DNA of 64,000 nucleotides from Rhodanobacter sp. 7MK24 (GTDB taxonomy: Bacteria > Pseudomonadota > Gammaproteobacteria > Xanthomonadales > Rhodanobacteraceae): the NCBI RefSeq assembly GCF_014842995.1, contig NZ_JACYXL010000003.1:372001-436000 (forward strand). Reading direction: 5' to 3'. Made by a program: the position numbers and the translations under genes. The notes beneath the pieces were generated by a model, which ran no database searches, was not told the origin of the DNA, and saw only the letters and a list, made by a program, of their open reading frames with translations. This document shows positions 1 through 64,000 of this stretch, in pieces (within the stretch, counting starts at the first letter, position 1; the number at the start of each line of letters is the position of its first letter).

Positions 1-963
1 CAGGAAGTCGTGCACCAGCCGCTGCTCGCGGAAACGCACCTCGTGCTTGGCCGGATGCACGTTGACGTCCACCCCAACGGGATCGAGTTCGAGATACAGC
101 ACGAAGGCCGGATGGCGTCCGTGGAACAGCACGTCGGCGTAGGCCTGGCGCACCGCGTGCGCCACCACGCGGTCGCGCACCAGCCGGCCGTTGACGTAGA
201 AGTACTGCTGGTCCGCCTGCGAACGCGAGGCAGTGGGCAGGCCAACCCAGCCGGACAGACGCATGCCGGCGGCGGCGTGATCCACGCGCAGACTCTGGGC
301 GGGGAAATCATCGCCCAGCACTTCGGCCACGCGCGCCAGTTGCGCCTGCGCATCGCGCGCGGCTTTCCAGATGCGCACCGGCTTGCCGTTGTGGCTGAGC
401 CGGAATTCCACGCCGCCACGCGCCAGCGCCAGTGACTTCAGAAGATCGTCGATGTGCGCGAACTCGGTGCGTTCGGCGCGCATGAACTTCTTGCGCGCGG
501 GTACGTTGTAGAACAGGTCGCGTACTTCCACGCTGGTACCGGCCGGATGCTGCGCAGGGCGCGCGGCCTGCAGCCTGCCGCCATCCACTTCGATGCGGAA
601 CGCGGCGTCTGCCTCGCGCAGGCGCGAGGTGAGCGCGAAGCGCGCCACCGAGGACACCGAGGCCAGCGCCTCGCCACGGAAGCCCATGCTGGCGACATGT
701 TCGAGATCGTCGAAGCTGCCGATCTTGCTGGTGGCATGCGAGGCCACCGCCAGCGGCAGTTCATCGGGCGCGATGCCGCCGCCGTCGTCGCGCACGCGGA
801 TCAGGCGTGCACCGCCCTGCTCGATGTCCACCTCGATGCGCGAGGCGCCCGCGTCGAGACTGTTCTCGACCAGTTCCTTGACCACGGACGAAGGGCGCTC
901 GATTACCTCGCCGGCGGCGATCTGGTTGATGAGCTCGGGAGGCAGCGGGCGGATGACAGGCAT
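1..963 (-). CDS. mutL: DNA mismatch repair protein MutL (N-terminal part; cut by window edge)
   Basis: MutL couples MutS mismatch recognition to strand incision in methyl- or nick-directed mismatch repair. The 321 visible residues hold the GHKL ATPase and the start of the transducer domain. Motif [11 protein letters not shown] (about residue 30) carries the catalytic Glu and the Mg-binding Asn, followed by DDGGGI and GFRGEAL, the ATP-lid motifs. The start is the ATG giving [20 protein letters not shown], the usual MutL beginning. The C-terminal dimerisation/endonuclease half lies outside the window, so the presence of an endonuclease motif cannot be judged. It is downstream of amiC and tsaE, a gene order common in gammaproteobacteria. 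Confidence 0.97.
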
Positions 964-1001
964 CCGCGGATTTTAGCAGTTGGGGCGATCAGGCCGCCGG
1001 A

Positions 1002-2540
1002 TCAACCTGCGGGAATGGCCAGCACGGTGCCCGTGCGCACCACGTTGCCGTCGATGTGGTTGGCACTCTTCAACGCACCGACACTGATGCCGTATTGCCG
1101 CGCGATGCTGCGCAGGCTTTCGCCCTCGCCCACGCGATGCAGGTCGCGTACGCCGGCGTCGGCGACGGGTGAGGCATCGGCGACCGAAGCGCCATCGTCG
1201 CCACCATCCGATCGACCGGACTTGGCCGAAGCCAGTTGAACGCCGCTGCGCTGCGCGGCCTGTGCCGCAAACCAGCTGCCCTGCGGCGGCGAAGATTCGA
1301 AGTAGCTTTTCACGCCGCTCATCACCGCCGCGGCCAACGCTTGCTGGTGTCCGGGGTCGCGCAGCTTCTGTTCCTCGTCCGGATTGCTGATGAAGGCCGT
1401 CTCGACCAGGATCGAAGGCACGTCGGGCGAACGCAGCACCACGAAGTTGGCACGCTCGACATAACCACGGTGGGTTGGACCGATCTGCCCCAGCGCCTTG
1501 AGCACGTTGCCGGCGACCACGTCGCTGGCCTGCACCGCCCAGCCCTGCTGCATATCCAGCAACACCTTGGCGAGGCCATCGCTCTGGTCGCTCAGCGATA
1601 CGCCGCCGATCAGGTCGGAGCTGTTTTCGCGGTCGGCCAGCATCTGCGCCGCCACCGAGCTCTTGCCGCGCGAAGATAGCACCCACACCGAGGAGCCGCG
1701 CGCATCGCCGCTGAGATAGGAGTCGGCGTGGATGGCGACGAACAGGTCGGCATCGTGCTCGCGTGCGATCTGGTAGCGGCGCTCCAGCGGAATGAAGTAA
1801 TCGCTGTCGCGGGTGAGGATGGCCGTCATTCCCGGCTGCTTGTTGATCTGCGCCGCGAGGTCGCGCGCCACCGCCAGGGTGACATTCTTCTCCATCGTGC
1901 CGTCGGGACCGATCGCGCCAGAGTCCTTGCCGCCGTGGCCGGCGTCGATACACACCACCACTTTGCGCTGGCCGTTCAGCAACGCGGCGGCCTGCTGGGT
2001 GACCCTCCGGGTGGAACCGATGGATTGGCCGCCGCGGCGATTGGTCACCGCCACGACGACGGGCGAAGGGGCCGCCACATCGTCATCAGCGACCGCGGCG
2101 CCGGTGGGCTTGGTGATGGCGGCAGCATCCGCTGCGCCCGTACCGCCACCCGGCAACAAATCCAGCACCAAGCGGTAATGGTCACCCTGACTGGGCGCGA
2201 GCACGAAGCTGCGCACCTGGCTGCCAGCGGCCATCTTTGCGGTGAGCTGCAGGCTGCCACCTTGCCTGCTGTGGCTGATGCCACGAAACAGGCCGTGCGC
2301 TGTCGGATCGGCATAGCCGTCCGCGATCCGGCCGCGGGCGAAATCCACCACGACCTGGTCGCTCTGGCGATCGATGCGGTAGTTCGGCTTGCCATCCAGA
2401 TCGAGCACCAGCCGGGTGTGGCTGGCGTCGGACCAGACGCGCGCCGCCATCAAATCGGTCGCATGCGCGGCAACGGGCGCCATCGCCGCGGCCAAAGCGA
2501 CGACGACTATCCCACCCAAGCTGTTCAGGTATCCCCGCAT
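1002..2540 (-). CDS. amiC: N-acetylmuramoyl-L-alanine amidase AmiC type (AMIN + Amidase_3 + LysM)
   Basis: Periplasmic zinc amidase that cuts the MurNAc-L-Ala bond of peptidoglycan, typically for daughter-cell separation. Visible order: signal peptide (to about residue 27, ending AHA), AMIN septum-targeting domain (about 30-130), Amidase_3 catalytic domain (about 190-410: IDAGHGGKDSG with a zinc His, AIHADS, ILVETAFISN with the catalytic Glu) and a C-terminal LysM (about 465-510). An ATG 9 nt further upstream (2549) overlaps a good -10 box, so I prefer the ATG at 2540, which gives 512 aa and a leaderless or near-leaderless mRNA. It lies 38 nt upstream of mutL and may be co-transcribed with it. 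Confidence 0.93.
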   Translation of the reverse strand: MRGYLNSLGGIVVVALAAAMAPVAAHATDLMAARVWSDASHTRLVLDLDGKPNYRIDRQSDQVVVDFARGRIADGYADPTAHGLFRGISHSRQGGSLQLTAKMAAGSQVRSFVLAPSQGDHYRLVLDLLPGGGTGAADAAAITKPTGAAVADDDVAAPSPVVVAVTNRRGGQSIGSTRRVTQQAAALLNGQRKVVVCIDAGHGGKDSGAIGPDGTMEKNVTLAVARDLAAQINKQPGMTAILTRDSDYFIPLERRYQIAREHDADLFVAIHADSYLSGDARGSSVWVLSSRGKSSVAAQMLADRENSSDLIGGVSLSDQSDGLAKVLLDMQQGWAVQASDVVAGNVLKALGQIGPTHRGYVERANFVVLRSPDVPSILVETAFISNPDEEQKLRDPGHQQALAAAVMSGVKSYFESSPPQGSWFAAQAAQRSGVQLASAKSGRSDGGDDGASVADASPVADAGVRDLHRVGEGESLRSIARQYGISVGALKSANHIDGNVVRTGTVLAIPAG

Positions 2541-2547
2541 GGGGCGC

Positions 2548-2576
2548 ATTGAATCGCAGGCGGATCAGGAAAGCAA
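2548..2576 (-). promoter_or_regulatory. Candidate sigma-70 promoter of amiC
   Basis: On the minus strand TTGCTT (2576-2571), a 17-nt spacer and TTCAAT (2553-2548) form a plausible -35/-10 pair. Transcription would start close to the ATG at 2540, which implies little or no 5' UTR. This is seen in the sequence; activity is inference. Confidence 0.5.
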
Positions 2577-2597
2577 GAAGTTTTCCTTTGAATATCC

Positions 2598-2613
2598 ATG
2601 ACCTGCAGGTCAT
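2598..2613. promoter_or_regulatory. 16-bp perfect palindrome upstream of amiC (possible operator)
   Basis: ATGACCTGCAGGTCAT is a perfect palindrome 21 nt upstream of the amiC -35 box, inside the 174-nt gap between tsaE and amiC. The position suits a transcription-factor site. I do not recognise the factor. The rest of the 2550-2723 gap shows nothing else I can name. Confidence 0.4.
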
Positions 2614-2723
2614 TCATCAGTCAACATCTAGCTATGGCTCGCAAGTTGCCATTCTCCGAGCCACCAGCACCCGCCAGGCCCACGAGGGTTTTTCCAGAAG
2701 AAATAGCGACTTGCCGGCTTCAA

Positions 2724-3185
2724 TCAGCGCAAGCGCTGCAAGAGATCGCGGCCACGCGCGGTATGTGCTTCGAGCTGCACTTGCCGGCCAGCCCCGGCGT
2801 AAGCCAGGTGCAAGGTGAGATCGGGAGCCGGCAACGCACCGCGGCCACGTTCGGGCCATTCCACCAGTACCAGCGCCGCGGGATCAGCCAGCGCGTCCAA
2901 CCCCAGCCATTCGAGCTCGCCTGGATCGGCGATGCGGTAGAGATCCAAATGCCAGGCCGGCCGCCCCTGGGCGGCATAGCCTTCGATCAGGCTGTAGGTG
3001 GGGCTTTTGATGCGCTCGCCCACTTCCAGCGCGCCCAGCAACGCACGCGCGAACGTGGTCTTGCCCGCACCCAGGTCGCCATGCAGGTAGATCACCATGC
3101 CGGCTCCGGCCAGTGCGGCGGCGAAGCAGCGGCCCAGCGCATCGGTGGCGGACTCGTCGGCCAATGCCCAGCGTTGCCTGTTCAT
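2724..3185 (-). CDS. tsaE: tRNA threonylcarbamoyladenosine biosynthesis ATPase TsaE
   Basis: TsaE is the ATPase that works with TsaB and TsaD in making t6A at position 37 of ANN-decoding tRNAs. The 153-aa protein has the family's usual length, with a P-loop HGDLGAGKTTFAR (about residues 34-46), SPTYSLIEGY, and HLDLYRI. The frame stays open far upstream, but MNRQRW at 3185 starts just where family similarity begins and overlaps the nnrD/E stop by 4 nt (ATGA), indicating translational coupling. The order nnrDE-tsaE-amiC-mutL matches the yjeF-yjeE-amiB-mutL cluster of enterobacteria. Confidence 0.95.
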   Translation of the reverse strand: MNRQRWALADESATDALGRCFAAALAGAGMVIYLHGDLGAGKTTFARALLGALEVGERIKSPTYSLIEGYAAQGRPAWHLDLYRIADPGELEWLGLDALADPAALVLVEWPERGRGALPAPDLTLHLAYAGAGRQVQLEAHTARGRDLLQRLR

Positions 3186-4663
3186 GCGTCGATTCCATTG
3201 CACAGTGCGCGCAATGGCGCGAGGAGATCCGTGGCAAGCAGGCCCCGCTCGCCCTGCCTTGCCGCGCAGTCGCCGGCGCGCGCATGCAGGCCGACGCCAA
3301 GGCTGGCCGCCTGCCAGGCGTCGCAGCCCTGCGCCAGCAGCGCCGCCACGATGCCGGTAAGCAGGTCGCCCATGCCGCCCGCGGCCATGCCGGGATTGCC
3401 CCAGGGACAAACGTTCAGACGTCCGTCCGGATTGGCGATCAGGCTGCCGGAGCCTTTCAGCACGACCACGGCCTGGAAACGATGCGCCAGCGCGCGCGCG
3501 GCGGCGAAACGATCCGCCTCCACCTCGGCCACCGTGCCGCCGAGCAGGCGCGCGGCCTCGCCGGGATGCGGCGTCAGCACCGCCTGCTGCGTGAAGCGGC
3601 GCGGCTCGCGTGCCAGCAGGTTGAGCCCATCGGCATCGAGCACCAGCGGCTTGCCGCTGTCCAACGCGGTGAGCCACAGCGCGTGGCTCCATGCACCCTG
3701 CCCCAGGCCCGGCCCCACGGCCAGCACATTGGCGCGGGCCAGCAGCGGCTCCAGCGCCTGCGGGCCATCCACGCCATGTGCCATCAGCTCGGGACGCGCG
3801 GCGTTCAACGCGAGCAGGTGCTCCGTGCGCGTCGCCACGCTGGCCAGACCCGCGCCGGTGCGCAACGCCGCTTCGCCACTCAGGCGGATCGCCCCAGCCA
3901 TGCCGTGCTCGCCGCCGATCGCCAGCACGTGGCCGTTCGTGCCCTTGTTTGCGTCACGCAGGCGCGGCGGCAGGTGCGCGGGCATCAGCAACCGTGCGTC
4001 GGGTGAAACGTCCCGCCACAACGATTCCGGCAAACCCAGCGCATCAAGCTCCAGCGAGCCCACGACATTCGCCGCGCGACCGGTATGCAGGCCGCGCTTG
4101 GCCGCGATGAAACTCACCGTGCGTTCGGCGCGGACCGCCGTGCCGGGCGTCCGACCGGTATCGGCATCCAGCCCGGAGGGCACGTCCAGCGCCAGGACAG
4201 GCGTACCGCTGGCGTTGATCGCTTCGATCAGCGCTGCCACCGATGTCTCGGGCGCACGCCGCAAGCCTGTCCCATAAAGCGCATCGACATGGACATCGAC
4301 GGTAGGCAAGGCATCGCCCGAGTGCCAAAGGCGCACGGCGCCACCGGCATCCTTCCACGCCTGCCGGGCCGTGGCGGCATCGCCCGCGGACGCCTCATTC
4401 AGCGCGAACACGTCCACCTGCAGGCCGGCCTCGCGCGCCAGTACCGCCAGCAGGAAGCCGTCGCCGCCGTTGTTGCCCGGCCCGCAATACACGGCGATGC
4501 GGCGCGCCTGCGGCCAATGCCGGCGAAGGCTGGAGAGTGCCGCCCACGCCGCGCGCCGCATCAGTTCGAAACCCGGCACGCCCAGTTCTTCGATCGCGCG
4601 GCGATCCAGTTCGCGCACCTGCGCGACGGTATAGAGCTGATGGCTATGAAGGTGATCGCACAT
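3182..4663 (-). CDS. nnrD: Bifunctional NAD(P)H-hydrate epimerase / ADP-dependent NAD(P)H-hydrate dehydratase
   Basis: Metabolite-repair enzyme (YjeF family). The N-terminal half epimerises R- and S-NAD(P)HX, and the C-terminal half dehydrates S-NAD(P)HX back to NAD(P)H using ADP. The 493-aa length fits the fused form. Residues about 1-215 are the YjeF_N Rossmann domain, with YCGPGNNGGDGFL (about 55-70). Residues about 225-490 are the ribokinase-like domain, with LAIGGEHGMAGA, TPHPGEAARLLG and the NPGMAAGGMGDLLTG catalytic/nucleotide loop. It is the first gene of the minus-strand run and overlaps tsaE by 4 nt. It is divergent from queG with 41 nt between. Confidence 0.95.
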   Translation of the reverse strand: MCDHLHSHQLYTVAQVRELDRRAIEELGVPGFELMRRAAWAALSSLRRHWPQARRIAVYCGPGNNGGDGFLLAVLAREAGLQVDVFALNEASAGDAATARQAWKDAGGAVRLWHSGDALPTVDVHVDALYGTGLRRAPETSVAALIEAINASGTPVLALDVPSGLDADTGRTPGTAVRAERTVSFIAAKRGLHTGRAANVVGSLELDALGLPESLWRDVSPDARLLMPAHLPPRLRDANKGTNGHVLAIGGEHGMAGAIRLSGEAALRTGAGLASVATRTEHLLALNAARPELMAHGVDGPQALEPLLARANVLAVGPGLGQGAWSHALWLTALDSGKPLVLDADGLNLLAREPRRFTQQAVLTPHPGEAARLLGGTVAEVEADRFAAARALAHRFQAVVVLKGSGSLIANPDGRLNVCPWGNPGMAAGGMGDLLTGIVAALLAQGCDAWQAASLGVGLHARAGDCAARQGERGLLATDLLAPLRALCNGIDA

Positions 4664-4692
4664 GCCGCGGATTATAGGCAGCGCCGCGCACC

Positions 4693-4698
4693 TACAAT
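4693..4698 (+). promoter_or_regulatory. -10 box (TACAAT) directly before queG
   Basis: TACAAT ends 6 nt before the queG ATG at 4705, so a transcript started from it would be leaderless. The only -35-like sequence at the right distance is TTATAG (4671-4676, 16-nt spacer), which is weak. Confidence 0.4.
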
Positions 4699-4704
4699 GC
4701 GCGC

Positions 4705-5787
4705 ATGCCTTCCAGCATCGCCATCGACTACGCCACCCTCGCCCGCGACATCAAGCAGTGGGCGCTCGAATTGGGCTTCGCCGAAGCAGGCATAAGCGGC
4801 GTGGCATTGGGTGAGGACGAGCGACACCTCGAGCGCTGGCTGGCCGATGGGCACCATGGCGAGATGGAATACATGGCGCGCCATGGCGCCAAGCGGGCGC
4901 GGCCAGCCGAACTCGAACCGGGCACGCAGCGGGTGATTTCGGTGCGCATGGACTACGTGCCGCCTGGCACGCGCAATGCCTGGGAGGTCATCCGCGACGG
5001 CGAAGCCGGCTACGTGGCGCGCTATGCGCTGGGCCGCGACTACCACAAGCTGATGCGCAACCGCCTGCAGAAGCTGGCCGAACGCATCCACGCCGTGGTG
5101 GGCGACTTCGGCTACCGCGCCTATGTCGATTCCGCGCCGGTACTGGAGAAGGCGCTGGCGCGCAACGCGGGACTGGGCTGGATCGGCAAGCACACGGTGC
5201 TGATCAACCGTCGTGCCGGTTCGTACTTTTTCCTCGGCGAGCTGTACACCGACCTGCCGCTGCCGGTGGACGACCCTGCCAGCGCGCATTGCGGCTCCTG
5301 CCGACGCTGCATCGACATCTGCCCCACGCAGGCGATCCTGGCGCCGTACCGGCTCGACGCGCGCCGCTGTATTTCCTATCTCACCATCGAACTGAAGGGC
5401 ACGATTCCCGAGGAGCTGCGTGCGCCCATGGGCAACCGCATCTTCGGCTGCGACGATTGCCAGCTGATCTGCCCGTGGAACAAGTTCGCACAGGACACCG
5501 ACGAACCGGATTTCGCGCCGCGTCACAGCCTTGACGGCGCGAAGCTGGTCGAACTTTTCGCCTGGAGCGAGGACGAGTTTCTGAAACGCACCGAAGGCAT
5601 GGCGATCCGCCGCACCGGCTACGAAGGCTGGCTGCGCAACATCGCGGTGGCGCTGGGCAATGCACCGGTCTCGGCGGCGGTGCGCGAGGCGCTCAATGCG
5701 CGCGCCGACCATCCATCGCCCGTCGTGCGCGAGCACGTGGCCTGGGCATTGGCGCAGCAAGCCCGCTGCGAGCATGGCCCGACCTAA
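4705..5787 (+). CDS. queG: Epoxyqueuosine reductase QueG
   Basis: Cobalamin- and 4Fe-4S-dependent reductase that converts epoxyqueuosine to queuosine in GUN-anticodon tRNAs, the last step of the pathway. The 360-aa protein shows two ferredoxin-type clusters, CGSCRRCIDICP (about residues 195-206) and CDDCQLICPWN (about 249-259), and the GWIGKH motif typical of QueG. The C-terminal tail carries a HEAT-like repeat (EGWLRNIAVALGNAP). There is no Shine-Dalgarno sequence; the -10 box lies right at the start codon. Confidence 0.96.
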   Translation: MPSSIAIDYATLARDIKQWALELGFAEAGISGVALGEDERHLERWLADGHHGEMEYMARHGAKRARPAELEPGTQRVISVRMDYVPPGTRNAWEVIRDGEAGYVARYALGRDYHKLMRNRLQKLAERIHAVVGDFGYRAYVDSAPVLEKALARNAGLGWIGKHTVLINRRAGSYFFLGELYTDLPLPVDDPASAHCGSCRRCIDICPTQAILAPYRLDARRCISYLTIELKGTIPEELRAPMGNRIFGCDDCQLICPWNKFAQDTDEPDFAPRHSLDGAKLVELFAWSEDEFLKRTEGMAIRRTGYEGWLRNIAVALGNAPVSAAVREALNARADHPSPVVREHVAWALAQQARCEHGPT

Positions 5788-5790
5788 ACC

Positions 5791-5878
5791 CGTCATCCGG
5801 GCGCAGGCAGGGATCCAGTAACGGTCACGCTTGCCCGGGCTATGCGGCCACTGGATTCCGGCCTGCCCCGGAATGACG
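5791..5878. repeat. Imperfect inverted repeat (REP/MITE-like) between queG and pncB
   Basis: Arms 5791-5819 and 5850-5878 (29 nt each) are near-complementary: CGTCATccgg...GATCCAGT against ACTGGATtccgg...AATGACG, with about 30 nt between. The terminal sequence CGTCAT(T)CC...ATCCAG resembles a widespread family of short intergenic palindromes in proteobacteria. Lying between two convergent genes, it could also act as a bidirectional transcription stop. Confidence 0.75.
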
Positions 5879-5902
5879 AGCAGACACGCTCCGCTCCCGG
5901 CG

Positions 5903-7087
5903 TCAGCCCTGCGTGTCAGGAATGCCGAACACCTGCCGCAGGTAGGTCACGTAGGCCTCGTCCTCGCACATGTTCTTGCCCGGCGAATCGCTGAGCTTGG
6001 CCACCGGCTGGCCGTTGCAGCGGATCATCTTGATCACGATGTTGAGCGGCGTCGGCCCGGTGTCGTTGCTGAGATTGGTGCCCACGCCGAAGGCCAGCAG
6101 GCAGCGGCCACGGAAGTGTTCGTAGAGTTGCATCACCTTGGGTATGTCCAGCCCGTCGCTGAACACCAGCACCTTGCCGCGCGGGTCGACGCGGTTGGCG
6201 CGGTAGTGCGCCAGCATGCGCTCGCCCCAGTCGAACGGGTCGCCGGAATCGTGGCGCGCGCCGTCGAACAGCTTGCAGAAGTACATGTCGAAGTCGCGCA
6301 GGAAGGCGGCCAGCCCGTAGACATCGGACAACGCGATGCCGAGGTCGCCGCGGTATTCCTTCGCCCAGGCCTCCAGCGCGGCCACCTGCGAATCGCGCAG
6401 GCGCGGGCCCAGTGCCTGGTGCGCCTGCAGGTACTCATGCGCCAGCGTGCCCAGCGGGGTGAGGCCCAGCCGCATGGCGAACCACACGTTGCTGGTACCG
6501 GCGAGCTGCGTGCCCAGTCCGTCGCGCAAGGCAACCAGAACTTCCTCGTGCCAGATGCGCGAGAACCGCCGCCGCGTGCCGTAGTCGGCGATGCGGCAGT
6601 GCTCGTAGCCAGGCGTGCCGTGCAGCAGCGCGATCTTCTCCTGCAGCCTGCGCCGGCCCTCAGCGAGATCGTGTTGTGGCTGCGTGTTGCGGAAGTACAC
6701 CTCGTTGACGATGGCGAGCAGCGGCACCTCGAACAGGATGGTATGCAGCCAGGGGCCCTTGATGCGGATCTCGATCTCGCCGTTGTTGGCCTCGGCCGGT
6801 GCGATGGTCACGTATTTCGCGTTGAGCCGGAACAGGCCCAGGAAGTCCACGAAATCGCTCTTGATGAAGCGCATCGCACGCAGGTAATCCAACTCTTCCG
6901 CGCTGAAACGCAGCTCGCACAGCTCTTCCAGCTCGGCGCGGATCTCGGCGATGTACGGAACCAGGTCGATGCCCGGATTCCGACACTTGAACCGGTACTC
7001 GACCTGCGCGGCCGGGTAGTGATGCAGCACCAGCTGCATCATCGAGAACTTGTAGAGATCGGTGTCCAGCAGCGATTCGACAATCAT
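5903..7087 (-). CDS. pncB: Nicotinate phosphoribosyltransferase PncB
   Basis: Catalyses nicotinate + PRPP + ATP to nicotinate mononucleotide, the entry step of NAD salvage. The start at 7087 gives 394 aa beginning [18 protein letters not shown], which aligns with the family N-terminus. Other family signatures are [33 protein letters not shown] and AKLSDSPGK. An in-frame ATG at 7141 (412 aa) overlaps a GATAAT -10-like sequence, so I treat it as untranslated. It lies downstream of the terminator that closes the candidate small RNA and therefore needs its own promoter. Confidence 0.95.
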
Positions 7088-7163
7088 GCGTCGCCCGTAC
7101 AGCACGGCGGCGCCCGTTGCGCCAAGAGGTTGATTATCCATGCCGGAGCCGAATCGCGGGCAT

Positions 7164-7201
7164 AAAAAATCCCGGTAGCCAGGGGAGTAGCTACCGGGAT
7201 T
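7164..7201 (-). terminator. Rho-independent terminator of the candidate sRNA
   Basis: Arms 7201-7190 and 7179-7168 pair perfectly over 12 bp (AATCCCGGTAGC/GCTACCGGGATT). The loop contains CTCCCC, and a T-run follows on the minus strand. No T-run exists in the other orientation. Confidence 0.85.
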
Positions 7202-7293
7202 CGTCAGGTCGGCGCGTCAAGAGGGGAGAGAGGGGCCGACCCCTCGACGATGCGATGTTTTGCTTCGTCTCCTTTCGCCTCACGGCGATACGT
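7164..7293 (-). ncRNA. Candidate small RNA with C-rich loops and its own promoter and terminator
   Basis: The 268-nt gap between the esterase and pncB holds no credible reading frame but a complete transcription unit on the minus strand. It has a promoter (7326-7300), a CGCC/GGCG mini-hairpin near the 5' end, an AAAGGAGA stretch, a GAGGGG/CCCCTC stem-loop, unpaired CTCCCCTC, and a terminator hairpin with CTCCCC in its loop followed by six T. Total length is about 130 nt. C-rich loops are reminiscent of the Xanthomonas sX13 type of sRNA, which act on G-rich ribosome-binding sites. The family assignment is only a suggestion. Confidence 0.6.
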
Positions 7294-7299
7294 AGGCTT

Positions 7300-7326
7300 A
7301 GTGTAGCCGATGAAGCTGAAGTTCAA
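7300..7326 (-). promoter_or_regulatory. Candidate promoter of the sRNA
   Basis: Minus-strand TTGAAC (7326-7321) and TACACT (7305-7300) are separated by 15 nt; counting CTTGAA as the -35 gives 16. The boxes are good and the spacing is short. Start predicted near 7293. Confidence 0.5.
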
Positions 7327-7355
7327 GGTAATCCGACCAAATTTTTGGGGCTGAT

Positions 7356-8336
7356 TCAGTTTCCAGCAAGCCGCGGCGACGGCGGCGATGGCATGACGCG
7401 CGCCAAGGAACCGGCGCGTGAGTGGTCGAGAAAGAAGCGCACCATCGTCTCGCTGGCGTCGATCTGCCTGCTGACACGGCCCACGATGAACTTCGGCAGG
7501 TATTGCGGCCCACCAGGCCAGGTATGGCCGCCCTCCTGGATGGAATAAAGCACCACGGCACGGCCGTCACGGCAAGATCGCCACTGGCTGCGGAACACCC
7601 GCGTGGGATCGAGCGGCGCCTCCGGCGGCAGCAATGCCGGCGCGCCCGCCGCGGGGCAACCATCCATGCGCGCCCAGAACGCGGTGGTGGCATCGACCGA
7701 AAGCACCGGACCTCCTTCGCCATGGCCGCCGAAATTGGCCACCTCACCGCCCGCGTAGGGCACGATCGGGTCGGCGGTGCCGTCGAACTGCACGACCGAC
7801 ACCGGATGCTGCGGCTGGCACTGCGGCTGGTAGTCCCGCGCCAAGGTGCCGGCCACGGCCGCGATGCCGGCGATACGGTCGGACATGTCGCAGGCCAGCC
7901 GCTCGACGAAGATCGCGCCATTGGAAATTCCGGCGGCATAGATGCGCGAGCGGTCAACGGCGAAGTTGCTCTCCATGTCGTCCAGCAACGCACGCACGAA
8001 ACCCACGTCATCCACCTTGCGCTTGATCGAGTCGCGGCCATCGTTCCAATGCCGGTCCACGCCCTGTGGATAGACCACGATCATGCCTTCGCGATCGGCG
8101 ATCTCGTCCAGATGGGTGAAGCGCGGCATGCCGCGCGCGGTACCGCCGCCACCATGGAAAACCAGCAGCAGCGGGCGTGGCGAGTCCGCATTGCCGGGAG
8201 ACATGTGCACCAGGTAACTGCGTTCGAGGCCGCCGGCACGCAATGTGTAGAGCGTGTTCTCGCCGGCAAACGCCGGTGCGAGAACGCCCAGCGACAGCAG
8301 CAGGCACAAGAGCGCGAAGCGGATAGTCGGGAGCAT
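7356..8336 (-). CDS. Secreted PHB-depolymerase/feruloyl-esterase-like hydrolase (LpqC family)
   Basis: Exported alpha/beta-hydrolase of the esterase PHB-depolymerase family; the substrate is not predictable (polyester, feruloyl or acetyl esters). The 326-aa protein has a signal peptide (about 1-24, ending AFA), an oxyanion-hole HGGGG motif (about 61-65), the nucleophile in GISNG (about 139-143), Asp in FDGTADPIVPY and His in GGHTWPGG. The catalytic triad therefore looks complete. It begins 12 nt after the histidine kinase stop, so it is likely co-transcribed with the two-component system and may be its output or share its signal. Confidence 0.85.
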   Translation of the reverse strand: MLPTIRFALLCLLLSLGVLAPAFAGENTLYTLRAGGLERSYLVHMSPGNADSPRPLLLVFHGGGGTARGMPRFTHLDEIADREGMIVVYPQGVDRHWNDGRDSIKRKVDDVGFVRALLDDMESNFAVDRSRIYAAGISNGAIFVERLACDMSDRIAGIAAVAGTLARDYQPQCQPQHPVSVVQFDGTADPIVPYAGGEVANFGGHGEGGPVLSVDATTAFWARMDGCPAAGAPALLPPEAPLDPTRVFRSQWRSCRDGRAVVLYSIQEGGHTWPGGPQYLPKFIVGRVSRQIDASETMVRFFLDHSRAGSLARVMPSPPSPRLAGN

Positions 8337-8348
8337 GGCCAGGGTTCG

Positions 8349-9638
8349 TCAGTGCGAAGAGGAAGGATCGGGCAGACGCATCGTGGCAACGAAGCCGCCG
8401 CCGGAAATGTTGGCGAGTTCGAGCGCACCTCCATGCAACTCGGCAGCGCGCATAGCGATGCCGATGCCCAGACCGGTGCCGGCGGTACTGCGCGCGCGGT
8501 CGCCGCGGAGGAACGGCCGGCCGAGTTGCGGCAGCAGCAGCTCCGGCACGCCCAGCCCCTTGTCGGCAACGCTGACGAAGACACCGCACGCATCCCTGCC
8601 GATGACCGCGCGGAACGGCGCGGCGCCGTGGTGCTCGGCGTTGTCCATCAAGTTGCTGATCGCGCGGCGCAGCAGGCGGGGGCGCGCGACCACGCGCAGG
8701 CTGTCGGGGCCGTCCAGTTGCCAGGCATCGGGCTCTCGGCGCAAGCCCAGCAACTGGCCAAGCAAAGTGGCGAGATCGATGGCATCGGGAACCTCGTCGC
8801 GGCCGTCGCGCACAAAGGCAAGACATTGTTCCAACGCGGCGTCGAGCTCCTCGAGGTCGGACACCATCGCTTCGCGGCGCTGCAGGTCGGCGGCATCGCC
8901 CAGTTCCAGCGCCAGCCGCAGCCTGGCCAGCGGCGTGCGCAGATCGTGGGAGATGCCGGCCAGCATCAATTCACGCTCGCGGGCGCTGCCGCGCAGGCGC
9001 GCTCCCGCTTCGCGAAACGACTGGGCCAAGCGCTCGACTTCGCGCGAGCTGCCGTCCAGCGCCACCGGCTCGCCTGCCAGCAGCGCACCGGCGCTCCCGG
9101 CGAGCCGTTCGAGCGGCTGCGTCAACAGGCGCGCCAGCAAGGCCGCAAGCACGAGCGCGATCAGACCGGCGAGCATGGCAATCCCTACCGACGAGGCCAG
9201 CAGCCGCGCTCGGTTGCTCGGCTCGCTCATGACGACCCATTGGCCTGGCACGTGGGCGCTGGGAACCCAGATGTGCGTATCGGGGGTCTGCACGACTGCC
9301 ACGCGCGCAGGGTCGGCAAGCCGCAACTGCTCGCCGACTTGCTTGCCTACCGCCAGCGCGACCGGGGCCACACGTACCGTGGACGGCGGCGGCGTCCCTG
9401 TCTCCACACGCACGCCCCATTCGGCGAGCCGCGCAAGCACGCGTCCGGCCTCGGCGTCGTGGCGCAGCGCCAATTCGTCGGTGGCCACCGCGGTGGCGCT
9501 GGCGAGGCGTCCGTAAATATTGGCTGCGATCTGCCGGTTGAAGTGCACCGACAGCGCGGAGGACAGGCCCAGCGCCAACAGCAACGCAAGCGCGAGCAGC
9601 GCCAGTACCAGCGTAAAAGTGGTGGGTTTGCGGTTCAT
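8349..9638 (-). CDS. Sensor histidine kinase (EnvZ-like)
   Basis: Inner-membrane kinase that phosphorylates the adjacent OmpR-type regulator. 429 aa: TM1 (about 10-32), a periplasmic sensor of about 120 residues, TM2 (about 150-172), HAMP, the H-box GISHDLRTPLARLR (phospho-His near residue 235), N-box NLMDNAEHHG, G1 DKGLGVP and G2 GTGLGIGIAM. Start MNRKPTTF at 9638 overlaps the regulator's stop by 4 nt (ATGA). The reading frame is open further upstream but only antisense to the regulator. The signal sensed is unknown; the sensor region resembles EnvZ-class kinases. Confidence 0.93.
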   Translation of the reverse strand: MNRKPTTFTLVLALLALALLLALGLSSALSVHFNRQIAANIYGRLASATAVATDELALRHDAEAGRVLARLAEWGVRVETGTPPPSTVRVAPVALAVGKQVGEQLRLADPARVAVVQTPDTHIWVPSAHVPGQWVVMSEPSNRARLLASSVGIAMLAGLIALVLAALLARLLTQPLERLAGSAGALLAGEPVALDGSSREVERLAQSFREAGARLRGSARERELMLAGISHDLRTPLARLRLALELGDAADLQRREAMVSDLEELDAALEQCLAFVRDGRDEVPDAIDLATLLGQLLGLRREPDAWQLDGPDSLRVVARPRLLRRAISNLMDNAEHHGAAPFRAVIGRDACGVFVSVADKGLGVPELLLPQLGRPFLRGDRARSTAGTGLGIGIAMRAAELHGGALELANISGGGFVATMRLPDPSSSH

Positions 9639-10366
9639 GCGCCCTCCCCGTCCCGCGCCGTGCCATCCGGCACGAATACATAACCCTTGCCCCATACCGT
9701 CTGCAGCCAGCGCGGCCGCCGCGGGTCGTCCTCCAGGCAACGACGCAGCCGCGACACCATCACATCGATGCTGCGGTCGAAAGACTCGTGATCGCGTCCG
9801 CGCGCCAACGCGATCAGGCGCTCGCGGCTGAGCGTCTCGTAAGGATGGTCCACCAAGACAGCCAGCACGGCGAACTCCCCGCTGGTCAGCTTGACTGACT
9901 CGTCGCCGTCGCGCAGTTGGCGGGCGGCCGGATCGAAGCTGAAGCGGCCGAAGTACACCGGTTCGCGCTCGGCCTGCGGCGCACCCGCGGGAGCGCGCGG
10001 GCGGCGGCGCAACACGGCCCGGATGCGGGCCACCAGTTCGCGCGGATTGCATGGCTTGGACAGGTAATCGTCGGCGCCGATCTCCAGCCCCACGATGCGG
10101 TCCACCTCGTCGCCCTTCGCGGTAAGCATGATCACGGGCATATCCATGCCCTGGGCACGCAGCACGCGACACAGTTCGAGGCCGTCGCCGTCCGGGAGCA
10201 TCAGGTCCAGCACGATGAGGTCGACGTGATGCATGGCCAGCTCCCGATGCATGGCCGCGGCATGCGCGGCGCCGCGCACATGGAAACCCTGCTGGGCGAG
10301 ATAACGTTCCAGCAGATCGCGCAAGCGCAGGTCGTCGTCAACGACAAGGATGTGGGGAGTGTCCAT
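9635..10366 (-). CDS. OmpR-family response regulator
   Basis: 243 aa with an N-terminal receiver (about 1-120: acidic VVDDD, phospho-acceptor Asp in VLDLMLPDGDG, Thr in MLTAKG, Lys in YLSKPCNP) and a C-terminal winged-helix DNA-binding domain (about 140-235: LTSGEFAVLAVLV, RSIDVMVSRLRRCLEDDP, VWGKGYVF). Start chosen at MDTPHILVVDDD (10366), where receiver homology begins; the upstream extension has no homology. First gene of the three-gene unit regulator-kinase-esterase. Its targets are unknown. Confidence 0.94.
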   Translation of the reverse strand: MDTPHILVVDDDLRLRDLLERYLAQQGFHVRGAAHAAAMHRELAMHHVDLIVLDLMLPDGDGLELCRVLRAQGMDMPVIMLTAKGDEVDRIVGLEIGADDYLSKPCNPRELVARIRAVLRRRPRAPAGAPQAEREPVYFGRFSFDPAARQLRDGDESVKLTSGEFAVLAVLVDHPYETLSRERLIALARGRDHESFDRSIDVMVSRLRRCLEDDPRRPRWLQTVWGKGYVFVPDGTARDGEGA

Positions 10367-10571
10367 GGCGCGACTATCCCGCGCGTCCGGCGGCAACGGC
10401 AAGCGGACCGTGAGGGCAATTGCAAGCAATTGTTTCCGGACGGTCAGACCGCAACAGGTGCTCACATCTGGCACCGGCGCGGAAACACTCTGGCGGTGCG
10501 TCTGCGCGACAGTCGCGCTGCACCGGTCGCCCGGCGGGGCGACCGGCCCTCCCCTTCACAGGAGTTCCGCG

Positions 10572-11219
10572 ATGAACACTTGCTACGCCCCTCGTCTTGC
10601 TTCCTTCGCCTTGATTGGGATCCTGGCCGCAGGCACGACCCTGCCAGTACAGGCGCGCGTCCATGGCTTCCGCGTTCAGCACAACGGCAACACGGTAGGC
10701 CACGTGGGCGGCACGACTGGCAACGGCCAGGGCGGTCTCGAACACTTCCGCGCAACGCGCGTCTCCGGCGCCGACGGCACGGTGACGCACGGCTCGGTGA
10801 CCTCGGCGAACCCGGATGGCAGCATCAGCCACCGCGGCGGCACTCAGGCCAATGGCGTCAACGGCGGCAGCTTCACTGGCAGCAACAACTACACGCGGAA
10901 CGCCGACGGTTCCGCCCAGGGCAGCTTCCAGCGCAGCGGCAGCAATGCGGCTGGCGGTTCCTACGACAGCAGCGGCAGCTATGTGCGCAACAGTTCGGGC
11001 AGTTGGAGCAGCAGCAGGCAGACCACGGCCAGCGGCACGCGCGGCAGCTACGACGGCAGCACGACTGCCTCCAACGGCACCGCGACCCATGACAGCACCA
11101 TCACCAACGCCGCCGGCGACACCTATACCGGCCAGACGAGCTATACCAAGGGCCAGGGCATCACCCACACCGGAACCTGCACCGACTCCAGCGGCACCAC
11201 CATTTCCTGCCCACGCTGA
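10572..11219 (+). CDS. Secreted repetitive Gly/Ser/Thr-rich protein, function unknown
   Basis: 215 aa with a signal peptide (about 1-29, ending VQA), then a low-complexity body. Short units of the type (A/P)DGxxxHG or N(A/S)xGxx recur at about 15-20 residue spacing, with almost no hydrophobic residues. After the signal peptide the only cysteines are a C-terminal pair (CTDSSGTTISC). Such composition suggests an exported, perhaps surface-associated, flexible or beta-solenoid protein. I do not recognise the family. It has a strong ribosome-binding site (AGGAG, 6-7 nt before the ATG). The 205 nt upstream, back to the divergent regulator, holds no gene. Confidence 0.75.
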   Translation: MNTCYAPRLASFALIGILAAGTTLPVQARVHGFRVQHNGNTVGHVGGTTGNGQGGLEHFRATRVSGADGTVTHGSVTSANPDGSISHRGGTQANGVNGGSFTGSNNYTRNADGSAQGSFQRSGSNAAGGSYDSSGSYVRNSSGSWSSSRQTTASGTRGSYDGSTTASNGTATHDSTITNAAGDTYTGQTSYTKGQGITHTGTCTDSSGTTISCPR

Positions 11220-11329
11220 CGAAACGAACCCCGTCCGCGTCGCACGTCGCTACAGTCTTCAACTGCGTGCACGGTGGTCGTCACGGCCAGCGGACCAGCG
11301 TGCAGCCGTGCACTTTCCGGAGAGCAGAC

Positions 11330-12286
11330 ATGAAACCCAAAAACTGGCTCGCCGCGCTCGGTGGCGCGATCGCCATGGCCATGCTGGTGCCGCCGTCTGC
11401 GTCGGCGCAGACAGGGATGTTCCGTCGTGCGCTGATGCAGCGCCGCCTGCAACAGCAGGGTGCGCAAGACCCCATGGCCGTGTTGCCACCCGGCGTACGC
11501 GCCATCCACGACGTGGCTTATGGCAGCGATGCGCAAGAACGCTTCGACGTCTATCTGCCCCAGCAACCTGTGCGCGGCGCACCGGTGATTTTCCTGGTGC
11601 ATGGCGGAGCGTGGGCATTCGGTGACAAGGCCTCCGCGCGGGTAGTGGAGAACAAGGTGGCGCGCTGGGTACCCCGCGGCTTCATCGTGGTCTCGGCAAA
11701 CTACCCGCTGATACCCGCGGCAACACCTTTGCGGCAGGCGCAGGATCTTGGCCTCGCGCTGGCAACCGCGCAGCGCATGGCCGCCAGCTGGGGTGGCGAC
11801 CGTCTGCGCTTCATCCTGATGGGTCACTCGGCGGGTGCGCATCTGGTGAGCCTCATCAGCGCCCTGCCGTCGCTGGCGCTGCGGCAGGGAGCCACACCCT
11901 GGCTGGGAACCGTAGCGTTGGACAGCGCCGCCTACGATGTGACGGAGATCATGCAGAACCGCCATTTGCGCCTCTACGACACCGCATTCGGCAACGATCC
12001 TTCCCACTGGGCGGCGGCCTCGCCCCAGCAGCAACTCGATTCGCGCCTCGCGCCCTTCCTCGCCGTGTGTTCGACGCAACGTGCAGATTCCTGCCCACAG
12101 GCGCGACGCTTCGTGGCCAAGGCTGCGGGCCTGGGCACGCTTGCGCAGGTACGACCCGAAGATCTGTCGCACGAGGAGATCAACGAGCAACTCGGCCAGC
12201 CCTCGGACTACACCGCTGCAGTGGAAGCGTTCATGCGCAGCCTCGATCCTGCCGTGGCCAGGAGGCTCGACGCGGACTCGCGCTGA
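11330..12286 (+). CDS. Exported alpha/beta-hydrolase (carboxylesterase, BD-FAE/HSL-like)
   Basis: 318 aa with a signal peptide (about 1-26, ending ASA). The hydrolase fold shows HGGAWAFGDK (oxyanion loop), GHSAGAHL (nucleophile Ser near residue 167), LDSAAYDV and a C-terminal LSHEEIN that probably supplies the catalytic His. Length and motifs fit the esterase/lipase family related to kynurenine formamidase and acetyl esterases. Substrate unknown. It follows the repetitive secreted protein by 110 nt and precedes the cytochrome gene by 53 nt, all on the same strand. Confidence 0.8.
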   Translation: MKPKNWLAALGGAIAMAMLVPPSASAQTGMFRRALMQRRLQQQGAQDPMAVLPPGVRAIHDVAYGSDAQERFDVYLPQQPVRGAPVIFLVHGGAWAFGDKASARVVENKVARWVPRGFIVVSANYPLIPAATPLRQAQDLGLALATAQRMAASWGGDRLRFILMGHSAGAHLVSLISALPSLALRQGATPWLGTVALDSAAYDVTEIMQNRHLRLYDTAFGNDPSHWAAASPQQQLDSRLAPFLAVCSTQRADSCPQARRFVAKAAGLGTLAQVRPEDLSHEEINEQLGQPSDYTAAVEAFMRSLDPAVARRLDADSR

Positions 12287-12339
12287 TGCCGGCATGCGAA
12301 GATGAATCGGAGTTTTCGCCTCCCATCGCCGGTGCCTTC

Positions 12340-13149
12340 ATGAAATCGCTGCTTTGCTGCTGCCTGCTCTGGCTCTGCCTGCTACCGCTCGTCCATGCGG
12401 CAGATTTGCGCATCGACCTGGGCCACGGCGCGAAAACCTGGAGCACCGCAGAGCTGCTTTCGCGTGCCGATGCGACCACGATGACGATTACGGACGACGT
12501 GGCGTTCCGACGCCCTATGCACTATCGCGCCGTGCCGCTGCTTGCGCTGTTGCCGGGCCTGAGTGCCGGTCAGCACCTGCAGTTCGTTGCCGCCGATGGC
12601 TTCGCGGCGGAAATTCCCGCCACGACGATACTCAACCAGCAGGGTTCGCAGGCATGGCTGGCGGTGGAAGATCCGGCGCGGCCCTGGCCAGCGCTGCCCG
12701 AAAACGCCAAGGGCGCCGGCCCGTTCTACCTGGTGTGGACGCATCCGCAGGGCGTACATGTCAGTCCGGAACAGTGGCCTTACCAGTTGGCCGTGATCCG
12801 CACGCTTTCGGGCGTGGATGCGCGCTTTCCTGCCATCGTGCCCGCGGTCGGCGCAACCGCCGAGGTGCGCCGAGGCTTCGACGTATTCAAGCGCACCTGC
12901 TTCGCCTGCCACACCATGAACGGCGAGGGCGATTCGAAACTTGGCCCCGACCTCAACCTGCCGTACAGTCCCATCGAATACCTGCGCGCGGATCTGCTGC
13001 GCGGCTACATCCGCAACCCGCAATCGCTGCGCCGCTGGCCCGAGGCAAGGATGATCGGTTTCCCCACCCAGGAATCGCTCAGCGATACCGACCTCGACGC
13101 GGTGCTTGCCTACCTGCGTTACATGGCGAAACACAAGGCCGCGCATTGA
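12340..13149 (+). CDS. Periplasmic cytochrome c fused to a molybdopterin-oxidoreductase-like N-terminal domain
   Basis: 269 aa with a signal peptide (about 1-20, ending VHA). Residues about 25-165 look like the sulfite-oxidase-type molybdopterin-binding fold in short form (MHYRAVPLLALLPG, FVAADGFAAEIP, FYLVWTHP), without an obvious cofactor cysteine. The C-terminal 95 residues are a class I cytochrome c: CFACH haem-binding motif near residue 187, LGPDLN, and ARMIGFP, whose Met is the probable sixth ligand. It probably transfers electrons in the periplasm, partner unknown. An upstream in-frame ATG exists, but MKSLLCC begins the export signal. Confidence 0.75.
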   Translation: MKSLLCCCLLWLCLLPLVHAADLRIDLGHGAKTWSTAELLSRADATTMTITDDVAFRRPMHYRAVPLLALLPGLSAGQHLQFVAADGFAAEIPATTILNQQGSQAWLAVEDPARPWPALPENAKGAGPFYLVWTHPQGVHVSPEQWPYQLAVIRTLSGVDARFPAIVPAVGATAEVRRGFDVFKRTCFACHTMNGEGDSKLGPDLNLPYSPIEYLRADLLRGYIRNPQSLRRWPEARMIGFPTQESLSDTDLDAVLAYLRYMAKHKAAH

Positions 13150-13152
13150 CCC

Positions 13153-14220
13153 TCAAGGAAGCAGCGCATGGAGCTCCGCATCGCGCGCCGCCTTCGGCTC
13201 GCGAGCCAGCGCCCGCACGCGCGCGTAGAACGCCGACCATTGCCTGCCACTCACGCGGAACAGCGCTGCGAAGGCCGGCGTCCACTGATCGTAAAGGCCG
13301 AACGGCAACAACCGGGCGTTGTTGATGGGCTTGGTCATCCACGTGTCGTAGCGATGGTCACCCGGCCAGTCCGTATCGCGCCACTGCGCATAGCGCTCGC
13401 GAAACGCAGCGATCTCGCGTTGCTTGCCCGCCTCCATCGCCTCAAGATCCGCGCGACTGGCATAAAGAGCTTGCAGCCTGTCGCGCAGATCCAGCACCAA
13501 TTTCGTGAAGCCGTCGTCCATCGCCTGGGCGCGGCCATCCTCCGGCGGCAGGCCCCGCGATTCGCGCCATTCGCGCAGGCCCTCGGTCTGCACGAACATG
13601 GCGAAGGATTCATTGAACGCCGTGTCGCCCTTCGCATAGATCAGCTGGTGCGCCAGCTCGTGGAAGATCGTGGCGGCCAGTTCGTCGTCGTCCCAGCGCA
13701 GCATGCTGGAGAGGATGGGATCGGCGAACCAGCCCAGCGTGGAATACGCCGGCACGCCGCCCACCCATACGTCGTCGCCCGTGCTGCGCAGACGCGCTGC
13801 ATCGGCCTCGGCTGCGGCCTCGCTGAACCAGCCGCGATAGGCAACACAACCCGCCACGGGGAAACAGTGCCGCACTGCCTCCACCGAATAGCGCGGGGTG
13901 GCAAACACGTTCCACACCACGTACGGCCGAGGCAACGCCACGTAACTGGTGTAACTGCGGTTGTCGGGAAGGCCCAGCTTCCGCGAAGCGAATTCGCGTG
14001 CGGCGAGCGCGAGCGACAGGCGCGCCGCGAGCTTCGGATCGGTGGCCGGATTGCGCAACAGCTTGCTTACCGGCTCTCGTCTCAGCACCAACTCGCCTTG
14101 CCCGTGCACTGCCTGCGCGTAGTAGCGGAGGCTGCTGCAGGCACATAGCGCAAGACCCAGCGTCGCAAGCGCGAGGTACCCGGGCCGCAGGCGGCGAACA
14201 AAGGCATGATGGCGGGTCAT
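13153..14220 (-). CDS. Predicted lipoprotein aminopeptidase (DUF2265/COG4324 family)
   Basis: 355 aa. The N-terminus ends in a lipobox (LALCAC, Cys near residue 28), so the protein is probably outer- or inner-membrane anchored. A zinc metallopeptidase signature HELAHQ lies near residue 187, followed by FNESFAMFVQTEG with a likely third ligand Glu; both are hallmarks of the putative aminopeptidase family. YTSYVALPRPYVVWNVFA and GGVPAYSTLGWFADP are also family-typical. It is convergent with the cytochrome gene (3 nt between stops). Confidence 0.82.
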   Translation of the reverse strand: MTRHHAFVRRLRPGYLALATLGLALCACSSLRYYAQAVHGQGELVLRREPVSKLLRNPATDPKLAARLSLALAAREFASRKLGLPDNRSYTSYVALPRPYVVWNVFATPRYSVEAVRHCFPVAGCVAYRGWFSEAAAEADAARLRSTGDDVWVGGVPAYSTLGWFADPILSSMLRWDDDELAATIFHELAHQLIYAKGDTAFNESFAMFVQTEGLREWRESRGLPPEDGRAQAMDDGFTKLVLDLRDRLQALYASRADLEAMEAGKQREIAAFRERYAQWRDTDWPGDHRYDTWMTKPINNARLLPFGLYDQWTPAFAALFRVSGRQWSAFYARVRALAREPKAARDAELHALLP

Positions 14221-14244
14221 CCCGCCATCATGCCGCAGCTGTGC

Positions 14245-14607
14245 TCAGTGGTGCGTGGTGCCGGTGTGGACGCTGACGTGGCCGTGCACGCCGCCAGCCG
14301 AGTGGACGGGACCGTGTCCGTAGTAGCCCCCGCGATAATGGCGATGGCCCCAGTGGTCGTACCACACGCCGCCGACCACCAGGCCCGGTGCATAACAACA
14401 ACCATAGCCATAACCGTCGTACCAGCCGCCATAGCCGTACCAGCCTGACGCAGCGTAGTAACTGTCGCCATAGACGACGGCGTTGCCGTAATAGGCAGGG
14501 CCGGCATACGGCGTGGCGCGCACGTAGCCGTAGCCAGGCTCGTAGTAGCAACCGGACAGCAAGGCGGCCACCACGATGAGGATGAAACCGCAAATCAGAC
14601 GTTTCAT
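14245..14607 (-). CDS. Small Tyr/Gly/His-rich lipoprotein, function unknown
   Basis: 120 aa. The MKRLICGF...LLSGC lipobox places the lipidated Cys near residue 20. The mature part is dominated by Tyr, Gly and His with repeated YGY/GHG patterns. Its composition is like other small surface lipoproteins of uncertain role; the His-rich tail could bind metal, but that is speculative. Start chosen at 14607 because it opens directly into the signal sequence and has an AGGAGGC ribosome-binding site; the longer frame upstream looks noncoding. Confidence 0.7.
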   Translation of the reverse strand: MKRLICGFILIVVAALLSGCYYEPGYGYVRATPYAGPAYYGNAVVYGDSYYAASGWYGYGGWYDGYGYGCCYAPGLVVGGVWYDHWGHRHYRGGYYGHGPVHSAGGVHGHVSVHTGTTHH

Positions 14608-14733
14608 GACACGGCCTCCTTGGGAGACGACAACGCCAGCTTGCGCCGACCCGCTTGAACCGGTGCTGAGAGCCGGCCGGGGGCATCCGGATGCGGCAGG
14701 AGGCCTTGCGGGAGCCTCCAACAGAAGCCGAGT

Positions 14734-15339
14734 TCAGAACCGCGGATGCGACAACTGGCCGAGGAAACTCGAGAGCACTTGCGGATCCACCAGCAGGGTG
14801 AATGCGACACCGTAGGCGGCGCCCCACAGGTGCGCGTTGTGGTTGACGTTGCCCCGCCCGCTCCTGTCCATGTAGATCGAGTATGCGGTGTAAAGCACGG
14901 CATAGACGATCGCCGGCATCGGCAGCACGAACACGATGATGCGCGACCACGGTGCCAGCATGATGAAGGAGAACAGTACCGCCGACACCGCGCCCGACGC
15001 GCCAAGACTGCGGTAATTCGGATTGCCGCGGTTCTGGAAATACGTAGGCAGGATCGAGACCACCAGCGCGCCGATGTAGAACAGCACGAAGCCGAACGTA
15101 CCCATTGCCATGGTGTAGAAACGCTCCATCTGCTGACCGAAGAAGAACAGCGTGATCATGTTGAAAAGCAGATGGTTGAAGTCCGCATGCACCAGCCCGT
15201 AGGTCACCAACCGGTGGTACTCGCGCTGTCGGCTGATCGCCGGCGGCCACAGGATCAGGTCGTTCATCAGCCGCCCGTTCTTGAACGCCATGAACGAGAC
15301 GATGCAGGTGATCGCGATGATGATGAGGGTAATCAACAT
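14734..15339 (-). CDS. Rhomboid-family intramembrane serine protease
   Basis: 201 aa, about six membrane helices. Active-site serine in SLGASGAVS (near residue 111) and the partner histidine in NHNAHLWGAAYG (near residue 167); HADFNHLLFNM is the conserved HxxxNHLLFN segment of helix 2. The protein cleaves transmembrane substrates within the inner membrane; the substrate is unknown. Start MLITLIIIA at 15339 is preferred over an ATG 36 nt upstream because it begins helix 1. The 126-nt gap to the lipoprotein gene contains a GGAGGC/GCCTCC stem-loop (about 14697-14717) without a T-run. Confidence 0.9.
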   Translation of the reverse strand: MLITLIIIAITCIVSFMAFKNGRLMNDLILWPPAISRQREYHRLVTYGLVHADFNHLLFNMITLFFFGQQMERFYTMAMGTFGFVLFYIGALVVSILPTYFQNRGNPNYRSLGASGAVSAVLFSFIMLAPWSRIIVFVLPMPAIVYAVLYTAYSIYMDRSGRGNVNHNAHLWGAAYGVAFTLLVDPQVLSSFLGQLSHPRF

Positions 15340-15467
15340 GAACGGTTCCGCGCCCGGGTGATGAGGTGGCGGCATCTTGGCCGCAGCGCGCGCACTTGTC
15401 GAATCCGCGATAAAACGCCCCGCCGGCTGGCGGACGCGACTATCATGCGCGCTTCCCCACGAACCCT

Positions 15468-16355
15468 ATGCCCATGCCTGCGATTCGCTACCTTCATTTG
15501 GACGTCTTTGCGGCCACACACGGCGGCGGCAACCACCTCGGCGTGGTGGTCGGCGCCGAGCATTGGAGCGGCGACGCGATGCAGCGCTTCGCGCGCTGGA
15601 CGAACCTGGTCGAAACCACCTTTCTGCTGCCGCCCGCCGATCCTTCGGCCAGCTACCGCGTGCGCATCTTCACGCCGCACAAGGAGATCCCGTTCGCCGG
15701 CCATCCCAGCGTAGGCAGCGCGCACGCCGCGCTGGAGTGCGGACTAGTGCGCCCCGTCGATGGCCAGCTGTGGCAGGAGTGCGGTGCCGGCGTGCTGCCG
15801 ATGCGCGTGGAAGGCGAAGGTGCGAATCGTTGCATGCTGTTGAAATCTCCCGGCGAGCGCGTGCTGGACACCGGCCATGACGCGCATCCCCTGCTGGCTG
15901 CCTCGTTGGCCGGAGCCGGCTGCGGTGCCCTGCCACCTGCTCTGGTCGATGGCGGCCGCCGTTGGTGGCTGGCCGAGCTGGAAAGCGAGGCGGCGCTACG
16001 CGCCTGGAAGCCCGATCACAGCGCCATCGGTGCGCTGGCCCATGCCAGCGACAGCATGGGGCTGTGCGCGTTCGCGCGCAGCACCCATCCCGACTACCAG
16101 CTGGTAGTGCGCGCCTTCCCAGCCGGCGTGGGCATCGTCGAGGACCCCGCTTCCGGCGCTGCCAACGGCTTGATCGCCGCATACATCGCTCACGCCGAAC
16201 CAGGCGGATCGCTAGCCGGCGGGTATGTCGTGAGCCAGGGACGCGAGATCGGCCACGATGCCCAGCTTGTCGTCCACATCGTGAACGGCACGGTCTGGGT
16301 CGGTGGCCGCACCCATACCATCGTCGACGGCACGCTGCACTGGAATGCGGCGTGA
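15468..16355 (+). CDS. PhzF-family isomerase/epimerase-like protein
   Basis: 295 aa in the diaminopimelate-epimerase fold. Family signatures are the N-terminal [23 protein letters not shown] (about 70-84), and [10 protein letters not shown] (about 226-235). PhzF proteins isomerise small metabolites; in the absence of phenazine genes the physiological substrate is unknown. An ATG 6 nt downstream is equally possible. The stop overlaps the GTG start of yaiI by 4 nt. Confidence 0.88.
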
Positions 16356-16813
16356 GCAACGCGGCGCAGATCCTCGTCGATGCCGATGCCTGCCCGGTAG
16401 TCATCAAGGAAATGCTGTTCCGCGCCGCCGATCGCGAACAGGTGATGGTGACGCTGGTGGCGAACCAGTACCTGCGTACGCCGCCCTCGCGCTACGTGCG
16501 CGCCGTGCAGGTGCCCGGCGGCTTCGACGTCGCCGACCAAGAGATCGCGCGTCGCGCGAATGCCGGCGACCTCGTCGTCACGCAGGACATTCCGCTGGCC
16601 GCAATGGTGGTTGAAAAAGGCGCGCTGGCACTCGATCCGCGCGGCACGCTGCACACGCCCGACACCATCGCCCAACGACTGACCATGCGCAATTTCATGG
16701 ATGAGTTGCGCAGCACCGGCGTCGACACCGGCGGCCACGCGCCGTTCCATGCACGTGACAAGCAGGCGTTCGCGAACCAGCTCGACCACTGGCTGCAGCA
16801 GCGGCGGCGCTGA
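16352..16813 (+). CDS. yaiI: YaiI/YqxD-family protein (UPF0178)
   Basis: 153 aa. Starts with GTG, overlapping the PhzF stop as GTGA. The N-terminal [10 protein letters not shown] motif and the VVTQDIPLA and RNFMDELR segments are diagnostic of this PIN-like-fold family. The acidic residues suggest a metal-dependent nuclease-type site, but no biochemical role is established as far as I know. Likely co-translated with phzF. Confidence 0.9.
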
Positions 16814-16842
16814 CGCGCCACTCCCGCCCACGGGGCTCATGC

Positions 16843-16914
16843 AGGAAGGCACCCTATGCGCGATTGCCATTCGCTCCGACCGAAGCGCAAGGCAATCGCG
16901 CACAGGGTGCTCCT
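16843..16914. repeat. REP-like inverted repeat between yaiI and baiN
   Basis: Arms 16843-16868 and 16891-16914 are inverted copies of AGGA(AG)GCACCCTrTGCGCGATTGCC with a two-base indel and one mismatch; the 22-nt loop includes GCTCCGACCGAAGC. The GGAGC-CACCCT-GTGCGCGAT composition is typical of the extragenic palindromes scattered through gammaproteobacterial genomes. Lies between convergent genes. Confidence 0.8.
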
Positions 16915-16920
16915 ACGAGC

Positions 16921-18099
16921 TCAGGCAACCTCACCTGCCGCATGGCCCGAAGCCCATGCCCATTGGAAGTTGTAGCCACCCAGCCAGCCGGTGACGTCCA
17001 CCACTTCGCCGATGAAATACAGGCCTGGCACCAGCCTCGATTGCATCGTGCTTGAGGAAAGCCCGTCGGTGTCCACGCCGCCCAACGTCACCTCGGCGGT
17101 GCGGTAACCCTCGGTGCCGCTGGCCGTGATCGGCCAGTCGTGCAACTGCCGGCCGATCTCGCGCAAATCCGCGTCGCGGTACTGGCGCATGGGGCGGCTT
17201 TCGAAGACCAGTTCGCACAGGCGCTGCGCGAGGCGCTTCGGCAGCGCGTCAGCCAGCACGTTCTTCAGTTCTGCCGCCGGTCGCGCGCCGCGCTGCTGCA
17301 CCAGCCAGTCGCCCAGGCCGACATCCGGCGCGAGGTCGAGCCGCAAGTCGTCGCCCGGTTGCCAGTACGAGGAAATCTGCAAGATGGACGGCCCGCTCAG
17401 GCCGCGATGCGTGAACAGCAGACCCGCGCGGAACGCGCGCTTGCCCACGCGCGTTCCGGCCAGCGGCAGCGCCACGCCGGCGAGATCGGCGTAATGCTCC
17501 TGGTGCTTGCCACTCAGGGTCAGCGGCACCAGCGCCGCACGCACGGGCAGCACGGCATGGCCGAACTGCCGCGCCAGTTCGTAGCCGAAACCGCTGGCAC
17601 CCATGCTGGGGATCGACAGGCCGCCCGTCGCCACCACCAACGACTCCGCATGCACCTCGCCGCGCGCAGTGAGCACGGCGAAACCCTCGTCCGTTCTGCG
17701 CACGCGCTCGACACCGCAGCTGGTTTCGACGCGTACGCCAGCGGCGGCGCATTCGTCCAGCAGCAAGCGCACGATCTGCTTGGAGGAATCGTCGCAGAAC
17801 AGCTGCCCGAGCTCCTTTTCGTGGTAGGCGATGCCGTGCTTTTCCACCAGCGCGACGAAGTCCGCCGGCGTATAGCGCGCCAGCGCCGACTTGGCGAAAT
17901 GCGGATTGGCGCTGAGGTAGTTGGCGGGAGACGTGCCGGTGTTGGTGAAGTTGCAGCGGCCACCACCGGACATCAGGATCTTCTTGCCGACGCGGTTCGC
18001 GTGATCCACCACCAGCACGCGGCGACCGCGCCGCCCCGCGGTGATCGCGCACATCAGGCCCGCGGCGCCGGCGCCGACGATCAGTACATCCGTTTTCAA
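16921..18099 (-). CDS. BaiN/YhiN-family flavoprotein (NAD(P)/FAD-dependent oxidoreductase)
   Basis: 392 aa from a TTG at 18099. FAD-binding VLIVGAGAAGL (about 4-14), GRKILMSGGGRCNFTN-like motif (VGKKILMSGGGRCNF), GQLFCDDSSKQIV, ATGGLSIPSMGASGFGY, and the C-terminal GLYFIGEVVDVTGWLGGYN that closes the FAD site. This matches the 400-aa HI0933/YhiN family along its whole length. An ATG at 18129 overlaps a GATAAT -10-like box (18133-18128), and TTG is preceded by GGGAG, so I prefer TTG. The reaction is unknown in this organism. Confidence 0.9.
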   Translation of the reverse strand: MKTDVLIVGAGAAGLMCAITAGRRGRRVLVVDHANRVGKKILMSGGGRCNFTNTGTSPANYLSANPHFAKSALARYTPADFVALVEKHGIAYHEKELGQLFCDDSSKQIVRLLLDECAAAGVRVETSCGVERVRRTDEGFAVLTARGEVHAESLVVATGGLSIPSMGASGFGYELARQFGHAVLPVRAALVPLTLSGKHQEHYADLAGVALPLAGTRVGKRAFRAGLLFTHRGLSGPSILQISSYWQPGDDLRLDLAPDVGLGDWLVQQRGARPAAELKNVLADALPKRLAQRLCELVFESRPMRQYRDADLREIGRQLHDWPITASGTEGYRTAEVTLGGVDTDGLSSSTMQSRLVPGLYFIGEVVDVTGWLGGYNFQWAWASGHAAGEVA

Positions 18100-18176
18100 C
18101 CGGCCACTCCCGCCATGCAAGGCGCGCATTATCGCATCGCGTACACTTTGCGCCTTCCCACATGCGAGCTTTCGCC

Positions 18177-18659
18177 ATGCCCTCCTTCGACGTGATCTCC
18201 GAAGTCGACAAGCACGAACTCACCAATGCCGTGGACCAGGCCAACCGCGAGCTGGCGAACCGCTTCGACTTCAAGGGCTCGGAGGCGAAGTTCGCGCTGG
18301 AGCAGTCCGAGATCCTGCTCACCGCGCCCAGCGACTTCCAGCTGCAGCAGATGCTGGACATCCTGCGCGGCCGGCTCACCACGCGGAAGATCGACATCCG
18401 TGCGCTGGACATCGGCGAGGTGGAAACCAACCTGGCCGGCGCGCGGCAGAAGGTCACGGTGAAGCAGGGCATCGAGCAGCCCGTGGCGAAGAAACTGGTG
18501 GCCACGCTGAAGGAAGCCAAGCTCAAGGTCGAAGCGCAGATCAACGGCGACAAGCTGCGCGTGACGGGCAAGAAGCGTGACGACCTGCAGCTGGCGATGG
18601 CGGTGCTGCGCAAGGCCGACGTGGAATTGCCGTTGCAGTTCGACAATTTCCGCGATTGA
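18177..18659 (+). CDS. yajQ: YajQ-family nucleotide/cyclic-di-GMP-binding protein
   Basis: 160 aa. MPSFDVISEVDKHE at the start, NRFDFKGSEA, and the twin ferredoxin-like folds are characteristic. The Xanthomonas homologue is reported to bind cyclic di-GMP and act in virulence gene control with a LysR-type partner. Here no LysR gene is adjacent. An ATG 15 nt upstream (18162) is less likely. Divergent from baiN. Confidence 0.93.
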   Translation: MPSFDVISEVDKHELTNAVDQANRELANRFDFKGSEAKFALEQSEILLTAPSDFQLQQMLDILRGRLTTRKIDIRALDIGEVETNLAGARQKVTVKQGIEQPVAKKLVATLKEAKLKVEAQINGDKLRVTGKKRDDLQLAMAVLRKADVELPLQFDNFRD

Positions 18660-18682
18660 AGCCGAAGCGGCTTGCCTGTTGT

Positions 18683-18803
18683 CGGGAAAGTGCTTTCCCG
18701 CCCTTTCCCGGCTCGCCGGATCCGGCGCTCGCCGGACTCGGCTCCGCCGGCCAATCCATCCGTGGATCGGGATAACTGGCTGTCTGACGGCAGCCAGTTA
18801 TCC
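18683..18803. terminator. Two stem-loops between convergent yajQ and DUF1345 gene
   Basis: CGGGAAAG/CTTTCCCG (18683-18690/18693-18700) and a longer GGATAACTGGCTG/CAGCCAGTTATCC (18770-18782/18791-18803) lie between convergent genes. The second hairpin contains the DUF1345 stop codon. No long T-run follows, so factor-independent termination is uncertain. Confidence 0.5.
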
Positions 18804-19487
18804 GCCCATCCCCGCCACGATATTCACCGTGATCGCGATGATGAACACGTTGAAGAAGAATGCGATCACGCTGTGCAGCAGCGCCACGCGACGCAGGTAG
18901 CGGCTGCTGATCTGCACGTCGGAGACCTGGAAGGTCATGCCGATCACGATGGCGAAGTAGGTGAAGTCCCAGTAGTCGGGTTTGGGCGTGTCCGGGAACT
19001 GCAGCCCCGCGTGCTTCTCGCCGAAATCACCATAGAAGCCGTGCGCATAGTGCAGCGCGAACATGATGTTGAGGAACAGCCAGCTCAGTACCACGCTGAG
19101 CGCGCCCACGCCCAGCGCAGGCAGGCCGCCACCCTTCGCCGCGTGCAGCTCGGTGCCCAGCGCCACCAACACCACACCGGAAAGCACCACCGCGCTCCAC
19201 AGCACGCCCCAGCGCCCGGTGTCCTGCGCCTTGGCCTGCAGCCGCATATGCGCGGGCGTGGAATGATTGAACAGCCGCGCCAGCGCCAACAGATAGACCA
19301 CTGCAGCGAAGTCGAAGCCCAGCAGGATCGCGGTGGCCAGGCGCAGACCCAGCGCGATCAGCACCGTACCGCTGACCACGAAAATCACGAACGACACGCT
19401 CAGCCGCGGCCGTGCCCTCACGTAGCGGAACGGTCGCCAGCGTCGCGGCTTGGCCGCACCGTTGGAGTCGAGCGGGCCGTGGCTCAT
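18798..19487 (-). CDS. DUF1345 membrane protein
   Basis: 229 aa with four or five hydrophobic segments (about 28-50, 55-75, 100-122, 130-150, 200-225). The central DYWDFTYFAIVIGMTFQVSD is the DUF1345 signature. Function unknown; weakly reminiscent of ion-channel-like proteins. Start MSHGPLDS (19487) overlaps the stop of the upstream GNAT gene by 4 nt (ATGA); a longer frame starting 39 nt earlier is less likely. Confidence 0.85.
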   Translation of the reverse strand: MSHGPLDSNGAAKPRRWRPFRYVRARPRLSVSFVIFVVSGTVLIALGLRLATAILLGFDFAAVVYLLALARLFNHSTPAHMRLQAKAQDTGRWGVLWSAVVLSGVVLVALGTELHAAKGGGLPALGVGALSVVLSWLFLNIMFALHYAHGFYGDFGEKHAGLQFPDTPKPDYWDFTYFAIVIGMTFQVSDVQISSRYLRRVALLHSVIAFFFNVFIIAITVNIVAGMGG

Positions 19488-19759
19488 GCACGCAGCTCCG
19501 CGTAGTCGGGGTGACGCTCCATCCATGCTGCAGCATACGAGCAGGCCGCCTGCACCAACAGGCCCTCGTCGCGTGCAAACTCCAGCGCCGAGCGCACCAG
19601 CTCACCGGCCACGCCACGGCCGCCGACAGGCGGCGGCACCATGGTGTGGGTAATCGTCATCACGCCAGCAGCCAGCCTGTAGTCGAGCACGCAATGCATG
19701 CCCTCTACCCGCGTCTCGAAGCGCTGTGCGGCGCGGTCATGATGAATCTCCAGATGCAT
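19484..19759 (-). CDS. Small GNAT-family acetyltransferase-like protein (COG2388 type)
   Basis: 91 aa. The fold matches the minimal N-acetyltransferase family: LDYRLAAGVMTITHTMVPPPVGGRGVA, where the V-P-x-x-xGGRGV segment binds acetyl-CoA, then LVQAACSYAAAWMERHPDY. The start at 19759 is where family similarity begins; an upstream ATG at 19801 overlaps the aroG stop region. It follows aroG by 38 nt and may be read through from it. Confidence 0.85.
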   Translation of the reverse strand: MHLEIHHDRAAQRFETRVEGMHCVLDYRLAAGVMTITHTMVPPPVGGRGVAGELVRSALEFARDEGLLVQAACSYAAAWMERHPDYAELRA

Positions 19760-19797
19760 GGCGGCCTCCGTGGACGATGCCGTCAAGCATACCTCTC

Positions 19798-20877
19798 TCA
19801 TGCCGCAAGCCCTTTCCGTGCCGCCGCGCGGCGGTGGCGTACGGCGGCGGCCAGCTGTTCCAGCACGCGCACCGATTCGTCCCAGCCGATGCAGCCGTCG
19901 GTGATGCTCTGGCCGTAGGTCAGCGGATGGCCCTCCAGCAGGTCCTGGCGGCCGGCGACGAGATGGCTTTCCACCATCGTGCCCACGATGCGCCGTTCAC
20001 CCGCTTCGAGCTGTCCGGCGATGTCGGCGATAACCAGCGGCTGGTTCTCCGGCTTCTTGCTGCTGTTGGCATGGCTGGCGTCGATCATCACCCGCGCCGG
20101 CAGGCCAGCCTTGGCGATGGCGGCGCATGCCGCTTCCACGTTGGCCGCGTCATAGTTCGGAACCTTGCCGCCGCGCAGGATCACGTGGCAATCGCGGTTG
20201 CCGCTGGTGGCGGCGATGGCGGCCTGCCCCTGCTTGGTCACGGCGAGGAAATGGTGCGGATGCGAGGCGGCCTGCACCGCGTCCACCGCGATCTTCACGT
20301 TGCCGTCGGTGCCGTTCTTGAAGCCCACCGGGCACGACAGGCCCGAGGCCATCTCGCGGTGCACCTGGCTCTCGGTGGTGCGCGCACCGATGGCGCCCCA
20401 CGCCACCAGGTCCGCGAGATATTGCGGCGAAATGATGTCGAGGAATTCGCAAGCCGCCGGCACCCCCAACGCGTTGATGCCGCACAGCAGCTTGCGCGCA
20501 ACGCGCAGGCCCTTGTCGATGCGGAAGCTGCCGTCGAGGTCGGGGTCGTTGATGAGTCCTTTCCAGCCCACGGTGGTGCGCGGCTTCTCGAAATACACGC
20601 GCATCACGATTTCCAGCTCGTCACCGAGGCGTTCGCGCTGCGCCGCCAGCCGCTGCGCATAATCCAGCGCGGCGCGCGGATCATGGATCGAGCATGGGCC
20701 GATCACCACCGCGAGCCGATCGTCCAGGCCATCGAGGATGCGGTGCAGTGCCACGCGCGCATTGCCCACGGTGTCCAGCATCGCGTTGGTGGCGGGACAC
20801 TCGTCCATCACCTCGAGAGGCGTGGCGAGCGGATGGATACTGCGGATGCGCAGATCATCGGTGGAAACGTGGGACAT
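19798..20877 (-). CDS. aroG: 3-deoxy-7-phosphoheptulonate (DAHP) synthase, type I
   Basis: Catalyses PEP + erythrose-4-phosphate to DAHP, the first committed step of the shikimate pathway to Phe, Tyr, Trp. 359 aa, the usual AroG/F/H length. Family motifs: VVIGPCSIHD, RVYFEKPRTTVGWKGLINDP, GARTTESQVHREMASGLS, GFKNGTDG, and ASHANSSKKPENQ. A GAGGAG ribosome-binding site precedes the ATG. The gene is preceded by a transcription attenuator with an aromatic-rich leader peptide (see separate entries), so expression is predicted to fall when charged aromatic tRNAs are plentiful. Which amino acid inhibits the enzyme cannot be read reliably from the sequence. Confidence 0.96.
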   Translation of the reverse strand: MSHVSTDDLRIRSIHPLATPLEVMDECPATNAMLDTVGNARVALHRILDGLDDRLAVVIGPCSIHDPRAALDYAQRLAAQRERLGDELEIVMRVYFEKPRTTVGWKGLINDPDLDGSFRIDKGLRVARKLLCGINALGVPAACEFLDIISPQYLADLVAWGAIGARTTESQVHREMASGLSCPVGFKNGTDGNVKIAVDAVQAASHPHHFLAVTKQGQAAIAATSGNRDCHVILRGGKVPNYDAANVEAACAAIAKAGLPARVMIDASHANSSKKPENQPLVIADIAGQLEAGERRIVGTMVESHLVAGRQDLLEGHPLTYGQSITDGCIGWDESVRVLEQLAAAVRHRRAAARKGLAA

Positions 20878-20911
20878 GGCGGCGGCTCCTCGTGTGGGGT
20901 GCGGCGGCCAT

Positions 20912-20945
20912 GAAAAAAGCCGCCTCGGTATTGCTGGCGGCTTTC
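20912..20945 (-). terminator. Attenuator terminator upstream of aroG
   Basis: Minus-strand AAAGCCGCC (20944-20936), an 11-nt loop, GGCGGCTTT (20924-20916) and a run of six T (20918-20913) form an intrinsic terminator 35 nt before the aroG start. Its 5' arm overlaps a segment (CCGCCAGC, 20940-20933) that is perfectly complementary to leader-peptide sequence. Confidence 0.88.
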
Positions 20946-20967
20946 GGGATGGGGTTTCAGTGTTTCG

Positions 20968-21048
20968 TCAGGACGATCGCACCCATGCCTCCGCCAGCGG
21001 CTTCGGATAGCCATAAAACCAAAAATACTGGCGGGCGGTGGGATTCAT
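20968..21048 (-). CDS. aroG leader peptide (aromatic-rich, attenuation)
   Basis: A 26-codon frame from ATG 21048 (or 29 codons from ATG 21057), beginning MNPTARQ, followed by YFWFYGY, then PKPLAEAWVRSS and a stop. Six of seven consecutive codons specify Tyr, Phe or Trp (Y, F, W, F, Y, Y), with a further Trp later. It lies between the diguanylate cyclase gene and the aroG terminator and has the segment arrangement of amino-acid operon attenuators. The mix of all three aromatic residues fits control of the first common enzyme rather than one branch. The peptide itself probably has no function beyond sensing charged tRNA. Confidence 0.85.
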   Translation of the reverse strand: MNPTARQYFWFYGYPKPLAEAWVRSS

Positions 21049-21056
21049 GACGTCCA

Positions 21057-21085
21057 TCAATAGCACCACGCCCGGCGCACTGCAA
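21057..21085 (-). promoter_or_regulatory. Possible aroG leader promoter
   Basis: TTGCAG (21085-21080), 17 nt, TATTGA (21062-21057) on the minus strand, just after the diguanylate cyclase stop. The start would fall near the leader ATG at 21048. The -10 is only a fair match. Confidence 0.35.
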
Positions 21086-21098
21086 ATAACCGGTGCGA

Positions 21099-22286
21099 CT
21101 ATCGCGCCATGCCGCCGGCATACGTCGGCGCCACCACCACCCGGTTGCGGCCGCCGTGCTTGGCGACGTAGAGCGCCTTGTCGGCGCGCCGCAGCGTGGT
21201 AGACATGTCCCGCTCGTGCAGTTCGGCCTCGGCCACGCCCACCGAAACGGTGAGCGGCAGGTCGCGGTCGTCGATGCTTACCGGTGCGCCGGCAACCGCC
21301 TCGCGAATCCGTTCCGCCAACGCTTCGCCGGCCGCCCGGCCCACGTCCGGTGCCAGCACGATGAACTCTTCGCCGCCCAGCCTGCCGACCATGTCGGTGC
21401 CGCGCAGCACGTCGCGGACGCGGCGCGTCAGCGCCTTCAGCGCCTTGTCGCCGCAGTCGTGCCCGAAACGGTCGTTCACGCTCTTGAAATGGTCGATGTC
21501 CAGCAGCAGCAGGCAGAACGGCGCATGCGCGCCGGCATCCGTGGCAAGCATGCCGGTGAACCGCTCTTCCAAGGCCAGCCGGTTCGGCACGCCGGTCAAC
21601 GAATCCACGCGCGCCATCACGTGCAGCTGGCGCTGCAGCAGCTCGTTGTACAGCAGCAGGAAGCCCAGGCCGTAGAACAGCGACTGCATGCCCGAAAGCA
21701 GCATCCAGAAGACGTTGATCGAGCTGGGCGCAAGCACGCTGTCCAGCCGCGTGTCCCCCAGCCACAGCATGCCGTTGCGCCACACCAGCAACAGCAACGA
21801 CAACGCGAAGATCCACAGCAGCGCATGGCGCGCTCGCGACCAGTTGTCCCAGCGCCCGCGCACCAGCGCCTCGATGTTGAGCATGAGGTTGCAGGCAATG
21901 GCCACCGAGCCCCACAGCACACGGCTCCGGTAATCGGGCTGGACGGCGGCGAACCAGGCCACGCCCACCCAACCGATCACGCCTACCGCAACCGCCGCGC
22001 GCCAACGCAACGGCGCGCCCAGCAGCATCCGCAGCGCAACCACGCTCATCGCCTGCGCGAGCAGGTTGAGGGCATTGCCGCCCAGGGTCGCCGTGCCTGC
22101 AGGCAGGTAATGCCTGAATGCCACCGTGCTGTAGCCCAACGCTTCCACCGCCAACGCGCTGGCGCGCAGATGCAGGCTGCGTACTGCTCGGCTTTCGTCC
22201 GAATGCACGCCCAACCACAGCATCAACGCCACGGTCGCGGCCTGCATCGCGCCCAGCAACGACAGGCTCTGCACCAAAACGGACAT
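21099..22286 (-). CDS. Membrane-bound diguanylate cyclase (GGDEF)
   Basis: Makes cyclic di-GMP from two GTP. 395 aa: the N-terminal 225 residues contain about six or seven hydrophobic segments forming a membrane sensor with no recognised name. The C-terminal GGDEF domain (about 230-385) shows DSLTGVPNRLA, LLDIDHFKSVND, FGHDCGD and an intact RLGGEEF active site. An RGTD inhibitory I-site lies exactly five residues before GGEEF, so product inhibition is expected. It is transcribed towards the aroG leader with 41 nt between, so read-through into the attenuator is possible. Confidence 0.93.
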   Translation of the reverse strand: MSVLVQSLSLLGAMQAATVALMLWLGVHSDESRAVRSLHLRASALAVEALGYSTVAFRHYLPAGTATLGGNALNLLAQAMSVVALRMLLGAPLRWRAAVAVGVIGWVGVAWFAAVQPDYRSRVLWGSVAIACNLMLNIEALVRGRWDNWSRARHALLWIFALSLLLLVWRNGMLWLGDTRLDSVLAPSSINVFWMLLSGMQSLFYGLGFLLLYNELLQRQLHVMARVDSLTGVPNRLALEERFTGMLATDAGAHAPFCLLLLDIDHFKSVNDRFGHDCGDKALKALTRRVRDVLRGTDMVGRLGGEEFIVLAPDVGRAAGEALAERIREAVAGAPVSIDDRDLPLTVSVGVAEAELHERDMSTTLRRADKALYVAKHGGRNRVVVAPTYAGGMAR

Positions 22287-22409
22287 CCACCCTCCCCGAA
22301 CAAGACGTCTGGGATATCGAAGTCGTATCGGCCTCAGCCCGGAATTCTTGAGACGCAGTTCACATTTTCAAGCATACGACACCCGCAGAGCGGCCGATGC
22401 AAGGCGCCG

Positions 22410-22437
22410 TTGACAGGCCGCAGCGTTCGGCTACTTT
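22410..22437 (+). promoter_or_regulatory. Candidate promoter of the NERD-helicase gene
   Basis: TTGACA (22410-22415), a perfect -35, 16-nt spacer, TACTTT (22432-22437). It lies 26 nt before the ATG at 22464, in the 177-nt gap between divergent genes. Confidence 0.5.
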
Positions 22438-22463
22438 CCGGCAAGCCCTCCACGGAAGCAGGC

Positions 22464-24326
22464 ATGGCCACCCTCATACCCTCCCGCAACAGCTGCCTGC
22501 CGCGCATGACCGGCGGCGAGAAGCGCGTATCCGAACGGCTGGAACAGAAGCTCGAAAGCGATTACCTGCTCTGGTACGACGTGCCGGTGGGGCTGAAGCA
22601 GCGCCAGCCCGACTTCGTGGTATTCCATCCGCGCCGCGGCTTGCTGGTGCTGGAAGTGAAGGACTGGAAGGCGGACACCATCCGCCACGCCGACAAGACC
22701 CAGTTCACCCTGGTCACCGAGCGCGGGCTGGCGAAGGAAACCAGCCCGCTGCTGCAGGCACGGGCCTATGCGCTGGAAATCGGCGTGGTGCTGGAGAACG
22801 ACCCGGCGCTGCGCAACCCGGACGGCCATCGCTACGCCGGCAAGCTGGTCATGCCCTGGGGCTACGGCGTGGTGCTGGCCAACATCACCCGCAAGCAGTT
22901 CGAGGAAGGTGGATTGGACGCGGTGATCCCCGCTCATCTTGCGATCTGCCGGGACGACCTGTACGAGACGGTGGATTCCGAAGCCTTCCAGGAGCAGCTG
23001 TGGGCGATGTTCCCGCAGGTGTTCCCGGTGGCGCTCACCCTGCCGCAGATCGACCGCGTGCGCTGGCACCTGTTTCCCGAGATCCGTGTGGAACCGGGCA
23101 GCGGCCAGTTCGGCCTGTTCGCCGCCGCGGGCAAGGACGCGCGCCCGCTGGAAATCCCCGAACTGGTGAAGGTGATGGATGCGCAGCAGGAGCAGCTGGC
23201 GCGTTCGCTGGGCGACGAGCACCGCATCATCCACGGCGTCGCGGGCTCCGGCAAAACCATGATCCTCGGCTTCCGTGCCATGCAGCTGGCGCGCTCGATG
23301 AGCCGTCCGATCCTGGTGCTCTGCTACAACAAGGCACTGGCGGCACGGCTGGAAGAACTCATCGGCGAACGCGGCCTCGGCGACAAGGTGCAGGTATACA
23401 ACTTCCACCGCTGGTGCCGGCGCATGCTCACCAGCTACCACGTGGAGCTGCCGCCCAAGGGCGAGCGCTTCTTCGAGCAGATGGTAGAGCGGGTGATCGA
23501 AGGCGTGGACAAGGGCCAGATCCCGCGCTTCCAGTACGGCGCCGTGCTGGTGGACGAAGGCCATGACTTCGAGCCGGACTGGTACAAGCTCATCGTGCAG
23601 ATGATCGACCCGGCCACCAACTCGCTGCTGGTGCTTTACGACGACGCGCAGAACATCTACGGCAAAGCCGACCGCCGCCGCATCAGCTGGAAAAGCCTCG
23701 GCGTACAGGCGCAGGGCCGCACCACCATCCTCAAGCTCAACTACCGCAACACGCTGGAGATCCTCGCGGTGGCGCGCAATTTCGCCAGCGAACTGCTCGC
23801 CGCACGCAGCGAGGACGACGACGGCGTGCCGCTGATCGCCCCGGAAAGCGCCGGCCGCCGCGGCCCGCTGCCCGAGCTGATCCGCACCGACACGGCCGGC
23901 GCCCAGCTCGATGCCTTGATCGCCCAGTTGCGCGACGAGCACGCGCACGGCCGTCCGTGGAGCGACATGGCAGTGATCTATCGCAACAACTGGGAAGGCG
24001 AGAAGCTGCACGAGGCACTGACGCGCATCGACATCCCCTCCAGCCTCGCCGACGAGCGCGGCAAGCAGGCGCTGTTCGTGGTGAAGGACAGCGTGAAGCT
24101 GCTCACCATGCACTCCTGCAAGGGCCTGGAATTCCCCTTCGTGATCGTGCCCGGCCTCGGCTCGCTGCCGCACGAAGGCCAGCGCGAAGTGGACGAGGCG
24201 CGCCTGCTCTACGTGGCGATGACCCGCGCCACCGAACGGCTGGTGCTGATCCACCACCTCGACTCCGTTTTCTCCAAGCGCATCCGCGATTCGATCAACC
24301 AGGTACAGGGGCAGTTGGCGCACTGA
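22464..24326 (+). CDS. NERD-domain superfamily I helicase (UvrD/Rep-like)
   Basis: 620 aa. The N-terminal NERD (nuclease-related) domain (about 25-150) shows QPDFVVFHPRRG and LVLEVKDWK, the D...ExK pattern of the endonuclease-like fold. The helicase core follows: Walker A GVAGSGKTMI (about 256-265), LCYNKAL, Walker B AVLVDEGHDF (about 360), LYDDAQNIYG, KLNYRN, LLTMHSCKGLEFPFVIVPG and LLYVAMTRATERL. It is probably an ATP-dependent DNA translocase/helicase with a nuclease-like module. Roles in repair or defence are both possible, and no partner gene is adjacent. The start at MATLIPSRN is preferred; the open frame upstream runs antisense to the GGDEF gene. Confidence 0.9.
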   Translation: MATLIPSRNSCLPRMTGGEKRVSERLEQKLESDYLLWYDVPVGLKQRQPDFVVFHPRRGLLVLEVKDWKADTIRHADKTQFTLVTERGLAKETSPLLQARAYALEIGVVLENDPALRNPDGHRYAGKLVMPWGYGVVLANITRKQFEEGGLDAVIPAHLAICRDDLYETVDSEAFQEQLWAMFPQVFPVALTLPQIDRVRWHLFPEIRVEPGSGQFGLFAAAGKDARPLEIPELVKVMDAQQEQLARSLGDEHRIIHGVAGSGKTMILGFRAMQLARSMSRPILVLCYNKALAARLEELIGERGLGDKVQVYNFHRWCRRMLTSYHVELPPKGERFFEQMVERVIEGVDKGQIPRFQYGAVLVDEGHDFEPDWYKLIVQMIDPATNSLLVLYDDAQNIYGKADRRRISWKSLGVQAQGRTTILKLNYRNTLEILAVARNFASELLAARSEDDDGVPLIAPESAGRRGPLPELIRTDTAGAQLDALIAQLRDEHAHGRPWSDMAVIYRNNWEGEKLHEALTRIDIPSSLADERGKQALFVVKDSVKLLTMHSCKGLEFPFVIVPGLGSLPHEGQREVDEARLLYVAMTRATERLVLIHHLDSVFSKRIRDSINQVQGQLAH

Positions 24327-24365
24327 TCCCGATAGACTGCGCGCACCTCACCCGGGAATCCCATC

Positions 24366-24788
24366 ATGCGCCGCCTGCTTCTCGCCGCCACGCTCGCCTT
24401 CGCTGCCGGCGCGCCGCTGCCCGCGCCGGCGACGGATCAGGTCACCCTGCTGCAGAAAACCGACCTGGTGGTCGGCACTGGCACGGTGGCGCGCGATGGC
24501 GACGTGGTACGGGTGAATTACACCGGTTGGCTGTACGACGCTGGCGCGAAGGACCACCATGGCGCCGAGTTCGACAGCTCGGAGGAAAGCGGCGAGCCGA
24601 TCAGCTTCACGCTGGGTGCGGGTGAAGTGATCGCCGGCTGGGACCAGGGCATCCAGGGCATGCACGTAGGCGGCAAACGCACCCTCGTCATCCCGGCGCG
24701 ACTGGCCTATGGCAGCCGCGGCGCGGGTGACGCGGTGCCACCGAACGCCACGCTGGTGTTCGAGGTCGAGCTGGTGGGCGTGCATTGA
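24366..24788 (+). CDS. Periplasmic FKBP-type peptidyl-prolyl cis-trans isomerase
   Basis: 140 aa with a signal peptide (about 1-22) and one FKBP domain: VRVNYTGWLYD, FDSS, FTLGAGEVIAGWDQGIQGMHVGGKRTLVIPARLAYG, and the C-terminal NATLVFEVELVGV. Catalytic aromatic and Asp residues of the family are present. It folds exported proteins at prolines. There is a small insertion (GAKDHHG) before the FDSS loop. Confidence 0.93.
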   Translation: MRRLLLAATLAFAAGAPLPAPATDQVTLLQKTDLVVGTGTVARDGDVVRVNYTGWLYDAGAKDHHGAEFDSSEESGEPISFTLGAGEVIAGWDQGIQGMHVGGKRTLVIPARLAYGSRGAGDAVPPNATLVFEVELVGVH

Positions 24789-24885
24789 CCCGCCGCGCAC
24801 GGAACCATCCGCCGACCGCGGCGTCCAAGCCTGTATTCCCCAACATCGGCTCGCGCGTTGGAAGCGGCAAGCCCCGGAGTTCCCC

Positions 24886-25359
24886 ATGAAGACCACCCGC
24901 ACTGCCGTTGCCCTGCTCGCCGCCTGCCTGCTCGCCGGCACGGCCTGGGCGCAGACCTCGTCCAACCAGGCGCCGCCGCCGCTCAACCTCAAGCTGCCGC
25001 AGGTCAACAACATGCCCTCCGACCTGCCGGCCGCCAGCGGCAGCTCGGCCAAGCCCGCCAACAGTTCCGGCGCGGCCAGCGCTCCCGGTGCGTACTACGG
25101 CGATACCAGCGGTCGCATGGGCAACGCCGACACCCATACCGCCAGCGCATCGCAAACCTGCGACGACTCCACCTACAACCAGCCGCAGGTGCACGGCGAC
25201 GTGGGCATGGGCGTGATGTCCGGCAACCACACGAGCGGCAGCTACCAGAGCGGCGCGGTCAGCGTCACCAAGAACCTTGGCGACTGCGATCACCCCAGCG
25301 GCGGCGTCAGCTTCTCCGTGGGCGTGAGCCAGGGGCAATTCCATGGGCGCGGGTGGTAG
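24886..25359 (+). CDS. Small secreted protein, function unknown
   Basis: 157 aa with a clear signal peptide (ending TAWA, about residue 22) and then a Ser/Gly/Asn/Pro-rich body low in hydrophobic residues. Two cysteines (SQTCDD and GDCDHP) could form a disulfide. In style it resembles the repetitive exported protein at 10572-11219, but I see no shared motif. Same strand as the FKBP, 97 nt downstream. The 143 nt that follow, to 25502, show nothing I recognise. Confidence 0.65.
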   Translation: MKTTRTAVALLAACLLAGTAWAQTSSNQAPPPLNLKLPQVNNMPSDLPAASGSSAKPANSSGAASAPGAYYGDTSGRMGNADTHTASASQTCDDSTYNQPQVHGDVGMGVMSGNHTSGSYQSGAVSVTKNLGDCDHPSGGVSFSVGVSQGQFHGRGW

Positions 25360-25502
25360 CAGCGCTAGCCGCAGCCTCAATGCGGGAATCGATGTTCGAT
25401 CACGAGCGGGCACCAAAGCGGTTGCGTGGGCCGCGATGCCGATACCCACGCTCCACATCGGTTCGTGCAATTCCTTAAGGAAACTGCCGCGGAATTTCCG
25501 GT

Positions 25503-25889
25503 CTAGCCGGTGACCGTGTGTCCTGCGGCGGCAAGCAGTCGTTTCCCGGCTTCCAGATCCTCCGACTTGAGCAGCAGGCAATCGCCATCGAACGTGGACA
25601 CGAGGAAAACGCCCAACCCGTTTTCCGACAGTGGCTTCACGACGGAGAGCACGATACCCGTTTCGCCAAAGGCGAATGGCCCCACGAACCTCAGGCAAAC
25701 CCAATCCAGGTCGGCACGGACGCCCGCCGGGATCCGCTCGACCCGGCAGGTGATCGACAACTCATCGCCATTCCGGGTGATCGAAACAAACCCCGCACCA
25801 TCGGCCCACGTCGGAATGGCCGCATCGCCGTCCAGACGAACGATGCCGTGGCGACCCTCCAGCACCTGCAGTTCAATCATTTTGTCCAT
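25503..25889 (-). CDS. ACT-domain protein (CASTOR/ACT_7 type, COG3603)
   Basis: 128 aa forming two ACT-like ligand-binding halves: GRHGIVRLDGDAAIPTW, FVSITRNGDELSITC, CLRFVGPFAFGETGIVLSV, GLGVFLVSTFDGDCLLL and LAAAGHTV are the typical family blocks. It probably binds an amino acid and acts as a sensor; no enzyme domain is attached. Start chosen at MDKMIEL (25889); ATGs at 25916 and 25880 are alternatives. Downstream of the ParS/MbcA-like gene by 36 nt. Confidence 0.82.
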   Translation of the reverse strand: MDKMIELQVLEGRHGIVRLDGDAAIPTWADGAGFVSITRNGDELSITCRVERIPAGVRADLDWVCLRFVGPFAFGETGIVLSVVKPLSENGLGVFLVSTFDGDCLLLKSEDLEAGKRLLAAAGHTVTG

Positions 25890-25925
25890 GCCCCACCCGA
25901 GATACGCGGATTGCAACGCCGGATA

Positions 25926-26156
25926 CTATTTCGCTATCGAATGCAGGAAAGCCATCACGTCCGCCACGCGCCCTAGCCTGACCAGTTCGTCGGCCGTGCA
26001 GGAACCGAACCGGGCGATGGGCGTTTCCTGGTACCACGTCAACGCACGGCCGGGATCGGGTTCAACTTCGCCGGCGACCCGCAGTACCGCAAGCCTGTCC
26101 GCAAGGGTTGCCTGCGTGTCGCCGCAGGAGCGTTCGGTAGCCAGGGATACGCTCAT
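25926..26156 (-). CDS. Small ParS/MbcA/Xre-antitoxin-like protein without a toxin neighbour
   Basis: 76 aa, no DNA-binding N-terminus. The C-terminal half (about 40-74: ALTWYQETPIARFGSCTADELV, then a conserved Gly-x-x-x-x-V-x-x-x-L pattern) resembles the toxin-binding DUF2384 domain of Xre/MbcA/ParS antitoxins. No RES-domain or other toxin gene is next to it. It overlaps the upstream protease gene by 4 nt (ATGA), so it is translationally coupled to a retropepsin-like protease instead. The assignment is from pattern only. Confidence 0.5.
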   Translation of the reverse strand: MSVSLATERSCGDTQATLADRLAVLRVAGEVEPDPGRALTWYQETPIARFGSCTADELVRLGRVADVMAFLHSIAK

Positions 26157-27523
26157 GGCACATGCCTCGCCCGCGGCGCCTCTGGATTCGGCGGACCGAG
26201 CTCCAGCCGCATCCGCCCGAAATCGACCGACCACCACTCGAACGCGCCCAGTACGTCCTCGCCAAGCACATTCGGTGCAGTGTCCGCATCGCCGGCCAGT
26301 TCCACGTCCATGCGGGCCAATGTCGTCGTGCGGTCGCCCACGCGCACCTGCACGGCGGGCCAGATCGTCGTACGTCGCTCCACCGCGCCGCCGGCGCCCG
26401 CCACGTGGGCGCGACGTGACGGCAGGCCCTTCAGCAACGCCGCATGGCGCCGGGCGAAACCGGCGGACAGCGCGGAACTTGCCGCGCCGCTGTCCAGATG
26501 CATCGCGACCGACGACGCACCGCCGACGTTCGCCTGCACGTACATGTCGTTGCCGACCATCAGCAGGTTTCCCGTTTCCGCCGCCGCGGGATTCGCCGTC
26601 GACAGCGACGGCTCCAGACGCCCGGCGGCAGTGATGCGGAACCGCTGCAAGGCACGCAGCACGGGGAAGCCCAGGATGGCATCGATCCGGTAGCCGCCCG
26701 GCACCGGCATGGCCAGTTGCGCATCGTCCAGCACCAGGAACGGCACATCGTGCAGGGTGAGCCCGGCGAAGCTCAGGGTATCGGCCAAGCCCAAGCGCAC
26801 CGCCACCGCGTCGCGACTGGAACTGCCCACGCTGGCGCCGCCCTGTTGCAGGTGCAGGCCCAGCCGGCGCGCGGTCGACAACGACAGCACCGACAGATTG
26901 GCGCCGGTATCCAGCACTACTTCCTGCACGCGACCGTCGATGCTCGCCGTCGCACGCGGCAACCCCACCTTGTCCCTGCGCACCGGTTCCGCCTTCGGCT
27001 GGTATGCGACCTTCTGCTGCATCGGCAATGCGGCCAATTGCACGGCCATCGCCGCCGTCTGGGCGGCGCCGGCCTGCTCCGCCGCGTCGGCGCGGGATGC
27101 CACCAATGCGGCTTGTAGTTGCTGCGCCGCCTTGGCCGCACGTGCGTAATCGCCATCGGCGAAGGCAGCGTCGGCGGCGATTTCCCAGGCGATGGCGCGC
27201 TGCCGCGGATCGGACGCTTTGCCGGTGGCGAGGAACTGTTCCACCAGTTGCGCCGATCGCCTGCCGTCCAATCGTGCCGCTGCGACGCGCGCCCGGGCCA
27301 GCAGCGCCAGCGGAGGTTCGATCTGCGGCAAGGCCGTGCGCAAGGCGAAGATCTCCTGCGCTGGCGCAGCCAGCATCGACTCCACGCTGGCGACTGGCTC
27401 GGGCGGCATCGGTGACGCCTGCACCGCCATCACGCTGACGCTGGCGCCGCCCAGCGACAGCAGCATGCCGACGACGAGCGCCGCCCCGCGGCAACCCCAC
27501 GCACGAACGAACCGGTACGGCAT
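26153..27523 (-). CDS. Exported retropepsin-like aspartic protease (two lobes)
   Basis: 456 aa. A signal peptide or anchor (about 1-35), an Ala-rich helical stretch (about 45-165), then two retroviral-protease-like lobes. VVLDTGANLSVL carries the first catalytic Asp (near residue 203), and MHLDSGAASSAL the second (near residue 343). A hydrophobic ILGFP follows the first lobe and VLGEDVLGAF the second, as in the Gly-rich psi-loop. Two DTG/DSG lobes in one chain resemble the pepsin arrangement rather than a retroviral homodimer. Substrate unknown. Its stop overlaps the small downstream gene. Confidence 0.8.
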   Translation of the reverse strand: MPYRFVRAWGCRGAALVVGMLLSLGGASVSVMAVQASPMPPEPVASVESMLAAPAQEIFALRTALPQIEPPLALLARARVAAARLDGRRSAQLVEQFLATGKASDPRQRAIAWEIAADAAFADGDYARAAKAAQQLQAALVASRADAAEQAGAAQTAAMAVQLAALPMQQKVAYQPKAEPVRRDKVGLPRATASIDGRVQEVVLDTGANLSVLSLSTARRLGLHLQQGGASVGSSSRDAVAVRLGLADTLSFAGLTLHDVPFLVLDDAQLAMPVPGGYRIDAILGFPVLRALQRFRITAAGRLEPSLSTANPAAAETGNLLMVGNDMYVQANVGGASSVAMHLDSGAASSALSAGFARRHAALLKGLPSRRAHVAGAGGAVERRTTIWPAVQVRVGDRTTTLARMDVELAGDADTAPNVLGEDVLGAFEWWSVDFGRMRLELGPPNPEAPRARHVP

Positions 27524-27576
27524 GCTAGATTCACCACTGTCTCATGAACATAATTTATTGTATTACAGAAATAATT

Positions 27577-28092
27577 ATGCGATCAACAACAAATTCAAAC
27601 ATCGTCAGGACCGCTCGCATCCTGCGCATGGCCGCCTGGGTGGGCGCCGCCGCCTGCGTGCTCGTCACCGTGGTCGGCGTGCTGGTGCCGCCGGGCGCCA
27701 CGGCACCGGTCGCCGCCACCTTGACCGGCAGCGACCTGCCCCATGCCTGGGCTGCAGGCATCGTGCTGGTGTTGGCCCTGGTCAGCGCCGCCGCCCTGAT
27801 CGAATTGGCGCGCATGCTGGGCCAAGTGCGGGAACACGCCCTGTTCGCGCCGGCGGCGACGCGCCACTTCCGCCACTTCGCCGGCCTGCTGGCGCTGGCG
27901 GCCGCGCTGCGCGTCGTGCTGCCGGCGTTCGCCGCCATTGCCGCGGCCCGCCAGGCGGGCCGCCATGCCGCCACGCTGACATTCGACGGTGGCGACCTGC
28001 TGGCATTGCTGATCACGGCGGTGTTCTTCCTCGTGGCGCGACTGTTCGACGAAGCAGCACGCCTCGAAGACGACAGCCGCTCGATCGTGTGA
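27577..28092 (+). CDS. DUF2975 membrane protein
   Basis: 171 aa from the ATG at 27577 (an ATG at 27544 would add 11 residues). About four membrane segments: 20-42, 60-82, 100-122 and 140-160. DUF2975 proteins are usually encoded directly before a small YozG-type Xre regulator, as here (7 nt gap to the next gene). The start lies in a conspicuously AT-rich island (about 27538-27595), which is the likely promoter region. Function unknown. Confidence 0.82.
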   Translation: MRSTTNSNIVRTARILRMAAWVGAAACVLVTVVGVLVPPGATAPVAATLTGSDLPHAWAAGIVLVLALVSAAALIELARMLGQVREHALFAPAATRHFRHFAGLLALAAALRVVLPAFAAIAAARQAGRHAATLTFDGGDLLALLITAVFFLVARLFDEAARLEDDSRSIV

Positions 28093-28099
28093 GGCGCCA

Positions 28100-28330
28100 A
28101 TGGCCATAGTCGTCCGACTCGACGTGATGCTCGCGCTGCGCAAGATCCGCTCGCGCGACCTGGCCCAGTTCGTGGGCATCACGGAATCCAACCTGTCGCT
28201 GCTCAAATCCGGGCACGTGCGCGGCGTGCGCTTCGAGACGCTGGGGAAGATCTGCGAATTCCTGCAATGCCAGCCCGGCGACCTGCTGGTCTGGGTGCCC
28301 GACGACGAAGCGGAAAAAAGCGGCAATTAG
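28100..28330 (+). CDS. Xre/YozG-family helix-turn-helix regulator
   Basis: 76 aa, essentially one HTH domain: LDVMLALRKIRSRDLAQFVGITESNLSLLKSGHVRGVRF, with FETLGKICEFLQCQPGDLLVW completing the Cro/CI-like fold. Lies 7 nt after the DUF2975 gene. The pair probably forms a small self-regulated unit. The 179 nt that follow, to 28509, show no gene. Confidence 0.9.
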   Translation: MAIVVRLDVMLALRKIRSRDLAQFVGITESNLSLLKSGHVRGVRFETLGKICEFLQCQPGDLLVWVPDDEAEKSGN

Positions 28331-28509
28331 GCTGGAAAGTCGGTCTGGAGTCCCGGCAACTGCAATCAGCTCACTGGCACGGCAGAGGGAACGTGCCGAA
28401 CCGGTCCAGGGTACGACCCAGTTCCTCGCGCAATTCGCACGCGGGTGCGGAAAGGTCGCCCTAACCGTCGCAGATCACCACGGCGACAATGCGAATCACG
28501 GCGTTCCGC

Positions 28510-28998
28510 TCACAAGCGCGTGTACGACCACGACTGCATGCGCCCTTCCTTGTACGGCATCACGCCATGGAAGGGGCGTGCGTCGTCGTCGAACACCAGC
28601 GGCAGGAAGTGGCGATCGCCCTCCCACATCGGCAGTTCCATCAGCTTGTCGCGCGCCACCCATTCCAGCGTGCCTTCGGGGTTGCTCGCCAGCGGCGTGC
28701 CCTCGTAGCGGTCGATCAGGAAGATGAAACCCAGCCAGTCCTCGCCCTGCTTGCCGAAGCCGGGCCAGTTGAGCGTGCCGCGCAACTGCATGGAGAGGCA
28801 TTCGATACCGGCCTCCTCGCGAATCTCGCGGCGCATGCAGGCAGCGATGTCCTCTCCCGGCTCCATCTTGCCGCCGAGGCCGTTGTATTTGCCGAGGTGC
28901 TGGTCGTCGGGCCGTGCGTTGCGGTGGATCATCAGCACCTGGCCGCGGTCGGGTGAAAGCACGTAGCCGAGGGTGGCGACGATGGGCGTATAGGGCAT
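28510..28998 (-). CDS. NUDIX hydrolase (8-oxo-dGTP diphosphatase-like)
   Basis: 162 aa. The NUDIX box GGKMEPGEDIAACMRREIREEAGI is spread over about residues 42-66 with all the conserved Gly, Glu and Arg residues. TPIVATLGYVLSPD at the start and HRNARPDDQHLGKYNGLGGK resemble MutT/YtkD-type nucleotide-pool sanitisers. Substrate not certain. The ATG at 28998 is used; one at 29025 would add 9 residues; neither has a strong ribosome-binding site. Divergent from the phosphodiester glycosidase gene (97 nt). Confidence 0.88.
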   Translation of the reverse strand: MPYTPIVATLGYVLSPDRGQVLMIHRNARPDDQHLGKYNGLGGKMEPGEDIAACMRREIREEAGIECLSMQLRGTLNWPGFGKQGEDWLGFIFLIDRYEGTPLASNPEGTLEWVARDKLMELPMWEGDRHFLPLVFDDDARPFHGVMPYKEGRMQSWSYTRL

Positions 28999-29095
28999 GG
29001 CGAAATTGCTGGGGAAAGCGGCCATTCTAGCGTCTGCCAACGCGGCCGCGCCGCAGGCTTGCATCGACCCGCACCGGGCATGCGACCATCGGCAG

Positions 29096-29902
29096 ATGTG
29101 CACGACGTTTCGCTCCCGCTTCGCTGCCTGTTTCCCCCGCCAGTTCGTGTTGCTGGCGCTGCTCGCCGGCACGGCCGCCTGCGGCGCGTCGTCGCGCATA
29201 CCGGTGAGCCGCGAACTGGTGTTCGATGGACAGAACTATCGCGTGGTGTCGCTTGATCTGAAGCATGATCCACTCAGCCTGCATTGGCGCGACCCGGACA
29301 GCGGCGATGCCTTTGGCGATGTCGAAACCCTGCAACAGTGGGGCGAGTCGCGCGGCCAGCACCTGCTGTTCGCTGCCAACGCCGGCATCTACGACCGCCA
29401 GAGCAAGCCGCTGGGCCTGTACGTGGAAGACGGCAAGACGCTGGTGCCGCTGAACATGGCGCACGGCAACCCGGCCTCGGGCAACTTTTCGCTGCTGCCG
29501 AACGGCGTGTTCGCGATCTACCCCGACGGCCACGCGGCGGTGCGCACCAGCGCGGCGTTCAAGGCCGACGGCAAGCCGGTGCGCTGGGCCACCCAGTCCG
29601 GCCCGATGCTGGTCATCGACGGCCAGCTCAACCCCAATTTCGTGGACGACTCGGGCAGTCTGAAGTGGCGCAGCGGGGTATGCGCGAAATCGCCCACCGA
29701 AGTGGTCTTTGCGGTGAGCGAAGTACCGGTGAATTTCCACGGCTTCGCGCGGTTGTTCCGCGACAAGCTCGGCTGCCGCGACGCGCTGTATCTCGACGGC
29801 AGCATCTCGCAGATCTTCGTGGAAGGCGAAGGCTATGCCGGCGCACCGGCCTTTCTCGTGAAGCCCTATGCGGGCATCTTCGCGGTATTCGTGCCGCAGT
29901 GA
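29096..29902 (+). CDS. Phosphodiester glycosidase-family lipoprotein (DUF2233/NAGPA type)
   Basis: 268 aa. The N-terminus has a membrane segment ending GTAAC, a likely lipobox (Cys near residue 29). DUF2233 blocks: FAANAGIYDRQSKPLGLYV, SLLPNGVFAI, WATQSGPMLVIDG, RSGVCAKSPTEVVF, CRDALYLDGSISQ. Relatives hydrolyse sugar-phosphodiester links. In bacteria the substrate is mostly unknown, perhaps envelope glycans. No operon partner is apparent. Confidence 0.83.
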   Translation: MCTTFRSRFAACFPRQFVLLALLAGTAACGASSRIPVSRELVFDGQNYRVVSLDLKHDPLSLHWRDPDSGDAFGDVETLQQWGESRGQHLLFAANAGIYDRQSKPLGLYVEDGKTLVPLNMAHGNPASGNFSLLPNGVFAIYPDGHAAVRTSAAFKADGKPVRWATQSGPMLVIDGQLNPNFVDDSGSLKWRSGVCAKSPTEVVFAVSEVPVNFHGFARLFRDKLGCRDALYLDGSISQIFVEGEGYAGAPAFLVKPYAGIFAVFVPQ

Positions 29903-29909
29903 TTCCGCA

Positions 29910-30296
29910 TCACGGCAGCTGGTAGTCGAACGTGTACGAGTGACCGCCCTGCGCATCGATGTGGATCGCCAGCGTGCCGGTCAATCCGGACAATTCTTCG
30001 GTGCCCGAGTCCGGCACCACGCTCACCAGCAACGCGGAAGCGCCGCGATCCATCGTGCCCGAATGCTGCAGCACGAATGTGCCATGCCGGCCGTGCAGCG
30101 CGCCCGCCACGCGCTCCATCGCGACGTAACCTGCCGAACCGTCCACCGCGCTGCGGTAAGCCAGCATTTCGCCCAGGCTGTGCGCCTCGAGGTCACCGCT
30201 GAACCGCTTGTCGATGCCCATGCGGCCCAACCCGCTGTCGGCATGTGCAGGCGATTGCGGTTCGAGTTTTACCGTGAAGATGCCGCTGGCTTGCAT
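29910..30296 (-). CDS. DUF3224 protein
   Basis: 128 aa. Family pattern: GIFTVKLEPQ, MGIDKRFSGDLEAHSLGEML, GYVAMERVAGALHGRHGTFVLQHSGTM, VVPDSGTEELSGLTGTLAI, GGHSYTFDYQLP. Beta-barrel fold related to allene-oxide-cyclase-like proteins; function unknown. A near-perfect ribosome-binding site GGAGGA precedes the ATG. Divergent from the AraC-type regulator, which might control it. Confidence 0.88.
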   Translation of the reverse strand: MQASGIFTVKLEPQSPAHADSGLGRMGIDKRFSGDLEAHSLGEMLAYRSAVDGSAGYVAMERVAGALHGRHGTFVLQHSGTMDRGASALLVSVVPDSGTEELSGLTGTLAIHIDAQGGHSYTFDYQLP

Positions 30297-30437
30297 GGTG
30301 AATCCTCCGTAGGGGTGGCGGCCGCTGCGACGAGACCGGGTGGCGAGACAGGGCTGCGACGAAACCATCGTGTCGTGGCGAAGCCTCTGCGATGATCGTG
30401 GCTGGCACCTGCACATTCCAGCACCGCCCCGCCGCCG

Positions 30438-31268
30438 ATGATTGGAAAAACGCGACACACCGACTCCATCGCCACCGATGCGCCGCGCGGTGTGCTGCAC
30501 ATGCGCCTCGGCGATGGCGCGTTCGGGCATGCACGGCAGGCGCCCGCGCCGGCGCTGGCCGCCTTCGTCGAACACTACTGGTGCGTGCGCTGGGACCTGC
30601 GCGATCGTCCGCCGCAACAGCAGGAGACGCTGCCGCACCCGAACGTGCACCTGGTGCTGGAACGCGGCGAAGCGAGAGTATGGGGCGTGCACGAAGGTCG
30701 CTACCGTCGCACGTTGGAAGGCTGCGAAACGGTGTTCGGAGTGAAGTTCGCCGCAGGCGGCTTTCACGCCTTCCTGCGCGGATCGGTAGGCGCGTTGGCG
30801 AATCGCTCGTTGCACGCCCGCGAAGTATTCGGAGCCGGCATCGACGACGTCGTGCCCGCCATTCCCGCCTGCACCGACATCGCCGCGATGGTGGCCCTGG
30901 TCGAACCTCTGTTGTTGGCGACGGCGCCCGCTCCCGACCCGCTCGCAGTGCAGGCTCGCGCCCTGGTAGCGCAGGCAGCGAACGATCGCGAACTGCTACG
31001 CGCCGAGCAACTGGCCGAGCGCGCCGGCATGGGCCTGCGCGCCCTGCAGCGGCTGTTCCGCGACTACGTGGGAGTCAGTCCGAAATGGGTGATTGCACGC
31101 TATCGCCTGCACGAAGCGGTGGCGCAATTGCAAGCTGGCCGCGAGCTGGCCTGGACCGAGCTGGCGCTGGCCCTCGGCTACTACGACCAGGCGCATTTCA
31201 TCCGCGACTTCCGCCGCCTGGTCGGTTGCGCACCGGCGGATTACGCGCGGCGCCAGCACGCGGATTGA
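30438..31268 (+). CDS. AraC-family transcriptional regulator
   Basis: 276 aa. The C-terminal double helix-turn-helix (about 185-270) has AEQLAERAGMGLRALQRLFRDYVGVSPKWVIARYRLHEA, spanning the first HTH and linker, then ALALGYYDQAHFIRDFRRLVGCAPADY. The N-terminal domain (about 15-160) with HPNVHLVLERGEA and FGVKFAAGGFHAFL is the DUF6597-type sensor common in this subgroup. Ligand unknown. Divergent to the DUF3224 gene across 141 nt. Confidence 0.9.
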   Translation: MIGKTRHTDSIATDAPRGVLHMRLGDGAFGHARQAPAPALAAFVEHYWCVRWDLRDRPPQQQETLPHPNVHLVLERGEARVWGVHEGRYRRTLEGCETVFGVKFAAGGFHAFLRGSVGALANRSLHAREVFGAGIDDVVPAIPACTDIAAMVALVEPLLLATAPAPDPLAVQARALVAQAANDRELLRAEQLAERAGMGLRALQRLFRDYVGVSPKWVIARYRLHEAVAQLQAGRELAWTELALALGYYDQAHFIRDFRRLVGCAPADYARRQHAD

Positions 31269-31269
31269 G

Positions 31270-32646
31270 TCAGACCTCCAGCCGCATGCCCGGCTGCGAC
31301 AGCGTTACCGTGATACCGAAGCGCTGCTTCAGCATCGCCACCAGCGCTTCGCGCGCGGGGTTCTCGCCATGCGCCAGTGCCACCGGCGGATGGCTGGGGC
31401 TGTCGCCGTACCACTCCAGCAAGCCTTGCTGGTCGGCATGCGCGGACAGACCGCCCACGGTATGGATGCGCGCGCGCACCGTAATCTCCTCGCCGAACAG
31501 GCGCACCTGCTTCACGCCGTTGACCAGCAGCCGGCCCAGCGTGCCGGCGGCCTGGTAGCCCACGAAGATCACGTGATTGCGCGCGAAGGCGAGGTTGTTG
31601 GCCAGGTGATGGCGCACGCGCCCGCCGTTGGCCATGCCGGAGCCGGCGATGACGATGGCGCCGCCATGGATGCGGTTGATCGCCTTGCTGTCCTCCACGC
31701 CCGCGCTGACGCGCAGGTTAGGCAGCTTGAATGGCTTGATGCGCCCTTGCCAGACCTTCGCGGCATCGGCGTCGAACAATTCTTCGTGGTGGTCGTAGAC
31801 CGCCATCACCTTGGCCGCCATCGGGCTGTCGAGGAAGATCGTCCACGGCGCGAGGTTCCAGTCTTCGAAGTGTTCGGCGAACCAATAGAGCAACTCCTGG
31901 CTGCGCCCCACCGCGAACGCGGGGATCACCACGTTGCCGCCGTCGGCACGCGCCGCGGCGAGGATCTGACCCAGCTCGGCCACGGTCGCGGCGCGATCCT
32001 TGTGGTTGCGGTCGCCGTAGGTGGATTCCATCAGGATCAGGTCGGTGCGCGGTGCCGGTGCCGGGTCGCGCAGGATGGGCGTGCCGCGCATGCCGAGGTC
32101 GCCGGTGAACAGCACCGAACGGCTGTCCGCGCGCAGCTCCAGCATCGCCGAACCGAGGATGTGCCCCGCCTCGTGCAGGCGCAGCGTCACGCCGGGGAGG
32201 ATGTCCGTGTCGGCTTCGTAGGGCAGCGGATGCAGCTGCGCTTGCGCGGCGATGACATCGGCGGCGGTGTAGAGCGGCGCGACCTCGGGTTGGCCGGATG
32301 CGTGTTCGCGGTTCGTGCGCTCGGCGTTGTGCTCCGACAACGAGGCGGCGTCGAGCAGCATGATGGGAAACAGGTCGCAGGTGGCTGCCTGCGCATAGAT
32401 CGGACCCTTGAAGCCGCGCTTGACCAGCAGCGGTACGCGGCCGATGTGGTCGATGTGCGCATGGCTGATGACCAGCGCATCGATGGAGGCCGGGGCGAAC
32501 GCGAACGGCTCGGCGTTGCGCGCGTCAGCCTCGCGGCCGCCCTGCACCATGCCGCAATCGAACAGGATGCGCTTGCCCGCCGCTTCGATGAGATGGCATG
32601 ACCCGGTGACCTCGCCACCTGCCGCACCGTGGAACTCGATACGCAT
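31270..32646 (-). CDS. MBL-fold / beta-CASP RNase-like hydrolase
   Basis: 458 aa. Metallo-beta-lactamase motifs: HAHIDHIGR (near residue 62), the later HILGS and FTGDLGMRG; beta-CASP motifs STYGDRNH, PAFAVGRSQELLY, IFLDSPMAAK, ILAGSGMANGGRVRHHL-type (IAGSGMANGG) and GGLSAHADQQGLLEW. This is the RNA-processing exonuclease/endonuclease family related to CPSF73 and YsgI-like proteins. Likely a zinc-dependent RNase; natural target unknown. Last gene of the dapD-dapE run, 22 nt after dapE. Confidence 0.92.
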   Translation of the reverse strand: MRIEFHGAAGGEVTGSCHLIEAAGKRILFDCGMVQGGREADARNAEPFAFAPASIDALVISHAHIDHIGRVPLLVKRGFKGPIYAQAATCDLFPIMLLDAASLSEHNAERTNREHASGQPEVAPLYTAADVIAAQAQLHPLPYEADTDILPGVTLRLHEAGHILGSAMLELRADSRSVLFTGDLGMRGTPILRDPAPAPRTDLILMESTYGDRNHKDRAATVAELGQILAAARADGGNVVIPAFAVGRSQELLYWFAEHFEDWNLAPWTIFLDSPMAAKVMAVYDHHEELFDADAAKVWQGRIKPFKLPNLRVSAGVEDSKAINRIHGGAIVIAGSGMANGGRVRHHLANNLAFARNHVIFVGYQAAGTLGRLLVNGVKQVRLFGEEITVRARIHTVGGLSAHADQQGLLEWYGDSPSHPPVALAHGENPAREALVAMLKQRFGITVTLSQPGMRLEV

Positions 32647-32668
32647 ACCGCCTCCGTCTGTCGCGTAG

Positions 32669-33805
32669 TCAGATCGCCAGCATCCGCTCGCAGATCGCCT
32701 GATACAAGGCCGGCAGGCGCTCCAGCTCGGCGACGTCCACGCACTCGTCCACTTTGTGGATGGTGGCGTTGACCGGGCCGAGCTCCACCACTTCCGCACC
32801 CAGCGGCGCGATGAAACGACCGTCCGAAGTGCCGCCCCCGGTGCTTTGCTCGGGCTCCGTGCCGCACAGTTCGCGGCACACCGCCACCACGGTTTCGCGC
32901 AGGCGGCCGCCTGGCGGCGTGAGGAAGGGTTCGCCGGAGAGGTTCCACGCCAGCGTGTAGTTCAGGCCGTGCTGCGCGAGGATGGATTCGGCGCGCGCGC
33001 GCAGGTCCTCGGCGCGACTCGCGGTGCAGTAGCGGAAGTTGATGAGTGCGGTGAGCTCGCCCGGGATGACGTTGGTCGCGCCGGTGCCCGCGTTGAGGTT
33101 GGAGACCTGGAACGAGGTGGGCGGGAAATCGGCGTTACCCTGGTCCCAGCGTTCGGCGGCGAGCGCCGCCAGGGCCGGCGCGAAGGCGTGGATGGGATTC
33201 AGCGCCTTCTCGGGATAGGCCACATGGCCCTGCACGCCGCGCACGGCAAGCGTGCCCGAGAGCGAGCCGCGCCGTCCCACGCGGATCAGGTCGCCGAGCC
33301 TCTCCTTCGCCGAGGGTTCGCCCACCACGCACCAGTCGATGCGTTCGCCGCGGACGCGGAAACCTTCGGCCACCTTGCGCACACCGTCGAGGTTGGTCGG
33401 ACCTTCCTCGTCGCTGGTCAGCAGCAGCGCCACGCGGCCGGCATGCCCGGGATGCGTCGAAACGAAGTGCTCCAGCGCCACGGTCATCGCCGCCACGGAA
33501 CCTTTCATGTCGGCGGCACCACGTCCGTACAACTTTCCTTCGCGGATCGACGGTTCGAACGGCGCGCTTTGCCACGATGTTTCCGGCCCGCTCGGCACCA
33601 CGTCCGTGTGACCGAGGAAGGCAAGCGTCGGTCCGCCGGCACCATGCACGGCCCACAGGTTGTCCACCTCGCCGTGGCGCAGGTGCTCGATGCGGAAGCC
33701 CACGCGCTGCAGGCGTGCGGCCAGCAGCGCCTGGCAGCCGGCATCTTCCGGCGTCACCGAGCGGCGGCGGATCAGTTCGCAGGCAAGGTCGAGGACATCG
33801 GACAT
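32669..33805 (-). CDS. dapE: Succinyl-diaminopimelate desuccinylase DapE
   Basis: Zinc peptidase-family enzyme that removes succinate from N-succinyl-LL-DAP for lysine and peptidoglycan synthesis. 378 aa: [11 protein letters not shown] (zinc His and following Asp), [11 protein letters not shown] (bridging Asp), TSDEEG (catalytic Glu), [18 protein letters not shown] dimerisation region, and IHKVDECV (C-terminal zinc His). Starts at [24 protein letters not shown]; an ATG 21 nt earlier is less likely. It lies in the same minus-strand run as dapD, two pathway steps apart. Confidence 0.96.
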
Positions 33806-33855
33806 GAAACAGGCCACCGCAGGCATTCGTGACTCTGCAGCATAGCAAGCCGTTC

Positions 33856-34920
33856 CTAGCCGGCGATCACCGTGCCGAGCAGGTGCCCCACACCGTAGGT
33901 GATCGCCGCCGCGGCCACCGTGATGGCGAATTGGCGCGCGATCGAAAACAGCATGCTGCGTCCGGTGAACAGCGAGGTCCCCGTGCCAATCAATGCCAGC
34001 CCCACTGCGGCGGCAGCGGCACTCCCAAGCAACGCGGCATGTCCGCGCAGGAACAGGTACGGCGCCACCGGAAACGCGGCGCCGAACGCGAACAGGCAGA
34101 ACGAGGAGATCGCCGCACTCCAGGCCGAGCCACCCAGTTCGGAGGGATCGACGCCAAGGTCCTCGCGCACAACGGTATCCAGCGCGGCGCGCGGCGTCTC
34201 GGTGAGGTGCTCGGCCAGGTGTTCGGCCTCGGCGTGGCCCAGGCCCTTTTCGCGATAGATGCCGGCGATATGGCTCACACCGTCCTCGGGCGCCACCGCG
34301 AGGCGCTCCGCCCGCTCGGTGATCTGCGCCTGGTAGAACTCGCGCGAGCTGTTCACGCTCAGCCACTCGCCCAGCGCCATCGAGCAGGCGCCGGCGACCA
34401 GCCCGGCCAGGCCGGCCAGCAATACGGCGCGGTCGCTGGCGGAGGCACCGGCCATGCCCATCACCAGGCTGACGTTGGAAACCAGTCCGTCATTGGCGCC
34501 CAGCACAGCGGCGCGCAGCGTGTTGCCGCTCTGCGCCCGGTGGCTGTGGCCGCGCACGGTGCGCAGGTGCGGCGGCAGGAAGTGGTCGCGGTGGCCGCTA
34601 CGGTCCACCGGCGTCGCATCGTGGTCGGCATGTTCCAGCCGCACCACGGTGGGCATCACGAATTCGGTGCCGAAAGCCTGCGCGAACCAGCCCAGCACCC
34701 GTATGCGCAGACCGATGCGTGGCGACGGCACGGCGGCGCCCGATGCGCGCAGGCGCGATTCCCAAAAGGCCGCGTTGACCTGTTCGCCCTCCGCGATGCG
34801 CCGGTACGCACGCGCCAGCCGCGGGTCGGCAGCCAGCCCGGCCAGCCGCGTGTACAAGGCGGCGTTGTCGCGCTCGATGCGCAGATTGATGCGGTAGTGG
34901 CGGATGCGGTGGTCGCTCAT
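33856..34920 (-). CDS. VIT1/CCC1-family metal transporter with N-terminal ferritin-like domain
   Basis: 354 aa. The N-terminal 140 residues form a rubrerythrin/ferritin-like helical domain ([41 protein letters not shown]). The C-terminal part (about 130-354) is a VIT-type membrane domain with [32 protein letters not shown] and three further hydrophobic segments. Such proteins export or sequester iron or manganese, and the fused domain may oxidise or deliver the metal. Three nt separate it from the DUF2165 gene; it lies 50 nt upstream of dapE. Confidence 0.9.
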
Positions 34921-34923
34921 GCG

Positions 34924-35421
34924 TCAGCCTTCCAGTTCGTCGTCGCGCTGGCCCAGCCACAGCAACATCGCCAGCAGCACGATGGTGAAGCGGAACGCGC
35001 TGGCGATGCCGTTCCACTGGCTGGACATCCACATGCCGAACCACTCGCCGCCGATCGCCACGAAGCCGCCCAGCCACAGCAGCACGCCGGCAGACAGCCC
35101 CAGCACGGCAATGCGCTTGGCGCGCTGGAACGCCGCGGCCGTGCCCCGCCGGGTGCGCCACAGCTGCCACGTGCCCAGCCAGCACAGCAGGGCGGCCGAC
35201 ACCTCGACCGCGATGATCAGCGCATAGGCCGCATGCTGCAGCAGCGGCGAATGGATGGCGCGGTAACGGATGTTTGCGTCGGGGAAGATCGTGTCCATCG
35301 CCAGCACATGTTGTACGAACGGCCAGTTGCTGCCGTAGTCGCTGAGGTTGCCGAAGGCCACCAGCGCGATCCACAGCGCGATCGCCGCCAGCACCGCGAT
35401 CTTGCACAGGCGCAGGAGCAT
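34924..35421 (-). CDS. DUF2165 membrane protein
   Basis: 165 aa with four hydrophobic segments (about 5-25, 63-85, 105-125, 140-158). DUF2165 blocks: FGNLSDYGSNWPFVQHVLAMDT, GEWFGMWMSSQWNG. Function unknown. Spacing of 3 nt to neighbours on both sides indicates co-transcription with yffB and the VIT gene. Confidence 0.88.
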   Translation of the reverse strand: MLLRLCKIAVLAAIALWIALVAFGNLSDYGSNWPFVQHVLAMDTIFPDANIRYRAIHSPLLQHAAYALIIAVEVSAALLCWLGTWQLWRTRRGTAAAFQRAKRIAVLGLSAGVLLWLGGFVAIGGEWFGMWMSSQWNGIASAFRFTIVLLAMLLWLGQRDDELEG

Positions 35422-35424
35422 CCG

Positions 35425-35781
35425 TCAGCGACCGAACAGTTTCTTGAAGCCGTTGTCGCTGAAACCGACGCTGACGCTGCCGTCTTCCTGCAGCACCACC
35501 GGGCGGCGGATCAGTGCCGGATATTCCTTCAGCAGCAGGGTCCACTCGGGATCGGTGCCGGGGTTCTTGCGCTGTGGCAACAGGCTGCGCCAGGTGGTGG
35601 AGGACTTGTTGACCAGCGCCTCCCAGCCGCCGAGCTGCTGAGCCCAGGTCTTCAGTGTGGCCGCCGGTACCGGGTTGGCGCGGTAGTCCACGAACGTGTA
35701 GGGCACCGTAAAGCGGTCCAGCCAGTTGCGCGCCTTGCGGCAGGTATCGCAGGTTGACAGGCCGTAGACGGTCGTGCTCAT
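35425..35781 (-). CDS. yffB: ArsC/Spx-family thioredoxin-fold protein (YffB)
   Basis: 118 aa. Thioredoxin-like fold of the arsenate-reductase family with [11 protein letters not shown] (CxxC near residues 11-14), VDYRANP, and the [10 protein letters not shown] segment. YffB proteins are thiol-dependent reductases without proven arsenate activity; the downstream RRPVVL loop is also conserved. It starts 4 nt inside dapD (ATGA overlap), a gene pair found widely in gammaproteobacteria. Confidence 0.92.
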
Positions 35782-36605
35782 TCGCCGCTCCGCAGCAATT
35801 CGTTGATCGAGGTCTTGCCCCGGGTCTTCTCGTCCACCTGCTTCACGATGATCGCGGCGTACAGGCTGTGCGAACCGTCCTTCGCAGGCAGACTGCCGGC
35901 CACCACCACGCTGCCGGCCGGCACGCGGCCGTAGCTGGTTTCGCCGGTGGCGCGGTTGTAGATGCGGGTGGACTGGCCCAGGAACACCCCCATGCCGATC
36001 ACGCTGCCCTTCTCCACCACCACTCCCTCGACCACTTCCGAGCGCGCACCGATGAAACAGTGGTCCTCGATGATGGTGGGACTGGCCTGCAGCGGCTCAA
36101 GCACACCGCCGATCCCGACCCCGCCGGAGAGGTGCACGCCCGCGCCAATCTGCGCGCAGGAACCCACCGTGGCCCAGGTGTCCACCATCGTGCCAGACCC
36201 GACATGGGCGCCGATATTCACGTAGCTGGGCATCAACACCGCGTCCTTCGCGATGTGCGCGCCGCGGCGCACCAGCGCGCCTGGCACCACGCGCGCGCCC
36301 AAACCCTCGAGTTCGGCGTCGCTGCCGTGGGCAAAACGCAGGGGCACCTTGTCGAAAGCGAGCGCCGGGCCTCCGTCGACCACGCGATTGCCGTTGATGC
36401 GGAAGTACAGCAGCACCGCCTTCTTCAGCCACTGGTTGACGTTCCAGCCGCCCTGCCCGTCCGGCTCGGCCACGCGGCGCTCGCCGGATTCGAGCAGGTC
36501 CAGCACCTGTCCCACCGCTGGGCGCAGATGGGTTTCGACCTCGGCCTGGGTCAGCTCGTTGCGGCGCTCGAAGGCGTCGTCGATCAGGGATTCAATGCTC
36601 TGCAT
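35778..36605 (-). CDS. dapD: 2,3,4,5-tetrahydropyridine-2,6-dicarboxylate N-succinyltransferase DapD
   Basis: Transfers succinate from succinyl-CoA in the DAP branch of lysine synthesis. 275 aa: N-terminal helical domain (about 1-95, ending [13 protein letters not shown]), then left-handed beta-helix hexapeptide repeats ([56 protein letters not shown]), and a C-terminal tail. Probable promoter-proximal gene of the minus-strand unit dapD-yffB-DUF2165-VIT-dapE-MBL. The 163-nt gap to the divergent sensor gene holds no further gene. Confidence 0.96.
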
Positions 36606-36768
36606 GGCGAATGGACGTCCAAATCGTCGCGGGGGAATGCCCATTGTGCCCGCCCGCACGGCGTAGCGAAACCGGCAGACATCGCCAGCCCACTCAAGAT
36701 TCGTGCCCGGCGGCCGATATGACCTTGCGAGAAGAGCCAGCCAACACGCGGCCTGCCGCGAGGGTGCA

Positions 36769-39700
36769 ATGGATGAAAGGGTCGCCGCCATAGACAAGCA
36801 AATGCAACGCCTCGCCCGCGCGCTGGCGTTGGTTGCGTGTTGCCTGCTGGCCGGCATGGCATGGATCGCACCCGCGCTGTCCGCCACCGCGACGGCAGCC
36901 CACTACGAAGGCGGCCGCCACTACATCCACAGCTTCAGCCCCAAGAGCTACGGCGGCGCCGCGCAGAACTGGGCGCTGGCGCAGGACAAGCAAGGTGCGA
37001 TCTACGTAGGCAACGACGATGGCACCGTGCTGGTCTGGGACGGTGCCCGCTGGCAACACATCCCGGCTCCCAAGCAGGCCACCGTGCGCTCGCTGGCACT
37101 GGGTGCGGATGGTCGCATGTACATGGGCACCGTGGGCGACCTGGGCTATCTGAAGCCGGATGCCACCGGGCAACTGGCCTTCGTTTCCTTGCGGGACAGG
37201 ATTCCGCCGAGCGAACGCAACTTCGCCGACGTCTGGGCCACCCATTCCACGGCCGACGGCATGGTCTTCGTCACGACGACGACGCTGTTCCGCTATCGCA
37301 ACGGCGCAATGCAAACATGGAAGCCGCGAGCCGTCTTCCATACGAGTTTCGTGGTTGACGGCCGGTTCTACGTCCGCGAGACAGGCGTGGGCCTCATGCA
37401 ACTGGACGGCGACAAGCTGGTGCCGGTACCCGGCGGCGAGCGCTTTGCCAACGAGAAAGTCTACGCGCTGCTGGCATGGCGCGGCCCGGGCGCACAGCCG
37501 GGCGACCTTTTGGCAGGCACTCGTACGCAGGGTTGGTTCGTCAGCCATGGCGGCGCATGGCATCCCTGGATTACCGAGGCTGACGACGCGGTCCGGCAAG
37601 GCCAGTTGTATGACGCCATCCGACTGGCCGACGGCCGGCTCGCCGTCGGCACCTTGCGCAGCGGCCTGCTCCTGCTCGACGCACAAGGCCATCTGTTGCG
37701 CACCCTGACCCGCGACAGTGGCCTGACCTCGAATGCGGTGCTGGCGCTGATGCAGGATCGCGAGGGTGGCCTCTGGATTGCCGGCGGCTACGGCATCACC
37801 CGCATCGACATCGGCAGTCCGCTGACCATCTTCGACCGGTCCAGCGGACTGCCGGGCAGCGTACAGGCATTGCATCGCCATGCCGGCACGCTTTACGCAG
37901 GGTCCACCGAAGGCTTGTATCGCCTGGCGAGCGGCACCAACCCCCATTTCGAGGATGTGACGCAGGTGCCAGGAGTCATCTGGGGTTTCGCCGAGATCGG
38001 CGACCAGATGCTGATCGCCAGCGACAGCGGGGTGTTCGCCGTTTCCGGCGGCACGTTCCAACAGCTGCTGGCTCCGCAACAGTCCCAGCTCTCGATCACC
38101 GCGCTTTCCCTGCGGCAATCCACCACCGATCCCTCGCGCGTCTTCGTGGGCCGCACGGACGGCGTCAGCACGCTGAAATACGAGAACAATCATTGGATCG
38201 ACGAGGGCCACATCCCCGGCGTGCGGAACGAAGTGCGCACCATCCGGCAGGACGCAGCGGGCCATGTATGGCTGAGCCTGTGGGGCGGCGGCGCGATTCG
38301 CCTGGGCCTGCCGCCGGACTGGCAGGGGCCCGGCGATCCCAGGACCCTCAAGATCGAGCGCTACGGCAACGAGGCGGGCCTGCCCGCCGAGCAGAACGAT
38401 ATCGTCGTCATCGACGGCACGTTGCACTTCACCACCGCGCACGGCATCTATCGATTCGACGAACGAAGCAATCGCTTCGGACCCGACCCCGCGCTCGCCG
38501 ACCTGTTCCCGGATGGGCCGCCGCAGATCGATGCACTGCATCAGAACAGCAACGGCGAATTGTGGATGTACACCGGCCATGGCGATGGATTGAAAGAGGT
38601 CCGCCATGCCGTGCATACCGCCCGAGGCTGGCGTTGGAAGGCCGCCCCGCTGCAGCCGCTGGCGGGGACCAACATTTCCACGCTATTGGACGACGCCGAC
38701 GGCATTCTGTGGATGGGTGGCGACGCGGGCCTGTTCCGTTACGACTCCACGCGCGTCATACCGCAGGATGCACAGCTGAGCACGTTGCTGCGCCGCGCGA
38801 CCGGTCCGGACAATCACGTACTGTTCGCCGACAACTTCGCGACAGCCGGTTCGCCCGACATACCCTGGGAACAGAACTCGATCCGCTTCGAGTTCGCCCT
38901 GCCCAGCTATACCCTCTCCGACGCCACCCGCTACCAGATCTGGCTGCAGGGGCTTGATCGCGACTGGTCGGCATGGAGCGAAAGCACCTACCGCGACTAC
39001 ACCAATCTCCCCGATGGCCATTACCGCTTCCACGTGCGTGCGCGCAATGTCTATGGCCAGCAGGGCCGCGAGGCCACGTTCGACTTCCGCATCCTGCCGC
39101 CGTGGTACCGCTCTACCTGGGCCTGGCTGTTATGGATCGCTTCGGCCTTGCTGGTGCTGGCCCAGCTCGTGCACTGGCGCTCGACGGCGCTGCGTCGGCG
39201 CAACCGCGCGCTGGCAACGCTGGTCACGCAACGTACCGCCGAGTTGGCGCAGGCCAACGAAGCATTGCAACAGGCCAATGAAGCGCTCGCCCGGCAGGTT
39301 CTCATCGATCCGCTCACCGGCCTGAAGAACCGCCGCTACCTCAGCGAGCACATCGAGCCCGACCTGGCCAGCGCACGCAGATATCACCAGGACGCGCTGA
39401 TGCATGGCCTGCCGCCGATGCACCTGTTGTTCCTGATGGTGGACATCGACCACTTCAAGCGGGTCAACGACACCTGGGGCCACTCCAGCGGCGACCGCGT
39501 GCTGCAGCAGTTCCGCGACATGCTGCTGTCGGCCACCCGTGGCGCCGACACGCCCGTGCGCATGGGTGGCGAGGAATTCCTGATCCTGGCCCGGTCCGCC
39601 CCGCCGGACGCCGGGCCGCAGTTCGCCGAACGCATCCGTGCGGCCGTGGCCGCCGAGCGCTTCGACCTGGGCAACGGCGAGCACGTGCACCTCACCTGCT

Positions 39701-39969
39701 CGATCGGCTTCGCCAACTACCCGTTCTTTGCCGGCGAACCGGAAAAACTCCGCTGGGAACAAGTAGTGAACCTCGCCGACGAGTGCCTGTACGCGGCCAA
39801 GCGGCAAGGCCGCAATGCCTGGGCCGGCGTCCCCCCCGTGGCCACTCCGTCGCCGGCTGGCGACACCGCCGATGCGCTGCGGGAAGCGCTTGCCCGCCTG
39901 CCCGGGCCTGGGCCGCTTCCCATCCTGGCGTCATGGGCTGGTGCGGGACCGCAGGAGGCGATGAAGTGA
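36769..39969 (+). CDS. Large sensor diguanylate cyclase (Reg_prop propeller - Y_Y_Y - TM - GGDEF)
   Basis: 1066 aa. Signal/anchor segment (about 10-42), a periplasmic two-bladed-propeller-type sensor with Reg_prop-like repeats (about 60-690: for example [32 protein letters not shown]), a Y_Y_Y domain (about 700-780), one TM helix (about 783-803), a short coiled coil, and a GGDEF domain (845-1005). The active site is MGGEEF with an RGAD I-site five residues before it. Domain order resembles hybrid two-component carbohydrate sensors with the kinase replaced by GGDEF, so a periplasmic glycan or oligosaccharide signal is plausible. Start at 36769; an ATG at 36802 is an alternative. Followed after 40 nt by a degenerate HD-GYP gene. 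Confidence 0.9.
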
Positions 39970-40009
39970 ACAGCCTCTCCACCACCTCAACCGAATCGAA
40001 GGAGGATCC

Positions 40010-41137
40010 GTGCCGCGGCGTCCCATCGACACTAGCGAGCTGATCGTCGGCCGCCCCATGCGCTTCAACGCCTACGATGCGCGGGGCAATCTGCTGCTGT
40101 GCTCAGGCCAGGTCATCGTCAGCGAGGCGTTGCGGGACATGCTGTTGCAACACGGCCTGTTCTACGGCTCCGAAGAGGAATGCCGCGGACCGTTGCCGCT
40201 GGAGTCGCAGGAGCCCCCGCCATCGCCACTGGCACGCGTGCTGGGCGCTCGCCGGAGCCTGCATGCCTTGCTGTCCAACCCGGCGCGTGAGAACTTCTCG
40301 GCCACACTGGCGAACATCGCCACGCAGGTGCGTGCTGCCTGCGAGGCAAACCCCGATGTGGCACTGGCCAGCGCCCTGCTGTGCATCAAAGGGCCTTACA
40401 GCAGCCGCCACGCGGTGAACGTGGCCATCGTCTGCCAGATCACCGGCATCGCACTGGAGCTGGATGCCGACGAATTGGCCTCCACCGTCTGCGCCGCCTT
40501 GACGATGAACATCGGCATGTCCGCCCTGCACGATGCACTCGCCATGCATAAAGGCCCGATCAGTCACGCCCAGCGGGCGGCGGTGCGTGCGCACTGCGAA
40601 CGCGGCGCAACGCGCCTGCGCGAACTGGGCATCGACGATGCGATCTGGCTGGACGCCGTGCGCGACCACCACGAACGCGGCGACGGCAGCGGCTACCCCG
40701 CCGGCAAGCATGGTGCGGAAGTCGGCCGACCCGCCCGCCTGCTGGCCATGGCGGACGTGTACTGCGCGCGCATCGTCGGCCGCGACCACCGCTCGCCACT
40801 GCCACCGAAGCAGGCGTTGCGCTGGTTGTTCCTCAACGAGAACGCCGTGCTGGACGAACAACTGGCCCGGGTGTTCATCAAGACGCTGGGGATCTATCCG
40901 CCCGGCACCGGCGTGCGCCTGCGCAACGGCTCGGCCGGCATCGTGGTCCAGCGCGGCATCGCCGGCCACCAGCCCGTGGTGGCTTCGCTCACCACGCCGG
41001 AGGGCCTGCGCCTGGTTTCGCCGATCCGGCGCAGCGGAGACGTGGAATCGTTTGGCATCGTCGAGGTGGCGGACCTGTGGAACCTGAACCTCGACGTGAA
41101 CATGGAAGCGCTGTGGGGTGCCGACGCAACGGATTGA
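40010..41137 (+). CDS. HD-GYP-related protein with a degenerate HD motif
   Basis: 375 aa from a GTG with an excellent ribosome-binding site (AAGGAGG). The phosphodiesterase-like core lies at about 95-290: HAVNVAIVC, AHCERGATRL, and DHHERGDGSGYPAG, the classic GYP segment (near residue 220). In the expected HDxGK position it reads LTMNIGMSALHD, so the two metal ligands His-Asp are replaced by Met-Asn. Cyclic-di-GMP hydrolysis is therefore doubtful; a binding or scaffold role is more likely. The C-terminal 80 residues are unassigned. Encoded 40 nt after the sensor diguanylate cyclase and so probably its partner. Confidence 0.85.
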   Translation: MPRRPIDTSELIVGRPMRFNAYDARGNLLLCSGQVIVSEALRDMLLQHGLFYGSEEECRGPLPLESQEPPPSPLARVLGARRSLHALLSNPARENFSATLANIATQVRAACEANPDVALASALLCIKGPYSSRHAVNVAIVCQITGIALELDADELASTVCAALTMNIGMSALHDALAMHKGPISHAQRAAVRAHCERGATRLRELGIDDAIWLDAVRDHHERGDGSGYPAGKHGAEVGRPARLLAMADVYCARIVGRDHRSPLPPKQALRWLFLNENAVLDEQLARVFIKTLGIYPPGTGVRLRNGSAGIVVQRGIAGHQPVVASLTTPEGLRLVSPIRRSGDVESFGIVEVADLWNLNLDVNMEALWGADATD

Positions 41138-41199
41138 AGTTTCCCCCGGGGACGCGTTCCTTGTGCGGAAACCCGTCGTCCACAGGAGCCACTGCAAGG

Positions 41200-43833
41200 C
41201 TAGCCCAGCCGCTCCAGCAAGGCCCGCCGCAGTCGCTGTCGCCGCGCTTCGTCCAACGGAGCATCATGGCGATCGGTGAGCTGGAAGAAATCCTCCACGC
41301 GCTCGCCGAAGGTGGCGATGCGGGCGTCGTGCACGCGCGCATCGCAGGCCACCAGCACCTGGGCCACCGCAGCCAGCAGGCCTGGGCGATCGCTGCATAC
41401 CAGCGCCATGCGCGTACGCCCGCTCTCCTGCCGGAAGTCGATGCGCGGCGGCATCTGGAAGTGCTTCAGCTGGCGCGACATGCTGCGCCGCGGTGGCAGG
41501 ATCCGCCCGCCCTGCGCCAGCGCGCGCTGCATGCGCTGGTGCAGTTCTTCCGCACGATCCGCGCTGGCCGGATGTTGGCCATCCGCCTCCAGCAACAGAA
41601 AAGTGTCCATCGCCATGCCGGCGTTCGAACCGAGGATGCGCGCCTCCACCACCGAAAAATGCAGCCGGTCCAGCATCGCGGTGACGCTGGCGAACAGGCC
41701 GTCGCGATCGGGCGTGCAGACGAACAGCTCGGTGCTGCCGCGCACCGAGAGCGGATGCACGGCGACCAGTGGCCACACGCCGCCCGCGCGCACGATGGCC
41801 GCGGTCTGCCAGGCAATCTGCTCGGGGCGATGACGCAGGAAACTGGATGCCGGGAATGCTCCCCACGCCTGCTCGGCAGTCGCCGCGGCGATACCGTCTT
41901 CCTGCAGCAGGATCAGCGCCTGCGCGCGACAGGCGTCGATGCGTGCCGCTGCGTCGTGTCCCGGCCGCGTGTCGCTGCGCAATGCCTGCCGTGCCGCCAC
42001 GTAGAGATCGACCAGCAGGCGATCCTTCCAGCCGTTCCACAGCTTGGGGCTGGTGCCGATGATGTCGGCCACGGTCAGCAGGTAAAGCCGGCCAAGTCGC
42101 TCGCGGTCGCCCACGGCGTCGGTGAACTTGCGCACGACGTCGGGATCGGTGATGTCCTGCCGCTGCGCGGTGGTGCTCATCAGCAGGTGCCAGCGCACCA
42201 GCCATGCCACGCGCTCGCCGTCGGCAGCGGGCAAGCCCAGCCTGGCGCAGAACGCGCGTGCATCGCTCTCACCCAGCACGGAATGGTCGCCGCCTCGCCC
42301 CTTGGCGATATCGTGGAAAAGGCCAGCCAGCAGCATCAGTTCCGGCTGCCCCAGGCTGGACCAGACATCGCAGGCGACAGGGAATTCGCGGCGCGCATCC
42401 GGATCGGCGAAACGCGCCATCTGGCGCAGCACGCGCAGCGTGTGCTCGTCCACGGTATAGACGTGGAACAGGTCGTACTGCATGCGCCCGAACACCTTGC
42501 CGAACGCAGGCAGGATCGCGGCGAGCAGGCCGTGCCGGTTCATCCGCCACAGCGCATCCACCGCTGGCGCGCCGCGCTTGAGCAGGTGCAGGAATGCCGC
42601 CAGCACCGCGGGATCGTCGGCCAGCTTGCCGTCGTGTTGCGCGGTAGCCTGGTGGATGCGCCGCATGGTGTCGGCGGTGAAGCCGATCAGGCCCGGCTCG
42701 TCCAGCCGCGCGATGAAGATTTCCACCAGCGCCGCCGGCCGCTGCGCGAATAACTCTGGATCGCGCGCCGCCAGCCGCGTGCCGTAACGCACGAAATGCT
42801 CGCCCACCGGCTTCGCTTCGCCGGGCGGCTCCAGCAGCTCGACGAAACGTTCGGCGATCTGCACACCCAATCGCTCGACCTGGCTGGCCGCGCGGTAATA
42901 CCCCTGCATGAACTGCTCGACGCCGAGGTTCTTTTCGTGCTCGTCCTCGAAACCCAGCTGCACGGCGAGCGCGCGCTGGTAGTCGAACAGCAGGCGCTCT
43001 TCCGGCCGCGCGGCCTCCTGGTGCAGCGCCCAGCGGTAACGCCGCAGCGTGGTTTCGGCATCGCACAGGCTGGCGCGCTCGGCGGGATCCAGCAGGCCCG
43101 CATCCTGCATTGCCTCGAAACCGCCGGCATGCGCGAGCCGGCGCCCCAGCCAGCGCAGCGAATCCAGCGTGCGCAAGCCGCCGGGGCCGTCCTTGAGATT
43201 GGGTTCAAGATTGCTCGCCGTGTCGCCGTGGCGCGCATGGCGCGCGTCGCGCTCGGCCAGTCGCGCGGCGAGGTAATCGCGCGGCGGCCACAGCGAGGGA
43301 TCGTCCACGATGGCGCGCAGCGCGACTTCCAATGCCGCATCGCCCGCCATCCATTGCGCATCGAGAAGGCTTGTGAACACGCTGGCATCTTCGGCCGCCA
43401 GGGCACGGCACTGTGCCGGCTCGCGCACCGCATGCCCCACTTTCAGACCCACGTCCCACAGCGTGGCGAAGCATTGCTCCAGCGCACGCAGGCGCGCCGG
43501 CTCGGGCTGCGTGACGAGCACCAGCAGATCCACGTCGGAATGGGGAAACAGCAGGCCGCGACCGAATCCGCCGACCGCGAACAGCGCCGCGCCGCTCACT
43601 TCGCCGAGGCAGGCCGTCCACACATGCACGACGATGCGCGCCACCGCCTCGGCACGCCGTCGTGCCAGCATGCTGGCATCGGCACCTTCGCGGAAGACGG
43701 TCGCCAGGTCGCGGTCCACATCACCGAGCAGTTGCCGCAACGCACGCCGCGCGTCCACGGATACGCCGGAACGCGGCACGGCCGGCGGCAGACGCGGTAA
43801 GGGAGGCAAGGGCAACCGAGGCGCAGTCGTCAT
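41200..43833 (-). CDS. glnD: Bifunctional [protein-PII] uridylyltransferase/uridylyl-removing enzyme GlnD
   Basis: Modifies PII (GlnB/GlnK) with UMP under nitrogen limitation and removes it when glutamine is high. 877 aa: nucleotidyltransferase GGFGRGLLFPHSDVDLLVL (near residue 90), central GlnD-UR_UTase region, HD domain LAGLFHDIAKGRGGDHS (near residue 505), and two C-terminal ACT domains, TELFVCTPDRDGLF and RMALVCSDRPGLLAAV, which bind glutamine. Length fits the family. It follows a small membrane ORF by 31 nt, downstream of map. Confidence 0.95.
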   Translation of the reverse strand: MTTAPRLPLPPLPRLPPAVPRSGVSVDARRALRQLLGDVDRDLATVFREGADASMLARRRAEAVARIVVHVWTACLGEVSGAALFAVGGFGRGLLFPHSDVDLLVLVTQPEPARLRALEQCFATLWDVGLKVGHAVREPAQCRALAAEDASVFTSLLDAQWMAGDAALEVALRAIVDDPSLWPPRDYLAARLAERDARHARHGDTASNLEPNLKDGPGGLRTLDSLRWLGRRLAHAGGFEAMQDAGLLDPAERASLCDAETTLRRYRWALHQEAARPEERLLFDYQRALAVQLGFEDEHEKNLGVEQFMQGYYRAASQVERLGVQIAERFVELLEPPGEAKPVGEHFVRYGTRLAARDPELFAQRPAALVEIFIARLDEPGLIGFTADTMRRIHQATAQHDGKLADDPAVLAAFLHLLKRGAPAVDALWRMNRHGLLAAILPAFGKVFGRMQYDLFHVYTVDEHTLRVLRQMARFADPDARREFPVACDVWSSLGQPELMLLAGLFHDIAKGRGGDHSVLGESDARAFCARLGLPAADGERVAWLVRWHLLMSTTAQRQDITDPDVVRKFTDAVGDRERLGRLYLLTVADIIGTSPKLWNGWKDRLLVDLYVAARQALRSDTRPGHDAAARIDACRAQALILLQEDGIAAATAEQAWGAFPASSFLRHRPEQIAWQTAAIVRAGGVWPLVAVHPLSVRGSTELFVCTPDRDGLFASVTAMLDRLHFSVVEARILGSNAGMAMDTFLLLEADGQHPASADRAEELHQRMQRALAQGGRILPPRRSMSRQLKHFQMPPRIDFRQESGRTRMALVCSDRPGLLAAVAQVLVACDARVHDARIATFGERVEDFFQLTDRHDAPLDEARRQRLRRALLERLG

Positions 43834-43864
43834 GGCGCCCAGTACAGCACGGCCTCAGCACCAG

Positions 43865-44146
43865 TCAAACGTTTCCGCGCCGCTGGCGCCATACGATGGC
43901 GGCGCCGGCGATGCCGGTCAGCAGCAGGATTGCCAGCGAATAGCCGGCAGGATTGGTCAATCCGGTCGCATCGGCCGCCCAGATCAGAGCCGCAGCGACC
44001 AGCAACTGCGACGGCATGACGACGCGCAATACGCGATGCGGTTGCGGCACTCCCATGCGACGCAGCAGCAATGCCGCCGACCATGCTGGCAACCAGAGGA
44101 TGCAGAGCGCGATTAATACCAGGGAAGCGAGAAAGACGATGATCAC
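43865..44146 (-). CDS. Small hypothetical membrane protein
   Basis: 93 aa from a GTG at 44146. Three hydrophobic segments (about 3-25, 45-63 and 68-85) are separated by basic residues (RRMGVPQPHR). I do not recognise the family. Spacing to map (29 nt) and glnD (31 nt) suggests a place in the same transcript. The start is uncertain; upstream frame to 44242 overlaps map. Confidence 0.5.
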   Translation of the reverse strand: MIIVFLASLVLIALCILWLPAWSAALLLRRMGVPQPHRVLRVVMPSQLLVAAALIWAADATGLTNPAGYSLAILLLTGIAGAAIVWRQRRGNV

Positions 44147-44175
44147 GCCTGATGCCACCTTGCCGCACCCACGCT

Positions 44176-44940
44176 TTAGGCATCCGGCCAAGGCGTGAGG
44201 ATTTCGAAGCCGTCGGAGGTGACCGCAATGGTGTGCTCCCACTGCGCGGAAAGCGAGTGGTCCTTGGTAACCACGGTCCAGCCGTCGGGCAGCTGCTTGG
44301 TCTGCGGCTTGCCGGCGTTGACCATCGGCTCGACGGTGAAGGTCATGCCCTCCTGCAGCTCCACGCCGGTGCCAGGCTTGCCGTAGTGCAGCACCTGCGG
44401 CTCGTCGTGGTAGACCTTGCCGATACCGTGGCCGCAGTACTCGCGCACCACGCTGAAGCCGGCGGCTTCAGCGTGCTGCTGGATCGCATGGCCGACGTCG
44501 CCCAGCGTGGCGCCTGGGCGCACCGCGCGGATGCCGCGCATCATCGCCTCGTGCGTGGTCTCCACCAGCCGCTTGGCCAGTACCGAGGGGGTGCCCACGA
44601 AATACATGCGGCTGGTGTCGCCGTGCCAGCCGTCCTTGATGACGGTGACGTCGAGATTGACGATGTCGCCTTCCTTCAATGCCTTGCCGGGACTGGGGAT
44701 GCCGTGGCAGATCACGTGGTTGACCGAGGTGCACAGCGTCTTCGGGAAGCCGTGATAGCCCACGTTGGCCGGCACCGCCTTCTGCACGTTGACGATGTGC
44801 TCGTAGGCCAGCCGGTCCAGCTCCTCGGTGGTGACGCCGGGCTTGACGTGCTCCTTGAGCATGGCCAGCACCTCGGCGGCCAGCCGGCCGGCCTCGCGCA
44901 TGCCTTCAAGGTCCTTCGGGGATTTCAGCGTAATGGCCAT
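44176..44940 (-). CDS. map: Methionine aminopeptidase type I
   Basis: Removes the initiator Met from nascent proteins. 254 aa with the five metal ligands of the family in HGIPSPGKALKEGDIVNLDVT, DTSRMYFVG, YCGHGIGKVYHDEPQVLHYG, FTVEPMVN and SAQWEHTIAV. Divergent from rpsB, the arrangement typical of proteobacteria. Confidence 0.97.
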   Translation of the reverse strand: MAITLKSPKDLEGMREAGRLAAEVLAMLKEHVKPGVTTEELDRLAYEHIVNVQKAVPANVGYHGFPKTLCTSVNHVICHGIPSPGKALKEGDIVNLDVTVIKDGWHGDTSRMYFVGTPSVLAKRLVETTHEAMMRGIRAVRPGATLGDVGHAIQQHAEAAGFSVVREYCGHGIGKVYHDEPQVLHYGKPGTGVELQEGMTFTVEPMVNAGKPQTKQLPDGWTVVTKDHSLSAQWEHTIAVTSDGFEILTPWPDA

Positions 44941-45257
44941 AGTGGGAACCCAGATGGCGGCGTCCTTGTGCCGATCAAGCCGGCATCGCAGGCAACTTGC
45001 CGCCGCGCCGGCGTACCGGCTACAATCTCACAGTTTTGCAGACCGTCATCGAGGCTTTCGACCGGTGCGCACTGCAAGGCGAAACGGGATTGTAACCGCG
45101 CCGCGGCAGCATCCCAAACCCAACGCCACACACGCATCGGCACCGTTCTTCGGGGTGCCGCGCGCAGCATTCGCTGCCGCGGTCGAAGCCGGGGATGCGT
45201 GGAGGTCCCAACCCCCGGGCCGCCTACACAAGGCCCAATGCTTTAAGGAGTTACACC
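44941..45257 (+). promoter_or_regulatory. map-rpsB intergenic region with rpsB promoter and long leader
   Basis: 317 nt without a gene. The promoter is at 44997-45026. The transcribed leader of about 220 nt contains GGCACC/GGGTGCC (around 45138-45159) and GCGGCAGC/GCTGCCGC pairs, so it can fold. Autoregulatory S2-binding leaders are known upstream of rpsB in gammaproteobacteria, which makes one likely here, but I cannot confirm the structure. Confidence 0.5.
44997..45026 (+). promoter_or_regulatory. rpsB promoter
   Basis: TTGCCG (44997-45002), 18-nt spacer, TACAAT (45021-45026). A good sigma-70 match in the expected place. Confidence 0.6.
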
Positions 45258-46133
45258 ATGGCTCAAGTCACCATGCGCGAAATGCTCGAAGCCGGCGTGC
45301 ATTTCGGTCACCAGACCCGTTACTGGAATCCGAAGATGGGTCCGTACATCTTCGGCGCCCGCGGCAAGATCCACATCATCAACCTCGAAAAGACCCTGCC
45401 GCTGTTCACCGACGCGATGAACTTCCTGTCGGGCCTGGCGCAGAAGCGCGGCACCATCCTGTTCGTGGGCACCAAGCGTTCCGCTCGCGAGGCGCTGGCC
45501 GAGGAAGCATCCCGTGCTGGCATGCCCTTCGTCACCGCGCGCTGGCTGGGCGGCATGCTCACCAATTTCCGCACCGTGAAGCAGTCGGTGGCCAAGCTCA
45601 AGGAGCTGGAAGCGGCCGAAACCGACGGCAGCTTCGAAAAGCTGGTCAAGCACGAAGTGCTGGCACGCCGTCGTGAGCGCGAGAAGCTGCAGAACTCGCT
45701 GGGCGGCATCAAGAACATGAACCGCCTGCCCGACGCGCTGTTCGTGATCGACATCGGCCACGAAGACATCGCCGTGCAGGAAGCCCGCAAGCTGGGCATC
45801 CCGGTGGTGGCGGTGGTCGACACCAACTACAACCCGGAGCTGGTGGACTACGCGATTCCCGGCAACGACGACGCGATCCGCGCGATCCAGCTGTACGCCC
45901 GCGCTGCCGCCGACTCGATCCTGGAAGGCAAGGCCGCTGCCCCGGCTGCCGCCCAGGGCGACGCCGACGAGTTCGTCGAGCTGGACGAGGAAGGCAATCC
46001 GGTCGCCAAGGCCGAGCGCAGCGAGCGCAAGGCTGCTCCGCGCCGTGACCGCGATGCCGCCCCGCGCAAGGGTGCCGGTGCGCCGCGTCGTGACGGCGGT
46101 CGCGAAGGCCGCGCTCCGCGCGACGCCAAGTAA
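45258..46133 (+). CDS. rpsB: 30S ribosomal protein S2
   Basis: Structural protein of the small subunit head/platform and anchor for S1. 291 aa, longer than the roughly 240-270 aa usual. The core is standard: [66 protein letters not shown]. The excess is a charged, Ala/Arg/Asp/Gly-rich tail (about residues 245-291) after FVELDEEGN, likely disordered. AAGGAG ribosome-binding site before the ATG at 45258. First gene of rpsB-tsf. Confidence 0.97.
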
Positions 46134-46187
46134 GGCGACGTGACGGCGGGCGACCGCCGTCGCTTCGACAACGACGAAGCCCATCCC

Positions 46188-46216
46188 GGCGTCGTGGCGC
46201 GATCCGCCACGACGCC
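46188..46216 (+). terminator. Strong hairpin between rpsB and tsf (attenuator or processing site)
   Basis: GGCGTCGTGGCG (46188-46199) and CGCCACGACGCC (46205-46216) pair perfectly over 12 bp with a 5-nt loop. No T-run follows, so it more likely pauses RNA polymerase or protects or processes the mRNA than ends transcription. Confidence 0.55.
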
Positions 46217-46237
46217 TCAAGCATTCGAGGAATACCG

Positions 46238-47116
46238 ATGAGCAATATCTCCGCCCAACTCGTGAAGGAACTGCGCGAGCGTTCCGGCGCCGGCATGATG
46301 GAGTGCAAGAAGGCGCTGGTCGAGAACAACGGCGACATCGACGCCGCGATGGAATGGCTGCGCAAGACCGGCATGGTCAAGGCCGAGAAGAAGGCCGACC
46401 GCATTGCCGCCGAAGGCCGCATCGCCGCCGCGCAGGCCAGTGGCAAGGCCGTGCTGATCGAGGTCAACAGCGAGACCGACTTCGTCGCCAAGGCGCCGAA
46501 CTTCATCGAGTTCACCAACGCCGTCGCCGAGGCCGCGCTGAAGGCCAGCGCCGGCGACATCGACGCCGTGAAGGCCGCCGCCTTCCCGGGCGCCGCCAGC
46601 ATCGAGGAAGCCGCCAAGGCGCAGACCGCGACCATCGGCGAAAAGATCGAAGTGCGCCGCGCGGCGCGCGTCGAGAACGATGGCCCGCTGGCCACCTACT
46701 CGCACGGCGGCAAGATCGGCGTGATCGTGGCGCTCAAGGGCGGCTCGGACGAGCTGGCCAAGGGCATCGCCATGCACGTGGCGGCGATGAACCCGCCCTA
46801 CGTGAAGGCCGAGGACGTCCCTGCCGACTTCATCGCCAAGGAAAAGGAAATCGCGCTGGCCGCGATGTCGGACAAGGAAAAGGCCAAGCCGGCCGACATC
46901 CTGGAAAAGATCGTCTCGGGCAAGATCAACAAGATCGTCTCCGAGGTCACCCTGGTCGGCCAGCCCTACGTGCTGGACACCAACGTCACCGTGGGCGACG
47001 CGCTGAAGAAGGAAGGCGCCGACGTGGTTTCGGTGGTGCGCCTGGCCGTGGGCGAAGGCATCGAGAAGGTGCAGGAAGACTATCTGGCCGAAGTCGCCAA
47101 GGCGATGCAGGGCTGA
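46238..47116 (+). CDS. tsf: Elongation factor Ts
   Basis: Nucleotide exchange factor for EF-Tu. 292 aa: N-terminal UBA-like domain with [20 protein letters not shown] (about 6-25), core with [13 protein letters not shown] (about 76-88), and C-terminal module [26 protein letters not shown] ribosome-binding site. Downstream of rpsB across the hairpin, as in most bacteria. Confidence 0.97.
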
Positions 47117-47167
47117 GGAGCGCGCTCGTGCGCTCCCCGCTCTGGAATGAGCGCACGCGAAGCGGAG

Positions 47168-47223
47168 CCTGATTCGCCCTGCGAATCAGGCGAGTCAAAA
47201 AAGAGCAAAAGTCCCTTTTTGAC
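47168..47223. other. Two further inverted repeats between tsf and purK
   Basis: CCTGATTCGC/GCGAATCAGG (47168-47177/47181-47190, 3-nt loop) and GTCAAAAA/TTTTTGAC (47194-47201/47216-47223). Together with the terminator at 47271-47298 they fill the 204-nt gap between convergent genes. Confidence 0.55.
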
Positions 47224-47270
47224 CATCAGGCACGAATGCTCTTGCTCTAGCCTTCCAAACGCCCGTAAAC

Positions 47271-47298
47271 AAAAAGCCGCGGACACCCGCGGCTTTTT
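47271..47298. terminator. Bidirectional Rho-independent terminator (tsf/purK)
   Basis: AAAAAGCCGCGG (47271-47282), loop ACAC, CCGCGGCTTTTT (47287-47298). The 12-bp stem with A5/T5 ends works in both directions between convergent tsf and purK. Confidence 0.92.
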
Positions 47299-47320
47299 CA
47301 TGCCTGAAGCGACAGGCAGT

Positions 47321-48478
47321 TTAGCCGTGCAGCGCTTCCACTGTCGGCGCCACCTGCGCTTCGCGGTTCAACTCACGGCCCAACACTTCCAGCCGTTGTG
47401 CCAGTTGCACCGCGTCCGGCGCGCAAACCGTGGCGTGCCCCACTTTGCGACCGGCACGGGCCGACTTGCCGTAGTCATGCCAGTGCGCATCGACGCCCCG
47501 CAGCACGGGCGCCGGGTCGGGCAGCTCGCCGATCCAGTTGAACATGGCCGACTGCCCGCGTGCGCCGGTGTCGCCCAGTGGCAGGCCGAGCACGGCGCGC
47601 ACGTGATTCTCGAACTGGCTGGTATGCGCTCCCTCGATGGTCCAGTGCCCGGAGTTGTGCACGCGCGGTGCCATCTCGTTGCCCAGCAGCTCGCCATCCT
47701 TCACGAACAACTCGAGCGCGAACACGCCCACGTAATCCAGATGCTCGGCCAGCGTGCGCGCCAGTGCAGTAGCGCGCGGCTGCAGCTCGTCGATCTGCGG
47801 CGCCGGAGCCAGGCTCATCGACAACACTCCATCCACATGCCAGTTGCGGGTCAACGGCCAGGTACGGAAATCGCCGTCGCGGCCACGTACCGCCACCACC
47901 GACAGCTCGCGCTGGAACGGTACGAAGGCTTCCAGAATCAGGCCGTGCTTCGCCGCCTGCGCCCCCAGCGCGGCCCAGGCCGCATCGGCGTCAGCCAACG
48001 ACTTCAGGCGAAACTGACCCTTGCCGTCGTAACCCAAACGTCGCGTCTTGAGGATGGCCGGAACACCCACCGCGGCCAACGCTCGATCGAGGCCGGTTCG
48101 ATCGTCCACCGCCATGAACTCGGGCGTGTGCAGGCCACACTCGCGGAACAGGGTCTTCTCGGCGAGGCGATCCTGCGCCACCGCCAGGGCGCGCGGGTTC
48201 GGGAATACCGCCACGCGCTCGGCCAGCCACTGCGCTGTCTCGGCCGGCACGTTTTCGAAATCGAAGGTAACCACGTCGACCTTGCGCGCAAACTCTTCCA
48301 GCGTGGCGTAGTCGCCCCAGTCGGCCTTGACCAGCGGCGCCACCTGGCCGGCGCAGGCATCGGCGGCACTGTCCACCACCAGGCTGTTCACGCCCAGTGG
48401 CGCCGCCGCCAGCGCCAGCATGCGCGCCAACTGGCCTCCGCCGAGGATGCCGAGCACGGGTTGGCGCGACTCGCTCAT
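47321..48478 (-). CDS. purK: 5-(carboxyamino)imidazole ribonucleotide synthase PurK
   Basis: ATP-grasp enzyme making N5-CAIR from AIR, bicarbonate and ATP in purine synthesis. 385 aa: [13 protein letters not shown] (about 8-20), [27 protein letters not shown] (ATP-binding loop), [27 protein letters not shown] split between metal-binding Glu and Asn residues, and [15 protein letters not shown]. Overlaps purE by 4 nt, so the two are translated together. Confidence 0.96.
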
Positions 48479-48978
48479 GCACGCGGGTCCGGCTGATCGA
48501 GCACGGCCTGCGTCTGCTTGGCGCGCCAGTTCTCCAGCGCCTGCGCAAGGCGGGTATCGTGCAGCGCCAGCACCGCGGCGGCGAGCAGGCCTGCGTTTAC
48601 TGCACCGGCGCGGCCGATCGCCAGCGTGCCTACCGGGATACCGGCCGGCATCTGCGCGATGGAAAGCAGGGAATCCATGCCGTTCAGCGCCTTCGACTGC
48701 ACCGGCACCCCGAGCACCGGCAACCGGGTCTTGGCCGCCAGCATGCCCGGCAGATGGGCAGCACCGCCGGCACCGGCAACGATCACCTGGATACCGCGCC
48801 CGGCTGCATGCTCGGCATAACGAAACAACAGATCCGGCGTGCGGTGGGCGGACACTACCTGCACTTCGTGTGCAACGCCCAGCTCGGTCAGCACCGCGGA
48901 GGCGTGCTCCATGGTTTCCCAGTCCGAGCGCGAGCCCATTACCACGCCCACCCGCGGCGTTTCCGTCGTTGCTGTCAT
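48475..48978 (-). CDS. purE: 5-(carboxyamino)imidazole ribonucleotide mutase PurE
   Basis: Rearranges N5-CAIR to CAIR, the step after PurK. 167 aa: [12 protein letters not shown] (about 15-26), SAHRTPD (about 47-53), [35 protein letters not shown], and [11 protein letters not shown]-type C-terminus. Class I bacterial PurE length. A -10 TACAAT lies 24 nt upstream (49007-49002). Start at MTATTE; an upstream in-frame ATG exists at 48993. Confidence 0.96.
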
Positions 48979-49001
48979 GGTTCGGCCGTCCAAAAGGGGT
49001 T

Positions 49002-49007
49002 ATTGTA
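49002..49007 (-). promoter_or_regulatory. -10 box of purEK
   Basis: Minus-strand TACAAT about 24 nt before the purE ATG. The -35 is weak (CGTTGC at 16 nt). The overlapping plus-strand TTGTAC (49003-49008), 17 nt, AACGAT could serve the divergent Trm112 gene, whose ATG would then be leaderless. Confidence 0.4.
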
Positions 49008-49039
49008 CGGGCTTTCCGGTTTCGCAACGATTTTGCCCC

Positions 49040-49312
49040 ATGGACAAGCGTCTGCTCGACATCCTGTGCTGCCCCGTAAGCAAGACACCGGTGCGCCTGC
49101 TCGGTCGCGCCGAGCTGGGCGCGCTCAACGGCGCCATAGCGGCCGGCGGCCTGGTGACGACAGCCGGCAACACCGTGGGCGAGCGTCTTGAAGAAGGCCT
49201 GATCACCATCGACCGCAAGCTGGTTTATCGTGTCGCCGACGGCATCCCTGTAATGCTGCCGGAGGAAGGGATCGCCACTATCCAACTGCACGACTTCCCG
49301 ACCGCCGCCTGA
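49040..49312 (+). CDS. Trm112-like protein (UPF0434/YcaR)
   Basis: 90 aa. N-terminal LLDILCCPVSKTPVRLL and C-terminal KLVYRVADGIPVMLPEEGI are the Trm112-family blocks. The first zinc-ligand pair is degenerate (CC instead of CxxC) and no second pair is visible. The insert between the blocks (about 22-55) is longer than in E. coli YcaR. In eukaryotes and archaea Trm112 activates methyltransferases; the role here is unproven. Divergent from purEK. Confidence 0.85.
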   Translation: MDKRLLDILCCPVSKTPVRLLGRAELGALNGAIAAGGLVTTAGNTVGERLEEGLITIDRKLVYRVADGIPVMLPEEGIATIQLHDFPTAA

Positions 49313-49343
49313 GCCCCCCCCTTCCCTCGCCACGAACCCGCCG

Positions 49344-51683
49344 ATGGACCGGCCCGCCCGCAAGACGCCACCTAGCCAACGACAGACTCCCGGTATGGCC
49401 ATGACCGACGCCTTCGAACCGCCCAAGATCGTGCCGCTAGGGCCACGTCTCGACGCCAACACGGGCGAACGCGTGGGCGAGTTGCTCAACGCCGTGCGCG
49501 GCATTGCCGGCAAGCGGCTGCAGCAGTGCCTGGGCAACCTGTTCGAGCATGTGGACGACGCGCTGTTCGATCTCGCCGAAAAGGCCGAGAACAACGCCAC
49601 CCAGACGCATTACTTCGACGGCATGCGAGAGGTGCGCAAGCGCCGGCCGGCGGTCGAACGCAGCTTCCTCGCCACGGTGAACCGGGAGCTGGGCGGTCTG
49701 ACCGGAAATGCCACCACGGCATCCGCCACGCCGGCGCCAGCGATGGCCGAGCTTTCGCTGGTGGCCGATGCCGACCTGGAGGAGTCGCTGGCGATCACCA
49801 GCATGGGCAGCAAGCACGAGAGCCGGCTGGCGCGCGACCTGTTTGCGATCAACCAGCGCCTCTCGGTGATCTGCGGCGGCCGCAAGGTCGAGGACTCCAG
49901 CAACCCCATCGCCCCGGCAGCGCTGTCGCAGGCCTTTCGCCTGGCGCTGAAAGAGCTGGCCGCGGACATGCGCGTCAAGCTTCTGATCTACAAGCTGTTC
50001 GACCGCTACGTGCTGTCCACGCTGGAAGAACTGTACGCCGATGCGAACGAAACGCTGGCGCGCGCAGGCGTGTTGCCGCAGCTGCGGGTGGCGGCGCCGC
50101 GCGGCGGCACCGCTACGCGCACCGCCACGTCAACGGCATCCGCGGCCACGGGTGGAACCGGCACGGACGAAGCTGCCGATCCCGCTGCCGTCGAACTGCT
50201 GCAGACCCTGCATAGTCTGTTCGTCGCCCGCCGTGGCGGCGAAGCACCGGCATCGTCTCATGCAGGCCATGCGGGTGGCCCACCGCCTTCCGCCGGCGAA
50301 CTGCTGGGTGCGCTCAGCGTGCTGCAGACCCAACTGGCGGCCGGTAGCGCCCAGCAGTCACCGTCCATGGTGGACGGCACCGGCAATTTCGATCGCGAAG
50401 CGGTCTCGCAGCTCAAGGAACAACTGCTGGGCCAGCTCGGGGCGCTGCGCGGTATGCGACCCAGCCATGTCGCCGGGGTCGACGAGGACACCATCGACCT
50501 GGTCGGCATGCTGTTCGAGTTCATCCTCGACGACCATACCCTTCCGCCCGAGATGCAAGCGCTGCTGGCGCGGCTGCAGATTCCCTACCTCAAGGCAGCG
50601 ATCCTCGACCGCAAGCTGTTCGCCCATCGCCAGCATCCGGCGCGCCGCCTGCTTGACGCCCTCGCCGAGCAGGCCAAGGGCTGGTCGCCGGAGTCCGATC
50701 GCGACAATCGCCTGCACGACACGATCAAGAGCATCGTCGACCAGTTGCTCCACGAGTTCGACGACGATCTCGGCCTATTCGAGCGCCTGCTGCAGGGGCT
50801 GCAGCAGTTCCACGAATCCAACCGGCGCCGCTCCGAACTGGCCGAGCAGCGTGTGGCCGAGTCCACGCGCGGCCGCGAAAAGCTGGAGCAGGCGCGCCGA
50901 CGCGCCGCCCGCGAGATCGTCGAACGCATCGACGGCCGCAAGTTGCCGCCGCTGGTGCATGAAGTGCTGGCTCGCGCCTGGGCCAACCATCTGGTGCTGG
51001 TGCTGCTGCGCCAGGGCGAAGAGTCGGGCGAATTCCGTGACGCCCTGCGCTTTGTGGACGACTTCATCGCCAGCACGCGGCCCGTGCCGGACGCCACCTC
51101 GCGCCAGCAATTGCGCCAACTGCTGCCTGCCATCGAACGCGCGCTGCGCCAGGGCCTGGCCAATGTCGCTTTCCAGCCGCAGGACATCGAGCGCCTGCTG
51201 GCCCAACTGCGCGACTGGTACGGTCAGCAACTGGGCGAGCCGGCGCGCGTCGCCGCACCCAACGCACCAACAGTCGCCGAAACGGCCCCTGTCGCCGCGA
51301 TTCCGGAAAGCATCCAGCCCATCGTCGAGCAGCACGCCGAGCCGGAGGAATTGCCCGAGGAAAGCGTACCGGTCGACACCGACAGCCCCGAATGGAAACA
51401 GGTGGAGGCATTGCAGCCCGGCATATGGCTGGAGTTCCAGCTGCCGGACGAACCGATGGTGCGCGCCAAGCTTTCCTGGGTCAGCCCGATGAGCGGCCGC
51501 TATCTTTTCGTCAACCGGCGCGGGCTGAAGGTGGCCGATTACTCGCCGCAGGAACTGGCCGTGCTGCTGGCCAGCGGCCACGCCCAGGTATTGGCCACCA
51601 ATGCGCTGTTCGACCGCGCGATGAGCGCCATCGTCAGCCGCCTGCGCCAGCCCGACGCACCCAACAGCCCGGACGCCGGATGA
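49344..51683 (+). CDS. DUF1631 protein
   Basis: 779 aa, mostly helical. DUF1631 blocks: RKRRPAVERSFLA, LVADADLEESLAITSM, HESRLARDLFAINQRL, LLIYKLFDRYVL, LLARLQIPYLKAAILDRKLF, HPARRLLDALAEQAKGW, and a C-terminal PilZ-like beta part (KQVEALQPGIWLEFQ, LSWVSPMSGRYLFVNRRG) suggesting a possible cyclic-di-GMP-related ligand. Function unknown. An ATG at 49395 could be the true start; neither has a strong ribosome-binding site. Its stop overlaps the nadC ATG by 4 nt. Confidence 0.88.
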   Translation: MDRPARKTPPSQRQTPGMAMTDAFEPPKIVPLGPRLDANTGERVGELLNAVRGIAGKRLQQCLGNLFEHVDDALFDLAEKAENNATQTHYFDGMREVRKRRPAVERSFLATVNRELGGLTGNATTASATPAPAMAELSLVADADLEESLAITSMGSKHESRLARDLFAINQRLSVICGGRKVEDSSNPIAPAALSQAFRLALKELAADMRVKLLIYKLFDRYVLSTLEELYADANETLARAGVLPQLRVAAPRGGTATRTATSTASAATGGTGTDEAADPAAVELLQTLHSLFVARRGGEAPASSHAGHAGGPPPSAGELLGALSVLQTQLAAGSAQQSPSMVDGTGNFDREAVSQLKEQLLGQLGALRGMRPSHVAGVDEDTIDLVGMLFEFILDDHTLPPEMQALLARLQIPYLKAAILDRKLFAHRQHPARRLLDALAEQAKGWSPESDRDNRLHDTIKSIVDQLLHEFDDDLGLFERLLQGLQQFHESNRRRSELAEQRVAESTRGREKLEQARRRAAREIVERIDGRKLPPLVHEVLARAWANHLVLVLLRQGEESGEFRDALRFVDDFIASTRPVPDATSRQQLRQLLPAIERALRQGLANVAFQPQDIERLLAQLRDWYGQQLGEPARVAAPNAPTVAETAPVAAIPESIQPIVEQHAEPEELPEESVPVDTDSPEWKQVEALQPGIWLEFQLPDEPMVRAKLSWVSPMSGRYLFVNRRGLKVADYSPQELAVLLASGHAQVLATNALFDRAMSAIVSRLRQPDAPNSPDAG

Positions 51684-52537
51684 ATTCTGGTTTCATGTTC
51701 GACCCGCCCAGCTCCGAGTTGATCGCCACCGACGTGGAACGCGCTTTTGCCGAGGATTTCGGCAAGGGCGACGCCACCGCTGAATTGCTGCCGGCCGACG
51801 CCGTGGCCGATGCCGTGCTCACTTGCCGCGACAACGCGGTGATTGCTGGCGCGCCATGGTTCGATGCCTGCTTCCGGCGCCTGGATCCCGCCGTGCAAAT
51901 CCATTGGCAGGTGCGCGAGGGTGAGCGCGTGGCACCGGATACCACGATCTGCCGGCTGTCCGGCCATGCCCGTTCGCTGGTGAGCGCCGAGCGTTCGGCG
52001 CTGAACTTCCTGCAACTGCTCTCCGGCACCGCCACCGCTACGGCCACCTACGTGGCAGCTGTGGCCGGAACCCGCACGCGCGTGCTCGACACCCGCAAGA
52101 CCGTGCCGGGCCTGCGTCTGGCGCAGAAATACGCCGTGCGCTGCGGCGGTGGCCACAACCACCGCATCGGCCTTTACGACGCGATCCTGGTCAAGGAGAA
52201 CCACATCATCGCCGCCGGCGGGATCGTTCCCGCGGTGACGGCCGCGCGCCGTCTGCATCCCGACCTGCTGCTGGAAGTCGAAGTGGAGAACCTCGACGAA
52301 CTGGAGCAGGCGCTGGACGCAGGCGTGGATCGCATCATGCTCGACAACTTCGACGTGCCGCTGATGGACGAGGCCGTGCAGCTCACCGCGGGACGCGTAC
52401 CGCTGGAAGCCTCCGGCAACGTCGACCTGCGCACGATTGGCGAATACGCACGCACCGGGGTCGATTTCATCTCGGTCGGTGCGTTGACCAAGCACGTACA
52501 CGCGGTTGACCTTTCGCTGCGCCTGCGCATTTCCTGA
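51680..52537 (+). CDS. nadC: Quinolinate phosphoribosyltransferase (nicotinate-nucleotide pyrophosphorylase, carboxylating)
   Basis: Converts quinolinate and PRPP to nicotinate mononucleotide and CO2 in de novo NAD synthesis. 285 aa: SAERSALNFLQLLSGTAT, DTRKTVPGLRLAQKYAV, CGGGHNHRIGLYDAILVKENH, EVEVENLDELEQAL, MLDNFD and ASGNVDLRTIGEYARTGVDFIS-type ending. Start ATG 51680 overlaps the DUF1631 stop (ATGA). Complements pncB in this window for two routes to the same nucleotide. Confidence 0.96.
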   Translation: MNSGFMFDPPSSELIATDVERAFAEDFGKGDATAELLPADAVADAVLTCRDNAVIAGAPWFDACFRRLDPAVQIHWQVREGERVAPDTTICRLSGHARSLVSAERSALNFLQLLSGTATATATYVAAVAGTRTRVLDTRKTVPGLRLAQKYAVRCGGGHNHRIGLYDAILVKENHIIAAGGIVPAVTAARRLHPDLLLEVEVENLDELEQALDAGVDRIMLDNFDVPLMDEAVQLTAGRVPLEASGNVDLRTIGEYARTGVDFISVGALTKHVHAVDLSLRLRIS

Positions 52538-52574
52538 ACTTGCACGCCGCGCCGCCTGCCCACACACTGCATGC

Positions 52575-53039
52575 ATGGGCAACATCCATGACCTCCTGAT
52601 ACTGCTGGCGCTGGTCGCCGCGATAGCGTTGTGGCTGAAGTTGAGCGCCGCGCGCGACCGCGCGGCCACCGAAGCGCGCCTGCAGTGCGAACGCTACGGC
52701 CTGCAAATGCTGGACGAGTCCGTGGGATTGCGTGCATTGCGGCTGCGTCGCGTGGCCGGCCGCCAGCGACTGGAACGCTGCTACGGCTTCGAAGTGAGCA
52801 TCGACGGCGCGGATCGCGAACAGGCTTCGTTGTGGGTACTGGGCGATACACTCAGCGAGCTGCGGCTGCCCACGGTCGTGCTCTCGCCGTCGGATCAGCT
52901 CGATATCCCGGCCGCCGGCACGGAAACGTGGCATCCACCCACCGAGCCGGGCGCACCTCACGCGGACGGCGCTGCCGGCAGCAATGTGATCCCGCTACGT
53001 CCACGCCGCCGCTCCAGCGGCGGCAACACACTGCACTGA
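52575..53039 (+). CDS. DUF3301 protein
   Basis: 154 aa. One N-terminal membrane helix (about 5-24), then the DUF3301 body: RLQCERYGLQMLDESVGL, RRVAGRQRLERCYGFEVSIDG, WVLGDTLSEL. The C-terminal 50 residues are Pro/Ala/Gly-rich and probably disordered. Function unknown. Follows nadC by 37 nt, the order seen in related Lysobacterales. Confidence 0.85.
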   Translation: MGNIHDLLILLALVAAIALWLKLSAARDRAATEARLQCERYGLQMLDESVGLRALRLRRVAGRQRLERCYGFEVSIDGADREQASLWVLGDTLSELRLPTVVLSPSDQLDIPAAGTETWHPPTEPGAPHADGAAGSNVIPLRPRRRSSGGNTLH

Positions 53040-53100
53040 GATCGATCGGCACCCGGAGCCCGGTACGCTCGTCGAGCGCCCCGCATCCGGGAACATTGTC

Positions 53101-53547
53101 TTATTTGATGACCCGCAGGAACGGTGCACCGCGCTTGGGTTTGTCGCCGCCCGCACCACCCTGACTGGATGGCGGCTCGTCGGGCGCTGGCGCGGGCGGT
53201 GGCGTATCGCCACCTTCCTCGTCGGTCGGGAACATCATCCCCTGCCCGTTCTCTTGCGCATACAGCGCGAGCACCGAGCCGACCGGGATGCGCACCACCT
53301 GGCTGACGCCAGAGAAGCGCGCAGAGAACCCAATCCAGTCGTTGCCGAGTTCCAGGTTCGCCACCGCGCGCATCGCGATGTTGAGTACCACCTGGCCGTT
53401 CTTGATCACTTGCGGCGGCACGCGCACGCCTTCGCCGCTGGCGTCGATCAAGAGGTACGGGGTCAGGCCGTTGTCGCTGATCCAGTCGTAGATCGCCCGC
53501 AACAGGTAGGGGCGATTGGAAGTCATCGGTTGCGTTGCTTCGCTCAT
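53101..53547 (-). CDS. sspB: ClpXP protease specificity-enhancing factor SspB
   Basis: Adaptor that delivers ssrA-tagged and other substrates to ClpXP. 148 aa: RPYLLRAIYDWISDNGLTPYL (about 12-32), VLNIAMRAVANLELGNDWI, SFSARFSGVSQ-type segment and VLALYAQENGQGM. A Pro/Gly/Glu-rich linker ends in the short ClpX-binding tail GAPFLRVIK. The start overlaps the sspA stop by one base. Confidence 0.95.
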   Translation of the reverse strand: MSEATQPMTSNRPYLLRAIYDWISDNGLTPYLLIDASGEGVRVPPQVIKNGQVVLNIAMRAVANLELGNDWIGFSARFSGVSQVVRIPVGSVLALYAQENGQGMMFPTDEEGGDTPPPAPAPDEPPSSQGGAGGDKPKRGAPFLRVIK

Positions 53548-54170
53548 CAGGGTCGCATGGCCTTTTCTTGCTCGGTCATGCTGCGCGCAAAACCCTGGCT
53601 GTGGAATAGCCGCTCACCATAATCCAAGATCGGCTTGCCCTCGCGCCCCAGATCCACGCCCAGCCACGGCAAGCGCCAGACCACCGGCGCCACCAGGCAA
53701 TCTGCCAGGCTCATCTCGGGATTGAGGAAGAACTTGGATGCCTTGAACAACGGCAACGCCGCCAGCAGGTGCGCACGCAGGCGCTTGCGCGCAGGTTCGG
53801 CGGTGCGCCCGCCGGCACGAATGGTATCCACCTCAACCAGCCAGTCTTTCTCGATGCGCACCGCAGCGACGCGCAGCCTGGCACGCGAGAGCGGGTCGAT
53901 CGGCATCAGCGGCGGGTGCGGGTAGCGCTCGTCGAGGTATTCGCACACCACGGCCGCGTCGTACAGGGTCAGGTCACGATCCACCAGGGTGGGCGTGCTG
54001 CCGTAGGGGTTGAGGTCGCGCAGATCCTCCGGCGGCTTGCCCGGCTCGACCAGTGCGCGCTCGTAGCTGACGCCCTTGGCGGCCAACACCAGCCTGGCAC
54101 GATGGCACTGGATGTCATCGGCCGTGGTGTAGAGGGTGAGTGCATTGCGTGAGCGGGCGCTTGGAACCAT
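53547..54170 (-). CDS. sspA: Stringent starvation protein A (glutathione S-transferase fold)
   Basis: RNA-polymerase-associated GST-like protein involved in starvation and acid responses. 207 aa: thioredoxin-like N-terminal domain (LTLYTTADDIQCHRARLVLAAKG, NPYGSTPTLVDRDLTLYDA) and a helical C-terminal domain (SLADCLVAPVVWRLPWLG). No catalytic Ser or Tyr typical of true GSTs is apparent. Co-transcribed with sspB; downstream of petABC on the same strand. Confidence 0.93.
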   Translation of the reverse strand: MVPSARSRNALTLYTTADDIQCHRARLVLAAKGVSYERALVEPGKPPEDLRDLNPYGSTPTLVDRDLTLYDAAVVCEYLDERYPHPPLMPIDPLSRARLRVAAVRIEKDWLVEVDTIRAGGRTAEPARKRLRAHLLAALPLFKASKFFLNPEMSLADCLVAPVVWRLPWLGVDLGREGKPILDYGERLFHSQGFARSMTEQEKAMRP

Positions 54171-54195
54171 GCGCGATATTCCTGTTGCGGTTGCG

Positions 54196-54226
54196 CGAAT
54201 GCGGCAGCCCCTGGCCGCCGCATTCG
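54196..54226 (-). terminator. Stem-loop after petC
   Basis: CGAATGCGGC/GCCGCATTCG (54196-54205/54217-54226), a 10-bp stem in the 75-nt gap between petC and sspA. There is no T-run, so it may only partly separate the two units. Confidence 0.45.
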
Positions 54227-54245
54227 ATGGTATTGCTGCCGGGAA

Positions 54246-55016
54246 TCAGTGGACGTCTTTCCAGTATTCCTTCTTGAGCAGGTAGGCCAGCAGGGTGAAC
54301 AGCGCCAGGAACAGCAGGACCCAGACCCCGTAGTGATGCCGCTGCAGGGCCGCCGGCTCCGAAACGTACTCCAGGAAGTTCACCAGGTCACGCGTGGCCT
54401 GCTGGTATTGCCCAGGGGTCAGCTTGCCGGGATGCGCCAGCTCCAGCTTCTCCGCTTCATCGGAGCCGGGTTTGGTCACCGCCACCTGCTCGCCCTGCAG
54501 TTCCCACAGCGGGAACGGCATCGCTGCGTTCGGCAGCGTGGTGTTGTTCCAGCCGATCGGGCTCTTCGGGTCGAGGTAGAAGGTATTGAGGTAGGTGTAG
54601 ACCCAGTCGGCGGTCTTCGCACTCACTTCCAGCGACAGGTCCGGCGGGGCCTTGCCGAACCACTTCGTCGCGTCCTCCGCCGGCATGTGCGAGATCACCG
54701 GATCCTCGAACTTGGCGCCGGTGAAGTTGAGGTTCTGCATCACCTGCTGCTCGGTCAGCCCGAGATCGTCGGCGATGCGCGAGTAACGCATGTACTTCAG
54801 CGAGTGGCAGCCCACGCAGTAGTTGAAGAACAGCTTGGCGCCGCGCTGCAGGGAGGCCTGGTCGCGGATGTTGGAGCCGGACGCCATCAACTGCCCTTCG
54901 CCTTCGGCATGCGCCACCGGCTGACCGGCAAACAGCAGGCCAAGAGCCAGCGCAAATGCAGGAAGGAGTCGCTTCATCAGGAGCTCGGGCTTCATCAAGA
55001 GCGTCGGCTTAGTCAT
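54246..55016 (-). CDS. petC: Cytochrome c1 of the ubiquinol-cytochrome c reductase (bc1) complex
   Basis: 256 aa. Haem-binding CVGCH near residue 67, then the c1-type region RYSRIADDLGLTEQQVM, YTYLNTFYLDPKSPIGWNN, LPNAAMPFPLWELQG (axial Met), and one C-terminal TM helix (about 229-248) that anchors it in the inner membrane. A signal peptide lies within MKRLLPAFALALGLLFAG, so the ATG at 54977 is a possible start; 55016 overlaps petB by 8 nt. Confidence 0.95.
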   Translation of the reverse strand: MTKPTLLMKPELLMKRLLPAFALALGLLFAGQPVAHAEGEGQLMASGSNIRDQASLQRGAKLFFNYCVGCHSLKYMRYSRIADDLGLTEQQVMQNLNFTGAKFEDPVISHMPAEDATKWFGKAPPDLSLEVSAKTADWVYTYLNTFYLDPKSPIGWNNTTLPNAAMPFPLWELQGEQVAVTKPGSDEAEKLELAHPGKLTPGQYQQATRDLVNFLEYVSEPAALQRHHYGVWVLLFLALFTLLAYLLKKEYWKDVH

Positions 55017-56310
55017 GCGTCGTCACCCGATCCGGAACCGGCTTGGTCTTTTCCCAGCCGAAATGTGTGTAGGCCCACAGGAAAGCGAAGAAGCCGAAAT
55101 AGATCAGCGTCATCGTGCGGCCGAACGCGTTCTCCCACGTGGTCAGGTCGACGTTGCCGAACCATGCGGGGATCACCTCCGCGGTGATGCCCGCACCCAC
55201 CGCACCGAGGCCGAAGAACGCGATCACGAACAACGTCAGCGCCACCTTGTAGCCGGTGCCCCGGTAGCGGACCGACTTGACCTGGCCACGGTCGAACCAG
55301 GGCAGCAGGAACAGCACCGCGATTGCGCCGAACATCGCCAGCACGCCCCACACGGCCGTGCCTGCGAATGACGGGATCATGCGCACGATCGCGTAGAACG
55401 GAGTGAAGTACCACACCGGCTTGATCTCTGCCGGGGTAACCAGGTTATTGGCCGGGATCGAGTTGTCGTGCTCTAGGAACCAGCCGCCGAAGGTCGGCGC
55501 GAAGAAGATGATGAAGGCTGCCACGATCAGGAAGAAACCAACCCCGAACAGATCCTTCACCGTGTAGTACGGATGGAACGGGATGCCGTCGGCCGGCTTC
55601 AGCGCGTCCCAGCGGTTGCCCTTGGGGCCGTGCTTGACGTCGACGCCGTCGGGGTTGTTGGAACCCACCTCGTGCAACGCGGCCAGGTGCAGCACTACCA
55701 GCAGCAGCAGCACGATCGGCAGCGCGATCACGTGCAACGCGAAGAAGCGGTTGAGCGTGGCGTCGGCGGGCAGGAAGTCGCCCATGATCCACTCGACCAG
55801 GTGGCTGCCGATCACCGGGATGGTGCCGAACAGCGACACGATCACCTTGGCGCCCCAGAACGACATGTTGCCCCAGGGCAGCACGTAGCCCATGAAGGCC
55901 TCGGCCATCAACACCAGGAAGATCAGCATGCCGAGCAGCCACACCAGCTCGCGTGGCTTCTTGTACGAGCCGTACATGAGGCCGCGGAACATGTGCAGGA
56001 ACACCACCACGAAGAACAGCGATGCGCCGGTGGAATGCATGTAGCGGATCAGCCAGCCCCACTCCACGTCGCGCATGATGTACTGCACCGAGTCGAAGGC
56101 GCCGGCCGCGCTCGGGTTGTAGTTCATCGTGAGGAAGATGCCGGTGACGATCTGGTTGACCAGCACCAGGATTGCCAGCGAGCCAAAGTAGTACCAGAGG
56201 TTGAAGTTCTTCGGCGCGTAGTACTCGGTCATGTGCTTGCGGTACGTCGGCGCGAGGCCGGGCGCACGCTCGTTGACCCAGTCGCCGATGCGGACGAATA
56301 CGTTGGCCAT
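55009..56310 (-). CDS. petB: Cytochrome b of the bc1 complex
   Basis: 433 aa, eight or nine membrane helices. Haem ligands: two His pairs in the helix 2/helix 4 segments (RYMHSTGASLFFVVVFLHMFR, RFFALHVIALPIVLLLLVVLH) and the Qo-site PEWY-equivalent PVWYFTPFYAI (near residue 300). GWLIRYMHSTGAS and FMGYVLPWGNMSFWGAKV are family hallmarks. Starts one base inside the petA stop, and its end overlaps petC. Confidence 0.96.
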   Translation of the reverse strand: MANVFVRIGDWVNERAPGLAPTYRKHMTEYYAPKNFNLWYYFGSLAILVLVNQIVTGIFLTMNYNPSAAGAFDSVQYIMRDVEWGWLIRYMHSTGASLFFVVVFLHMFRGLMYGSYKKPRELVWLLGMLIFLVLMAEAFMGYVLPWGNMSFWGAKVIVSLFGTIPVIGSHLVEWIMGDFLPADATLNRFFALHVIALPIVLLLLVVLHLAALHEVGSNNPDGVDVKHGPKGNRWDALKPADGIPFHPYYTVKDLFGVGFFLIVAAFIIFFAPTFGGWFLEHDNSIPANNLVTPAEIKPVWYFTPFYAIVRMIPSFAGTAVWGVLAMFGAIAVLFLLPWFDRGQVKSVRYRGTGYKVALTLFVIAFFGLGAVGAGITAEVIPAWFGNVDLTTWENAFGRTMTLIYFGFFAFLWAYTHFGWEKTKPVPDRVTTHD

Positions 56311-56915
56311 CACGCGCCCTCCTTCGGATCCACGCCGATCTGCACGGTCGTATCGTCGATGAAGTGGTACGGCGGAATTTCCATGTTCTTGGGCGCAGGC
56401 ACACCCTGGTATACACGGCCGGCCATGTCGTAGCGCGAGTGGTGGCAGGGGCAGTAGTAGCCGCCTTGCCAGTTCGGGTCGAACGGCTCGGGCTTGAGGT
56501 CCGGCACGTAATTCGGCACGCAGCCCAAGTGGGTGCAGATGCCGATCATCACCAGCCACTCTGGCTTGATCGAGCGCGTTTCGTTCTGTGCGTACTTGGG
56601 TTGCTGGGCGGCGGAGGCGCCGTCGGATTTCGGGTCGACGAGCCGCGCGTCCTGCTTGGGCAATGCGGCCAACTGCGACGGCGAGCGGTTGACGATGAAT
56701 ACCGGCAGGCTGCGCCAGCCGACGATCAATTGCTGGCCTGGTTCTATCTTTTTGAGGGATTGGGTGACCGGAGCCCCTGCGGCTTTGGCTCGCGCGCTGG
56801 GTTCCCACGACTTGATGAAGGGCACGGCTGCCGACACGATCCCCACGCCACCGACCACTGCGGTGGCCGACGTGAGAAACCGGCGGCGGCCATGATCGAC
56901 GACTTCGTTCGCCAT
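56310..56915 (-). CDS. petA: Rieske iron-sulfur subunit of the bc1 complex
   Basis: 201 aa. Twin-arginine-type N-terminus GRRRFLT followed by a membrane anchor (about 14-34), with the Rieske [2Fe-2S] motifs CTHLGC (near 124) and CPCHHS (near 153). The start at MANEVVDHGRRR has a GGAGAG ribosome-binding site; an ATG 27 nt earlier is possible. First gene of petABC. Confidence 0.96.
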   Translation of the reverse strand: MANEVVDHGRRRFLTSATAVVGGVGIVSAAVPFIKSWEPSARAKAAGAPVTQSLKKIEPGQQLIVGWRSLPVFIVNRSPSQLAALPKQDARLVDPKSDGASAAQQPKYAQNETRSIKPEWLVMIGICTHLGCVPNYVPDLKPEPFDPNWQGGYYCPCHHSRYDMAGRVYQGVPAPKNMEIPPYHFIDDTTVQIGVDPKEGA

Positions 56916-56990
56916 CAGGCTCTCCGGTACTTGCTGCGTCAAGAAGGGCTCGCGCCCAGCAATCAGATTGGAACCCCTGTGAATCGCGTT

Positions 56991-57019
56991 AGTCTAGCGT
57001 CAGCCCCCACACCGTACAA
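56991..57019 (-). promoter_or_regulatory. petABC promoter
   Basis: Minus-strand TTGTAC (57019-57014), 17-nt spacer, TAGACT (56996-56991), about 75 nt before the petA start. On the plus strand the same bases contain TACAAT (57015-57020), a possible -10 for the divergent degS-like gene. Confidence 0.6.
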
Positions 57020-57104
57020 TAAAAGGGCTGCGGCTATTCGACGCTGCTCGTCGTCGCCAGCCTAACCCACCGCCAGCCCGCCCGTCACGGACTCGTAGCA
57101 CGAC

Positions 57105-58277
57105 ATGAAACATGCCGCCGGCACGCTCGCCTTCCTCGCCCGCTGTGTCGTCGCCGGCTTGGCCGCGGCCTTCGTGATCGGCCTGCTCTGGCCGGCCAGC
57201 GGCGAGCGCCTTCGTGCGCGCCTGCACTTGCCTGTCGCGCAGACCAACGACGCACCGCCCCTCCATGCCCCCGCGTCCTATGCCGATGCGGTCGCCGCGG
57301 CGGCGCCCTCGGTGGTGAACATCTATGCCGACAAGATCGTCAACGAACGGGCGATCAAGATGTACGACAACCCCATCCTGCAGCAGATGCTCGGCGGCAC
57401 GCTCACTACTTATGCGCGCCGCGAACAGACGCTCGGGTCGGGTGTGATCGTCAGCGCGCAGGGCTATGTGCTCACCAACTACCATGTGATCTCGCACGCC
57501 ACCGACATCCAGGTACTGTTGTACGACGGCCGCGTGGCCAAGGCCACCCTGGTCGGTGCGGACGATGAAACCGATCTCGCCGTGTTGAAGATCGACGCCG
57601 GCAACCTGCCGGTGATCCAGCTCGCCGAGCAGAACCTGCGCCCCGGCGACGTGGTGCTGGCGATCGGCAACCCCCTGGGCCTCAACCAGACCGTGACCAT
57701 GGGCATCGTCAGCGCAGTGGGGCGCCAGTTGAACGCCTCCAGCGCCGAGGATTTCATCCAGACCGATGCGGCGATCAACCTCGGCAATTCCGGCGGCGCC
57801 CTGGTCAACACCACGGGCCAGCTGGTGGGCATCAACACCTTGCTGATCAACCAGACCACGAACACCAAAAACATCGGCTTCGCCATTCCGGCCGGGACCG
57901 CCAAGAAAGTGCTGGATCAGATCGTCGCCACCGGTCACGTGGTGCGCGGCTGGCTGGGCGCTGATTACACGTTCGTGCCGGTGGACGCCAACAGCGGCCT
58001 GCCGCCGGCGGCGCGCGGCGCCTCGGTCGTCGACGTTTACCCGGGCAGTCCCGCAGCGCTGGCCGGCATCCAGCCGCGCGACATCCTGCTGCGCATCGGC
58101 GACGACGACATCCGCGACCCGGCAGACCTGCGCCGGCGCGAAGCGGCAATCAAGCCCGGCACCAAGGTGGAAATCTCCGGGCTGCGCAACGGCAGCCCAT
58201 TCCATGTCACGGCCACGCTGGCCGAACGGCCGCCGATGAGCGCGGCCGCGGCGACCGACAACGGCGAGCAGCAGTGA
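57105..58277 (+). CDS. DegS/DegQ-type HtrA serine protease (one PDZ domain)
   Basis: 390 aa. An N-terminal membrane anchor (about 12-32), a trypsin-like domain with His in TNYHVIS (near 130), Asp in DETDLAVLKI (near 158) and Ser in GNSGGALVN (near 229), then one PDZ domain (about 285-375: VVDVYPGSPAALAGIQPRDILLRIG). A single PDZ plus anchor fits DegS, the RseA-cleaving sensor of envelope stress, better than soluble DegP/DegQ. rseA/rpoE are not nearby. Confidence 0.9.
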   Translation: MKHAAGTLAFLARCVVAGLAAAFVIGLLWPASGERLRARLHLPVAQTNDAPPLHAPASYADAVAAAAPSVVNIYADKIVNERAIKMYDNPILQQMLGGTLTTYARREQTLGSGVIVSAQGYVLTNYHVISHATDIQVLLYDGRVAKATLVGADDETDLAVLKIDAGNLPVIQLAEQNLRPGDVVLAIGNPLGLNQTVTMGIVSAVGRQLNASSAEDFIQTDAAINLGNSGGALVNTTGQLVGINTLLINQTTNTKNIGFAIPAGTAKKVLDQIVATGHVVRGWLGADYTFVPVDANSGLPPAARGASVVDVYPGSPAALAGIQPRDILLRIGDDDIRDPADLRRREAAIKPGTKVEISGLRNGSPFHVTATLAERPPMSAAAATDNGEQQ

Positions 58278-58278
58278 C

Positions 58279-59292
58279 TCAGCCCGAGCGCTCCGCCTGC
58301 GGCTCGTGCAGCTTCGCCTCGTAACGTTTGCGCAGGGTATCCACACGTTCCACGTACACCTGCGTTTCCGCATAGGGTGGTACGCCGTTGTACTTCTCCA
58401 CCGCCCCGGGGCCGGCGTTGTAGGCCGCAGCGGCGAGGTGCTTGTTCCCGTTGAAGGTGCGCAGCAGCAAGGCCAGGTAACGCGCTCCGCCGCGGATGTT
58501 CTGGCTGGGGTCGAACGCGTCGAGGACCCCCATGCTGACAGCCGTGCCCGGCATCAGCTGCATCAATCCCTGCGCCCCCTTGATCGACTGCACGCGCGGA
58601 TTGAACGCGCTCTCGGCGTGGATGATCGCCCGGATGAAGGCTTCGTCCACGCCCGATTCCCGGCTGGCCAGCTGGATGGCATCCGCGTAGTCGGCCGTGT
58701 TGAGATGCACGGTGTCCCAATGGATATTCGAGTGCAGATCGCAGGCGATACAGGTGAGTATCATCAACACGTTCTTCGTCAGCACATCGCCGTTTTGCCG
58801 CATGGGTATGGAATCGCCGAAATACACACTGCCGTCGGCGTGCACTACTTTGTAGTAGTGCGTTTCTATGTAGTGGCGCGTCTGTTGATCCTGTGCGGGG
58901 TTAGCGCCTGGACCGCTGTCTGCCGCCGAATTTGTCTTCGGCATGGCCTCGGCTGCAGCGACTCCCCTCATTCCTTCCGATGCTGGCCGGGCCGTGGTGA
59001 ATACCTCGCTGGTTACCTGCGCCAGCGATGCCAGAGGCAATCGGTCGATGCTCGCGCTGTACACGCGCCCCGTCACGCCGGACAGGGACGCCGCCGGTTT
59101 CGCCACGGCACGACGCGGCGCCGGACCTTGGGGACCCGCTATGCGGCTGCATCCCCGAAAGCCCACCGTACTGGTGGTATATGCCACTTCGCCGCTGGCT
59201 CCGGTGCAGCGGTACAGGGTGCTGGCGTGCGCCTTTGGCAGCCAGAATGCTGCCAGCAGGGCGCAGCCCAGCGCGATCCGTGCAAGGATCAT
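58279..59292 (-). CDS. Lytic transglycosylase with N-terminal DUF4124-like domain
   Basis: 337 aa. Signal peptide (about 1-23, ending AHA), a DUF4124-like start (STLYRCTGASGEVAYT), a linker, a second short motif (YYKVVHADGSVYFGDS) and a C-terminal SLT goose-type lysozyme domain (about 205-325). The catalytic Glu lies in IHAESAFNPRVQS, then GAQGLMQLMPGTA and AAAAYNAGPGAVEKYNG. It cleaves peptidoglycan glycan strands with 1,6-anhydro ends. Two nt from the convergent protease gene. The 259 nt between it and miaB contain TAAAAT (59492-59497), a possible miaB -10. Confidence 0.9.
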   Translation of the reverse strand: MILARIALGCALLAAFWLPKAHASTLYRCTGASGEVAYTTSTVGFRGCSRIAGPQGPAPRRAVAKPAASLSGVTGRVYSASIDRLPLASLAQVTSEVFTTARPASEGMRGVAAAEAMPKTNSAADSGPGANPAQDQQTRHYIETHYYKVVHADGSVYFGDSIPMRQNGDVLTKNVLMILTCIACDLHSNIHWDTVHLNTADYADAIQLASRESGVDEAFIRAIIHAESAFNPRVQSIKGAQGLMQLMPGTAVSMGVLDAFDPSQNIRGGARYLALLLRTFNGNKHLAAAAYNAGPGAVEKYNGVPPYAETQVYVERVDTLRKRYEAKLHEPQAERSG

Positions 59293-59551
59293 GCTGGTCG
59301 TTGGGGAACCGGGAACAGGCCGGCCGGCGTTCCCCCTGTGGCGCACGGCTTCAAACATGGCGGCAGTGTGCCGCCGTGCGACTTCCGCGCCAAGAGCGAT
59401 CGCATCGTTTCGTGCACCATGCCCGCGCAACGAACCGCCTCAAGTATCTGATCCGACAAGCCCGCTGATGGCAGGTAAGAGCCAGCCGGCGTAAAATGCG
59501 CGGTTCGGCGCAATCCGCGCCGCGCCTCGCGCAACCACGGTAACCAGCACC

Positions 59552-60895
59552 ATGAGCGGCAAGCTTTTCATCAAGACCCACGGCTGTCAGATGAACGAGT
59601 ACGACTCGGCCAAGATGGCCGATGTGCTCAAGGCATCGCACGGCCTGGAGCTGACCCAGGACGAGTCCGAGGCGGACGTGATCCTGGTCAACACCTGCTC
59701 GATTCGCGAGAAGGCGCAGGAGAAGGTGTTCAGCCAGCTCGGCCGCTGGAAGGAACACAAGCAGGGCGGCAGGCCAGTGCTGATCGGCGTGGGCGGCTGC
59801 GTCGCCTCACAGGAAGGCGAGGCCATCATCAAGCGCGCCCCCTACGTGGACCTGGTGTTTGGCCCGCAGACCCTGCACCGCCTGCCCGAGCTGATCGAGT
59901 CGCGCCGCGAAAGTGGCAAGCCGCAGGTGGACATCTCCTTCCCCGAGATCGAGAAGTTCGACAAGCTGCCCGAGCCGCGCGCCGAAGGCCCCACCGCCTT
60001 CGTCTCGATCATGGAAGGCTGCTCGAAGTACTGCAGCTACTGCGTGGTGCCCTACACCCGCGGCACCGAGATCAGCCGTCCGTTCGACGACGTGCTGGTG
60101 GAAGTGGCGCAGCTCGCCGAACAGGGCGTTCGCGAAGTGAACCTGCTGGGCCAGAACGTCAACGCCTACCGGGGCCCGATGCACGACGGCGGCATCGCGG
60201 ATCTTGCCGTGCTGATCCACGCTATCGCGCAGATCGAGGGCATCGGCCGCATCCGCTTCACCACCTCGCATCCGCTGGAGTTCTCCGACTCGCTGATCGA
60301 GGCCTACGCCAGCGTGCCCAAGCTCGCCAACTTCCTGCACCTGCCGGTGCAGGCCGGCTCGGACCGTATCCTCGCGGCGATGAAGCGCGGCTACACCGCG
60401 CTGGAGTTCAAGCAGAAGATCCGCAAGCTGCGCGCGGTGCGCCCGGACATCTGCGTGTCGTCCGACTTCATCGTGGGTTTCCCCGGCGAAACCGACGAGG
60501 ATTTCGAGAAGACCATGAAGCTGATCGAGGACGTGGGCTTCGACCAGAGCTTCAGTTTCATCTTCTCCGCTCGCCCCGGCACCCCGGCGGCCAGCCTTGC
60601 CGACGACACGCCGATGGCGGTGAAGCATCAGCGGCTGGAACGCCTGCAGGCCGCGATCAACGCCAAGGCAAGGGCCATCAACGAGGCGATGGTCGGCACC
60701 GTGCAACGCGTGCTGGTGGAAAAGCCCAGCACCAAGAACCCGCACGAACTCGCCGGTCGCACCGAGAACATGCGCTACGTGAACTTCCCCGGCGACGCGC
60801 GCATGATCGGCCGCTTCGTGGACGTGCTGGTCACCGAGGCCATGGCCAACTCGCTGCGCGGCCGGGTGCATCTTTCCGAGCACCAAGCTGCCTAA
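59552..60895 (+). CDS. miaB: tRNA-2-methylthio-N6-dimethylallyladenosine synthase MiaB
   Basis: Radical-SAM methylthiotransferase that makes ms2i6A37. 447 aa: N-terminal UPF0004 cysteines in [21 protein letters not shown] and VGGCVAS (second cluster), radical [11 protein letters not shown] (near 156-163), and a C-terminal TRAM domain (about 380-445). Usual length. Followed by an unrelated small membrane gene and then phoH-ybeY-corC, which are normally directly adjacent. Confidence 0.96.
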
Positions 60896-60901
60896 TCCCG
60901 T

Positions 60902-61393
60902 ATGTCCAATCCCCTGCCACCCGTGCTCTACCATCAGCCGGACAAAACCCGTCACATCATGATCAAACGCGCGCTGGTCGCGGGTAGCCTGTTGGTCTAC
61001 GCAGTGGCGCTCTATATGGATCCGTACCAGCAAGTGGGACCTGCCAACGACGGATCCTGGGGAGGATTAGCTCTCCTGTTGATAGGCTGGCTCGGCGTGT
61101 TTATGGGCATCGTCCCTTGGCTGGCCAATCCTTTCCTGCTGCTTGCCTGGATACTGTCGTTCAGGCAGCGCGGACAAGGCGTGGTGTACGCCAGCGCTAG
61201 CGCTATCGCCTTCGGACTTAGCTTCCTGTTCTATCGTGAAATTCCCACGGACGAAGCCGGCCATTACGCGGCTATCGCACACTATCAGGCCGGTTACTGG
61301 CTATGGCTGATCAGCATGATCCTGATGCTTGCCACCGGCCTGATCGTCGAGGCGCGCTATCGATCATCGCTCCAGGTTGTCGGGCATCCATGA
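60902..61393 (+). CDS. Hypothetical membrane protein inserted between miaB and phoH
   Basis: 163 aa with four hydrophobic segments (about 22-40, 52-80, 95-112, 130-150). DEAGHYAAIAHYQAGYWLW lies before the last. I do not recognise a family. G+C looks lower than in the flanking genes by eye, with more AT-ending codons, hinting at recent acquisition. It begins 6 nt after the miaB stop and is therefore probably read from the miaB transcript. Confidence 0.6.
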   Translation: MSNPLPPVLYHQPDKTRHIMIKRALVAGSLLVYAVALYMDPYQQVGPANDGSWGGLALLLIGWLGVFMGIVPWLANPFLLLAWILSFRQRGQGVVYASASAIAFGLSFLFYREIPTDEAGHYAAIAHYQAGYWLWLISMILMLATGLIVEARYRSSLQVVGHP

Positions 61394-61469
61394 GTGGCTC
61401 CTTGCAGGTCCACGAAATTAGCCCTATCGGCCTCTATGCCATGCATCACCTCCCTCTAAGAGCGCGTCC

Positions 61470-62456
61470 ATGCCCAATGATCTAAACCAACGCGATTTCG
61501 CCCTAGACCCGGAAGACAACGCCCGGCTCGCCAGCCTGTGCGGGCCGTTCGACGAGCACCTGCGCCAGATCGAGCTGCGCCTGGGCGTGGAGATCGACCA
61601 CCGCGGCAACCTGTTCCGGGTGATCGGTGAGGAAACCGGCGCGCGCGCCGCCGAGAAGGTGCTGCGCGCGTTGTACGTCGTCACCGAGAACGAGATCCTC
61701 AACGGCGCGAAGATCAATCTGCACCTCGCCGAGTCGGGCGTGGATTCTCTCACCGACGACGCGGGCGAGGGCGCACAGGAAGTCGCCATCAAGGTGAAGC
61801 GCGGCGTGATCAAAGGCCGCGGCGCGAACCAGGCGCGCTACCTGCACGCCATCGCGCGCCACGACATCAATTTCGGCGTGGGCCCGGCCGGCACCGGCAA
61901 GACCTACCTCGCCGTGGCCAGCGCGGTGGAGGCGCTGGAGGCGAACCGCGTGCAACGCCTGCTGCTAGTTCGTCCTGCCGTCGAGGCTGGCGAGAAACTG
62001 GGCTTTCTGCCCGGGGACCTCTCGCAGAAAGTCGACCCCTACCTGCGCCCGCTGTACGACGCGCTGTACGAGATGCTCGGCTTCGAAAAGGTGGCCAAAC
62101 TGATCGAGCGCAACGTGATCGAGATCGCGCCGCTGGCGTACATGCGAGGCCGTACGCTCAACGACTCCTACGTGATCCTCGACGAGGCGCAGAACACCAC
62201 CGTCGAACAGATGAAGATGTTCCTCACCCGCATCGGCTTCGGCTCGGTGGCGGTGATCACCGGCGACGTCAGCCAGGTCGACCTGCCCCGCAATGTGCGC
62301 TCCGGCCTGCGCCATGCCGTGGAAGTGCTGCGTGGCGTGGACGGCATCAGTTTCACCTTCTTCACCTCGCGCGACGTCGTGCGTCACCCGCTGGTGGCGA
62401 AGATCGTGCGCGCCTACGAGGCCTTCGAGCAGGCATCCGAGGAACAAACGCGGTGA
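61470..62456 (+). CDS. ybeZ: PhoH-family ATPase (YbeZ)
   Basis: 328 aa. N-terminal KH-like part (about 1-115), then a PhoH P-loop domain: [15 protein letters not shown] (near 132-146), [41 protein letters not shown] (Walker B), GDVSQVDLP. Functions with the YbeY RNase in rRNA processing. Its stop overlaps the GTG start of ybeY. Confidence 0.94.
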
Positions 62457-62911
62457 GCACGACGACTCTGCATGTGGGCTATGCCGTACCACGCGCCGGC
62501 ATCCCGTCGTCCACCAGCTTCCGCTGTTGGGTGGAAGCCGCCCTGCGTGGGGCCAAGCGGCGCAAAGCCACCGAGCTTTCCATCCGCATCGTCGATGCCG
62601 GCGAAGGCCGTGCGCTCAACCGCGATTACCGCGGCAAGGACTACGCCACCAACGTGCTGTCCTTCGAGGCGGAACTGCCGCCGGGCATGAAGTTGCCGCT
62701 GATCGGCGACATGGTGATCTGCGCCCCCGTGGTGGCACGCGAAGCCGCCGAACAAGGCAAGCGCGCACACGACCACTGGGCCCACCTCACCGTGCACGGC
62801 GTGCTGCATCTGCTCGGCCATGACCACATCGTCGAGGCCGAAGCCGTGGCGATGGAGGCGCTGGAAACGCGCATCCTCGCAGGCCTGGGCATCGCCGATC
62901 CCTATGCGTGA
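62453..62911 (+). CDS. ybeY: Endoribonuclease YbeY
   Basis: 152 aa from GTG (GTGA overlap with ybeZ). The zinc-binding signature [11 protein letters not shown] (near 115-125) and the N-terminal [18 protein letters not shown] are diagnostic. Single-strand RNase for 16S rRNA 3'-end maturation and ribosome quality control. Confidence 0.95.
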
Positions 62912-63251
62912 CGGCTGCCCATGATTTCCAAACGCTCTGCGCCGGAGGCTGTTTGCGTGCAGGCCAAGGAAGAGCGAAGGAGTGGACGTGCGTCCACGAC
63001 CGAGCGATGACGCAAGCCTACGCGCAAACAAACCCGGCCCTTCGCGTTGTCATCGATTGAGCGCCATACGGCAGCGCGCGGCTTGACCTGACAGTAGTCT
63101 GGCATTGCGCCACGCACTTCCACCGGACGCCCAATCGATGGCAACGCGGGGGTGCTTGGAGATCGTGAGCAGGCTCTTACACCCTGAACTGTCACGCTTT
63201 TTCCGCTAGACTCGTGCTTCCGCCCGCATCCGGGCAGTTGCAACCCGAGTA
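62912..63251 (+). other. 340-nt non-coding spacer between ybeY and corC
   Basis: The genes are normally adjacent; here 340 nt intervene. I find no credible gene. A GTGGACG/CGTCCAC palindrome (around 62981-62999) sits in a stretch that looks like a scattered repeat unit. Promoter-like CTGAAC (63184-63189), 17 nt, TAGACT (63207-63212) lies 39 nt before the corC ATG. Confidence 0.5.
63184..63212 (+). promoter_or_regulatory. Candidate corC promoter
   Basis: CTGAAC, 17-nt spacer, TAGACT. This suggests that corC can be transcribed independently of ybeZ-ybeY. Confidence 0.45.
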
Positions 63252-64000
63252 ATGAACGACGACCCCGGCAGTACCAGCGGCCCGGCCCATCGCAAATGGT
63301 GGGATCGACTGGGCCACCTGTTTTCCGGCGAACCGCGCAACCGCGCGGAACTGATCGACGAGCTGCGCACCGCCCAGGCCAACGGCTTGCTGAGCGCCGA
63401 CACGCTGCCCATGCTGGAGGGCGCGCTCAAGGTCACCGAGCTCACCGTGGACGACGTGATGGTGCCGCGCGTGCAGATCGTGATGATCGCCGCCGACGCC
63501 CCGCTTTCCGACATCCTTTCCGCCGTAGTCGAATCGGGCCATTCGCGCTTTCCCGTGCACGGCGAGGACAAGGACGAGATCCTCGGCGTGCTGCTGGCCA
63601 AGGACCTGTTGAAGTACTTCGGCAACGGTGCCGATTTCGACATCCGCGCGATCCTGCGCCCCGCGGTGCTGATTCCCGAGTCGATGCGCCTCAACGTGCT
63701 GCTGGCGGAGTTCCGCCGCAGCCGCAACCACCTGGCGATGGTGGTGGACGAATACGGCGGCGTGGCCGGCCTCATCACCATTGAGGACGTGCTCGAGCAG
63801 ATCGTCGGCGAGATCGACGACGAGCACGACGACGCGGAAGAGCCGGCGCAGATTCATGTCCAGGCCGACGGCTCATGGCTGGTCAGCGCGCTCACGCCCA
63901 TCGAGGACTTCAACGAGGAAATCGGCGCGGACTTCTCCGACGAAGAGTTCGACACCATCGGCGGCCTCGTCACCGCCGAGTTTGGCCATCTGCCCGAAGT
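63252..64000 (+). CDS. corC: CorC/HlyC-family protein with CBS pair (cut by window edge)
   Basis: 249 residues visible. Two CBS domains (about 65-190: VDDVMVPRVQIVMI, GHSRFPVHGEDKDEILGVL, NHLAMVVDEYGGVAGLITIEDVLEQIVGEI), then the start of the CorC_HlyC transporter-associated domain (EEFDTIGGLVTAEFGHLP). No membrane helices, so it is the soluble CorC/YbeX form, linked to magnesium/cobalt efflux and ribosome homeostasis. The C-terminus lies outside the window. Confidence 0.94.
   Translation, partial: MNDDPGSTSGPAHRKWWDRLGHLFSGEPRNRAELIDELRTAQANGLLSADTLPMLEGALKVTELTVDDVMVPRVQIVMIAADAPLSDILSAVVESGHSRFPVHGEDKDEILGVLLAKDLLKYFGNGADFDIRAILRPAVLIPESMRLNVLLAEFRRSRNHLAMVVDEYGGVAGLITIEDVLEQIVGEIDDEHDDAEEPAQIHVQADGSWLVSALTPIEDFNEEIGADFSDEEFDTIGGLVTAEFGHLPE

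Follow-up and report, generated by a model that had tools for sequence, protein, structure and literature searches.

A putative ribosome-mediated attenuator with Tyr, Phe and Trp codons before the type I DAHP synthase gene aroG in Rhodanobacter and other proteobacteria

The window, a stretch of 64,000 nucleotides from Rhodanobacter sp. 7MK24, carries a type I DAHP synthase gene (aroG) which is very probably controlled by a ribosome-mediated transcription attenuator, with read-through predicted during a shortage of charged Tyr-, Phe- or Trp-tRNA. DAHP synthase governs how much material enters the pathway to all aromatic amino acids. The anatomy of the element, its conservation, the support for its pairings and its constant link to type I DAHP synthase were observed directly, and the weight of evidence for reading it as an attenuator is comparative.

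The attenuator locus was located on the minus strand at 21048-20913, and contained a leader ORF, four pairing segments and a U6 terminator, followed by aroG. A GGDEF gene (22286-21099, minus strand) was the upstream neighbour in the same direction as aroG, with the attenuator between both. The leader ORF (21048-20968, minus strand) consisted of 26 codons (MNPTARQYFWFYGYPKPLAEAWVRSS) and ended at stop codon TGA (20970-20968). Its control codons TAT TTT TGG TTT TAT GGC TAT (21027-21007, minus strand) encode the peptide YFWFYGY, which the sequence-only reading of this DNA had reported and which was found again at the same place. Ten ORFs of 8-60 codons with at least four aromatics in seven consecutive residues existed on both strands of the 64 kb window, and the leader ORF was the sole one with six of seven. 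The small reading frame and its series of control codons for products of the pathway, as belong to an attenuator, were thereby identified, and translation of the frame is predicted. The T6 tract (20918-20913) that the same reading had noted ahead of the DAHP synthase gene was also in place, with the gene start at 20877 and a Shine-Dalgarno sequence GAGGAG (by reading) at 20891-20886 of the minus strand.

Segment 1 (CCGCCCGCCAG, 21038-21028, minus strand) was situated immediately 5' of the first Tyr codon, and segment 2 (GCTGGCGG, 20998-20991, minus strand) within the leader ORF. They were paired in the fold, and by reading CCGCCAG and CTGGCGG gave seven perfect pairs, which makes 1:2 the putative protector with segment 1 beside the control codons. 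Segment 3 (GCCGCCAGC, 20941-20933, minus strand) could pair with segment 2 through eight perfect pairs (GCTGGCGG with CCGCCAGC, by reading), and as this pairing overlaps 3:4, the predicted antiterminator 2:3 is exclusive with 3:4. Segment 4 (GGCGGC, 20924-20919, plus T6, 20918-20913, minus strand) provided the right arm and the U tract of a predicted intrinsic terminator between leader and gene, with a loop of 11 nt. The lengths of seven and eight pairs given earlier for 1:2 and 2:3 were correct; for 3:4, given earlier as 9 bp, the fold had 10 pairs with those of the U tract counted. Inside the 2:3 loop a small stem TCGT-CCTG-ACGA (20976-20965, minus strand) was formed at the leader stop codon in the fold.

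The single-sequence fold was moderately better than those of shuffled sequences (z -2.39, 4/200 as good). A simple terminator scan detected nothing at the attenuator, because it allowed loops of at most 8 nt and the actual loop is longer.

The type I DAHP synthase protein was matched in 73 of 147 genomes of the same family, giving 72 full-length genes because one match was a fragment of 38 residues. The leader peptide was present before 71 of the 72, in 70 cases by script and in one (L016, MSFHTYRLHVWFYGYPRPPAAVWARSS) by reading. The aroG of genome G136 (L029) had other sequence in place of the leader, and represents a putative natural loss of the attenuator. By reading, the leader, promoter and terminator of this genome (L029/L169) were replaced, and a stretch like that 3' of the terminator remained. 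L016, L029 and L161 were below the threshold for the table of family rows; the 76 rows of the family and Xanthomonadaceae represented 74 distinct regions. L031, L055 and L130, whose regions repeat another, as well as L162, were left out of the alignments, and alignment A2 took 54 of 113 regions. The proposal that relatives should keep the leader frame and the aromatic codons was borne out, with the leader ATG and the frame conserved in alignment A1. The cores GGCGG of segment 2 and CCGCC of segment 3 were invariant in the 73 rows of A1. The letters conserved downstream of the aromatic run belong to segment 2, and their conservation would therefore be best read as an RNA constraint.

Among 80 named homologues, all seven from Rhodanobacteraceae and Xanthomonadaceae had the leader, and an aromatic leader with a terminator was found in 43 of the other 73, alpha- and betaproteobacteria included. 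The bearers were Bradyrhizobium (YFWYFSYDSSLAAGG), Mesorhizobium, Devosia, Leisingera and Methylosinus, as well as Burkholderia and its relatives with the leader FYFYFFW.L.PLADREG, and Massilia and its relatives with YFYFS. At the threshold of the script no such leader was found for the homologues from enterobacteria and Photobacterium among the 80. Of 48 non-xanthomonad candidates, five (L070, L073, L080, L091 and L092) were set aside by hand; L073 and L080 among these may be real leaders. With the leader before 71/72 family genes and 43/73 other homologues, the attenuator could not be a product of chance, and the predicted switch precedes type I DAHP synthase in three large proteobacterial classes.

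The pairing check that had been proposed also turned out positive, with compensatory changes in 3:4, and arm swaps in favour of 1:2 and 2:3. For the terminator 3:4 in 54 rows, 96.7% of cells were paired and 21 cells were changed on both sides, with a covariation score of 0.147 reached by 0/500 shuffles; a terminator with a T tract was present in all 119 rows given, and RNAalifold on A1 recovered mainly this terminator. Column covariation of 2:3 was not above shuffles (57/500), because its GGCGG:CCGCC core is nearly invariant. In the arm-swap test, which needs no alignment, arms were exchanged between 43 hand-picked rows, each standing for one genus or lineage. Native arms beat exchanged ones for 1:2, 2:3 and 3:4, each at 0/2000, figures to be taken as guides and not as probabilities, because the exchange breaks relatedness as well as pairing. 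For 2:3 the swap was not significant within the 20 family/Xanthomonadaceae rows alone (423/2000) and significant within the 23 alpha/beta rows (1/2000). The interval between segments 2 and 3, which carries the stop codon in its loop, gave 3/2000 in the 20 family/Xanthomonadaceae rows and no support in the 23 alpha/beta rows (633/2000); compared with shuffled letters its folds had a mean z of -0.95, and 22 of the 118 rows reached the 5% level.

A sigma-70 promoter was predicted at 21085-21057 (minus strand), composed of -35 TTGCAG (21085-21080), a 17-nt spacer and an extended -10 TG-C-TATTGA (21065-21057). The consensus promoter scan of the window detected no promoter at the attenuator. By reading, the upstream regions of the family had TTTGCAT, about 16-17 nt and TGTGYTATCAC in common, and the mean -10 motif score was 6.58 versus 4.87 for shuffled upstreams. 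The distance from the -10 end to the leader ATG was 7 or 8 nt in 70 of 76 rows. From this fixed distance the transcription start is predicted at 21051-21049 (minus strand), 0-2 nt ahead of the leader ATG, and the leader mRNA is therefore probably leaderless in the family. A start near 21050 would be upstream of 20968, where the leader ORF ends. Many alpha rows had a -10 spacing similar to that of the family, and many beta rows had TATAAA or TATAGT about 25-40 nt ahead of the ATG (by reading), so that beta leaders would have a 5' UTR, which appears to be roughly 20-40 nt long. An extended -10 of the form TGnTA has been reported for leaderless mRNAs of Bradyrhizobium (PMC4842269).

The place of the hairpin between two genes of the same direction would also suit a simple terminator for the GGDEF gene, or early termination that is constitutive, with the small ORF being no sensor. 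This is highly improbable, since leader peptide and terminator were kept together before aroG in three classes, the element goes with aroG, and the promoter-like stretch holds a constant distance to the leader ATG.

For the attenuator, the following order of events is proposed. The transcript would begin at the leader ATG or beside it, and a ribosome would start on the leaderless ORF. Under a shortage of charged Tyr-, Phe- or Trp-tRNA, the ribosome would stall in YFWFYGY and cover segment 1, leaving segment 2 free; 2:3 could then form and block 3:4, and the polymerase would continue into aroG. When all three tRNAs are charged, the ribosome would translate past segment 2 and reach the stop codon, 1:2 could form behind it, and segment 3 would pair with segment 4, with termination after U6 near 20913. 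In this way the aromatic run would combine three end products by OR logic, and would act on one of the two DAHP synthases of the cell. The start site, the stalling, the response to tRNA charging and the OR logic are what we infer from the arrangement and its conservation.

Folding of partial transcripts from 41 hand-picked rows, each for a different genus or lineage, was consistent with this order. For a ribosome placed on the first aromatic codon the mean probability of 2:3 was 0.84; for one placed on the stop codon it was 0.36, with 1:2 at 0.33; 2:3 was higher at the first aromatic codon than at the stop in 30 of the 41 rows, and lower in none. Many beta rows had no 1:2 pairing in these folds. 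The partial transcript of the window preferred 2:3 throughout (1.00 at the first codon, 0.98 at the stop, 0.85 without ribosome), and in the equilibrium fold of its complete leader the terminator was favoured at all ribosome positions tried, with the smallest margin at the fourth codon (terminator 0.48 vs 2:3 0.40). These folds barely separate the ribosome states in the window, and the model therefore needs co-transcriptional kinetics. In classical trp attenuation the switch is decided during transcription.

All three residues Tyr, Phe and Trp were present in 76 of 76 family/Xanthomonadaceae leaders. The integration of three end products suggested by the sequence-only reading thus fits these leaders, but a Trp codon was found in only 27 of 43 alpha/beta leaders and was missing in 16, and the three-way mix is therefore not universal. 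The missing Trp codons would suit an attenuator to which one or two amino acids matter, for example Phe, with the other aromatic codons as passengers or as a means to keep the loop unstructured, and the FYF leader of Corynebacterium glutamicum is described as responding to Phe limitation and not to Tyr (PMC11802643, PMC4046766). The uniform mix in the family speaks against such a restriction, and by geometry a ribosome at any of the seven positions of the run would leave the GGCGG core of segment 2 free with the footprint used; a narrower sensor is a serious possibility even so, though the less probable one. Codon choice in the leaders differed from that in aroG, with TTT and TAT preferred over TTC and TAC. 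In 35 family/Xanthomonadaceae loci with both parts, Phe was encoded by 66 TTT and 10 TTC in the leader and by 14 and 167 in aroG, and Tyr by 63 TAT and 46 TAC in the leader and by 39 and 142 in aroG; in 43 alpha/beta loci Phe was encoded by 109 TTT and 30 TTC in the leader and by 35 and 228 in aroG. Slow decoding or an unstructured AU-rich loop could be behind this codon preference.

A further segment 5 (GGCCGCC, 20909-20903, minus strand) was recognised 3' of the U tract, complementary to segment 4, and most family rows had GGCCGCC or a variant at this place. For the 4:5 duplex in the 76 family/Xanthomonadaceae rows, the native energy was -14.48 kcal/mol, compared with -13.45 after swapping (0/500 as low) and -8.50 after shuffling of letters, and 64 of the 76 rows were within the best 10% of their own shuffles. 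In a hand-made choice of 45 rows, with a single row for each genus or lineage, swaps gave 121/5000 for family/Xanthomonadaceae (20 rows), 11/5000 for alpha (8 rows) and no signal for beta (1907/5000, 17 rows), and conserved 4:5 complementarity is therefore absent from beta. At equilibrium the window RNA folded without the 4:5 pairing; as a guess, segment 5 might capture segment 4 after read-through. A role of segment 5, or of CCGCC at the aroG start, in governing translation was considered and was unsupported by the window fold.

The 4:5 complementarity conserved in family and alpha rows could point to control which is mainly translational, with stalling altering access to the aroG ribosome-binding site via segments 4 and 5 and termination being secondary. 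We regard this as improbable, because the T-tract terminator was found in each of those 119 rows, CCGCC stood beside the aroG start in only 24 of 72 rows, and the Shine-Dalgarno region was unpaired with segments 2 or 4 in the window fold.

A covariance model, R1, was built from 54 aligned regions. In the genome of the window it gave one strong full-length match (E 3.5e-28), one other full-length match at E 0.59 and otherwise partial ones. R1 could find the element in genomes: in 299 genomes of the phylum, searched with strict filters, the best 30 matches (E <1e-7) were all directly before type I DAHP synthase, and so were the three ranked next, by coordinates. Among the matches listed, the element was present in 25 of 25 genomes whose AroG was at least 66% identical to the query, and of 170 genomes with an AroG match at E up to 1e-100, at least 35 had a full-length R1 match beside the gene. 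Weaker full-length matches were mixed, with one in G311, one in G240 and others without a recognised attenuator. The match in G311 was weak, had a peptide of 14 residues and stood before a pheS-like gene. The stretch in G240, a genome from another family of the same order, was attenuator-like (L207, G240:C136:88462-88584, minus strand), having by reading a Leu/Val/Ile-rich frame SILVLVLITQ and a terminator before an ilvC-like gene.

When the label leader or none was mapped on an AroG tree with 77 rows, it needed 13 changes, or 11 with L073 and L080 as leaders; with L016 labelled as none it needed 14, versus a shuffled mean of 21.9. Alpha and xanthomonad aroG were united in a supported group of 33 rows which excluded enterobacterial AroG. 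The tree is compatible with gene and leader having spread together, and also with an old element that was later lost in some lineages.

The aroG product (20877-19798, minus strand, 359 aa) was assigned to type I DAHP synthase by TIGR00034 aroFGH (529.5 bits vs cut-off 173.2), with the AroG equivalog NF006723 just under its cut-off (552.1 against 568). Its best match among solved structures was Phe-sensitive DAHP synthase (E ~1e-147), the matched structures being those from E. coli. A class II DAHP synthase (PF01474) was present in all 147 sampled family genomes, so AroG is a second isozyme in about half of the sampled family. In the genome of the window the class II gene was located at G000:C31:575370-576671 (minus strand). 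In six genomes examined, no aromatic leader of the aroG kind was found at the class II gene, and the gene ahead of it was dsbB-like. With this second synthase lacking such a leader, the switch would control only part of the pathway flux. The genome of the window also encoded a TrpR-like protein, with a TyrR-type HTH match only below threshold, and the surroundings of its trpE and prephenate dehydratase genes had no aromatic-rich small ORF at the threshold of the script.

In E. coli the homologous type I enzymes AroF, AroG and AroH are controlled by TyrR/TrpR, a difference from the present locus which the sequence-only reading had pointed out. The E. coli pheA and pheST attenuators, the latter being pheM-pheS, are similar in being ribosome-mediated, with alternative pairing and a Phe-rich leader; however, the aroG leader was not a member of the Rfam family Phe_leader (RF01859; 15.3 bits vs gathering 55). 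With a relaxed threshold, only matches below gathering, Phe_leader included, were obtained at the attenuator, and no family of Rfam 15 was above gathering there. To our knowledge, the surveys of proteobacterial attenuators of Panina 2001 and Vitreschak 2004 contain no DAHP synthase attenuator of xanthomonads. In open-licence literature neither a proteobacterial DAHP synthase attenuator nor a paper printing the leader peptide strings searched was found.

The closest likeness was to the aroR-aroF attenuator of C. glutamicum (Neshat et al. 2014, as described in PMC11802643 and PMC4046766), where an aromatic leader peptide (FYF) precedes DAHP synthase and Phe limitation raises transcription. Compared by description, the likeness is one of function only: the host is an actinobacterium, its leader has Phe-Tyr-Phe with no Trp named in these descriptions, and Tyr availability is described there as having no effect. 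The uORFC-13-1 motif before Acholeplasma aroF, again compared by description, is a candidate with a uORF containing Phe codon(s) and a terminator, but belongs to another phylum with 24 representatives (PMC8632094), and the same source mentions that attenuation was once hypothesised for E. coli aroF. The trpL/rnTrpL of Sinorhizobium meliloti shares attenuation in an aromatic pathway and has a leaderless mRNA starting from AUG, as is predicted for the aroG leader, but it has Trp codons, is situated before trpE, and its terminated RNA and peptide are described as acting in trans (PMC7298713, PMC10117765). Since DAHP synthase attenuation is known in C. glutamicum, the kind is not new in itself; we class the aroG attenuator as a new family of a known kind, ribosome-mediated attenuation being classical.

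More tentatively, and on balance we would not expect every part to hold, the elements may be one homologous attenuator family, undescribed in proteobacteria, which spread across alpha-, beta- and gammaproteobacteria together with type I DAHP synthase, the two forming a regulated cassette. In this reading it would be leaderless and respond as an OR gate to three aminoacyl-tRNAs; of the two DAHP synthases it would govern the inducible one, with the class II enzyme lacking it, and in alphaproteobacteria and xanthomonads segment 5 would capture segment 4 after read-through. If the attenuator reading of aroG is right, the TyrR/TrpR picture of E. coli would fail for a good part of the phylum, and xanthomonads, Rhodanobacteraceae, Burkholderiales, bradyrhizobia and mesorhizobia would attenuate DAHP synthase by sensing two to three aromatics together. 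The natural OR gate would be open to dissection codon by codon, with natural variants without a Trp codon and the one natural loss in G136 at hand, and the probably leaderless leader ORF would make stalling studiable without a Shine-Dalgarno sequence. It would also be relevant to strain engineers raising aromatic output in such hosts.

Elsewhere in the window, the t44 RNA family (RF00127) gave the sole Rfam match above gathering, at 45109-45212 of the plus strand (58.1 bits vs gathering 44).
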